Part shown: piece after piece, positions 1 through 39,059 of the stretch
Layout of the letters: each line of letters starts with the position of its first letter
Numbering within the stretch: position 1 is the stretch's first letter
NCBI GenBank assembly: GCA_016199215.1
Contig: JACQHB010000007.1
Location: 1 to 39,059, forward strand
Length of the DNA stretch: 39,059 bases
Direction of reading: 5' to 3'
From: Candidatus Doudnabacteria bacterium
Lineage (GTDB): Bacteria > Patescibacteriota > Doudnabacteria > UBA920 > O2-02-FULL-48-8
Translations under genes and position numbers: made by a program
The notes under the pieces: generated by a model
What the model was told of the DNA's origin: nothing
Seen by the model: only the letters and a program-made list of their open reading frames with translations
The model's database searches: none

Positions 1-16
1 AGCCGATTTTAATATG

Positions 17-54
17 ATACTGACAAAAAATGCTATAGCATTTTTTGTCAGTAT
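17..54. repeat. 38-bp perfect palindrome, possible bidirectional terminator
   Basis: Bases 17-54 read the same on both strands with no mismatch, centred between 35 and 36 (TGCTA/TAGCA). The core is A6-TGCTATAGCA-T6, so a hairpin on either strand would be followed by part of a T-run. It could end transcription of an unseen gene to the left, or be a protein-binding dyad. There is essentially no loop, which is unusual for an intrinsic terminator, so the role is uncertain. Confidence 0.6.
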
Positions 55-103
55 GGGGATATTGCGGTTATCAGCTCTCTTCCCTAGTTTTTTGAGGGTT
101 GAT

Positions 104-132
104 TTGACAGAAGCGGAAGCAATTGATAGATT
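104..132 (+). promoter_or_regulatory. Predicted sigma70-type promoter for the lipase gene
   Basis: A perfect -35 hexamer TTGACA (104-109) is followed after 17 bases by TAGATT (127-132), a 4/6 match to the -10 consensus. A transcript from here would have an untranslated leader of about 100 bases before the GTG at 241. No other good promoter is visible between the palindrome and the gene. Confidence 0.5.
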
Positions 133-240
133 TTGAATAAGATTAATAAGACTGTTTTTCCAAGATTAAAGTGAATCAAGGGTTGGATAATATTTAACAG
201 GTCTTTAAGAACTTTTTTATCTTTAATTTTATTTGCTAAC

Positions 241-3069
241 GTGCCAATTCCTAACCAAAACCCATCCATAAAAAAATTTTTTATTTTGGGAACACTCTGT
301 CTAGGTGTTCTTTTTTTGTCTCCTCAAAAATCTTCTGCCGCGCTGACTTTACCGGTTACTTCCTGCGACCAGCAGTTGGCAAATATGCCGAAAATCAAAG
401 CTGACATGCAACAGGAAGACGGCGCGAAATCTTTCACTTATGGACCTGATAATAATTCTTTTGTCTCTTTAAGCGGCGACGTCGTTACTTTTAATATCAG
501 CGTTCTTTTTGATCCTATGGTTTCGCCAAACCGGGTTATTAGATTTAACGCGTTTAACGCTAACTGTTCCGGGGTTTATGGGAATGCTTTTATCAATTTT
601 TTGACCAGCAACAACACAATTGCTTATAACAAGGCAACCACAGGCCTTAAATTTAACCAGGAAGATGAGTATATGCCGACAATGATGGGATTGCCGCGCT
701 ACATTTGGCTTGAGGTTTGGGATGGCAAGAACGATGGAATTTTTGCAAGTTATTCTTATTTGGTTGATTTAAATGAGCCAGCAAATCCCACAGGGACCAC
801 GGTTGAGGAAGAGCCTATACCGCAACCGGAACCGGATGCAGAACCGGAAGAACAGCCGCAGGAACCCCAAGAACCATCCGGTAAACGACCAGTGTTAATT
901 ATCCCCGGGATAATGGGTAGCGAGCTCTATGAAGGTAATGAAAAGGTTTGGGAGAGAAAGGGCAAAATTGCTTTACACTACAAAGACCAATATTTAATTG
1001 ATAAATTATTATTAGAAGAGAGAGGTCGTTCTGTAAAAACTATCGTTCCTAATGAAGTAATAAAGAAGGTACTGACAGTAGATACATTTGATGGGTTAAC
1101 AAAATATTTTGAAGCTAATGGATATGAAGAAGAGGGAAGTCTTTTCTTCTTGCCTTATGATTGGCGATTAAATTTAGACGATAATATTAATCTACTCAAG
1201 GAAAAAATTGATACGATAAAATTATCCACTCGATTTATTAAGTTAGATTTTATAGTACATAGTATGGGGGGTTTGCTTATAGAAGATTATTTGAATAAGG
1301 AGGGCCTAGAAAGTATCAATAAACTGATTTTTGTTGGGACGCCACAATTAGGTTCTCCTAAATCAGTGAAGGTTTTATTAACTGGCGATACAGGGCTAAC
1401 AAAATATTTACTTAGTCATGAAACTATTAAGGAATTGGGTAGGAACATGACTTCAGTTTATCAATTATTGCCAAATCCTAGGTATTTTCAAATTTTCGAT
1501 CATTATCTAAATTTAATGAATCGTGATTTAAGAACATACGAAAATACGAAATTTTTTTTGAGCGAGGAATTGAATTCTTACCTCCTTGACCAAGCCGATC
1601 TATTTTTTCAAAAGGAGCTATATAATTCTAATTTTGGTGATGCCGGTATCTATAATATAATTGGTTGTGGTTTAAGCACCCAAGCTTCCTATCGGTATGA
1701 TTCTGAGAACAAAAATATAAATAGAATAGGATATACGACTGGAGATGGGACAGTCCCAATGATAAGTGCTCAATATTTAAACATTCCTTTAGAAAATAAA
1801 TTTTATGTGAATAAGGTTGATCATGCTGAGCTGCCAAGTGATCAGAAAGTCAGAGAGCTTATATTAAATTTACTTAATGGGAATTCTTCTTTTGATCCAA
1901 GCAAAATCAGCACTTCTTCCATTTTTTGTGGATTTAAAGGAAAGCAATTTTCTTGGCGAAGCCCTGTAACCATCCATATTTATGATCAAAACGGGAATCA
2001 TGCGGGGCCAACTGATGATGGAGGGTTTGAAAATAATTTAATTGGGGTCGATTATGAAATTATTGGTGGAGAAAAATTCATCTTCATCCCAACAGATGAC
2101 GGGAATACTTACACAATTCAGGCGACCGGTGATGAAGTAGGAACCTTTGATTTAGTAATGTCAGATATTGATAACGGTGAAGCAACTGGCTCGACTGTTT
2201 ATAATGATGTTCCGATTACAGGTTCCAGCCAGATTAATGTAGATATTAGCGGGATAATCAGTCTTGATTTTGCTGGGGATGGAAGTTTCGAAACTCTGGA
2301 ACCAAGTTCCAGTTTAACCGGAGATGCGGTTGATGATCTAACTGCGCCTGAGACTGTTTATACTATTGATGGGGATAAGGGCGTTAACGGGAACTATATA
2401 AATAGTGCTACAATTACATTACAAGCGACTGACGATAGTTCCGGGATCTTGGAAACAAAGTATTCAATTGATAATTCTGCATACGAAGTATATACAGGCC
2501 CTGTTATTCTTAACGAAAACGGCGCTCATAGCTTCAGCTTCTATTCAGTGGATAAGGCTGGGAACAATGAAACTGTTCAGCAGATTCAAGGAATAATAAT
2601 AGAGCCAGATCTTTCAAACAGTATTGGCGGAGGGAGTTATGCCACTGATCCTGGTCAACAACAAAGAGAAGGCCAAGTTTTGGGAGAGAAAACTGAAAAG
2701 AAAATCGAGGAAAAAGAAAAATTAAAGGATGGAACGCTAGTCCTGGATTCAACAGACGGAAGAACAGTATATATGATCGGAACCGGTGGGAAGAAATACG
2801 GATTTACGTCGCAAGAAATTTTCTGGGGATTGGGATACAGTTTTGAAAATTTGGTAACCGAGGATGTAAGCAATTATGAGCTTGGCGGGTTAGTTGACAC
2901 AGTTGAACGAGCACATCCGGATGGAAGTTTGGTCGTTGATAAAGATGGGGTGGTCTGGTTTATTAATTTTGGCCATAGAGCACTTGTTGATAGAAAGGAT
3001 TTTCTGAGTTTCAATAACAAGCAATTAGTTATTATTAATAACCATGATTTAAAATTAATAACTTTATGA
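241..3069 (+). CDS. Secreted LCAT-like alpha/beta-hydrolase (lipase/acyltransferase) with adhesion-type C-terminus
   Basis: A 942-aa protein from a GTG start. The N-terminus is a signal peptide (KKFFILGTLCLGVLFL, residues about 11-33). A Pro/Glu-rich linker (about 188-213) leads to a lecithin:cholesterol acyltransferase-like hydrolase domain (about 215-560): oxyanion loop PVLIIPGIMGS near 217-227, nucleophile Ser341 in HSMGG, likely Asp502 in GDGTVP and His528 in DHAEL. All three catalytic residues are thus present. Downstream are Ig-like segments (about 690-800) and two short repeats with Val-Tyr/Val-Trp and Gly-Phe motifs at the C-terminus, resembling wall- or surface-associated modules of other CPR exoproteins. 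It probably hydrolyses lipid or ester bonds outside the cell. The hydrolase segment (about 890-1880) looks more AT-rich than both flanks, so the protein may be a composite. The start lacks a Shine-Dalgarno site but is the only one that keeps the signal peptide. Confidence 0.82.
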   Translation: MPIPNQNPSIKKFFILGTLCLGVLFLSPQKSSAALTLPVTSCDQQLANMPKIKADMQQEDGAKSFTYGPDNNSFVSLSGDVVTFNISVLFDPMVSPNRVIRFNAFNANCSGVYGNAFINFLTSNNTIAYNKATTGLKFNQEDEYMPTMMGLPRYIWLEVWDGKNDGIFASYSYLVDLNEPANPTGTTVEEEPIPQPEPDAEPEEQPQEPQEPSGKRPVLIIPGIMGSELYEGNEKVWERKGKIALHYKDQYLIDKLLLEERGRSVKTIVPNEVIKKVLTVDTFDGLTKYFEANGYEEEGSLFFLPYDWRLNLDDNINLLKEKIDTIKLSTRFIKLDFIVHSMGGLLIEDYLNKEGLESINKLIFVGTPQLGSPKSVKVLLTGDTGLTKYLLSHETIKELGRNMTSVYQLLPNPRYFQIFDHYLNLMNRDLRTYENTKFFLSEELNSYLLDQADLFFQKELYNSNFGDAGIYNIIGCGLSTQASYRYDSENKNINRIGYTTGDGTVPMISAQYLNIPLENKFYVNKVDHAELPSDQKVRELILNLLNGNSSFDPSKISTSSIFCGFKGKQFSWRSPVTIHIYDQNGNHAGPTDDGGFENNLIGVDYEIIGGEKFIFIPTDDGNTYTIQATGDEVGTFDLVMSDIDNGEATGSTVYNDVPITGSSQINVDISGIISLDFAGDGSFETLEPSSSLTGDAVDDLTAPETVYTIDGDKGVNGNYINSATITLQATDDSSGILETKYSIDNSAYEVYTGPVILNENGAHSFSFYSVDKAGNNETVQQIQGIIIEPDLSNSIGGGSYATDPGQQQREGQVLGEKTEKKIEEKEKLKDGTLVLDSTDGRTVYMIGTGGKKYGFTSQEIFWGLGYSFENLVTEDVSNYELGGLVDTVERAHPDGSLVVDKDGVVWFINFGHRALVDRKDFLSFNNKQLVIINNHDLKLITL

Positions 3070-3350
3070 AAAAAAATATTCTTTTGCTTTTAATGTTTTA
3101 TTTTATACCTAATTTAGTAATTGTATGGTTATATCAGCAGAATGTAAGATTAGGACAAAATAGTTATATTCTCGATTATAAGAATCTACTTATATTTATT
3201 CTAGCGTTAACTCTCCTTTCACCAATTTTTATAGTAATTGACTCAATAAGCAGAAAGTCAAGTCACGCTTGGATTCTAATTTCCTTAATTTTAATAATTT
3301 TAACAGCCGGGTACATTTATTTCTTATACTCTTTTAAAGGGTTTTTTTAA
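3066..3350 (+). CDS. Small three-helix membrane protein
   Basis: A 94-aa protein with three hydrophobic stretches (about residues 4-23, 40-58 and 68-90). Its ATG overlaps the lipase stop codon (ATGA at 3066-3069), so the two genes are probably translationally coupled. The family is not recognised. The coupling suggests a membrane partner, anchor or immunity-like role for the exported lipase, but nothing in the sequence proves this. The end of the gene is folded into the terminator stem. Confidence 0.6.
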   Translation: MKKNILLLLMFYFIPNLVIVWLYQQNVRLGQNSYILDYKNLLIFILALTLLSPIFIVIDSISRKSSHAWILISLILIILTAGYIYFLYSFKGFF

Positions 3351-3365
3351 AAGAGTATAATTTTT
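3324..3365 (+). terminator. Intrinsic terminator of the lipase operon
   Basis: A 15-bp perfect stem (3324-3338 with 3346-3360) around a 7-base loop is followed by TTTTT (3361-3365). The stem overlaps the last codons and stop of the small membrane protein gene. Confidence 0.75.
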
Positions 3366-3392
3366 GACAAAATGGGGGAAAAGTCCTATAAT
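3364..3392 (+). promoter_or_regulatory. Consensus sigma70-type promoter of the pilus operon, with overlapping dyad
   Basis: TTGACA (3364-3369), a 17-base spacer and TATAAT (3387-3392) are a full match to the consensus. The -10 box lies inside an 11-bp perfect inverted repeat (3379-3389 with 3395-3405, loop AATAA) that ends in a T-run. The dyad could be an operator covering the start site, or an early attenuating hairpin. The leader to the pilB ATG would be about 70 bases. Confidence 0.8.
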
Positions 3393-3467
3393 AAATAGGA
3401 CTTTTTGTGTATTTGAGATCCCAAAACAGGTTCGGGATTGCGTTTTTAAGAAAGAAAAACAAAACCA

Positions 3468-5216
3468 ATGAATTTAGATGTCCAGGAATTGAAAAGGGCC
3501 GTGGTTGGCAAAAAACTTGTCACAGTTCACGCTTGGAATGATTTGGTCAAAGAAGCCGTGGAGAAAAAAGCGGACTTAGCTCAGCTGTTGATCGAAAAAA
3601 AGATCTTGGACGAGGAAGCGTTGGCCCAAATTTCGGCCGGCTTTTTAGATTCCGAGTTTGTTGACCTAAAACAACTTGGGCAAATTTCCAAGGAAGTTTT
3701 GCTGTTGGTGCCGGAGCCGATCGCCCGGCGTCACGGCGTGATCGCTTTTGGCAAAGAAAAGGACAAACTTAAGCTTGCAATGATCGATCCCAATGACTTG
3801 GAAACCAGGGACGCGATCAAGAAAAAAACTGACCTAGTAGTCGAGCCTTATTTGATTTCCAAAGGATCACTTGATTACGGATTGAAGCAATACCATACTT
3901 CGTTGGAGGCGGAATTTGCCAAAATCGTTTCCAAACAAGACACCGCGGACGAGAAACAAAAGCAGGACGTAAACGAGAAGCTCAAGGAGATGGCTGAAGA
4001 AATCCCGGTTGTCCGGGTCGTGGACACGCTTTTGGAATACGCGATTTTTGAAAAAGCCTCGGATATCCATATAGAGCCGCAAGAAAAAGAGGTAATCGTC
4101 CGCTACCGAATTGACGGCGTGCTGCATGATGCCATGACCCTGCCAAAAGTGATCCAGCCGGCGTTGGTCGCCCGCATCAAGGTTATTGCCAATCTCAAGA
4201 TCGACGAGCATCGTCTGCCGCAGGACGGCCGGTTCAAAATCCAAAAAGACGAATATAATATTTCATTCCGCGTCTCCACCATTCCGGTGTTTGACGGGGA
4301 AAAAGTCGTGATGCGTCTGCTGGATGAATCGGCCAAAGCCATGAGTTTGGAAGAATTGGGATTTTTCCACCGCAACTACGAAACGATCATCCGGAATGTC
4401 AAAAAACCCCACGGGGCTTTGCTGGTCACAGGGCCTACGGGCAGCGGAAAGTCCACGACCCTTTATACGATTCTTTCCATGTTAAATACGAAAAACGTAA
4501 ATATTTCAACGATTGAAGACCCGATTGAATACAGGATTGAGGGGATCAACCAAATGCAGGTGAATCCGAAAATTGGGCTGACTTTTGCCCAGGGGTTGCG
4601 CGCGCTTTTGCGCCAAGACCCCAACGTGATTATGATCGGTGAAATCCGCGACACTGAAACCGCGGAAGAAGCAGTGCACGCCGCGCTTACCGGCCATATA
4701 GTGCTTTCCACCTTGCATACCAACAACGCCGGCGGCGCGCTCCCCAGGCTTTTGGATATTGGCGTTGAGCCTTATTTGATTGCCTCCACGGTCAATGCCG
4801 TGGTCGGCCAGCGCCTGACCAGGCAGATCTGCCAGGATTGCAAAATCGAGGACAAGATAGACGCCAAAGAGGAAGAGGAACTGCGCAAGGAATTTAATAT
4901 CGACGTCCTGCTTGCAGTCATGAAGCGGGAGGGGTTTATAGAAAAATCGGTCAAGACTTTATCGGAGCTGACTTTTTACAAAGGCAAGGGTTGCGACAAG
5001 TGCGCGCATACCGGATACAAAGGGCGAAAAGGAATTTTCGAAGTTTTGGAAGTTAGCGCCGAAATCCAAGACCTGATCCTCAAGCATGCTCCTACCAGCC
5101 AGATCCAGGACAAGGCAGTGGAGGCCGGAATGATTCTGATGTGGCAGGATGGATTCATCAAGTGCATTCAAGGCAGGACCACGATAGAAGAAATTTTGAG
5201 GGTAAGCAAGGAATAA
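3468..5216 (+). CDS. pilB: Type IV pilus assembly ATPase PilB (GspE family)
   Basis: A 582-aa cytoplasmic hexameric ATPase that drives pilus extension. The N-terminal MshEN/T2SSE-N-type domain covers about residues 1-145. The catalytic core has Walker A GPTGSGKS at 322-329, the Walker B region GEIRDTET, and the His box with STLHTNNA. A tetracysteine zinc site is complete (C455/C458 and C509/C512), which is typical of extension ATPases and absent from PilT. The length is normal for PilB. It is the first gene behind a strong promoter; pilC follows after a heptamer-repeat hairpin. Confidence 0.96.
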   Translation: MNLDVQELKRAVVGKKLVTVHAWNDLVKEAVEKKADLAQLLIEKKILDEEALAQISAGFLDSEFVDLKQLGQISKEVLLLVPEPIARRHGVIAFGKEKDKLKLAMIDPNDLETRDAIKKKTDLVVEPYLISKGSLDYGLKQYHTSLEAEFAKIVSKQDTADEKQKQDVNEKLKEMAEEIPVVRVVDTLLEYAIFEKASDIHIEPQEKEVIVRYRIDGVLHDAMTLPKVIQPALVARIKVIANLKIDEHRLPQDGRFKIQKDEYNISFRVSTIPVFDGEKVVMRLLDESAKAMSLEELGFFHRNYETIIRNVKKPHGALLVTGPTGSGKSTTLYTILSMLNTKNVNISTIEDPIEYRIEGINQMQVNPKIGLTFAQGLRALLRQDPNVIMIGEIRDTETAEEAVHAALTGHIVLSTLHTNNAGGALPRLLDIGVEPYLIASTVNAVVGQRLTRQICQDCKIEDKIDAKEEEELRKEFNIDVLLAVMKREGFIEKSVKTLSELTFYKGKGCDKCAHTGYKGRKGIFEVLEVSAEIQDLILKHAPTSQIQDKAVEAGMILMWQDGFIKCIQGRTTIEEILRVSKE

Positions 5217-5218
5217 TG

Positions 5219-5328
5219 CAAAGATCAAAAATCAAAAATCAAAATGTAATTAAAAAAGCAAAAAGAACAATAAGTTTTAATTTTGCATTGTCATTTTGCA
5301 TTTTGCATTTTGACTTTTGAATTTTTAG
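5219..5328. repeat. Heptamer-repeat hairpin between pilB and pilC
   Basis: The left arm has tandem copies of ATCAAAA-type 7-mers (about 5222-5245). The right arm has tandem CATTTTG 7-mers (about 5290-5318), with an inner AATTAAAA/TTTTAATT stem. The arms pair imperfectly. The right arm ends just before the pilC ATG. It has the same architecture as the hairpins at 13830, 15993, 24815 and 26431. Confidence 0.7.
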
Positions 5329-5330
5329 TC

Positions 5331-6545
5331 ATGCCGGATTTTAATTACATCGCCAGAAGCAGAGAAGGAGTCTTGGAAAAAGACGTGCTTTTTGCCCAGA
5401 ACGAAAAAGCCGTGGCTGATGTATTGCGCGCCAAAGGCCTGATCCCGACTTCGATCAAGGTTTCTAAAAAAGCGATCGACTGGAAAGAAGCGGCCGAGTA
5501 TTTCCAGCGGATCAAGCTGCTGGACAAAATCAGCTTTATCAAAAATTTGGGAGTAATGATTAAGGCGGGTCTTCCCGTGTCCAAGAGCCTTAAAATTTTG
5601 GTGGAGCAGACGCCGAACAAAAAATTAGCAAAAATAATCGCGGACATTTCAAGGCAGGTGGAGGGCGGGCATAGCTTGTCCGACTCCGTCCGGCGATACC
5701 CCAAAGTTTTCTCCCCGATTTTTGTCAGTATGGTCGGGGTGGGCGAGGTGTCGGGAAACCTTGAGCAGAATTTGGCTTATTTGGCGGATCAGCTGCAGAG
5801 GGATTATGACCTGATGTCCAAAGCCCGGGGAGCTTTGACTTATCCGATTGTGGTTTTGGTGGCGCTGGCTATTGTCGGGTTTTTGATGTTTACCTTTGTG
5901 CTTCCAAAGCTGACCAGCACTTTCAAGGATTTCCAGGTCGAATTGCCGTTCATGACCAAAGTCGTGATCGGGGTAGTGGATGTGTTTGCCCATTGGGGAA
6001 TCTTGATTTTAATTTTGATAGTGGTCGGGGTGTTTGGGTTTATTTCCTGGCGCAAAACCCCCGGAGGAAAAAAAATTATCCATAAACTGGTCTTATATAT
6101 TCCAATCGCGTCCGGAATTGTCGCCAAAATCAATCAAGCGAGATTTGTCCGCGTGCTTTCCTCGCTGATCAAAAGCGGTATGCCGATAGTTGAAGCGTTG
6201 GATGTTTCTTCCAACGTGGTCGGCAACATTTATTATCAGAAAGTGATTTCTGACGCGTCTTCCAAGGTGAGAGTCGGTTCGCCAATGGCTTTGGCATTCA
6301 AGAAAAATCCGAAATTGTTCTCAAATCTTGTGGTGCAGATGATGGAAGTGGGGGAAGAGTCCGGCACTACCGAGGTGGTCCTTTCTGAAGTCGCCAATTT
6401 TTACGAAGCCGAGATCGACCAGACCATGAAAAATTTATCCTCGATTCTTGAGCCGGTGATTATGATGGTAATCGGCGCCGTGGTTGGCCTTTTGGCAGTC
6501 GCTTTGATTACGCCAATTTACAATATTACCCAGAATATTGGTTAG
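5331..6545 (+). CDS. pilC: Type IV pilus inner-membrane platform protein PilC (GspF family)
   Basis: A 404-aa polytopic platform protein that couples PilB to pilin assembly. Two T2SF domains are visible (about residues 55-180 and 255-385), each followed by hydrophobic segments; the first is about 155-185, then about 205-235, and the last about 370-400. The ORF track begins 16 codons upstream at a TTG inside the CATTTTG repeats. The ATG at 5331 (MPDFNYIARS) matches the normal N-terminus and length of the family, so it is chosen here. Confidence 0.95.
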   Translation: MPDFNYIARSREGVLEKDVLFAQNEKAVADVLRAKGLIPTSIKVSKKAIDWKEAAEYFQRIKLLDKISFIKNLGVMIKAGLPVSKSLKILVEQTPNKKLAKIIADISRQVEGGHSLSDSVRRYPKVFSPIFVSMVGVGEVSGNLEQNLAYLADQLQRDYDLMSKARGALTYPIVVLVALAIVGFLMFTFVLPKLTSTFKDFQVELPFMTKVVIGVVDVFAHWGILILILIVVGVFGFISWRKTPGGKKIIHKLVLYIPIASGIVAKINQARFVRVLSSLIKSGMPIVEALDVSSNVVGNIYYQKVISDASSKVRVGSPMALAFKKNPKLFSNLVVQMMEVGEESGTTEVVLSEVANFYEAEIDQTMKNLSSILEPVIMMVIGAVVGLLAVALITPIYNITQNIG

Positions 6546-6556
6546 AGTATAGAAAT

Positions 6557-6964
6557 ATGGGTCCAAATTCCAAATTCCAAATTCCAAATTCCCAAAAGGG
6601 GATCAGCCTGATCGAAGTAATCATCAGCATGTTCATGCTGGCAGTGCTGTTGACGCTGTATGCCGCGGCCATGAACACCCTTGCCCAGACCAAAAAATTG
6701 AAATACGAGGATCTGGCCTACCACGTGGCCAGCAAAAAAATGGAAGAGCTGCGCGCCACTTCTCTTGACTCCCTGCCGTCATCCGGTGCTGTGACGGATC
6801 CAATGCTCGCGCAGATCCCCTCCGGCAGCGCGGATTTTTCCGTGGCTGATTACGGCGGTTTTTCAGGAATGAAGGAAATCGTGGTAACCGTGAACTGGAA
6901 CGACGGTGGGGCAAAGCAGGTCCGGTTGCAGACCCTGGCCGGATCAGGAGGGATTAATCCGTGA
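6557..6964 (+). CDS. Type IV prepilin-like minor pilin (PilV-like)
   Basis: A 135-aa prepilin. The leader ends in QKG, and cleavage by prepilin peptidase would leave ISLIEVIISMFMLAVL, with the conserved Glu at mature position 5 and the hydrophobic assembly helix. The rest is a short globular head. Almost the whole leader (PNSKFQIPNSQ) is encoded by a TCCAAAT 7-mer array. The gene starts 11 bases after pilC stops and overlaps the next gene (GTGA at 6961-6964). It is probably a minor pilin priming assembly; the exact class is uncertain. Confidence 0.85.
   Translation: MGPNSKFQIPNSQKGISLIEVIISMFMLAVLLTLYAAAMNTLAQTKKLKYEDLAYHVASKKMEELRATSLDSLPSSGAVTDPMLAQIPSGSADFSVADYGGFSGMKEIVVTVNWNDGGAKQVRLQTLAGSGGINP
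6562..6589. repeat. Four tandem TCCAAAT heptamers in a prepilin leader
   Basis: Four exact copies of TCCAAAT lie at 6562-6589, in frame, immediately after the start codon region of the prepilin gene. The same array occurs in ksgA at 16372-16392. Confidence 0.85.
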
Positions 6965-7521
6965 AGAAATCCCGGCCAGATTCCAATCAAAAAGGTTTTA
7001 CTCTGATAGAAATGCTAGTCGTGATCGCTATCGTGGGCGTAAGCCTTTTGGTCTTGGCAAATTTGTTTATTGGCCAGAACCGAATTTACAGGACGCAAAC
7101 CGCGGAGCTGAATGTCACCGGCGATGCCCGCGCCTCGTTGGACGATATAGACGCTTACACAAGATCCTCCCACAGGGTGCTGGCATCTTACGATTCATAT
7201 GCTACTGGTGTTCAGACTTTGGTTTTGCAAGTCCAATCCGTAAACGCTTCCAATCAGCTGATCGGGGGAAGCTATGATACGGTGGTTTATTATCTTTCCG
7301 GCTTAACTTTTTACCGTCAAATTTTCCCCGCGGCCGCAAGCGCCAGGACGGCATCAATAAAAAAGCTGGCAGCCAACGTTACTGGCTTGAATTTTTCCTA
7401 CAACAACCAAGACCCAATCCTGGCCAGCCAGATTACCACTGACCTGACCATCCAGGAATCAGCCGGGATCCAGACCAGGAGCATTACCTCGTCATCGAAA
7501 TCTTATTTAAGGAATTTTTAG
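6961..7521 (+). CDS. Type IV prepilin-like minor pilin (PilW-like)
   Basis: A 186-aa prepilin from a GTG start overlapping the previous stop. The leader ends QKG, then FTLIEMLVVIAIVGVSLL with Glu5 and an N-terminal assembly helix. The C-terminal domain is predicted to be beta-rich and has a hydrophobic, unremarkable composition. Its size and position between another minor pilin and a PilX-like gene suggest a PilW-type component of the priming complex. Confidence 0.85.
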   Translation: MKKSRPDSNQKGFTLIEMLVVIAIVGVSLLVLANLFIGQNRIYRTQTAELNVTGDARASLDDIDAYTRSSHRVLASYDSYATGVQTLVLQVQSVNASNQLIGGSYDTVVYYLSGLTFYRQIFPAAASARTASIKKLAANVTGLNFSYNNQDPILASQITTDLTIQESAGIQTRSITSSSKSYLRNF

Positions 7522-8871
7522 ATGAAGAAACAAGACGGACAGATAATCATTATCGCGCTAATTTTTATGACACTCGTCACTGTAGCTGTCGGCTCTTTGG
7601 TCGGGTATGCCGCGGTTCAGATCAAGGGGCACAAACAGGCGGTGGCAAGAGCCCAAGCCTTAAGCATCGCTGAAGCTGGATTGGAAGCGGCTGTTTGGAA
7701 ACTGAATAACCAGGTCGGCTACAGCGGAGAAACTGGTACATCCTACTCAAACGGCTCTTATACTATTACCGTCGCGGACATTGCAGGCAATTCCAAACTG
7801 GTTAAAGCTGAAGCCGTGATTGGCAATTTAGGCAGAAGAACGGTGCAGGCAACCGTGGCAACCGGAACGACCAATGTCGCGTTTAACTACGGAGTCCAAG
7901 TCGGCGAAGGCGGGCTTGAGATGGTTAACAGCTCCAAAATTATCGGTAATGTTTATTCAAACGGCAATATAGATGGGGCAAATTCCGCAAGGATTCAGGG
8001 CACCGCGGTTTCCGCGGAATACTTTATTGAGGGCATGCAAGTAGATGGCAATGCCACAGCCAGATCAATTCAGAATTCTACGATTGGCGGAAGCGCCAAT
8101 ACCTACGGACTGGCCAGTTCCACGGTCGGAGGGAATGTGGTGGCAACAACGATGTCGCAATGTACCATTGGAGGAAACGCGATTTTTGACTTGAAAGTCA
8201 CGTGCACTATTGGAGGAAATCAAACCGTTCCCAATCCTGATGAATTTGTCGATCCGGAAAAAATCGCGATGCCGATATCTGATGAGCAAATTGATGCCTG
8301 GGAGGAGGAGGCTGAAGCTGGCGGAGTGATCAGCTCGCAGAATTTATCAGACGGCACCACCAGCCTTGGGCCCAAAAAGATTGACGGCGACCTGATTTTA
8401 TCAAATGACGCCACGCTGATTGTAACCGGAACTTTGTGGGTTACTGGAAAGATTGAAGTTAAGAACAGGGCGATCATGCGCTTATCTGAAAGTTTTGGAA
8501 CTTCCAGCGGAGTTGTAATTTCTGGGGTGGATGGAAGCACGACAGCGGGCTATATCGAAATCGACAACACAACGCAGCTCCTAGGCTCAGGAACCGCGGG
8601 CAGTTATATTATGCTGTTGTCACAGAAAGAAGGAACAGGCTCAAACGCGATCAATATGAAGAATGGGACATCCAGCGCGGTACTTTATGCCGGTGAAGGA
8701 ATGATCGAAGTCAACAATAGCGGGACCTTGAAAGAAGTGACTGCGTATAAATTAAGGATCACCAACACCGCCACGATAACTTACGAATCAGGGCTTGCCA
8801 ACGCGCAGTTTTCTTCGGGCCCGAGCGGAGGTTGGGAAATCCTTGATCAGTCGTGGCAGTTAATACAATAG
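7522..8871 (+). CDS. PilX-like pilus protein with beta-solenoid-like repeats
   Basis: A 449-aa protein starting directly after the previous stop codon. The N-terminus (DGQIIIIALIFMTLVTVAV, then ALSIAEAGLEAAVWKLN) matches the PilX/PilY-associated minor pilin start: a membrane helix and an amphipathic helix without a classic cleavage site. From about residue 130 the sequence is rich in Asn, Gly, Ser and Val. It contains four repeats of the form [ST]-x-[ST]-[IV]-G-G-[NS] (NSTIGGS, SSTVGGN, QCTIGGN, TCTIGGN) around residues 185-235, as in right-handed beta-helices. It may present a stiff adhesive domain on the pilus tip. The repeat fold is an inference. Confidence 0.7.
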   Translation: MKKQDGQIIIIALIFMTLVTVAVGSLVGYAAVQIKGHKQAVARAQALSIAEAGLEAAVWKLNNQVGYSGETGTSYSNGSYTITVADIAGNSKLVKAEAVIGNLGRRTVQATVATGTTNVAFNYGVQVGEGGLEMVNSSKIIGNVYSNGNIDGANSARIQGTAVSAEYFIEGMQVDGNATARSIQNSTIGGSANTYGLASSTVGGNVVATTMSQCTIGGNAIFDLKVTCTIGGNQTVPNPDEFVDPEKIAMPISDEQIDAWEEEAEAGGVISSQNLSDGTTSLGPKKIDGDLILSNDATLIVTGTLWVTGKIEVKNRAIMRLSESFGTSSGVVISGVDGSTTAGYIEIDNTTQLLGSGTAGSYIMLLSQKEGTGSNAINMKNGTSSAVLYAGEGMIEVNNSGTLKEVTAYKLRITNTATITYESGLANAQFSSGPSGGWEILDQSWQLIQ

Positions 8872-8898
8872 GTTATAGTTGTAGTATAATAAAAGCAG

Positions 8899-9984
8899 AT
8901 GTTCAACCTTTTGGGAAACAAAAAAATTGAAGCTTTCGGCCTGGATATTTCCAACGTTTCGATTAAGGCCATGATGCTCGGAAAGAAAAACAACGGGCTT
9001 TTTCCTTTGGCTTTTTCCGACATACAAATTCCCGGCAACATCATCTCAAACCATATGATTACCAATGAGGAAAAGCTTGCGGACCAGATCAAGCGAGCCG
9101 TGTCAGCCGCGGGCAAAATTTCCTCCAAATACGTGGTCGCCTCCGTGCCGGAAGCCAAATCTTTTGTCCGCCTGCTTAATCTGCCCAAGCTTTCCGAATC
9201 AGAATTGGATAGCTCCATCCCCTGGGAGTTGGAAGCCGATATTCCGGTGCCTGTGGACCAGGTTTACCTTGATTGGATGATTATTAACCAGCAGGGGGAC
9301 AAGCTGGACGTGCTGGTTATGGCCACTCCCAAGGATTACGTGGACACCTTGGTCTCTTCAATAAAGTCAGCCGGGTTCAAGCCTGCCGCCCTGGAACTGG
9401 AATCGCAGGCCACAGCCAGAGCGCTGGTTTCATCCGTGGATTCGTCTTCCGCTGTCTTGATTTTGGATATAGCGAGCATTTTGACAAGTTTTGTAATTAT
9501 TGAAAACGGGGTTTTGCAATACACGTCAAGCATTCCGCTGGGGGGCAACGCCTTGACCGAAAGCATTGCCAGAAACTTGGGGGTTTCCGCACCTGATGCG
9601 GAAAAAATGAAACGAGAATTAGGGCTTCTTTCGGACACCAAAAAAGGCAATATTCGGCAGGCAATCCTTCCGATCCTTGATAATATTGTTGATGAAATAA
9701 AAAATGTTGCCCGCTTTCATGAGGAGCATTCCGTGGGCAAAAAACCGATCAGCAAAGTGATTCTTGCGGGGGGTGGCGGAAAGCTGCTTGGCATCACCGA
9801 TTATATTTCAGCCCGCTTAAACCTGGGTGCGGCAAAACCGATTGGCCGAGTAGTGCTTGGGGATCCTTGGGTCAATGTGATTGATTCATCTATGAAGGAG
9901 CAAATCCCGCTGCCAAAAGAGCAAGCCCTTGGTTTGGCTACCGTAACCGGCCTTGCGCTGAGAGGGGCAAGCTATGCCCAGTAA
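8899..9984 (+). CDS. pilM: Type IV pilus assembly protein PilM
   Basis: A 361-aa actin/FtsA-like cytoplasmic protein. Residues 1-20 (IEAFGLDISNVSIKAMM) form the first phosphate loop of the fold. Further motifs are ALELESQATARAL, a second phosphate loop near VLILDIAS, and the adenosine motif VILAGGGGKLLGI near residue 290. PilM binds PilN at the inner membrane and links the ATPase to the envelope part of the machine. Its last codons (TAT GCC CAG TAA) come partly from the GIY-YIG element inserted at 9977. Without the element the reading would be TAT GTC TGA, overlapping the next gene's ATG. Confidence 0.93.
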   Translation: MFNLLGNKKIEAFGLDISNVSIKAMMLGKKNNGLFPLAFSDIQIPGNIISNHMITNEEKLADQIKRAVSAAGKISSKYVVASVPEAKSFVRLLNLPKLSESELDSSIPWELEADIPVPVDQVYLDWMIINQQGDKLDVLVMATPKDYVDTLVSSIKSAGFKPAALELESQATARALVSSVDSSSAVLILDIASILTSFVIIENGVLQYTSSIPLGGNALTESIARNLGVSAPDAEKMKRELGLLSDTKKGNIRQAILPILDNIVDEIKNVARFHEEHSVGKKPISKVILAGGGGKLLGITDYISARLNLGAAKPIGRVVLGDPWVNVIDSSMKEQIPLPKEQALGLATVTGLALRGASYAQ

Positions 9985-9997
9985 TACAACTTCGCGC

Positions 9998-10426
9998 ATG
10001 TTCTACTATGTTTACATCCTGGAAAGTTTATCAGATGGTAAGCGCTATATCGGTTTTACCGCCAATTTACGGCGTCGACTAGTAGAACATGAACGAGGAT
10101 TAAACTTTTCCACGAAGTTTCGACGCCCGTTTAAACTAATCTACTTTGAAGCCTGTTTATCCGAAAAAGATGCCAAACGCCGTGAGCATTATTTAAAATC
10201 AACCCAAGCCCAGTATGACAACTTCGATAATATTTTCTGGTTTGCTTTTGCTAATAAATTAACTTTTTTATTCTACATCTCTCTGATGCTAATATTTAAG
10301 TTTGTCTATTCAGAAAATATTAAAAAGCAAAAGCATCGAAGTTGCTCTACTGGGCAAGGTCGAAAGTTTACAGGTTTAAGATTAATCGAGTACCAGCGCC
10401 AATCGGCGTTTGGCACGCGAAGTTGA
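9998..10426 (+). CDS. GIY-YIG nuclease-domain protein carrying an in-frame 50-codon insertion
   Basis: The N-terminal part is a compact GIY-YIG domain: YYVYILES, then RYIGFTANLRRRLVEH with the conserved Arg, and a late Glu in RREHYLKS. Single-domain members of this family are usually about 80-100 aa. Here the frame is 142 aa from the ATG at 9998 (150 aa if read from 9974, which overlaps pilM). The excess is exactly the 50 codons added by the nested 146-bp element plus its 4-bp duplication, including a hydrophobic stretch (FANKLTFLFYISLMLIFKF). Excising it joins KSTQ to GRKFTGLRL, the expected family C-terminus, giving 92 aa. Activity of the interrupted form is doubtful. The intact form may be the enzyme that mobilises the element; this is inferred. 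Confidence 0.8.
   Translation: MFYYVYILESLSDGKRYIGFTANLRRRLVEHERGLNFSTKFRRPFKLIYFEACLSEKDAKRREHYLKSTQAQYDNFDNIFWFAFANKLTFLFYISLMLIFKFVYSENIKKQKHRSCSTGQGRKFTGLRLIEYQRQSAFGTRS
10209..10354. mobile_element. Nested 146-bp miniature element with CAAG target duplication
   Basis: The ends are CCCAGTATGACAACTTCG (10209-10226) and inverted CGAAGTTGCTCTACTGGG (10337-10354), followed inward by AT and by an AATATTTTCTG/CAGAAAATATT pair. The four bases CAAG occur on both sides (10205-10208 and 10355-10358). Insertion plus duplication is 150 bp, a multiple of three, so the host frame stays open. It has no coding capacity of its own. The ends match those of the surrounding GIY-YIG element, so it is probably a non-autonomous relative. 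Confidence 0.85.
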
Positions 10427-10436
10427 TATACTGGGT

Positions 10437-12218
10437 ATGTCTGACGAAATTTTTGACAAGGAATCTGCCGAAGAATTGTCCGAAAGCGTTCATCGCTCGG
10501 ATTCTTCCTGGAAGCAGTTTTTTCATAAGAACAAAAAAATTATCTACGCTTCGGCCGGCAGTTTGGTTGTGATCCTGCTTGCGGCATTGGGATGGATGAT
10601 TTTTTCAGGACAAAAACCAGGGGTGGGGCCTGCATCTAATAATGTCTTTGTCAAAATCAAAGGCCAGAGCCAAGTAACTTCCGGTAACGAAGGCAATTAC
10701 ACTGTTGTTTACACCAATGGCGAGGCCGCGGACTTAACCAATGTCACGCTGGAGCTTTTTTATCCGTTAAATTTTAAATTTATTTCCGCCACTCCTTCCC
10801 CGACCAATTCCGAAGGCCAAAGATTCAATCTGCCGACGCTTAAAAAGGGAGAGAACGCGGAAGTTAAAATTAAGGGACAGCTTGGGGGAGCAAGCGGCGA
10901 AATTAAAGAATTCAAGGCCAGGCTGACTTATTCTTTATCTAATTTTAATTCGGAATTTGTAACGGAAGACAGCTTCACGACCCTGATTCTCCCGCCTAAC
11001 TTAAGCGTGGAAATTACAGGCCCAATAGATGTAATTGGCGGCCAGGAGACCACGTTTTCCATCAATTATTCAAACGTATCAAGCCAGGCATTTGAGAATT
11101 TGGCCTTAATCGTGGCATATCCCTCGGGATTTAAATTTGCATCCAGCGTTCCGCCCCCTTCCAAGAACCAGAACTATTGGACAGTTCCAAAATTGGACAA
11201 GGGCGGTTTGGGAAAGATAGAAATCACGGGAAGCTTTTCCGCTTCCAACGCCGCTGATGCCATAGTAGGAGTAGAGCTCGGGCAAATAACCAACAATACT
11301 TTCGCGACGTTAATTAACAGCTCCGCGGTTTTTAAAACGACCCCATCATCGTTGTCTTTGACTTTAACAGCCAATCCTAAAGACGTTGTTTCGCTTGGCG
11401 ACAGCATTGAATACACCCTCGATTACGGGAATTTCGGAACTATCGGTTTGACAAACGTCGTGATAACGGCAAGCTTGCAAGGAACGGTTCTTGACTTAAC
11501 CAGATTAAATGTGAGGGACGCGATAGTTACCGGCAATGTTCTGACTTGGAAGTCGGCGACCAAAAGTGAACTGAACCTGGTTTCGCCCAACCAGAAAGGG
11601 AAAATAACCTTTTCTGTGCCCACCAAATCCTCGCTTACAACCAATATTAAAAACCAAACTATTGGGGCGTCAGCTTCGATTTACGCGGCTGAGGTTCCCA
11701 AGCCAGTCCACGTCCCGGATGTCAATTTGAAGTTGGCGACACAGCTAGGCTTGTCCGTAAGCGGCCGGTATGTCCGGGGAGCCTTGCCTATGAAGGTCGG
11801 CGAGTCAACGACCTTTGAGATAACTTTTATCCTGTCGAATTTAAGCAATGATCTTGAAAATGCGCAGGTAGTTTCCTCCTTGCTCCTGCCTTCTTCCTCC
11901 TGGAAAAATATTATCGCCCCTGATTCGGAAAAATCCAGGATTTCTTTCAACCCTGGAGCGGGCAAGATTATCTGGAAGATTCCGCAGGTTTCTGCTTTTG
12001 TCGGCAAGTACGCGCCGGCGCTTATGGCCTCGTTTGAGCTTGAGGTTATACCGACCGAAGCGGACAGAGGAAAGACTGTTAATCTTCTGAAAGATATTCA
12101 AGCAACAGGCAAAGACCTGTTCATTGGCAAGGATGTTTCATCGGGTAATGTTATTGACATAAACACGGCAAACATTGATGACGATCAGTTAAACCTGAAG
12201 GGAAGCGCAGTGCAGTAG
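10437..12218 (+). CDS. Membrane-anchored protein with Ig-like (DUF11-type) repeats, pilus operon
   Basis: A 593-aa protein. A short charged cytoplasmic N-terminus is followed by one membrane helix (about residues 36-57, IIYASAGSLVVILLAALGW) and a long extracytoplasmic part with about four domains of roughly 120 aa. Each contains patterns such as TVVYTNGEAADLTNVTLELFYP or FSINYSNVSSQAFENLALIVAYP, typical of DUF11-like beta-sandwich repeats. It occupies the position where pilN/pilO usually follow pilM, but no PilN or PilO motif is evident. The ORF track starts at a TTG (10410) within the mobile element; the ATG at 10437, formed by the target duplication, is preferred. Confidence 0.65.
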   Translation: MSDEIFDKESAEELSESVHRSDSSWKQFFHKNKKIIYASAGSLVVILLAALGWMIFSGQKPGVGPASNNVFVKIKGQSQVTSGNEGNYTVVYTNGEAADLTNVTLELFYPLNFKFISATPSPTNSEGQRFNLPTLKKGENAEVKIKGQLGGASGEIKEFKARLTYSLSNFNSEFVTEDSFTTLILPPNLSVEITGPIDVIGGQETTFSINYSNVSSQAFENLALIVAYPSGFKFASSVPPPSKNQNYWTVPKLDKGGLGKIEITGSFSASNAADAIVGVELGQITNNTFATLINSSAVFKTTPSSLSLTLTANPKDVVSLGDSIEYTLDYGNFGTIGLTNVVITASLQGTVLDLTRLNVRDAIVTGNVLTWKSATKSELNLVSPNQKGKITFSVPTKSSLTTNIKNQTIGASASIYAAEVPKPVHVPDVNLKLATQLGLSVSGRYVRGALPMKVGESTTFEITFILSNLSNDLENAQVVSSLLLPSSSWKNIIAPDSEKSRISFNPGAGKIIWKIPQVSAFVGKYAPALMASFELEVIPTEADRGKTVNLLKDIQATGKDLFIGKDVSSGNVIDINTANIDDDQLNLKGSAVQ

Positions 12219-12239
12219 TTATAAAGTATAAAGTTTCGT

Positions 12240-12271
12240 AAAGTAAAACCCGGTTATTCCGGGTTACTTTA
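12240..12271. terminator. Bidirectional terminator between convergent genes
   Basis: AAGTA(AA)ACCCGG pairs with CCGGGTTACTT around a TTATT loop. A/T-rich tracts lie on both sides, so the hairpin can serve the plus-strand pilus operon and the minus-strand M23 gene. Confidence 0.75.
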
Positions 12272-12303
12272 TAACTTTATAAACTTTAAGAACTTAGAAC
12301 TCT

Positions 12304-13578
12304 TTATGGCTTCACGTAGCCAAGCGGATTAAGTGAGACTCCGTTTTTCATGATTCTGAAGTCTAGGTGGATTCCGGTCACCCCTCTTACGCGTCCGGTG
12401 TTGCCTTGTTTGGCTATAGTTTGTCCCTTGGCTACCTGGTCGCCAGCTTTGACATAAAGTTCTGAGGCATGGCTGTAGCGCGTTTTGTAGCCATTTCCGT
12501 GGTTGATTATAATCGTATTGCCCCAACCGCTTTGCCATCCTGAAAGCTCCACGAACCCGGCTTCAGAGGCGAAAATCGGCTCTTTTTTGCTATTGGAGAT
12601 ATCGATGCCCGCGTGGCGCTTGAAGAATCCCTGGGTAATTGTCCGGACCGATGTCGGCCAGATGAAATTAAGGCCGCCGACCAGGTTTCCAGGGGCTGTG
12701 GCCTGTTTAAGCGCAATCTTTCCGCTATCGACTTTGACGAATTGGGAAGCGGGTTTTGGTTTGGCGGGCATGCTTACATTTTCCAGGGGGATAACAATGC
12801 TTGTGCCAGGCTCCAAATCTTCAAACAACTCGACGTTGTTGGCGTCCAGAAAATCATCTTCTGATATTTTGTATTTTGCAAGAATCGACTCCAGCGTGTC
12901 CGACTCCTTTAATGTGTAGGTAATTCCGGTTGTTGGAAGAATAGTCAGCTCCTGCCCTGGTTTGAGTATTGTGGTTTCATCAATTTTGTTCTCGACCATA
13001 ATGGTCTGGGGAGAAATGCCAAAGCTTGAGGCAATGCTGACCAGATTATCCCCTGGCTCTACTTTGTAAACTGTCCGGCCTTCCCGCAGGGGGCTGTCGG
13101 AATCAGCGGGGTTGGTTTTGACAATTACGTTTTCCTGGATAGTGGTCGGGTTTAAGTTTTCAGATTTGAAGCCGGTTTGAGAAGCAAGAAGGGCAGAGGA
13201 GAAACTTGATTGGGCCCAAGCTTGATTTACTAGCCGATCCGTGCGAGCCAGAATCGTAGTGGTGTCGCTTGAGGCGAGCAGAGAAGAATTGAGGGTGGGG
13301 TTGCTTTTGAGGAAAGAAAAAATCACGCTGTTGTCGGATGATTCCAGACGGTTAGCGTGAGCGGAAAGGGTAAAGTTTACAATAAGGCCAAAAGTGGCGA
13401 TAAACAAAACCACGAGTTCCAAGCCAAAACGGTACGCATAATCCTTGATAGACAAGGGAAGCAATGTTTTGGCGTGGAGAGACTTAAACGGGTGGATTGT
13501 GAATTTGCTGTTTGTTTTGAGCTTTTGAACAATTTTTTGGGTGAGGGATCCGCCTAGATGGTCTAGATTTTGGGCCAT
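12304..13578 (-). CDS. LysM and M23 (LytM-like) peptidoglycan-binding endopeptidase-like protein
   Basis: A 424-aa protein with a cytoplasmic N-terminus, one membrane helix (about 52-70), a low-complexity stalk, two LysM modules (about 168-214 and 219-265) that bind peptidoglycan, and a C-terminal M23 domain (about 305-424). The first zinc motif is intact (H322-AGI-D326) and a second active-site His is present (H370 in YSHASEL). The HxH motif, however, reads H404-L-D406 instead of H-L-H, so the third zinc ligand would be Asp. The enzyme may be an altered hydrolase or a non-catalytic activator of other wall enzymes. It is expressed alone from the minus strand. Confidence 0.88.
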   Translation of the reverse strand: MAQNLDHLGGSLTQKIVQKLKTNSKFTIHPFKSLHAKTLLPLSIKDYAYRFGLELVVLFIATFGLIVNFTLSAHANRLESSDNSVIFSFLKSNPTLNSSLLASSDTTTILARTDRLVNQAWAQSSFSSALLASQTGFKSENLNPTTIQENVIVKTNPADSDSPLREGRTVYKVEPGDNLVSIASSFGISPQTIMVENKIDETTILKPGQELTILPTTGITYTLKESDTLESILAKYKISEDDFLDANNVELFEDLEPGTSIVIPLENVSMPAKPKPASQFVKVDSGKIALKQATAPGNLVGGLNFIWPTSVRTITQGFFKRHAGIDISNSKKEPIFASEAGFVELSGWQSGWGNTIIINHGNGYKTRYSHASELYVKAGDQVAKGQTIAKQGNTGRVRGVTGIHLDFRIMKNGVSLNPLGYVKP

Positions 13579-13715
13579 CGGATCAAGATTTTGACTAGTA
13601 ATAGTGGCTCCTGTAATTTTCCAGTTCTATGCCAGCAGATAGCGGGAAAATAGTGGTTTTGCTTGCAAAAAACAGGAAATTAAAGATCAGTAAAATCAAT
13701 ACTCCGATAGTGTTG

Positions 13716-13744
13716 ATGTTATCAAAATAGGTCCCGTAAGTCAA
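13716..13744 (-). promoter_or_regulatory. Predicted promoter for the M23 gene
   Basis: On the minus strand TTGACT (13744-13739) is followed after 17 bases by TAACAT (13721-13716), 5/6 and 4/6 matches to consensus. The leader would be about 130 bases. The rest of 13579-13829 shows no gene. Confidence 0.45.
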
Positions 13745-13829
13745 CGGTTTAAGCACAGACTATTGTGCAAAAGTGGCAAAATGAGGCTTATTTAGGGCAA
13801 ATTTTTAGATACTTAATCCACAAAAGGTT

Positions 13830-13952
13830 AAATCCGAAATTCAAATATCGAAAATCCTAAACAATGTCAAAATCCAAAGCCCAAATGTTTCAAACATTTG
13901 AATTTTGAACCTTTGAATTTGTTTCGAATTTAGTGCTTCGTGCTTCGAATTT
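13830..13952. repeat. Heptamer-repeat miniature element upstream of the helicase gene
   Basis: The left arm (13830-13866) is built of degenerate 7-mers of the CGAAAT/TCAAATA type. The right arm (about 13891-13952) has TTTCGAA, CTTCGTG and CTTCGAA units, its approximate reverse complement. Between them an ATG (13864) opens MSKSKAQ, which resembles the first codons of the four-helix-bundle gene at 24845. It is interpreted as an internally deleted derivative of that element. Confidence 0.7.
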
Positions 13953-13968
13953 AGCTATAATGCTTAAT

Positions 13969-15993
13969 ATGACTGAAAAGTTAAATTTAGGACTTAACGA
14001 AGCCCAGCTTAAGGCCGTAACCGCGCCAATGGGGCCGGTTTTGATTTTGGCCGGGGCTGGCAGCGGTAAAACGCGGGCTTTAAGCATGCGGATCGTGTAT
14101 CTTATAAAAAAATTAGGAATGGATCCCGAAAATATTTTAGCCGTGACCTTTACCAATAAAGCAGCCGGAGAAATGAAAGAGCGGATTTTGAAACTTTTAA
14201 GAAGAGAGGACCGTCCTCTGAAGGAGGACGGTCCTGTGGCCTTGCCGGCCATGGGAACATTCCACTCTATCGGAGCCAGGATTTTGCGGACAGAAGGACG
14301 CCGGTTGGGGCTTAGCCCGAATTTTTTGATTTATGATACTTCTGATCAGGAGAGTTTGCTTAAAGAGGTTTTGGCAAAGCTTCGGATTGATGCGACAAAG
14401 TTTAAACCCTCGCTGTTTGCTCATGTCATTGATCGCGCCAAGAACAATCTGATTGAGCCGGAAGACTATAACGATGATGATAACGATAACCGCTTCAATG
14501 ACATGGCTCGGAGGGTTTTTGTCCAATATCAAGAAAGCTTGCGACAAAATAATGCTGTTGATTTTGGGGATCTGTTGGTCTTGCCGGTCAAATTATTCCG
14601 CGACCATCCCGAGATTTTGAAGAAATATCAGGACAAGTGGCAATATGTATTGGTCGACGAATACCAGGACACAAACCAAGTCCAATATACTTTTACCAAG
14701 CTTTTGGTTTCCAAGCGCAAGAATATTTTCGTGGTGGGGGATGACGCGCAGGCCATTTACGGGTTTAGGGGAGCTAATTTGCAGAATATTTTAGATTTCG
14801 AGGAAGATTACCCCGACGCAAGCATTTACAGGCTTGAGCAGAATTACCGTTCAACCGCGCAAATTTTGGCCATTGCCGAAAAAATCATTGAACTTTCCCC
14901 TCGCCAGCATAAAAAGAAGCTCTGGACCGAAAACCACAACGGCCAAGCTCCGGTTTTGTTCCGGGCCGAGGATGAAATGGTGGAGGCCTGGTTCGTGGCG
15001 CGTAAAATTATCGAGCTTCAGGACGGGAGTCCGGGCGAAATCACTTACGATTATGATGACGACTCGATCCTTTCCAGGGTAATGCGCAGGGCCAGGCAAA
15101 GAGTCCTGCCCAAGCTAAAAAATCGACAAGGGTTGAATAATTTCGCGGTGCTTTACCGAACCCACGCCCAATCGCGCGCCGTGGAAGAAGTGATGATCGA
15201 AAGCGGAATTCCGTACCAGATCATCGGCGGTCTTAAATTTTATGAACGGAAAGAAATCAAAGACCTGTTGGCTTATCTGAAATTGCTGGTGAACCCAAAC
15301 GATCTTGTCAGCCTGAAGCGCGTGATCAACGTTCCTCCCCGGGGCATTGGCCCGAAAAGTTTTGATTTGCTAAAAGAAGCCCTTCTTGAGAAAAAAGACA
15401 AAGCCTTGGCTAAATTATTTGACGAAAAGCCGGCGGTGAAGATTTTTTTTGAAATTGTTGATGCTGTTTCGAGTTTGGACGAAACCGCGACGCTTCCCCA
15501 GATCATGAGCCAGGTTCTTAAGATGACCGGTTATGAAAGTTTTCTGCGCGACGGGTCGGAGGAAGCGGAAAGCCGATGGGAAAACGTCCAGGAGCTTTTC
15601 AACGTCGCGACAAGTTTTGAGAAGTTTAATTGGAAAGAGGGGCTGACAAGATTTCTTGAGGAAGTCAGCTTGATGACCAATGTGGACGAGCTGGACCCCG
15701 CCACCCAGAAAGTTACATTAATGACTTTGCATCAGGCCAAGGGTTTGGAATTTGATACCGTATTCCTAATCGGGCTTGAAGAGGGGATTCTTCCTCATGC
15801 CAGATCGATCATGGAGGCTAAAGATGTGGCGGAAGAGATCAGGCTTGCTTATGTCGGCGTCACCAGAGCCAGAAAGAACCTTTTTTTGATTTATTGTTCA
15901 TCACGCAAACAGTTTGGAACAAGGAATATGAGCGTACCCTCGAGGATACTAAAAGCAATACCCGAGGAGCTTTTAGATGTTTATGAATTTTAA
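13969..15993 (+). CDS. UvrD/PcrA-family superfamily 1 DNA helicase
   Basis: A 674-aa 3'-5' helicase for repair and replication-fork maintenance. Motifs: Q-motif region LNEAQLKAV, Walker A GAGSGKT (29-35), Ia TFTNKAAGEMKERI, II DEYQD (from D230), III GDDAQAIYGFRGA, IV QNYRST, V TLHQAKGLEFD, VI YVGVTRARKNLFL. It is slightly shorter than typical PcrA and lacks the extended C-terminal tail. Two acidic or charged insertions are seen (EDYNDDDNDN, and DYDDDSILSRVMRRARQ before the AVLYRTHAQSR motif), plus a palindrome-encoded insertion after motif Ia. The ATG at 13969 is chosen over the upstream GTG in the repeat; 13960 is an alternative. A TATAAT at 13956-13961 would give an almost leaderless transcript. 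Confidence 0.93.
   Translation: MTEKLNLGLNEAQLKAVTAPMGPVLILAGAGSGKTRALSMRIVYLIKKLGMDPENILAVTFTNKAAGEMKERILKLLRREDRPLKEDGPVALPAMGTFHSIGARILRTEGRRLGLSPNFLIYDTSDQESLLKEVLAKLRIDATKFKPSLFAHVIDRAKNNLIEPEDYNDDDNDNRFNDMARRVFVQYQESLRQNNAVDFGDLLVLPVKLFRDHPEILKKYQDKWQYVLVDEYQDTNQVQYTFTKLLVSKRKNIFVVGDDAQAIYGFRGANLQNILDFEEDYPDASIYRLEQNYRSTAQILAIAEKIIELSPRQHKKKLWTENHNGQAPVLFRAEDEMVEAWFVARKIIELQDGSPGEITYDYDDDSILSRVMRRARQRVLPKLKNRQGLNNFAVLYRTHAQSRAVEEVMIESGIPYQIIGGLKFYERKEIKDLLAYLKLLVNPNDLVSLKRVINVPPRGIGPKSFDLLKEALLEKKDKALAKLFDEKPAVKIFFEIVDAVSSLDETATLPQIMSQVLKMTGYESFLRDGSEEAESRWENVQELFNVATSFEKFNWKEGLTRFLEEVSLMTNVDELDPATQKVTLMTLHQAKGLEFDTVFLIGLEEGILPHARSIMEAKDVAEEIRLAYVGVTRARKNLFLIYCSSRKQFGTRNMSVPSRILKAIPEELLDVYEF
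14207..14235. repeat. In-frame palindrome within the helicase gene
   Basis: AGGACCGTCCTC (14207-14218) and GAGGACGGTCCT (14224-14235) form a perfect 12-bp stem with a 5-base loop. It encodes EDRPLKEDG in a loop between motifs Ia and the TFHS motif, a place where PcrA homologues are shorter. It resembles the concept of the Rickettsia palindromic elements that insert in frame. Confidence 0.75.
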
Positions 15994-16093
15994 ATTCAAA
16001 GCACAAAGCTCAAATTTCAAATAAGAGTTAATAATTAATATTTTAATTTTTAAAATATATTTGTGCTTTGAATTTTGGACTTTGAAATTTTTT
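15993..16093. repeat. Heptamer-repeat hairpin between the helicase gene and ksgA
   Basis: The left arm is TTCAAAG-CACAAAG-CTCAAAT-TTCAAAT; the right arm is TTTGTGC-TTTGAAT-TTTGGAC-TTTGAAA. Units are 7 bases and the arms are reverse-complementary with a few mismatches. An inner AT hairpin (TATTTTA/TAAAATA) lies between them. The left arm starts at the helicase stop codon, the right arm ends at the ksgA start. Confidence 0.75.
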
Positions 16094-16094
16094 T

Positions 16095-16913
16095 ATGAAC
16101 AATCTCACAGACATAACTTATCTCAAATCTTTTTTAAAACAGTCCGGCCTGAAGCCTCGGCATTACCTCGGCCAGAATTTTTTGGTTGATCAGGATGTGC
16201 TGAATCGGATTATCGAGGCCGCAGATCTAAAAAAATCTGACACTGTGCTTGAAGTGGGGCCGGGGATAGGGACACTTACTTCTGAGTTGATTAAGCGGGC
16301 GGGGAAGGTGATAGCGGTGGAGAAGGATGAGTCAATGGCCAGAATCTTTGAGAAGGAATATGGAATATGGATCCAAATTCCAAATTCCAAATTCCAATTA
16401 GTTAACCAGGACATCCTTCGGTTCCATCTTGATCGGCATATTCAAGGCCCTTACAAAGTTGTTGCAAATATTCCTTATTATTTGACTTCAGTTTTATTCC
16501 AATATTTTCTTGGACAAGAAAACAAACCGGAGCTTCTTGTTTTAATGGTGCAAAAAGAAGTTGCGGAAAGAGTGGTTGCAAGCCCTGGGGAGTTATCAGT
16601 TCTTGGGATATCCGTGCAATTTTACGCAGACCCGGAAATTGTAGGAATCGTGAACAAGGAAAGTTTTTGGCCGCAGCCAAAAGTTGATTCCGCCATTTTG
16701 AAAATAACGCCTGTAAATAAATTTCCGGAAGTGGAGGACGAAAAATTATTTTTTAGAATTGTTAAGTCCGCGTTTGCCGGAAAAAGAAAACAGCTTAAGA
16801 ATACGATTAGGGATGTTGAGGCTTTGCGAAGAGCGGGGGTTGAGCCCACTGCAAGACCCCAAGATTTGCAGATAGAAGACTGGGTCAGGCTTTACAAAAT
16901 CATGAAAAGATGA
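16095..16913 (+). CDS. rsmA: 16S rRNA adenine dimethyltransferase KsgA/RsmA
   Basis: A 272-aa S-adenosylmethionine-dependent enzyme that dimethylates the two adjacent adenines in the 3' terminal helix of 16S rRNA. Seen: LGQNFLVDQDVLNRI, motif I LEVGPGIGTLTSEL, motif II AVEKDESM, catalytic NIPYYLTS, and the C-terminal all-helical domain with FAGKRKQLKNT. The length is normal. Between motif II and the QDIL strand sits GIWIQIPNSKFQL, encoded by a heptamer array and longer than the usual loop. A terminator follows. Confidence 0.95.
   Translation: MNNLTDITYLKSFLKQSGLKPRHYLGQNFLVDQDVLNRIIEAADLKKSDTVLEVGPGIGTLTSELIKRAGKVIAVEKDESMARIFEKEYGIWIQIPNSKFQLVNQDILRFHLDRHIQGPYKVVANIPYYLTSVLFQYFLGQENKPELLVLMVQKEVAERVVASPGELSVLGISVQFYADPEIVGIVNKESFWPQPKVDSAILKITPVNKFPEVEDEKLFFRIVKSAFAGKRKQLKNTIRDVEALRRAGVEPTARPQDLQIEDWVRLYKIMKR
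16355..16398. repeat. In-frame heptamer palindrome inside ksgA
   Basis: Two GGAATAT units are followed by GGATCC and three TCCAAAT units (16372-16392) plus a partial fourth. The two halves are nearly reverse-complementary around GGATCC. The array adds residues to a surface loop of KsgA without breaking the frame. Confidence 0.8.
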
Positions 16914-16939
16914 AAAACGCTGGACAACCAGCGTTTTTT
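16914..16939 (+). terminator. Intrinsic terminator after ksgA
   Basis: AAAACGCTGG pairs with CCAGCGTTTT around ACAA, followed by a T-run. The stem starts at the ksgA stop codon. Confidence 0.88.
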
Positions 16940-16940
16940 G

Positions 16941-16949
16941 TGCTATAAT
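16941..16949 (+). promoter_or_regulatory. Extended -10 promoter for the secretion operon
   Basis: TGCTATAAT is an extended -10 motif directly after the ksgA terminator. No good -35 is visible, as is usual for extended -10 promoters. It would drive the HTH gene at 17077 and probably the type IV secretion genes. Confidence 0.55.
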
Positions 16950-16987
16950 ATAATAAAGTATTGGAAAGTATTGGTAAGTTCTGAAAC

Positions 16988-17060
16988 AAAAGGGTTGAAA
17001 TCCACCTTCGCTAAAGCTTCCCCCTTCGCCAAGGCTTCGGGGGACAGGTCGGCGGACAAG
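16988..17060. repeat. GC-rich short repeats in the leader of the secretion operon
   Basis: Two direct copies of CTTCGCYAARGCTTC, a CCCCC/GGGGG pair and GACAGGTCGGCGGACAAG lie in an otherwise AT-rich leader of about 120 bases. The composition differs from its surroundings. It may be a small repetitive element or a leader structure. Confidence 0.45.
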
Positions 17061-17076
17061 CAAAAACAAAACTAAA

Positions 17077-17256
17077 ATGCACGGAAAACTTGAGGAGTTG
17101 CTTACGCTTAAGCAAGCCACTCATCTGCTGAATGTTCATCCAAATACCCTTCGGAACTGGGAAAAAGAAGGGCTGATTGCTGCTGTCCGGATTGGACCGC
17201 GGGGAGACCGCAGATATAAAAAACAGGTCATAAGCCGGATATTAAATCAAAAATAA
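17077..17256 (+). CDS. Short MerR/HTH_17-type DNA-binding protein
   Basis: This 59-aa gene is just below the length cut-off of the ORF track. Its product begins MHGKLEELLTLKQATHLL and contains a winged-helix-like HTH of the MerR/excisionase type: LTLKQATHLLNVHPNTLRNW, then EGLIAAVRIGPRGDRRY, the typical wing, and a last helix. It ends TAATG, overlapping the next ATG. As the first gene of the secretion operon it could be an autoregulator, or an excisionase-like architectural protein left from an integrated element. Confidence 0.8.
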   Translation: MHGKLEELLTLKQATHLLNVHPNTLRNWEKEGLIAAVRIGPRGDRRYKKQVISRILNQK

Positions 17257-17630
17257 TGACTGAAGCAAAAAGAATATTAGTAAATATTTTGTTGGGTATT
17301 CTCTTAATTGCTATTTTGTTACCTTTCGTTTCAGTAAAAGAAACAAAAGCTATAGCAGTGGGGTTGCCTTTCGGTGGACGATTGCTTTTTACTTCACCCC
17401 CAATTATCACTCTGATTGTTAATTGTCCTGCTATGGCGCATGTTCTTAACTTAGGTCCCCAGAAAGGGGTTCTCCATTTATTTCTTCCTCCGGGTCAACC
17501 AAAAGCCTTTTATAATTTTTTTACTCCAGGAGTAAGTACCTTAGGTTCATATTATCCAACACCCTTACCTTTTAACTGTCCTGTTCAGCCAATTTTTCCT
17601 GCAAATTATTTTGGAACCAGTGTAAGATAA
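17256..17630 (+). CDS. Small exported protein of the secretion operon
   Basis: A 124-aa protein with a signal anchor or signal peptide (about residues 7-27, ILVNILLGILLIAILLPFV). The remaining part is hydrophobic, Pro- and Gly-rich, with two cysteines. The family is not recognised. Coupled to the HTH gene by TAATG and directly followed by the next gene, it belongs to the secretion operon. Confidence 0.55.
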   Translation: MTEAKRILVNILLGILLIAILLPFVSVKETKAIAVGLPFGGRLLFTSPPIITLIVNCPAMAHVLNLGPQKGVLHLFLPPGQPKAFYNFFTPGVSTLGSYYPTPLPFNCPVQPIFPANYFGTSVR

Positions 17631-18563
17631 ATGATGCGGAAAAAATCAAAAAATAATTACGGAACATTCGCAGTAAAGAATAAGAGAACCCCCTACTATT
17701 GGGGAGTGGTTTTATTCGCAGTCTTATCAGTCGTTGTTTATTTTGGATTTATTAATCCGAAGAAAAAGGTTCAAGATAATATTTCAACAATTCCAAAAGT
17801 TGAAGCCAATGAAATCCCTGGCTGGTGGTACAAAGATAACTTTGGATCATCTGTCTGTGAAAAAGATAACTGTAAGCAATCAGCAGATCCAGATAATGAT
17901 AAGCTTACTAATTCACAAGAGTTTTTTTACCATTCTGACCCTTTGAATAGAGATACAAATGGTAATGGTTTAACCGACGGAGAAGATGTTGCATATAATT
18001 ATGATCCAAGCAAGGCCGGGAAAGTCACTTTTGATCAAGCTGCGTCTGATGATGAAGTAGTGGGAGAGAGTCTTCTTCTTGATCAAGACATAAAGAAGGT
18101 AATTCAGGACTTGACTAGCATGGACAATGTCCAAGTCCCCAAAATTAATGATATTGAATTGGTAATTACACAGGACAATACTAAACAGGGAATCATCAAT
18201 TACATTGTCCAAACTGAAGAGGTTATTAAAAATAATTTTCCCGATGAAGCGGAATCTTTCATCGCAACCACCCTTGAATCCAAAGACGATGAACAAGTGG
18301 CCGATCTTAAACTTCGAATCACCAGAACAATTATCGATTATAAAAAAATTTCCGTACCTTCAGATGCTTTGCAACTCCACAAATACCAGATTGGATCGTT
18401 CCAAACTTCACTTGCTGTAATCACTGTCCCTCCCGTCACTAATGTGAATGACGTATCCGATCCTGCGGCTAACTTTTGGTATGACCAAGTCCAGACTTAC
18501 GCCTTTTTAGGACAGCAGGTCCAGCTAGAAACAAAAAAGCTTAAAGATAAGTATCAATGGTAG
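17631..18563 (+). CDS. Membrane-anchored protein with Asp-rich calcium-type repeats
   Basis: A 310-aa protein with one membrane helix (about 24-43) and an extracytoplasmic part. Two repeats of the thrombospondin-3/EF-loop type are seen: DPDNDKLTNSQEF and DTNGNGLTDGEDV (about 87-125). These usually bind calcium and stabilise surface proteins. The C-terminal part is predicted helical and not recognised. It overlaps the next gene by seven bases. It is probably a cell-surface component of the secretion or pilus-like apparatus. Confidence 0.6.
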   Translation: MMRKKSKNNYGTFAVKNKRTPYYWGVVLFAVLSVVVYFGFINPKKKVQDNISTIPKVEANEIPGWWYKDNFGSSVCEKDNCKQSADPDNDKLTNSQEFFYHSDPLNRDTNGNGLTDGEDVAYNYDPSKAGKVTFDQAASDDEVVGESLLLDQDIKKVIQDLTSMDNVQVPKINDIELVITQDNTKQGIINYIVQTEEVIKNNFPDEAESFIATTLESKDDEQVADLKLRITRTIIDYKKISVPSDALQLHKYQIGSFQTSLAVITVPPVTNVNDVSDPAANFWYDQVQTYAFLGQQVQLETKKLKDKYQW

Positions 18564-20389
18564 GGCAATCAAGAAAATTTATTATACTTTTGGTTTTAAT
18601 ATCTTTGTTGCTTGTTGAAATACAGCCAGCTTTTGCTGTTATTGACGGAACTACTGATCTTTCCGGTGTGCTTTATTCAGTTCCTACCGCGACCATGGCT
18701 GATATCCCCAAACTTAAGGAAAGGATTTGGATAACGATAATGAGAGGGGTTTCTTATGCTCTCGTGGAAGCCTTTACCTCGAGATTTGTAAATAAATTGG
18801 TAGAGAAATATAAAATCCGCAACTACCTTTATTATGACCAAGTTTTGACCAATTATTATCTAAATCGTTATCTAGCTGATAAAATTTCAGACCCCGATTT
18901 ACAAAACATATATGAGTTGATGTACAGGGGCTACATAACAGGAGAATCCACGGGTACTACAGGCGGTCCTGATCCAAATGCGGCAGTCATTCCTAGGCTG
19001 AAACAGGCTATATATAAAGTATATTTAGAGAGCGGCGGGATTCCGAGTGATACTGTTTTTGACCCTTCGACAAGAACTTCTAATGTGGAATATTATGCCG
19101 CTGCTCAAACTTACTGGCTGGGGAGACCAAGCTATACGGAACAGAATTTACAAGGGCAGTTTGGTTCATTCCAAAGCGCCGCCACTACTGCGGCTCAATT
19201 GGAAGTTATTGTGGGCAACGGACTTAAGGCAGGGCGTTTCGTAGGGAGCGGTACGTGTAGTATTTCTTACGAATATGAAACAGAAAAGATAGATAATTTT
19301 TTTGTCAAAGCAGGATTAATAAAAAAGGCATTAGCAGAAGAGCCGCCTGCCGCGCCTGGCGTGCCGGTGGATCCCAATGGGAATTTGCCAGGAACCCAGA
19401 TTCCGATAGAGAACCCGCCATTCGATCCCAATAGTTCCCCGGCTGCCTGCCAGGCTGCCGGAGGGAGATGGACACCTGCTGCGTTGGATCAAGCCCGTTC
19501 TTTTATCGACAACCCTTCATTTTTTGTAAATAACTGGCTACAAGGAGTAATAAGTTCAAAGAGTAATAGTAACTTTGACCCAAGCAATTTCTGGTTTGCC
19601 ATCGGCAGCTCCTTGGGTAAATTTTTGGCAAATCAATTATTTTTAGATAAACAGGGCGGAGTTCTTAAAGATGATCCAAGGCCGTATACACCATTCGATG
19701 ATAATCTTGGGGCAGGAAATGGCGTGGGCTACGATATTGACGGTGACGGAATAATTGATGGTTATGATTACGACGGCGATGGGCAAATGGACGTTTGTAT
19801 TTATGGAGGAGACGCCCCTAACTGCTTAGGATCAAGACAATCAACTACCATTCCACCTCCGCCGTCAGGAGGAGGTGGAGGTGGAGCAACAATTTGTCCA
19901 AGCGATGAAATTAGTTTGGACGTAGTTTACCACGTTGCAAGGAGTGAGCCGGTTAACGGAGTATATTATGACCGTTTGAGTGTTCACGTGGATAATTATC
20001 CTGATGGTTCAGAGCCTCTTGGCCCGGATTTAGTTGATGATGATCCATTCCACGTCCCTCCAAGTTCAGCGCTTAATGATTTTGGCAATATATTTATCCG
20101 GACTTCGGGCGGAGCAGGGGGGTATATTGCAGAAGGCGGAGAAAGCCCCGAAAAAAGAGCGGCGGAAGCAGCGGGAGTAAGAAGGCACACCAAAATTCCT
20201 ACTAATTATGTGATTGACGGATACATTACTGATTCGAATGTTCTCCAGATAAATCTTTCTAATTATGCTTCCGAAAGTCTTACAATTGGCGGATACTTCC
20301 GTGGAACGAATTCCGGAGACGGACGTGCGGAGGTTTGCACGCCGAGAAGCAATGTCCATACTGGACTAGTAATTCCCCAGGTGCCATAA
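18557..20389 (+). CDS. Secreted T4SS-associated protein with Asp/Gly-rich calcium-type loop
   Basis: A 610-aa protein with a clear signal peptide (residues about 7-27, ending PAFA). The first half is helical with many Tyr; the middle is Pro-rich (about 265-300). Near residues 390-420 an Asp-rich stretch (DIDGDGIIDGYDYDGDGQMD) looks like dockerin/EF-type calcium loops, followed by a Pro and Gly linker and a beta-rich C-terminus. The family is not recognised. Its place directly before a TrbL/VirB6-like gene suggests an envelope partner of the secretion channel. Confidence 0.6.
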   Translation: MVGQSRKFIILLVLISLLLVEIQPAFAVIDGTTDLSGVLYSVPTATMADIPKLKERIWITIMRGVSYALVEAFTSRFVNKLVEKYKIRNYLYYDQVLTNYYLNRYLADKISDPDLQNIYELMYRGYITGESTGTTGGPDPNAAVIPRLKQAIYKVYLESGGIPSDTVFDPSTRTSNVEYYAAAQTYWLGRPSYTEQNLQGQFGSFQSAATTAAQLEVIVGNGLKAGRFVGSGTCSISYEYETEKIDNFFVKAGLIKKALAEEPPAAPGVPVDPNGNLPGTQIPIENPPFDPNSSPAACQAAGGRWTPAALDQARSFIDNPSFFVNNWLQGVISSKSNSNFDPSNFWFAIGSSLGKFLANQLFLDKQGGVLKDDPRPYTPFDDNLGAGNGVGYDIDGDGIIDGYDYDGDGQMDVCIYGGDAPNCLGSRQSTTIPPPPSGGGGGGATICPSDEISLDVVYHVARSEPVNGVYYDRLSVHVDNYPDGSEPLGPDLVDDDPFHVPPSSALNDFGNIFIRTSGGAGGYIAEGGESPEKRAAEAAGVRRHTKIPTNYVIDGYITDSNVLQINLSNYASESLTIGGYFRGTNSGDGRAEVCTPRSNVHTGLVIPQVP

Positions 20390-20392
20390 AAT

Positions 20393-23300
20393 ATGAATAT
20401 TATCGTCAAGAAAATTTTATTAATCCTTACTTTGGCCTTTTTGGCAAACCTTTCGTTTGCTGATTTAGGTTTTGCTGTAATTTCGCCCACCCCCCCGCAG
20501 GAAGTATTGATTGAGCCGGGGGAATTAAATTTGATTAATAAAGATAAAAAGATTCAGGAATGTGAAACAACTCTTTCAAACCGTCTTTACAAAGTTTCGG
20601 ATTTTGGTTTTATGGAAAGCGGAACTGGCTTATGGCTGGAAAACGTCACTTGGCTCGTTGCCAGATGGGACTACACAAATAATCAATGTTTAATTTATCA
20701 AAAGCAGAGAATAAATTTTGCTACCGATGCAAAAATTGATAGCTTTGAAGCAAGAGGCTATAAAACCGAAGATATAACCGCTACTGGAGCTTATTACTTG
20801 GAAAGAACGGAATATGCCAGGATGGTGGAAAATAAGCTTAAGAACACAAGCACTAAGATTACGGTGCAAAATTTTAACAGGACAGTTGGGGCAAATACGG
20901 AAGCAACTGGCGCAAGCAAAGTAATCGGCACGATTCTTGCAAAGCTTATTGGTTTGGTTACGTCAGCAGTTCTTGCTCTAACCTCCATGGCCGGTGAATT
21001 AATGTCCTGGGTGATTGATGAAGTCACTGGCGCCGCTCAACCCCTTGTCGTTACCACTGGTTGGAAGATAATAAGAGATATTATGAACATGATTTTCATA
21101 TTGGCGCTCATTATTATGTCTCTTGGAACCATACTTAGGATTGAGAAATATAATTATAAAAAGTTATTGGTCAAGCTGGTTATAATGGCTATACTGATTA
21201 ATTTCAGCAAAGTAATCGCCGAGTCCTTCATTGGCTTAGTTGATATTCTGATTAGAATCTTTGCAGCCCAAGGGAACTGGACGGAATTTTTAAGTTATGC
21301 AAAAAATATCGCGTTTTACGCCGATTTTTCTTCAAGCAAAGGTTTTTTAAGCGATTTAGGACTTTCCATAACCGGACTTATCCTTGCTCTCGTGATGCTT
21401 GTAACATTTTTAGCTGTCGCACTGCTTCTGGTTATTCGCACCGTTGGCCTGTGGGTTTTAGTTATTCTTTCCCCAGTGGCTTATGCCCTCTATATTCTCC
21501 CGGGTACAGAGAAATGGGCGCAGAAATGGTGGGAAACCTTTATTAAATATCTTATATGGGCTCCAGTGGCAGTATTTTTCCTGCGGCTTGGCGATATTTT
21601 TATAGTAGAAATGAGAGCGAGGTTAACAAGCACTAAAACAAATAATCCGACTTTTGATTTTATTTTTGCTATGGCTTTTATGTGGGCAGCGGTTTACGTT
21701 GCCAAGCAGGCGGGGATGGTTGGGGGAGATATGGCGATTAAGGGAGCAAAGAGCGTCGTTACTGGCAAATATGGCATGAAAGGGGCTGCCCAATGGGGAC
21801 TTGGTGCAACTGATAGATGGCTGGGCCGAGGGGCTAGTAGTTCCAGCAAGCTTAGAAGAGGGTTATCGTATGCGAGCGTCGGAGCCTGGAAAAAAGGCAG
21901 AAAAGAGAGAAGTCAGAAATTAGAAGAAGAGGCGTATACTGTATCTGGCGGTATGAGGGCGAACGTTCTTTCAAAGGTCTTTGGCGGGCCTCGTGATTTT
22001 GCAAAATTAGCCCAGTACCAAAGAGTTGCCCAGGAAAGGAGGCGGCTTGAGAATGTGGTTGATAAGGATGAATTAACAGCAGAAGTTATGCAGGCGTTAA
22101 ATAGAAAAGAGTGGGATAAAGCAATGGGCGGAATGATGAAATTAGCTGCGCAAGGGGATTTGAATGAGGTGCTCTTGGCAAAAGGCTTAACCGCGGATGC
22201 CCAAGGTCTGCAGGCATTAATAAATGAGATAGTAACCAAATCGGGGAATAATACATATATGAGGATGGGGGCGGAACTTTCAAAAACTGCGGAAAATGCC
22301 AACTGGTGGGTTTTAGCCGGGGCTTTTAAACGCAATGATGACGGGAGTTGGTCAAATCGTTCGGAAGAGGACAGAAGAGGATACGTTAATGTTCAAAGAG
22401 CAAAGGCGAGTGATCAGGTTAACATAAGAACCCTTACAAGGGCCGGTATCGGTTTCAAAGAAAGAGTGGATGAGAATGGTGTCTGGTATGTCGAAGGTAT
22501 AACTGAGGACGGTTTGGATTATGCTTCCCGGGTAAAAAATATCCAAGAATGGCGGAACAATGGCAACAAGAATGCAAAAGCGAACGTCGCCATTAGCGGT
22601 TCAGCGGATTGGTTGAGGGTTAATCCAGAAGCTTGGGCTGTGGCAGCAAATGAATATGCAAGCACAAAATTGGATGATCCTGACCGTTTGGAACAACTGC
22701 ATAAATCTGTTGCCGCTCCAAACCCGCAGAGAGACTATGGTACAAATAGAACCGTGAATGCTACACAGGCTAGGGCATATTTTAACCGATTCACAGGAGA
22801 AGAAAGAGATAAAAAAATTAAAGACTATTCTGATTTGGCGCGTTTGGCCGGAATAACGCCCCCAGGAGCTGCTGGGACTCAGCCTGCTCCAACTGCTACC
22901 ACTCCTGCAGCTACCGGTGGCGCAGCAACAACTGCCACAGCAGCTACAGGCCGAGGAGGATCAAGCCAACCTCAATCAAGATTTGAGAGTACTTCGGGAC
23001 AAGCTGTTGTGGTGGAAAACAGAGCTCCTCATGTTCAGACGGCAACGGAAGTGATTAGAGAAGTAAGAGCTCCAGCGGGTGCTCACGATGCCATACGTGA
23101 AGTGTCTAGGCAGTTTCATGGGGGTGAACAGCTTGATGTAGGCGTCATTAAAGACCAACTAAGAAACTTGGGATTAAGCGTTGAACAAGCCAGTGATGCG
23201 ATAAGCTCTTTGGCAAAGCGCGCTGCTGATTTTAGAGTGAACCGAGTAAGTGATGCCGCTTATAATAGGACAGGAATCGACATGTCTGAATTTAAAAGGG

Positions 23301-23440
23301 TTTTGAAAAATTTTATGTCTGCGCGACACGAAACAGGTGGGGAAGTCAACGAAAGAGTGATAGTAAACACAATAAGGTCCCAATGGCCCCAAGTAAACTC
23401 AAATGACGCTCAAACTATTGCTAGACAAATGTTTGGTTAA
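20393..23440 (+). CDS. TrbL/VirB6-like type IV secretion channel protein with long soluble tail
   Basis: A 1015-aa protein: signal peptide (about 6-28), an extracytoplasmic domain, then several membrane segments from about residue 178 to 445 (for example IIRDIMNMIFILALIIMSLG near 225-245, and LGLSITGLILALVMLVTFLAVALLLVIRTVG near 322-352). These are arranged as in TrbL/VirB6 inner-membrane channel subunits. The tail of about 570 aa is soluble, with a Lys/Arg-rich start, a Pro/Ala/Thr linker (about 823-865) and a helical end. VirB6-family proteins form the inner-membrane part of the translocation path. Extended tails are known in some members. Confidence 0.82.
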   Translation: MNIIVKKILLILTLAFLANLSFADLGFAVISPTPPQEVLIEPGELNLINKDKKIQECETTLSNRLYKVSDFGFMESGTGLWLENVTWLVARWDYTNNQCLIYQKQRINFATDAKIDSFEARGYKTEDITATGAYYLERTEYARMVENKLKNTSTKITVQNFNRTVGANTEATGASKVIGTILAKLIGLVTSAVLALTSMAGELMSWVIDEVTGAAQPLVVTTGWKIIRDIMNMIFILALIIMSLGTILRIEKYNYKKLLVKLVIMAILINFSKVIAESFIGLVDILIRIFAAQGNWTEFLSYAKNIAFYADFSSSKGFLSDLGLSITGLILALVMLVTFLAVALLLVIRTVGLWVLVILSPVAYALYILPGTEKWAQKWWETFIKYLIWAPVAVFFLRLGDIFIVEMRARLTSTKTNNPTFDFIFAMAFMWAAVYVAKQAGMVGGDMAIKGAKSVVTGKYGMKGAAQWGLGATDRWLGRGASSSSKLRRGLSYASVGAWKKGRKERSQKLEEEAYTVSGGMRANVLSKVFGGPRDFAKLAQYQRVAQERRRLENVVDKDELTAEVMQALNRKEWDKAMGGMMKLAAQGDLNEVLLAKGLTADAQGLQALINEIVTKSGNNTYMRMGAELSKTAENANWWVLAGAFKRNDDGSWSNRSEEDRRGYVNVQRAKASDQVNIRTLTRAGIGFKERVDENGVWYVEGITEDGLDYASRVKNIQEWRNNGNKNAKANVAISGSADWLRVNPEAWAVAANEYASTKLDDPDRLEQLHKSVAAPNPQRDYGTNRTVNATQARAYFNRFTGEERDKKIKDYSDLARLAGITPPGAAGTQPAPTATTPAATGGAATTATAATGRGGSSQPQSRFESTSGQAVVVENRAPHVQTATEVIREVRAPAGAHDAIREVSRQFHGGEQLDVGVIKDQLRNLGLSVEQASDAISSLAKRAADFRVNRVSDAAYNRTGIDMSEFKRVLKNFMSARHETGGEVNERVIVNTIRSQWPQVNSNDAQTIARQMFG

Positions 23441-23445
23441 AATAT

Positions 23446-24690
23446 ATGCCTTTTAAGCTTAACAAAATTGAAATACAAGGACAGCTGTCGGATCCCAAGG
23501 TTTACGACAGTGTTCTCTTTTTTGCCGATTTAGTTCTTGATGAAAATTCCGGTGCAAATATACACAAATTTCATCAGGATCTTAAGCATGCGCTTCAACA
23601 GCAGAAGAATCAATTAGGTGAAAACGCAAGCAGATATGACTCCTTACTATTGAGGCTGCAATTCCGATCTATTCCTTTGTTGTCAGATGAAGAAATTAAA
23701 GGAATTTTGTCGAAAAGGATATTTTTTGCATACAAAGCGGACGTCGATCTGAAAAAATCTTTTTCCATGATGTTTGTGCCGTTTTTTTTCCAGGATGATT
23801 TTACCACTCTCACGAGAATTATTCGTCATTTGGAAGATAATAGCGAGACAATCGGCAGGAATAACATTATCCTCACTGACGGAAAAGTAGTCCATCCATT
23901 GATCTCGAATTGGTTAAAAGATTATAGGATTAAGACAGTGGAAAATAAAGGCAGCCTTAATATAATCAGCTTTCTAACCCATAGCAATAATTGTAAGAAC
24001 TTAAACGAACAAGAACTCGGATTTTTGAAATATGTTTTGAATTTTTACGATTGGCTTAGGTTTGAGGCAAGCAAAACTTCGTTTATAGAAGAAGATATTC
24101 CAGCTAAAAGTATTATCCGGCCTGTCCCTCCCCCTGCTCCAAGTATTATACAACCACCGCAGCTTCCCAAATTTCCCGTAAAATTTAATCAGGAAATTGC
24201 CGTCTCGCCAAAGCCTGTCCATCTTGTTCCGTTTAAGGTCGACCTTAAAGAAATTGAGAGGGAAGTGGGTACTCCGGAATTGCCTGCGCCAAAGACTCAG
24301 ATTTTCCGCGGACAATCGCCAACAGTTCCGCATCCGGCTGCGGTTTTCGACCCGCGCACCCGCATGCATCAAGATTTCGGCGGGCAGGGAAAAGTGGCCG
24401 CACAGCAAATCAATGTGATTGATGATCTTAAAAAACTTGACGTTGGCTATCTAAGGCGAGGGGAGCTGCAAAAGCAAATATCAAATATCAAATATCAAAT
24501 ATCAAAATTGGCGCAAGTAAATCACCTGTATCCTTATCAGGTTGTCATGGCTTTTGAACAAAGCCCCCTGTTTAAGCTTTACTTGTCGCATGGCAGTTCA
24601 CGCGTTATCGGCCAGCCGACGAAGGACGATTTGTCTCAACCCGAATTTGAGGCCATTGCGGATTTGAGGAAAGAGATTGAAAGATTGTAA
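23446..24690 (+). CDS. Cytoplasmic protein of the secretion operon, unrecognised
   Basis: A 414-aa protein without signal or membrane segments. The N-terminal half (1-205) is a mixed alpha/beta domain. A Pro-rich linker (about 225-260, PVPPPAPSIIQPPQLPKFP) joins it to a short helical C-terminal region. In the latter a four-unit CAAATAT array encodes QISNIKYQISK in frame. The gene starts five bases after the TrbL-like gene, so the two are probably co-expressed. No family is recognised. Confidence 0.6.
   Translation: MPFKLNKIEIQGQLSDPKVYDSVLFFADLVLDENSGANIHKFHQDLKHALQQQKNQLGENASRYDSLLLRLQFRSIPLLSDEEIKGILSKRIFFAYKADVDLKKSFSMMFVPFFFQDDFTTLTRIIRHLEDNSETIGRNNIILTDGKVVHPLISNWLKDYRIKTVENKGSLNIISFLTHSNNCKNLNEQELGFLKYVLNFYDWLRFEASKTSFIEEDIPAKSIIRPVPPPAPSIIQPPQLPKFPVKFNQEIAVSPKPVHLVPFKVDLKEIEREVGTPELPAPKTQIFRGQSPTVPHPAAVFDPRTRMHQDFGGQGKVAAQQINVIDDLKKLDVGYLRRGELQKQISNIKYQISKLAQVNHLYPYQVVMAFEQSPLFKLYLSHGSSRVIGQPTKDDLSQPEFEAIADLRKEIERL
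24475..24502. repeat. Four tandem CAAATAT heptamers inside a T4SS gene
   Basis: Four exact copies of CAAATAT are followed by one imperfect copy. They are in frame and encode a helical stretch with a 7-residue periodicity, because 21 bases make 7 codons. Confidence 0.85.
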
Positions 24691-24731
24691 ATCCGAATAT
24701 CGAATATCGAAATCCGAAACAAATTCAAATG
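24690..24731. repeat. Solo left arm of the four-helix-bundle element
   Basis: This 42-base stretch is almost identical to the left arm at 26431-26473 (a few differences) and similar to 24818-24847. It ends in an ATG (24729) that opens MSKIQNKK, similar to the start of the four-helix-bundle gene. No right arm follows; a terminator does. It is probably a decayed copy. Confidence 0.7.
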
Positions 24732-24747
24732 TCTAAAATTCAAAACA

Positions 24748-24772
24748 AAAAGCCCCTTTTGGGCTATTTTGT
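24748..24772 (+). terminator. Intrinsic terminator within the secretion cluster
   Basis: AAAAGCCC and GGGCTATTTT form a short stem (core AGCCC/GGGCT) around CTTTT, followed by T-rich sequence. It splits the secretion cluster into two transcription units or allows partial read-through. Confidence 0.7.
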
Positions 24773-24790
24773 TTATTGATAAGATTATGT

Positions 24791-24796
24791 TATAAT
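24791..24796 (+). promoter_or_regulatory. Likely -10 box for the downstream secretion genes
   Basis: TATAAT lies 19 bases after the terminator. A weak -35 (TTGTTT, 24769-24774) is 16 bases upstream. It could restart transcription for the four-helix-bundle gene, prgI and virB4. Confidence 0.45.
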
Positions 24797-24814
24797 ATTG
24801 GGGATAAATTCTAA

Positions 24815-25275
24815 AGTGAATATCGAAGTCCGAAACAAATTCAAATGCCCGAAGCTCAAAACCCAAAGAACTATGATTTGGAAGAAAGAACGTATAAATT
24901 TGCGGCAGATTGCAGAAAGCTTATAAAGAAAATTTCCAGAACTATATCTAACATTGAGGATTGTAAACAGCTGACTAAGTCTTCAGGTTCAATACCTGCA
25001 AATTATATAGAAGCCAACGAGGCTCTAAGCAAAAAAGACTTTGTAATGCGCATTAAAATCTGCCGTAAAGAATCTAAAGAGAGCATTTTGTGGTTACGGT
25101 TATTTGATCTCGAAGACCCCACTTTAGACAAAGAACGAAACAGATTAAAACAAGAAGCCACCGAACTTATGAAGATATTTGGTTCGATATTAAGAAAGTC
25201 AGAATAGCACTGTTTCAATATTTGATATTTGAATTTAGATATTGTTTCGAATTTCGGGTTTCGTGCTTCGATATT
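24815..25275. mobile_element. Putative heptamer-ended element carrying a four-helix-bundle gene
   Basis: The left arm (about 24818-24847) is GAATATC-GAAGTCC-GAAACAA units; the right arm (about 25219-25275) has TTTCGAA-TTTCGGG-TTTCGTG-CTTCGAT units. GTTTCGTGCTTCGATATT matches the reverse complement of the left arm at 16 of 18 positions. The gene at 24845 starts inside the left arm and stops before the right arm. The unit lies between two secretion genes whose functions are unrelated to it. Reduced copies occur at 13830 and 26431. Mobility is inferred from this distribution. Confidence 0.65.
24845..25207 (+). CDS. Four-helix-bundle protein (S23 / Avd-like, TIGR02436 type)
   Basis: A 120-aa protein with the family pattern: PKNYDLEERTYKFA, then IANIEDCKQL-like NIEDCKQLTKSSGSIPANYIEANEALSKKDFVMRIKICRKESKESILWLRL. 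This family includes proteins encoded within 23S rRNA intervening sequences and the Avd accessory protein of diversity-generating retroelements. Members form basic pentameric barrels that can bind nucleic acid. No reverse transcriptase or variable repeat is seen here, so a retroelement role is not supported. The ATG lies in the heptamer arm, as in the decayed copies. Confidence 0.88.
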   Translation: MPEAQNPKNYDLEERTYKFAADCRKLIKKISRTISNIEDCKQLTKSSGSIPANYIEANEALSKKDFVMRIKICRKESKESILWLRLFDLEDPTLDKERNRLKQEATELMKIFGSILRKSE

Positions 25276-25296
25276 AAATAAGAACAAGAATAAATT

Positions 25297-25737
25297 ATGC
25301 AGTATGCTTTGCCTCAATTTACCGACATCGAAGACAAGCTGATCGGGCCGTTGACGTTAAAACAGTTTCTGTCTCTTTTGGCCACAGGCGGCCTGGTTTT
25401 ATTTTTTTGGTCGATATTCAAAATCAGTATTTTCTTTTTCTTTTTCGCGCTCCCAGTCGCCTTGTGCGGTATTTTTATCACTTTCGGCAGATTTAATGGA
25501 AGGTCGGTATTCACTTACGTACTTCCTTTTTTGGCTTTTATGGCCCGGCCAAGACTAAGGATATTTAAGAGAGAAACCCCCACCTTGGCCATTCAAAAAA
25601 GCGTCCGGACCAAAGAGGAAATAAAAAAGAGTCCAGAGAACTCAGCTGAAGAGCCGGGGAGCCGACTTAAGAAATTAGCCTATTTATTGGACCAGAGATC
25701 GCTTGAAGAAAGCAAATTAGCGAAAGAAGACATATGA
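25297..25737 (+). CDS. PrgI-family (VirB3-like) type IV secretion membrane protein
   Basis: A 146-aa protein beginning QYALPQFTDIEDKLIGPLTLKQFL, the typical PrgI start. Two membrane helices follow (about 25-43 and 46-64), then the conserved RPRLRIFKRE stretch and a charged cytoplasmic tail. VirB3/PrgI proteins sit in the inner membrane next to VirB4, which fits the neighbours. It overlaps the next gene by four bases (ATGA). Confidence 0.9.
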   Translation: MQYALPQFTDIEDKLIGPLTLKQFLSLLATGGLVLFFWSIFKISIFFFFFALPVALCGIFITFGRFNGRSVFTYVLPFLAFMARPRLRIFKRETPTLAIQKSVRTKEEIKKSPENSAEEPGSRLKKLAYLLDQRSLEESKLAKEDI

Positions 25738-26426
25738 GCGAAATGGCATCAAAAGAAAAAGCGGGAGCGGGAACGCAGGCCTACTTAGACATTGCCGAAG
25801 TAAGAGAGGGAACAGTGGTTCTCAAAGATGCTTCTATGAGAGCAGTCGTGGTAGTTTCTTCCACCAATTTTTCCCTGAAAAGCGGAGAGGAGCAGAACGC
25901 TTTAATTAATTCTTACCAGAGTTTCCTTAATTCATTGGAATTCCCGATCCAAATAGTTATGCAGTCGAGAAAACTGGACGTCCACGGCTATTTGGACAAA
26001 CTTAGGGCGATAATGCAGCAACAGACAAACGAACTCTTGCGCCTGCAGACCCAGGAATATATTGAATATGTCGGAAAGTTGATTGAATTTGCCAGCATAA
26101 TGAACAAGACTTTTTACGTGGTGGTCCCTTATTCCACTCAGGCGACGAAACAAGGATTTTTTAATAAGCTAGGGTCAATCTTAAACCCTGCTTCTACTGT
26201 TAGTCTTAAAAAACAGGAGTTCGAGGCGCACAGGGAAGAGCTTTATAAAAGAGTTAACCAGGTAGTCGGCCTTCTATCAAGCATGGGATTGAGGGCTCTT
26301 GTTTTGGATACCGAAGAATTGATTGAGCTGATGTATAATAGCTATAATTTTGATTCCGCGTCGCCGATTCATATTAAGAGCGTCGCGGAGCTTGAAGTGG
26401 CGGGCAATCAAGACGAAAGCCCTTAG
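25734..26426 (+). CDS. TraC-like protein next to VirB4
   Basis: A 230-aa cytoplasmic protein: AYLDIAEVREGTVVLKDASMRAVVVVSSTNFSLKS, then SYQSFLNSLEFPIQIVMQSRKLD. This is a pattern of N-terminal domains of TraC/VirB4 ATPases, encoded here as a free-standing protein. It has no P-loop. It overlaps prgI and is followed by a miniature repeat element and then a VirB4 gene that has its own N-terminal domain. It may be a VirB4 partner rather than a split half. Confidence 0.75.
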   Translation: MSEMASKEKAGAGTQAYLDIAEVREGTVVLKDASMRAVVVVSSTNFSLKSGEEQNALINSYQSFLNSLEFPIQIVMQSRKLDVHGYLDKLRAIMQQQTNELLRLQTQEYIEYVGKLIEFASIMNKTFYVVVPYSTQATKQGFFNKLGSILNPASTVSLKKQEFEAHREELYKRVNQVVGLLSSMGLRALVLDTEELIELMYNSYNFDSASPIHIKSVAELEVAGNQDESP

Positions 26427-26430
26427 CATT

Positions 26431-26562
26431 AAATCCGAATATCGAATATCGAAATTCGAAACAATATCAAATGACCAAAATAATAAATCCAAAACATCGT
26501 TCAGATATTAAATATTTGAAATTTGAATTTGTTTCGTGCTTCGGATTTCGTGTTTCGGATTT
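26431..26562. repeat. Heptamer-repeat miniature element with remnant four-helix-bundle start
   Basis: The left arm (26431-26473) and right arm (about 26515-26562, TTCGTGC-TTCGGAT-TTCGTGT-TTCGGAT) are reverse-complementary. An ATG at 26471 opens MTKIINPKH, the N-terminus expected for four-helix-bundle genes of this type, after which the gene body is missing. The right arm ends eight bases before the virB4 ATG. Confidence 0.8.
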
Positions 26563-26570
26563 ATAAAAAT

Positions 26571-28397
26571 ATGGCTTTATTCAAGAACAAATCATCGCCC
26601 AGACAAGAAACTCAAAGAAAGATGCTGGAAGCGGAACGCCAATTCCGGCAGGGTTTAAACACTCTGCGGGACTTAATAGCTCCTTCGGCTTTCAGGGTTA
26701 ATTCAAATAACGTGGAAATTTCCGGCAAGCTGGCAAGATCTTTTTTTGTCCTGTCTTATCCCCGTTTTATTTCAGTTGACTGGCTTGCTCCCATAATCAG
26801 TTTGGACGCGACAATGGACATGTCCATGTTTATCTACCCGATGGGAACGGAGGATGTTATGAAAAAGCTTCGAAACAAAGTGGGGCAGTTGGAATCAACC
26901 ATTTCTATGAACCAGCAGAGGGGCAATGTCCGCGATCCGATGCTTGAAACCGCTTACCAGGACGTGGAAGCTTTGCGCAACCGGCTCCAGCAGGGGACTG
27001 AAAAATATTTCAGGTTTTCTTTGTATTTCACAATTTACGCCGATAATCAGAAAGACCTGGATCAGATATCTTCAACGATCGAATCCCTGTTGGGTTCCAA
27101 ACTGATTATCGCCAAACAATCTATTCTCCAAATGGAGCAAGGGTTCAATTCCACCTTGCCTCTGGGCAATGATGAGTTGGCTGTGGCAACCAATATGAAC
27201 ACGGAGCCTCTTTCCACCACCTTTCCTTTTGTCTCCACCGAACTTACCAGCAATGACGGGATACTTTATGGAATCAATCGTCATAACAACAGCTTGATTT
27301 TATTTGACAGGTTTCAGATGGAAAATGCCAATTCCGTATGTTTTGCCAAATCCGGCGCTGGAAAAAGCTACGCGATTAAACTGGAGATCCTGCGATCATT
27401 GATGCTAGGGTCGGAAGTGATAGTGATTGATCCTGAAAACGAATACAAGCATCTTTCAGATGCCGTGGGCGGGTCTTTCTTAAACGTTTCGCTGAATTCT
27501 AACTCACGGGTAAATCCTTTTGATTTGCCGAAGTCAATCGAAGGAGAAAATAACGAGGATATTTTAAGGGCGTCAGTGGTAAATTTGCTGGGCTTAATGA
27601 ATTTAATGCTTGGCAGGCTCAATCCGACCGAGGAGGCGATAATGGATCGGGCAATTTGGGAAACTTACGCGAAGAAAGATATTACTCCAGCAAGCAGCTT
27701 CAACAATATCGAGCCTCCCCTGATGCAAGATTTGGTTGATGTCCTCGGAGGCATGGTCGGCGGAGAAAGTTTGGCCCAACGATTGACCAAATACACTGAA
27801 GGGACTTTTTCCGGTATTTTCAACCAGCCGACCAACATTAACATGGACAACCAGCTGGTGGTTTTTTCAGTGAGGGATCTGGAAGAAGCCCTGCGCCCGA
27901 TTGCCATTTATATAATTCTCAATTTTATATGGAATATGGTAAGGTCTGAATTAAAAAAGCGGATTCTGGTCATTGACGAAGCCTGGTGGATGATGCAAAG
28001 AGAGGATTCCGCAAAATTTTTGTTCGGCATGGCTAAGCGCGCGCGCAAGTATTATTTGGGCGTAACCACGATTACCCAGGACGTATCTGACTTTTTGCAA
28101 AGCCCGTACGGCAAGCCGATTGTTACAAATTCCTCAATCCAGCTGCTGCTCAAGCAGAGTCCGGCTGCCATTGATTTGATTGCCCAGACATTCTTCTTGA
28201 CCGAGGGGGAGAAATACTTGCTTTTGGAATCGGATGTTGGAGAGGGAATTTTCTTTGCCGGGCTTAAGCACGTTGCCATTAAAATAATCGCCTCATACAT
28301 GGAAGACCAGATTATAACCACAGATCCCAAAAGAGCGTTGGAAATAGAACAGGCGAAAAAAGAATTGCAAGCAGTAAACGAAAATGATAATGCCTAA
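26571..28397 (+). CDS. virB4: VirB4-family type IV secretion ATPase
   Basis: A 608-aa ATPase that powers substrate translocation and pilus-like assembly at the inner membrane. The N-terminal CagE/TrbE/VirB4 domain (about 25-230) is followed by the ATPase domain: Walker A KSGAGKS (260-266), an NPFDLP motif, and Walker B ILVIDEAWWMM (D469-E470), with the TTITQDVSDF sensor region. The ORF track starts 16 codons upstream inside the repeat; the ATG at 26571 (MALFKNK) is preferred. It overlaps the following gene by 14 bases. Confidence 0.93.
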   Translation: MALFKNKSSPRQETQRKMLEAERQFRQGLNTLRDLIAPSAFRVNSNNVEISGKLARSFFVLSYPRFISVDWLAPIISLDATMDMSMFIYPMGTEDVMKKLRNKVGQLESTISMNQQRGNVRDPMLETAYQDVEALRNRLQQGTEKYFRFSLYFTIYADNQKDLDQISSTIESLLGSKLIIAKQSILQMEQGFNSTLPLGNDELAVATNMNTEPLSTTFPFVSTELTSNDGILYGINRHNNSLILFDRFQMENANSVCFAKSGAGKSYAIKLEILRSLMLGSEVIVIDPENEYKHLSDAVGGSFLNVSLNSNSRVNPFDLPKSIEGENNEDILRASVVNLLGLMNLMLGRLNPTEEAIMDRAIWETYAKKDITPASSFNNIEPPLMQDLVDVLGGMVGGESLAQRLTKYTEGTFSGIFNQPTNINMDNQLVVFSVRDLEEALRPIAIYIILNFIWNMVRSELKKRILVIDEAWWMMQREDSAKFLFGMAKRARKYYLGVTTITQDVSDFLQSPYGKPIVTNSSIQLLLKQSPAAIDLIAQTFFLTEGEKYLLLESDVGEGIFFAGLKHVAIKIIASYMEDQIITTDPKRALEIEQAKKELQAVNENDNA

Positions 28398-29622
28398 TCC
28401 GATTGATCCTGACAAAAAAGAAGATTTAGAAATAAAAATAAAGAAAGAGCATGAAATAAAGCCGGAAGATATCATTCTGGGAAGAATTCCTAGTCCTCAA
28501 GAAGAGGAAGAAGACGAAGAGGATCAAAACCAGGATCAGCAAGGACAAAGAGAAGAAGACCAAGAAGAGGGAATTGAGGAAAAAGAAAAAGATCAAGGTG
28601 AAAAAGAAGAAAAGGAAGGGGATAAGGATTATGGGCAGAAAGAAGATAATAAAGAACCTGAAGGAAGCGATGAACAAGAGCCTGTTGAATCTGGACCCTC
28701 ACAATTAGATGAGGAGCTACAAGAACAGGGAAGACAGAATGAGTTGGATCGTTTGAACCAAGAAGAGAGATTAGCAAAAAAAATAGGTGAAAGAGGTGCC
28801 GGACAAGCGGCGGTTGGGGAAGCGGGAGGTGCGGCAGTAGCGGGAGGCGAAGCGGCAGCTGCTGCTGGTGCCGGTGCAGTGGGGGGAGGTGCTACAGCTG
28901 GGGCGGCCGCTGTTGGTGGAGCGGGACTATTTTCTAGCATCGGCGCATTTCTTGTATCTACTGCTCCTGTTTGGATTCCAATTTTTTTGATAGGAGTTCT
29001 TATGATATTTTTAGTAGTTCTTTTGGTAAGTGCATGCGATCAGTCAGGTATTAAGGGGTACCTTGTCCGGGGGGGAGGATCATGGGCGGCTGCTATCGTA
29101 AAAGCACTACCAAGCGATTTATGCAAACAATTATCTTTTCAAGGCGGATCGAGTGGCGGAGGTGGGGGTGGAGGTGGTTTTCCATTTGATATCGTTATTA
29201 CTAGCGCATATAGGCCAAACCAGAGCGGGTCGGCTCACCAGAGGGGTGAAGCCATAGATTTTTCCCTAAGACCAAGACCAACGGACAATAATGATTACAG
29301 AATAGATCAACTGGTGGCGATTGCTAAAGATTCGTTTCCAGGACCATTTGCGGGAGCAAAAGGAGATACCTTAGATGAATACAGAAAGCCAACGGAAAAT
29401 GCGACAGGCGGGCATGTCCATGTGGAATTTAACACGTATTCATCGAACGGTAAAACGTATACTTATTGTGACAATACTGAAGTTATAATTCCGCCTATTG
29501 ACTTGGAAGACATAAGCGATTTTCCGGTGGAAGGAATTACGGCTCCCAATTCGGCAAAAGTCCGGCCGTGTATGGTAGATGAAGTGCTAAGGATATTAAA
29601 CGCAGCAAGTTCAGAGGGTTAG
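28384..29622 (+). CDS. Membrane protein with acidic N-terminus and M15-like peptidase domain
   Basis: A 412-aa protein. Residues 1-130 are extremely Glu/Asp/Gln-rich and probably cytoplasmic and disordered. An Ala/Gly-rich stretch (about 138-178) precedes a long membrane segment (about 183-216). The exported domain has the zinc signature of M15/DD-peptidase-fold enzymes: SAHQRGEAID with H285 and D292, and HVHVE with H344/H346, preceded by ITSAYRPN. It probably cuts peptidoglycan peptides to open a path for the secretion apparatus, the role filled by VirB1-like enzymes elsewhere. The ATG overlaps virB4; an ATG two codons later is possible. Confidence 0.78.
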   Translation: MIMPNPIDPDKKEDLEIKIKKEHEIKPEDIILGRIPSPQEEEEDEEDQNQDQQGQREEDQEEGIEEKEKDQGEKEEKEGDKDYGQKEDNKEPEGSDEQEPVESGPSQLDEELQEQGRQNELDRLNQEERLAKKIGERGAGQAAVGEAGGAAVAGGEAAAAAGAGAVGGGATAGAAAVGGAGLFSSIGAFLVSTAPVWIPIFLIGVLMIFLVVLLVSACDQSGIKGYLVRGGGSWAAAIVKALPSDLCKQLSFQGGSSGGGGGGGGFPFDIVITSAYRPNQSGSAHQRGEAIDFSLRPRPTDNNDYRIDQLVAIAKDSFPGPFAGAKGDTLDEYRKPTENATGGHVHVEFNTYSSNGKTYTYCDNTEVIIPPIDLEDISDFPVEGITAPNSAKVRPCMVDEVLRILNAASSEG

Positions 29623-29632
29623 AGAATAAAAA

Positions 29633-30673
29633 ATGATCAGCAAAAGAATTTATTTGGTCTTGGGTGGGATAGCGATTTTGATCGCGCTTGCCGTGGTGGC
29701 TTTTGTTTTTGCCGTAAAAAAGTCTAAAGAAAAGCCCTCCGTCTCCCTGCCTGAAGCAAAAACAGAAGCCAGACTGCTTGCGGATGAACCGGTTATTTCT
29801 CCAATCAGCTCTTTTGACGGAGGCGCTGTGTGGTTTTTTACTCCCAAGGGGAAGTTATTCAGGGTCAACATCGACGGTTCAGGATTGACTGAAGCTGTTT
29901 TGCCGGCTGTAAGCGGAACTGTAAAAAAGGCCGATTGGCCAAGCCAAGGCAATGATTTTATCCTTACCGCGTCTGAAACGGGCGGCGATAGCAGATATTA
30001 TTACAGCAACGCTGACCAAAAATACACAAAACTTCCCGCCAATATCCAAAATTTCAATTGGCTTCCCGACTCAAGGAGAATTATTTATATTTGGCGCTCA
30101 GGCGACAATGTTCACCAGCAGCTTAATTACGCCAACGCGGACGCGTCAGGTTATAAAATTATCACGGATAAAATTTTTTGGCCCGACTTCAAGGTGATTC
30201 CCTCTCAAGACGGCAAGTCAGCGCTTTTGATCCGTTCAAAGCCGGAAGGAGACGTAAATAAAATTTATAAAGCGAATCTTGAGACCGGGGAGATAGAAAT
30301 TGTTTTAGGCGAGGGAAAAAATATCGACGCCGTATGGCTGCCAAACGGGCAGAAATTTATTTTTGTCCAAGATGCAAGTACTGTTCCTAAACTGTTTTTA
30401 TATAACCTGATAACGCATTCCCAGACGGATCTGGGATTGTCCGTCACGCTTGATAAGGTAGCGGTTGATAGAGATGGAAAATACGCGTACGCCGCGACGA
30501 GCAAAGCTGATTCTTTGGGCAGCATTTTTTACAGATTGGATTTGGCAAGCCTGAAACAGGAAGAGTTTTTCGCTCCAACATCTGAACTCCGCGTGAGAAG
30601 CTTGGGTTTGGCTTCAGACAAATTGTTTTTTGTCTCAAGCCAAGACAGTAAGCTGTACCTGATACAGAAATAG
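29633..30673 (+). CDS. Membrane-anchored TolB-like beta-propeller protein
   Basis: A 346-aa protein with an N-terminal membrane helix (about 7-28) and an extracytoplasmic domain of repeated beta-blades: GAVWFFTPKGKLFRVNIDGSG, NFNWLPDSRRIIYIWRS, and DAVWLPNGQKFIFVQD. The pattern is like TolB/WD40 propellers, with about five to six blades. It probably mediates protein contacts in the envelope. It is the last gene of the secretion cluster and converges on recG with only seven bases between the stop codons. Confidence 0.7.
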   Translation: MISKRIYLVLGGIAILIALAVVAFVFAVKKSKEKPSVSLPEAKTEARLLADEPVISPISSFDGGAVWFFTPKGKLFRVNIDGSGLTEAVLPAVSGTVKKADWPSQGNDFILTASETGGDSRYYYSNADQKYTKLPANIQNFNWLPDSRRIIYIWRSGDNVHQQLNYANADASGYKIITDKIFWPDFKVIPSQDGKSALLIRSKPEGDVNKIYKANLETGEIEIVLGEGKNIDAVWLPNGQKFIFVQDASTVPKLFLYNLITHSQTDLGLSVTLDKVAVDRDGKYAYAATSKADSLGSIFYRLDLASLKQEEFFAPTSELRVRSLGLASDKLFFVSSQDSKLYLIQK

Positions 30674-30680
30674 TTATACG

Positions 30681-32750
30681 CTATTCAAGGTGGATGACCC
30701 CATGTTTTTTTATTTTTTCAGCCAGCAACGGGTGATCCGTGAGCATTAAGTCCTGCTCGAGAAGCTGTTGGGCGAGCAATTTGGACCGCGCGACCAGATC
30801 AAGATTGGTCATGTTCGCTATTTTGAAGCTGTATCCTGATTGCTGGGTGCCATACAGGTCCCCGGCGCCTCTTATTTCCAGGTCTTTTTCAGCCAGTTCA
30901 AATCCGTTATTAGACGAAACCAATGCCTGTATCCTGGGATTTGTTCCGGCATTGGGATCTTCAGAAAAAAGAAAGCAATATGATTGGTGATGCAACCGTC
31001 CGACTCTTCCCCGGAACTGGTGCAGTTGCGCGAGGCCAAATCTTTCCGCCCCTTCAATCATCATCACGGTAGCGTTGGGCACATCTACCCCGACTTCGAC
31101 TACCGAAGTCGCGACCAGGATGTTGATCTTGTTTTCTTTAAATTCAAGCATAACGCTTTCCTTGTCTTTGGCAGGAATTTTTCCGTGCAGTAGGCCGATT
31201 TTTAGTTCCGGAAAGACCTGCTTGCTTAGCTTTTCATATTCCGCGGTTGCGGATTTGACGCCCAATTTATCGGACTCTTCTATTAGGGGGCAGATCACAA
31301 AAGCTTGCCGCCCATCATTGATTTGTTTTTTTATAAATTGGTAAGCGTCAGCTCTTTTGGCTTCCGGCACAAATTTTGTTTTAACCGGAAGCCTGCCGGT
31401 CGGCAGTTGGTTTAAGAGGGTAATATCCAAATCTCCATACAGGGTTAAGGCAAGCGTCCGGGGAATCGGGGTGGCGCTCATGGTTATAAGATGAGCCCTG
31501 GATGTTTGTTTTAAGGTTGAGCGCTGCTGGACTCCGAAGCGGTGCTGTTCATCGATCACAACCAATGATAAATTTTTAAACTGGACGGTTTTTTCAAGCA
31601 AAGCGTGAGTGCCCAAAATCAGTCGCGTTTGGCCTCCTGAAATTTGGGCAAGCATGGTTTGCCTAGAAACCGGATTGCCGTTGATTTTAGTTGAGGATGA
31701 CGTGAGAAGGCCCGTATTTATGCCGTCATCAAGGAACAGTTTTAGGAGGGTAAGATAATGCTGGTTGGCCAAAACCTCGGTAGGAGACAGAAGGGCGCTC
31801 TGGAGGCCGTTTTTGGCGGCAAGAAGCATGCTTAGAGCCGCTATTATGGTTTTACCGCTTCCAACATCTCCTTCCAGCAGTCGGTTTGCCGGGTAGGGTT
31901 TGGAAAAGTCCGAAAAAATGTCTTTAAGCGCTTGTTTTTGCGAATCGGTAAGATTGAAGGGCAGGCTCCTGATTTTTTGGTCAAGCAAATTTTTGGTTTG
32001 GATCTGGTATGAGGATTGGAGCTGCCTGATCTTTTTATGTTGAAGAACTTTGGTCTGGGTTTGGAAAATTTCATCAAACGCCAGGCGATTCCGGGCTTGC
32101 TTTAATTTTGTCAGGTCGGATGGGAAATGAAATGTTTTTACTGCCTGATCCTCGGGAAATAGCTTTTCTGTTTTTAGAATTTGGGGCGGAAGGTATTCCG
32201 GGATCACAGCTTTATCAAGATAGGTTTTGATAATTGTGCGTAATTGTTTCTGGGTTAATTTCGCGGTTAAGGAATAGATCGGCACGAGCCTGGCAGTATG
32301 GATTTGTTCCTGTTTTTCGATTTCGTAAATTGGGTTTTGAAACTGAAGCTTTCCGCCGGAGGCGGATCCGTTTTTGGCGGAGTTTCTCCTTAGGCTAACT
32401 TTGCCGGAAAAGATGAAATTCTCTCCTTGTTTAATGATTTTTGAAAGGAAGGGCTGGTTGAACCAAACACAAGTGATGCTTCCAGTATCATCCTCAATCA
32501 ATGCTTGTGTCATGGTTAGCCTACGGACTTTTGTCCGGAAACTGGTGGCCGAAAGAACCCTGGCTTTGACATTTGCCCATTCGTTAACTTTTAATTCCGC
32601 GATGGGGGTGAATTTAGAAAGATCCAGGTGGTTTCTGGGCAAATAAAAAAGCAGGTCCTCTAACGTCTCGATCCCTAAGTTTTTTAGCAACTTAGCGCGT
32701 TGGGGGCCAACAAGATAAAGATTTTGAACAGGAGTCGATAGTTCAAACAT
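30681..32750 (-). CDS. recG: ATP-dependent DNA helicase RecG
   Basis: A 689-aa fork-reversal helicase. The N-terminal part holds the wedge/OB domain (about 60-150, with TGSITCVWFNQPFL). The helicase domains show Walker A LLEGDVGSGKT, DEQHRFGVQQR, MSATPIPRTLALTLYGD, ATSVVEVGVDVPNA and QLHQFRGRVGR, ending in the RecG C-terminal region (DLYGTQQSGY). The length is normal. An imperfect duplicate of its first 16 codons is found 78 bases upstream, so the start region has been rebuilt. Confidence 0.96.
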   Translation of the reverse strand: MFELSTPVQNLYLVGPQRAKLLKNLGIETLEDLLFYLPRNHLDLSKFTPIAELKVNEWANVKARVLSATSFRTKVRRLTMTQALIEDDTGSITCVWFNQPFLSKIIKQGENFIFSGKVSLRRNSAKNGSASGGKLQFQNPIYEIEKQEQIHTARLVPIYSLTAKLTQKQLRTIIKTYLDKAVIPEYLPPQILKTEKLFPEDQAVKTFHFPSDLTKLKQARNRLAFDEIFQTQTKVLQHKKIRQLQSSYQIQTKNLLDQKIRSLPFNLTDSQKQALKDIFSDFSKPYPANRLLEGDVGSGKTIIAALSMLLAAKNGLQSALLSPTEVLANQHYLTLLKLFLDDGINTGLLTSSSTKINGNPVSRQTMLAQISGGQTRLILGTHALLEKTVQFKNLSLVVIDEQHRFGVQQRSTLKQTSRAHLITMSATPIPRTLALTLYGDLDITLLNQLPTGRLPVKTKFVPEAKRADAYQFIKKQINDGRQAFVICPLIEESDKLGVKSATAEYEKLSKQVFPELKIGLLHGKIPAKDKESVMLEFKENKINILVATSVVEVGVDVPNATVMMIEGAERFGLAQLHQFRGRVGRLHHQSYCFLFSEDPNAGTNPRIQALVSSNNGFELAEKDLEIRGAGDLYGTQQSGYSFKIANMTNLDLVARSKLLAQQLLEQDLMLTDHPLLAEKIKKHGVIHLE

Positions 32751-32826
32751 AAAAATAAAAAGCAGCCTTTAAGCCGCCGCCGCCTCGTTTCACGAGGCGA
32801 GCCTCGCCAATCTTCGATTGGCGAGG
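32751..32826. repeat. GC-rich palindromes between the two recG starts
   Basis: Two perfect hairpins: CCTCG/CGAGG with loop TTTCA (32783-32797) and CCTCGCCAATC/GATTGGCGAGG with loop TTC (32802-32826). The GC-rich composition contrasts with both flanks. They fill the gap between recG and the fragment of a second recG 5' end. Confidence 0.7.
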
Positions 32827-32871
32827 ACCCACTAGGTATAAATTTTCAACTGGAGTTTTTAGGTCAAACAT
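32826..32871 (-). pseudogene. Fragment of a second recG 5' end
   Basis: Read on the minus strand from an ATG at 32871, the frame gives MFDLKTPVENLYLVGP, which matches the first 16 residues of the intact RecG (MFELSTPVQNLYLVGP) at 12 positions. The DNA differs mostly at synonymous sites, so this is not a recent duplication. After the match the frame runs into the palindromes and ends after about 42 codons. Immediately upstream begins the recombinase repeat. Confidence 0.75.
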
Positions 32872-32875
32872 ACTG

Positions 32876-32923
32876 GTGTGGCTTTACAACCACGCTCGAA
32901 CGTATTTTAGCAAAAATTGCTGA
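32876..32923 (+). pseudogene. 3' end fragment of a serine recombinase gene
   Basis: The plus strand encodes VWLYNHARTYFSKNC followed by TGA. The same residues, VWLYNHARTYFSKNL, end the recombinase-like fragment on the minus strand at 37190-37373. They are predicted to end the recombinase gene that leaves the window at 39059. Confidence 0.65.
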
Positions 32924-33056
32924 ATTTGGCGAACGCCTCCGCGCCGCCGCAAAGCGGAGGCGTGCCAAGTTTGTACTCGGGCGCAGCGGAAGGGGGGTGT
33001 GGGAGGAATTCCGCTACGCCCTCGCTTCGGCTGGTGGCGAAAAATTGGCGGCGGGC
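32876..33056. repeat. Left inverted repeat of the cargo island
   Basis: Compared with 37063-37243 in reverse complement, the outer about 45 bases (recombinase 3' end) and the inner about 75 bases (GGGCGYRGCGGAAGGGG... to GGCGAAAAATTGGCGGCGGGC) are nearly identical. The middle differs: here it has a GCCTCCGC/GCGGAGGC hairpin, there CCGCGC/GCGCGG. Within the repeat TGCTAAAAT (minus strand, 32912-32904) is an extended -10 motif pointing at recG. No gene is supported in this stretch. Confidence 0.8.
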
Positions 33057-33062
33057 GGAACT

Positions 33063-33839
33063 CTAAAAATTGAAAGGTTTTGAATTTTGCCAAATAATAT
33101 CAAACTGGCCTTTCATTGTCTTGGTAAATTCTTGGCTTTTGATAATGAACCCAAAATTTTCACGAGATGAAGAGATAAATCTCACCGTATTTTCATAGAT
33201 AGCATACCCCAAAGAAAAATCTGTTCCTTCTGGAGCTAATCTTACTTCTCGGTTATTTTGATTTCCAATTTTAAGAAAAGGATATTTTTCCAAAGACGGA
33301 ATTTGAGTACGCGGCCAAATGGTTTTTAAAGTAATATTTCTTTTTACTCTTTCATTATGAAATTCCTGGTGAAATTGCGGGGTCAGTAATTTAATTACGT
33401 CCAAAATAGGCCAATACACAGATACTGTTATATTTTGATAAAGTAGCATATCCTTCATCATTTGTTGCAGTTCCTCTCTTCCTTCGAATAATTGCAAAAT
33501 AGGTCTTAGTCGCACTTGACCTTTGCCATATATGCTTTTTAAATCCGCCATAGCTTCTCGTGCAAGAGCAAGATTTGTTTCTTGCTCAGTTAAAATTAGC
33601 TCAATTTTTTCAGGTAGTTCAACGCTATATTTTCTTATCCCACCTTTCAAAGTTTGGGTTACTAAACCTCGTTCTTTTAGTCGAGCGAGGTAATCGTACA
33701 CAGAAGTACGAGTGATATTTGCCTCGTGCGCCAATTCTGTTGCGCTAACTAACCCGCTTTCGAGTATCTTTTCAAAAATTTCTGCCTCGATCTCTTTGAG
33801 ATTAAACAGTGCGAGGATGTTCTTTAGTTTCGGAGTCAT
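33063..33839 (-). CDS. TrmB-family transcriptional regulator
   Basis: A 258-aa protein. The N-terminal winged helix (about residues 8-75: LKEIEAEIFEKILESGLVSATELAHEANITRTSVYDYLARLKERGLV) is typical of TrmB-type regulators, followed by a helical linker and a C-terminal ligand-sensing phospholipase-D-like domain (about 105-255). TrmB proteins often sense sugars or related metabolites. It is divergent from the radical SAM gene with 90 bases between them, an arrangement that suggests it controls that promoter. AT-rich like the host genes. Confidence 0.85.
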   Translation of the reverse strand: MTPKLKNILALFNLKEIEAEIFEKILESGLVSATELAHEANITRTSVYDYLARLKERGLVTQTLKGGIRKYSVELPEKIELILTEQETNLALAREAMADLKSIYGKGQVRLRPILQLFEGREELQQMMKDMLLYQNITVSVYWPILDVIKLLTPQFHQEFHNERVKRNITLKTIWPRTQIPSLEKYPFLKIGNQNNREVRLAPEGTDFSLGYAIYENTVRFISSSRENFGFIIKSQEFTKTMKGQFDIIWQNSKPFNF

Positions 33840-33929
33840 AGTTGTGGAATTGTTACGACAATATTTACATTATCAAATTTTTTAAATAGAGTCAATAAGG
33901 GTATTTGTTCTTTCAAAAGGAGAGAAGAC

Positions 33930-35234
33930 ATGAAAGTCCAGTTGGTCGTTCCCGCTCTTGAGGGGTTCAAATACACCCGCAAAAGCGGGTGCCCTCCTCT
34001 GGGCATTGCCAGCATCGCCTCCTACCTAAAAAGGCATGCTGACGCTGATGTAGAGATTCTGGACGGCGAGATGATTGCTGATAACAAGACAATCGTTTCT
34101 CGTATAAGCTCCGGTGCTCTCGTCGGGGTCCTTACTAAAACTCCAAACTATCCTGGAGCGGTCAGGATTGCAGAAGGAGCGAAAGCCAATGGCTGCACAG
34201 TCGTTTTTGGTGGAGTGTACGCCTCAAACATGGCTCAAGCAATCATGCAACACCGCCATACGGTAGTTGATTTCGTAGTGCGTGGTTTCGGCGAAAAACC
34301 GATGCTTCGAATTCTCGAAATGATCCGGTCAGGTCAGCAATTTCCGGAAAAACGGATTTTGCTTGAACCTGCTCCGTGTTTTGACGAGATGGGCTGGCCA
34401 AGCCGCGGGTGGTTTGACATGGAGCAGTATATCGCCAACTTCGCTGCCGATCGGCCTAGTTGGAATTTGGCTCATGGCACCAACCTTTTCACACACATGG
34501 GCTGTGTCCATAAGTGTGATTTCTGCTCGCGGATGGGCCCGTTGGGTGGAGGGGTGTACTGGCGTGAGCCAAAAAACATTTGGGCTGAAGTGCGAGAGCT
34601 GGTATCGAGCTACGGAATAGACTACGTACTTGATTTCAGTGACACACTCACCCAAAACCGGCGCTGGCTTCAGGCACTTGTTGAGGCAAGACCGTACGAC
34701 CTGGAGCATATCCGCTGGCATGTATTTGCCACCGCAAAGCGGATTCCAGACAGCATTGAGCTACTCAAACTGCTCAATGTCGCGCATGTTTTTGTCGGCG
34801 TGGAAACTGGAGACGAGCTGATATCGCAGAACGTGCTCAAAGGGAGAAGGTTCAGCCCGCAACTGGTGCGTAATGGAATCAGTCTCTTGGTTGAAGCTGG
34901 GATTCGTGTCACTCCGTCCTTTGTGTACGGCTTGCGTGGCGAAACTCCGGCGAGTATGGAACGGACATTCCGATTTGCGCAAGAACTCGTAGCACTTGCC
35001 GGAGCAGAAGAAGTCTTTGCTTCGGAGCTGATTCCTTGGCCGGGAGCACCGGCTTGGGAGACAGTTCGCCAATTCTTCGGCGGTACGGACTTGCTTGAGG
35101 TCGAAGCACTGAAAGAGGTCTGGCTTCGTGAGGTTGTTCACCTCAGTCCTGTTCACGCGCGTGAGTACGTCAACAACACGCTGGCACTCGCAAAGTATCC
35201 CATTAGCGTGCAAGGAAAGGAGGATAAGCAATGA
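33930..35234 (+). CDS. B12-binding-type radical SAM enzyme
   Basis: A 434-aa protein. The first about 130 residues form a cobalamin-binding-like Rossmann domain (PPLGIASIASYLKRH, VFGGVYAS), without the DxHxxG motif. The radical SAM core begins near 185, with the cluster motif C192-VHK-C196-DF-C199, and contains GVETGDELISQNVLKG and TPSFVYGLRGET as in B12-dependent family members. It would cleave S-adenosylmethionine for methylation, cyclisation or sulfur chemistry; the substrate is unknown. A strong Shine-Dalgarno AAAGGAGAG lies at about 33910-33920, unusual here. GC content is clearly higher than in the flanking genes. Confidence 0.87.
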   Translation: MKVQLVVPALEGFKYTRKSGCPPLGIASIASYLKRHADADVEILDGEMIADNKTIVSRISSGALVGVLTKTPNYPGAVRIAEGAKANGCTVVFGGVYASNMAQAIMQHRHTVVDFVVRGFGEKPMLRILEMIRSGQQFPEKRILLEPAPCFDEMGWPSRGWFDMEQYIANFAADRPSWNLAHGTNLFTHMGCVHKCDFCSRMGPLGGGVYWREPKNIWAEVRELVSSYGIDYVLDFSDTLTQNRRWLQALVEARPYDLEHIRWHVFATAKRIPDSIELLKLLNVAHVFVGVETGDELISQNVLKGRRFSPQLVRNGISLLVEAGIRVTPSFVYGLRGETPASMERTFRFAQELVALAGAEEVFASELIPWPGAPAWETVRQFFGGTDLLEVEALKEVWLREVVHLSPVHAREYVNNTLALAKYPISVQGKEDKQ

Positions 35235-35977
35235 AAATAATCCGGCCAATCTTCCTGTTCGGATGCCCGAACAGTGGAACTACAATTCTGTGGCGTGCAC
35301 TCAAGAACCATACGGACTTGAGTGGGCCTGACACGGAAGATCAGGATATCGAGGGTATGCCGAATTCCATGCGTCACCACCTCGGAAACGCCACTTTCCG
35401 ACTCTGGGCTCATCCGAAGTTTGGCCTTGCTTATTATGTAACCGAGCAGGACTACAACGAGGAGGACACCCAAAGACTTCGAACAATTTACTGCCAGTCA
35501 CTTGCGCCTGGTACAAGGCTGGTGGTGAAAAGCCCGGCGCACACGCTACGGGCTCGGCTAATACAAGCATACTTTCCCGACGCGTACTTCGTAGCCATTG
35601 TTCGGAATGGCTACGCGGTTGCAGAAGGAATTGTACGAAAGAGGAAGTACGACCCTGATCGTCCGCAATTTAAAGGTTTAACCACAACCATTGAAGAGGC
35701 GGCGGAACAGTGGTTCAGAGCGAACGTGGTGGTAGTTTCGCACCAACAGTTCTTGCGTAATTACCTCATCGTGAAGTACGAGGATTTGGTACAAAATCCA
35801 GGAACAACGCTGTATCAAATTCTCGACCACTGCGGTCTAGCCCGAACCTCCATTCAAGTCCCCAACTTCAAGCAGGATAAAAACGACGAGCAAATCGCTC
35901 GACTAACAAAGGAGGAAATCGACGCCATAACGAGAATCGCCGGGCCGATGTTGCGTCACTTCGGCTACGTTCTTTAA
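35231..35977 (+). CDS. PAPS-type sulfotransferase
   Basis: A 248-aa protein with the sulfotransferase signatures: the 5'-phosphosulfate loop FGCPNSGTT (residues 10-18) and the 3'-phosphate region VAIVRNGYAVAEG (from 121, Arg125). Such enzymes move sulfate from PAPS to hydroxyl or amino groups of sugars, lipids or small molecules. It is coupled to the radical SAM gene by ATGA overlap and has a near-perfect Shine-Dalgarno AAGGAGG. The pair shares GC-rich composition and probably came together from another donor. No PAPS synthesis gene is in the window. Confidence 0.85.
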   Translation: MKIIRPIFLFGCPNSGTTILWRALKNHTDLSGPDTEDQDIEGMPNSMRHHLGNATFRLWAHPKFGLAYYVTEQDYNEEDTQRLRTIYCQSLAPGTRLVVKSPAHTLRARLIQAYFPDAYFVAIVRNGYAVAEGIVRKRKYDPDRPQFKGLTTTIEEAAEQWFRANVVVVSHQQFLRNYLIVKYEDLVQNPGTTLYQILDHCGLARTSIQVPNFKQDKNDEQIARLTKEEIDAITRIAGPMLRHFGYVL

Positions 35978-36014
35978 GGGGCTTACAATTCACAAGATTG
36001 TGAGCCCCAACTTT
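35978..36014 (+). terminator. Likely terminator after the sulfotransferase gene
   Basis: GGGGCTTACAAT pairs with ATTGTGAGCCCC (one G-U pair) around a 7-base loop, followed by a short T-run. It separates the GC-rich gene pair from the aldo/keto reductase gene. Confidence 0.65.
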
Positions 36015-36026
36015 TAAAAAATCATT

Positions 36027-36986
36027 ATGCAATACAAAATATTTGGTCCAACAGGTAAAAAAGTTTTTAACGTCGGTCTTGGCACTTATGGTCACGGCGA
36101 AGCATATGGCGGAATTACCAAAGAAGAATCTTTGGAGATTTTACATACTGCGGCTGAATACATAACCGAGGATGTCCATCTTCTTATTGATACTGCTCCA
36201 AGATATGGAAACGGGGAGGTAGAAATTTGGATTGGAGAATTTTTGAAAAACTATAAAAAGAATAATATCCTTGTAGCCACAAAGGGCGGAAGACATATTG
36301 AGCCCAGACGCGTGAATGAGAAAGACTTTAGTCCGAAATTTCTTCAAGCCGATTTGGAAGGAAGTTTAAAGAGGCTTGGACAAGATAATGTCTTTCTCTA
36401 TCAACTCCATAACCCATCTCTCGATATCATTACAGATGGCTCGGTATTTACCTTTTTGGAAGAGATGAGAAGGCAAGGGAAAATTCAATGGTATGGAGTA
36501 TCTATTGATACTGCTGAAGAAGGTTTGGCGGTTATTGATGTTTGTCGTAAGCGGAGATATAAAGGACTAGCGTCTCTTCAGCTTATTTATAACATTCTTC
36601 AAAAGCATATAATTGACGAACTTCAGCGACAGACAAATAATATTGACCTAGCAATTATTGCACGGGAGCCACTTCTTCGTGGCTTTTTGACTGACCTATA
36701 CGACGAAAAAGTGAATATATCAAAACTTCCTCCTGCTCCCAAAAAAGTAATTGACCTCTATGGTAAAGATAAACTATTTGCACATGTTAAAACGGTGCGT
36801 AAGTTTTTGAATGAACAAGATATTACCATGCCGCAATTGGCACTCCAATTTGTTCTTGCTCACCCTTTAATAACCACGGTAATACCGGGAATAAATAAAA
36901 AAGGGTATATTGCCTTAGATTTTTCTTTGGATAACAATAATTTGAGTTTAGAACAGGCAGAACAACTTAAAAAAATTGATGATTAA
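36027..36986 (+). CDS. Aldo/keto reductase family oxidoreductase
   Basis: A 319-aa TIM-barrel NADPH-dependent reductase. The catalytic tetrad is complete: D55 and Y60 in IDTAPRYGNGE, K86 in ATKGG, H128 in YQLHNP. The C-terminal NADP region TTVIPGINKK is also present. It reduces aldehydes or ketones; the substrate is unknown. It is AT-rich like the TrmB gene and unlike the two genes before it. It shares the island and may act in the same modification pathway. Confidence 0.9.
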   Translation: MQYKIFGPTGKKVFNVGLGTYGHGEAYGGITKEESLEILHTAAEYITEDVHLLIDTAPRYGNGEVEIWIGEFLKNYKKNNILVATKGGRHIEPRRVNEKDFSPKFLQADLEGSLKRLGQDNVFLYQLHNPSLDIITDGSVFTFLEEMRRQGKIQWYGVSIDTAEEGLAVIDVCRKRRYKGLASLQLIYNILQKHIIDELQRQTNNIDLAIIAREPLLRGFLTDLYDEKVNISKLPPAPKKVIDLYGKDKLFAHVKTVRKFLNEQDITMPQLALQFVLAHPLITTVIPGINKKGYIALDFSLDNNNLSLEQAEQLKKIDD

Positions 36987-37003
36987 AGGGGAGTTGTTAG
37001 CTA

Positions 37004-37047
37004 AAAGCCGCGCGGATGGGAGGGTGGGCCAAGCGGCTTTCCTTTTT
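37004..37047 (+). terminator. Terminator after the aldo/keto reductase gene
   Basis: AAAGCCGC pairs with GCGGCTTT across a 21-base loop, followed by CCTTTTTC. It ends the cargo genes just before the right inverted repeat. Confidence 0.7.
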
Positions 37048-37062
37048 CTTATTTTGTTTTTA

Positions 37063-37243
37063 AGCCCGCCGCCAATTTTTCGCCACCAGCCGAAGCGAGG
37101 GCGTAGCGGAATTCCCCCACACCCCCTTCCGCCGCGCCCGAGCGCAGTATTGTCATTGTGCCGCGCGTAGCGCGGCTCTCTGTCATTTTTTACAAATTTT
37201 TGCTAAAATATGTTCGAGCGTGGTTGTAAAGCCACACCACTAA
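37063..37243. repeat. Right inverted repeat of the cargo island
   Basis: Reverse complement of 32876-33056 in its outer and inner parts (see there). The shadow ORFs in both copies share the peptide PIFRHQPKRGRSGIP only because the DNA is repeated; neither is a gene. TGCTAAAAT at 37201-37209 is an extended -10 motif pointing toward the recombinase. The region 36987-37571 holds no complete gene. Confidence 0.8.
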
Positions 37244-37373
37244 ACAACTTTTCAATTTTTTTGAAGCCAAATTGTGGGCGGCACGAAGTGCCGCCCATTG
37301 GTTTTCCCCTGACAAATCCGCTTCGCTCGGCGCGCGCAGGCGCGCCTCGCGGTTGGCCAAAACGAGGTTCGCT
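37190..37373 (-). pseudogene. 3' end fragment of a second serine recombinase gene
   Basis: On the minus strand this encodes SNLVLANREARLRAPS, then WAALRAAHNLASKKLKSCLVV and VWLYNHARTYFSKNL with a stop (TAA at 37192-37190). The first part is identical, but for a local GED to EAD difference, to the C-terminus of the recombinase at 37572-39059 in the same frame. It is therefore a truncated second copy in opposite orientation. It includes the hairpin GGGCGGCAC/GTGCCGCCC. Confidence 0.8.
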
Positions 37374-37464
37374 CTTGTGCGATTTTAAATTCTGTCTCGG
37401 ATTTGCTTTGCCCAAAATACAAAAAGAATTTTTGCCTTGGATATTAGGTATGATATACTTGTAA

Positions 37465-37536
37465 TGTATCCAACTCCGCAAGTCTTCTTTTTTGATGGCC
37501 GTCTCGGTCAATTCAAGGAGACTTGAGTTGGATACA
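37465..37536. promoter_or_regulatory. Inverted repeat upstream of the recombinase gene
   Basis: TGTATCCAACTC(cgc)AAGTCT and AGACTTGAGTTGGATACA are inverted copies separated by about 33 bases; the left copy has three extra bases. A -10-like TATACT or TATGAT lies just before. The structure may be an operator, a leader hairpin or a recombination site for the adjacent serine recombinase. Confidence 0.55.
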
Positions 37537-37571
37537 ACCGGGGCGGCCTTTAAAGTTTAACTAACATTTTT

Positions 37572-39059
37572 ATGCAAAAATTCTTTTTGTATGCCCGCAA
37601 GTCCACCGATGTGGAAGATAAGCAAGTTTTGAGTATTGAAGCGCAACTAACAGAATTGCGCGAGCTTGCCAAGCGTGAAAACTTGGAGGTAGTTGAGGAG
37701 TTGGTGGAGAAACAATCGGCCAAAATTCCAGGCAGACCAATTTTTAACGAAATGTTGCGAAGAATTGAAGCCGGAGAAGCTGCCGGAATTTTGGCCTGGC
37801 ATCCGGACAGATTGGCGCGCAATTCTGTTGACGGTGGAAAAATAATTTACCTTTTAGACACAGGTGGACTTGCGGGCTTGAAGTTTCCGCAGTTTTGGTA
37901 TGAAAACACCGCGCAAGGTAAATTCATGCTCAATATTGCTTTTGGGCAAAGCAAATACTATATAGACAATTTGAGCGAGAATACCAAACGAGGATTGCGC
38001 CAAAAAGTCAGACGAGGTGAATATCCCGGCCTTGCGCCTGTGGGTTATCAGAATGACCCTCGCACAAAAACCGTTGTCGTGGACAAAAAGCGAAGTGTGG
38101 TTATCCGCAAGGCCTTTGAGCTGTACGCGCAAAATAACTCTCGTTTAGAGGACATTGCCAACTTTTTGGCGCAGAATGGTATTCTCACTTCTGGTGGCAA
38201 GAAACTTCACCGAGACAGAATTTCTTTTATCCTTTCCAACCCGTTTTATTACGGACATTTTCGCTATGCTGGGGAGGTTCACGAGGGCAAGCACCAGCCA
38301 GTCGTCTCAAAGAAAATTTTTGATAAAGTCCAAGAGGTAATGAAGCAGAGAGGAAAACCTAAAACCAAAGGCAAAGTTGAAAAACCATTTGTCGGACTTT
38401 TACACTGTGATGAATGTGGCCGTATGATAACTGCCGAAATCCAGAAAGGTCATACTTATTATCGTTGCACGAAGAAAAACATTGTTTGTAGTCAGCCGTA
38501 TGTCCGTGAAGAAGAATTGGATCGGCAGTTATCTTCTCTGCTTCAAAAATTTTCTTTGAGACCGGATTGGGCGGCACAAATGGACAAAATGCTGAAAAAA
38601 GACAAAAAGGAATCCGCCCAATCCGCAACCGCTTTTGTTCAAGAGGCAGACGAAAAGACTAAGACACTAAATATCAAACTCCAGCGACTTTTAGACGGAT
38701 ATTTGGAACAAGATATTGAACGCGAAATATATCTCGAAAAGAAGCGAAATTTCATGAGTGAAAAAAAGTCGCTGGAGGAGCAAATCATCAACTTCGAACA
38801 AAAGCGGACTGGCTGGCTCGAACCGATGGCGGAATGGATAAAAGAAGCAGAATCTCTGCCTAAAATCGCACAAGAGAGCAACCTTTTCTCAAAAAAGGTT
38901 GCTGCCGAACATTTGTTCGGCTCGAACCTCGTTTTGGCCAACCGCGAGGCGCGCCTGCGCGCGCCGAGCGGAGAGGATTTGTCTGGGGAAAACCAATGGG
39001 CGGCACTTCGTGCCGCCCACAATTTGGCTTCAAAAAAATTGAAAAGTTGTTTAGTGGTG
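37572..39059 (+). CDS. Large serine recombinase, 3' end beyond the window
   Basis: An open frame of 496 codons from ATG 37572 to the last base; the ORF track omits it because no stop lies in the window. The catalytic domain has Ser11 in YARKSTD and Arg80 in WHPDRLARN. The recombinase domain spans about 150-265 (GLAPVGYQNDP, FILSNPFYYGHFRY). A zinc ribbon follows (C279/C282 in HCDECG, C299 and C306), then a coiled coil (about 355-430). It would integrate, excise or invert DNA between short att sites. The last about 45 residues are encoded within a long inverted repeat. From the repeat, the gene should end about 45 bases after the window with WLYNHARTYFSKNL. Confidence 0.93.
   Translation, partial: MQKFFLYARKSTDVEDKQVLSIEAQLTELRELAKRENLEVVEELVEKQSAKIPGRPIFNEMLRRIEAGEAAGILAWHPDRLARNSVDGGKIIYLLDTGGLAGLKFPQFWYENTAQGKFMLNIAFGQSKYYIDNLSENTKRGLRQKVRRGEYPGLAPVGYQNDPRTKTVVVDKKRSVVIRKAFELYAQNNSRLEDIANFLAQNGILTSGGKKLHRDRISFILSNPFYYGHFRYAGEVHEGKHQPVVSKKIFDKVQEVMKQRGKPKTKGKVEKPFVGLLHCDECGRMITAEIQKGHTYYRCTKKNIVCSQPYVREEELDRQLSSLLQKFSLRPDWAAQMDKMLKKDKKESAQSATAFVQEADEKTKTLNIKLQRLLDGYLEQDIEREIYLEKKRNFMSEKKSLEEQIINFEQKRTGWLEPMAEWIKEAESLPKIAQESNLFSKKVAAEHLFGSNLVLANREARLRAPSGEDLSGENQWAALRAAHNLASKKLKSCLVV
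38922..39059. repeat. Inverted copy of 37235-37373 inside the recombinase 3' end
   Basis: The sequence is the reverse complement of 37235-37373 with a few differences and probably continues past the window. Arms and the gene between them form a segment that homologous or site-specific recombination could invert. Confidence 0.85.

Follow-up and report, generated by a model that had tools for sequence, protein, structure and literature searches.

Several described systems come close to the element reported here, which consists of a single GIY-YIG gene between inverted ends and lies in a 39,059-nucleotide stretch of Candidatus Doudnabacteria DNA, referred to below as the window. The DDE insertion sequences and MITEs share with it the inverted ends, a short target duplication of fixed length, the occurrence in multiple copies, and short non-coding relatives with the same ends, while the element differs in that its sole gene encodes a GIY-YIG nuclease of about 100 aa, the unit measures only about 309 bp, its ends covary as a stem with a fixed unpaired triplet, and start codons are its apparent target. 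Terminal inverted repeats and a fixed-length duplication (4 bp in 30 of 45 short elements and 3–4 bp in the GIY-YIG copies) are thus present, but a DDE transposase is not, the 309 bp unit being one frame with a GIY-YIG domain only.

The GIY-YIG homing endonucleases, either of I-TevI type or freestanding, possess the same catalytic domain (PF01541), while the element has inverted ends, short duplications, many unrelated sites, and no intron; in place of a single cognate site, often intronic, 35 unrelated genes were found as hosts. The IS200/IS605 and REP/RAYT elements resemble it in imperfect end hairpins with conserved mismatches, an apparently strand-specific orientation, and tiny size; however, they use an HUH tyrosine transposase, produce no target duplication, and form a hairpin at each end, whereas the unit contains no HUH Y1 transposase domain and does show target duplication. 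In Penelope-like retroelements a GIY-YIG nuclease is also part of a mobile element, but the present 309 bp unit has one frame, no reverse transcriptase, and DNA ends. For GIY-YIG insertion sequences in rRNA genes of CPR bacteria, no matching intron is reported and spread by homing seems not to occur (PMC11270868); these are likewise lone GIY-YIG inserts in CPR, but they are confined to rRNA genes and the term “inverted repeat” is absent from the text of that paper. The structure-selective GIY-YIG nucleases UPF0213 and Slx1 are the nearest solved structures by both sequence and fold, but no mobility is known for them. In the open full-text literature searched, a lone GIY-YIG gene between inverted ends was nowhere described. 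We know of no GIY-YIG enzyme that carries out transposition and of no transposon family that uses one as its mover.

The locus in the window is composed of the following parts.

8899..9984, + strand: pilM (PilM_2, E 6.9e-45), its frame now ending inside the left inverted end
9973..9976: left flanking TATG, its ATG being the start of the GIY-YIG frame and, by comparison with relatives, the pilN start-codon site
9974..10426, + strand: GIY-YIG frame as present, 150 aa (Pfam PF01541, E 3.6e-15)
9977..9994, + strand: left inverted end, CCCAGTA-ATA-CAACTTCG, coding as PSNTTS
10205..10208 and 10355..10358: CAAG, left and right copies of the 4 bp duplication of the nested element
10209..10354: nested non-coding element of 146 bp with the same ends, a member of a MITE-like family
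10418..10435, − strand: right inverted end, reading CGAAGTTG-ATA-TACTGGG on the + strand, its ATA opposite the ATA of the left end
10424-10426: stop codon TGA of the GIY-YIG frame, within the right inverted end
10436..10439: right flanking TATG, which includes the start codon of the next gene downstream
10437..12218, + strand: membrane protein containing DUF11 repeats, with the duplicated ATG as its start

The earlier note had described this region as a GIY-YIG gene with matching inverted ends and TATG on both sides, and both features are exact, the ends reading CCCAGTANNNCAACTTCG. When stretches with CCC-type ends, at least 12 of 16 end positions complementary, and an exact 4 bp direct repeat were sought, only two were found in the window, the outer and the nested element, and none in its reversed sequence used as control. 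The nested element, overlooked in the earlier note, sits within the GIY-YIG gene, and its excision with one CAAG leaves 309 bp, precisely the size of intact relatives, and brings back their usual C-terminus, YLKSTQGRKF; the resulting unit reads MPSNTTSRMFYYVYILES...YLKSTQGRKFTGLRLIEYQRQSAFGTRS, stop, YTG, with one GIY-YIG frame. Since the insert amounts to 150 nt and is in frame, the interrupted frame stays open, and the insertion lies after all five presumed catalytic residues. The predicted size of about 92 aa agrees with a count from the ATG at 9998, while the full product from the ATG of the left TATG has 100 aa.

The 309 bp unit was also found at about 36 other loci in many CPR bacteria. 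Close homologues occur in Candidatus Doudnabacteria records, and the window belongs to a Doudnabacteria-like CPR genome. In a protein search covering 60 relatives the proteins of subfamily 1 showed 58–79% identity across their full length, and the same ends were present in all complete members; more widely, the same ends surround 58–88% identical proteins in many CPR lineages, the loci added from the genome collection belonging to Doudna-, Yanofsky-, Portnoy-, Roizman-, Magasanik-, Kerfeld-, Niyogi-, and Wolfebacteria and others. Thus the end pattern does recur as inverted pairs with a GIY-YIG gene between them, and the GIY-YIG protein encoded by intact copies in many CPR genomes has about 100 aa. 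The viral collection gave one distant match only. With automatic boundaries exact 4 bp repeats flank 23 of 36 copies, namely, 19 TATG, 3 ATGA (L159, L161, and L162), and 1 TGTG (L157, at a GTG start), and about nine more, roughly a quarter of the subfamily 1 copies, have a 3 bp ATG repeat only, which counts against the explanation preferred below. TATG is so common that the swapping of flanks is a weak test for the GIY-YIG copies, and the argument is carried by the rarer repeats and by the short elements. Two copies in one genome, L139 and L140, are identical over 309 bp with unrelated flanks (17/60 and 24/60 matches), a pair which shows recent movement. The transposon-like character of the unit is therefore supported by the 4 bp duplication in unique copies and in the non-coding relatives, together with this identical pair, and its mobility is well supported. 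No strain-level empty site was found. Two same-genus candidates were rejected: the atpG start is uninterrupted in genome G000, but the upstream sequence is not closely alignable, and no close purF is present in G002. At locus L171 a short element with similar ends follows the right end of the GIY-YIG unit at the same TATG start codon, so that TATG occurs three times.

The unit, with covarying inverted ends and a 3–4 bp direct repeat, is inserted at the start codons of many unrelated genes. The right end abuts an ATG or GTG opening a reading frame in 35 of 36 subfamily 1 loci (boundaries of L158 and L167 set by eye, otherwise automatic), and no two of the downstream proteins are homologous at E 1e-4; from reading the sequences we take these genes to include those for PurF (MCGIAG), topoisomerase I, ParA, ribosomal protein L15, RNase Y, and DnaG-like proteins. 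In most copies the first codon of the GIY-YIG frame is the ATG immediately outside the left end; the frame continues through that end and terminates at a TGA nine bases short of the right boundary, and the ATG that comes next is that of the host gene. According to this layout the element takes the host start codon and gives back a copy, and as the host gene restarts about ten bases further on, at the second ATG, translation of both genes is possible. A Shine-Dalgarno sequence upstream of the left ATG is mostly absent. Where the repeat is ATGA, and in other end families, the enzyme starts at an internal ATG, but several such copies are also located at start codons; a requirement for a start codon therefore cannot fully account for such sites, which may be either chosen targets or merely surviving insertions.

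The junction in the window itself requires a separate reading. It had been proposed that removal of the element with one TATG recreates a natural junction between pilM and the next gene, and this did not hold: the gene next after pilM in relatives is pilN, and the DUF11-type gene is located elsewhere, with another upstream neighbour and the same M23 peptidase gene downstream as in the window. An exact empty site for this junction is thereby rejected. At its left flank the junction matches the pilM/pilN start-codon site, at its right flank the start of the DUF11 gene, and it is therefore a hybrid; neither pilN nor the ileS stretch which lies upstream of the DUF11 gene in relatives was found in the window's own assembly (79% completeness). 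The two TATGs probably come from two different insertions, and consequently the 4 bp duplication rests on the other copies. The simplest reading is that two element copies, one per start codon, were fused by recombination or by the assembler; the join may thus represent misassembly or a deletion across element copies. In relatives other elements occupy the same start codons, that of pilN in G003 and G005 and that of the DUF11 homologue in G003, while the DUF11 start is empty in G006, G007, and G010. The elements at the pilN start of G003 (L224) and G005 (L226) are two different short ones at the same start codon in two genera, and in G005 the regenerated start is GTG with its first G from the element end. 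In the same-genus genome G001 the DUF11 contig likewise begins near the DUF11 start codon.

Of 22 positions, 17.3 match between the two ends of one copy, compared with 14.4 when arms are exchanged between copies (0 of 20,000 permutations). Counted as a stem, 98.2% of cells are paired, any slide destroys the pairing, and a conserved unpaired triplet, ATA facing ATA, interrupts it; compensatory double changes occur in 13 of the 17 base pairs, with 49 such cells against 7.3 in shuffles. Only 3 cells are G-U, and this near absence favours pairing or symmetry at the DNA level over RNA. An RNA-level explanation is further opposed by Rfam, where the nested hairpin gave only weak microRNA-like matches far below threshold.

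The inverted repeats are tied to GIY-YIG genes, a score of at least 12 being reached in 49 of 79 cases against 22 of 1362 at displaced control positions. The end families CCAGGTAGT, CCCCGTTAGAGAT, TCCCGTACGAAA, and CCCTGTTAAATAA are quite different, and each has its own GIY-YIG clade, in a tree of few columns and low deep support with rows L169 and L129 frame-shifted and misplaced. Divergence of the ends correlates with that of the proteins (Mantel r 0.71, n 63, 0/5000; 0.69 without subfamily 1). The invariant, presumably catalytic residues of the protein are Y14, Y25, R35, H39, and E71, and in a structure prediction with a mean pLDDT of 85 its closest neighbours are UPF0213 and Slx1. As Slx1 is a nuclease of branched DNA, a hairpin or cruciform as substrate of the GIY-YIG protein is a reasonable proposal from this model.

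The same ends also bound 45 distinct non-coding elements, mostly of 129–149 bp, the nested element included, and the exact 4 bp repeats among them compare with 3.4 expected from swapped flanks. Like MITEs, the nested element and 44 others are short and non-coding and have inverted ends with a duplication; we infer that their autonomous partner is the GIY-YIG element. Many are located at start codons. Eight with TTGA repeats, a small set, lie on TTGAC with a −10-like hexamer 16–18 bases further on, which matches in all eight at 4 or more of 6 positions and in four at 5 of 6, a match found at 3.6% of random positions; these elements therefore look like insertions into −35 boxes that leave the promoter whole.

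Such relatives raise the question of what moves the unit. It may be a non-autonomous transposon moved in trans by a conventional transposase encoded elsewhere, with the GIY-YIG gene as a passenger. Inverted ends with a short duplication are the usual mark of DDE transposons, the same-ended short elements outnumber the GIY-YIG copies, and genomes G005 and G008 contain short elements without a close subfamily 1 gene, which also weighs against the GIY-YIG protein as mover. However, in three genomes searched exhaustively for the end pattern (G003, G010, and G012) every end pair encloses either a short non-coding element or a GIY-YIG gene, no longer element with a conventional transposase was found among the paired ends, and no partner was found near unpaired ends. 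Moreover, several end families each enclose GIY-YIG and nothing else, and the ends follow GIY-YIG divergence outside subfamily 1 as well. A passenger role is thus unlikely.

Other GIY-YIG genes have different surroundings. Three in the window's own genome (C2:4380-4592, C1:3178-3390, and C6:38253-38462; L014, L019, and L020) and also L098, L131, and L134 are bordered on one side by an intact tRNA gene (Gln, Ser, Val) and on the other by a partial copy of the same tRNA, without the inverted ends; they constitute a second, tRNA-linked mode. At L099 (~1501-1731; G020:C6:40394) the gene lies between CCCCGTGAGATA and its inverted copy, and the stretch after it resembles RNase P RNA, with no Rfam RNase P call at threshold. 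In Flavobacteriaceae (L181, L184, L185, and L187) GIY-YIG genes have the ends ACCCATGAAAT and TCAA repeats and appear to be placed in a conserved GGAGF-coding motif, the 5′ part of the interrupted gene being apparently repeated downstream.

The tRNA-adjoining genes of the same genome, with their long partial duplications, resemble site-specific invasion, and GIY-YIG is a homing family; the unit might accordingly be a homing endonuclease gene that cuts cognate alleles and is copied in by homologous repair, its ends being control sequences. Nevertheless, the copies have unrelated flanks and their 35 host genes share no homology, neither short direct repeats nor covarying ends characterise homing, and no intron model matched above threshold, so that homing is very improbable here. 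Least credible of all is that only the short palindromic elements are mobile and a GIY-YIG gene was captured once between their ends: both kinds of element have the identical type of ends, but each end family has its own GIY-YIG clade, which would demand repeated capture, and the GIY-YIG frame uses the ends as its start and stop.

The probable explanation is therefore a minimal transposon-like element mobilised by its own GIY-YIG nuclease, although we infer the role of the protein as the enzyme moving the element from indirect evidence, which all points in one direction. A hairpin or cruciform formed by the paired ends, of 17 bp with a fixed 3x3 ATA/ATA loop, would be recognised by the protein and cut at its base, as structure-selective nucleases such as Slx1 cut branched DNA; the target would be cut with a 4-nt stagger, repair of which would give the 4 bp duplication, and the short non-coding elements would be mobilised in trans. 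Against this explanation count the chemistry, since GIY-YIG enzymes hydrolyse DNA and the known ones leave other overhangs, the origin of the compared genomes from metagenome assemblies, and the window copy itself, with its hybrid junction and interrupted gene.

With somewhat less confidence, we favour the view that a new class of DNA transposons is represented, whose transposase is a lone GIY-YIG nuclease of about 100 aa that reads the paired ends as a hairpin or cruciform, and whose insertion at start codons borrows and returns the host ATG. Several end families of this class would exist in CPR bacteria, and GIY-YIG genes of Bacteroidota, Omnitrophota, and Stahlbacteria are enclosed by related ends. 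The known DNA transposons rely on a handful of enzyme chemistries, and this would add the GIY-YIG fold, a nuclease fold that to our knowledge has never been assigned to transposition. If so, few autonomous mobile elements would be smaller than this one of ~309 bp; insertion at start codons would explain its survival in very compact genomes, and it would offer an explanation for the large number of unexplained lone GIY-YIG genes in CPR genomes.
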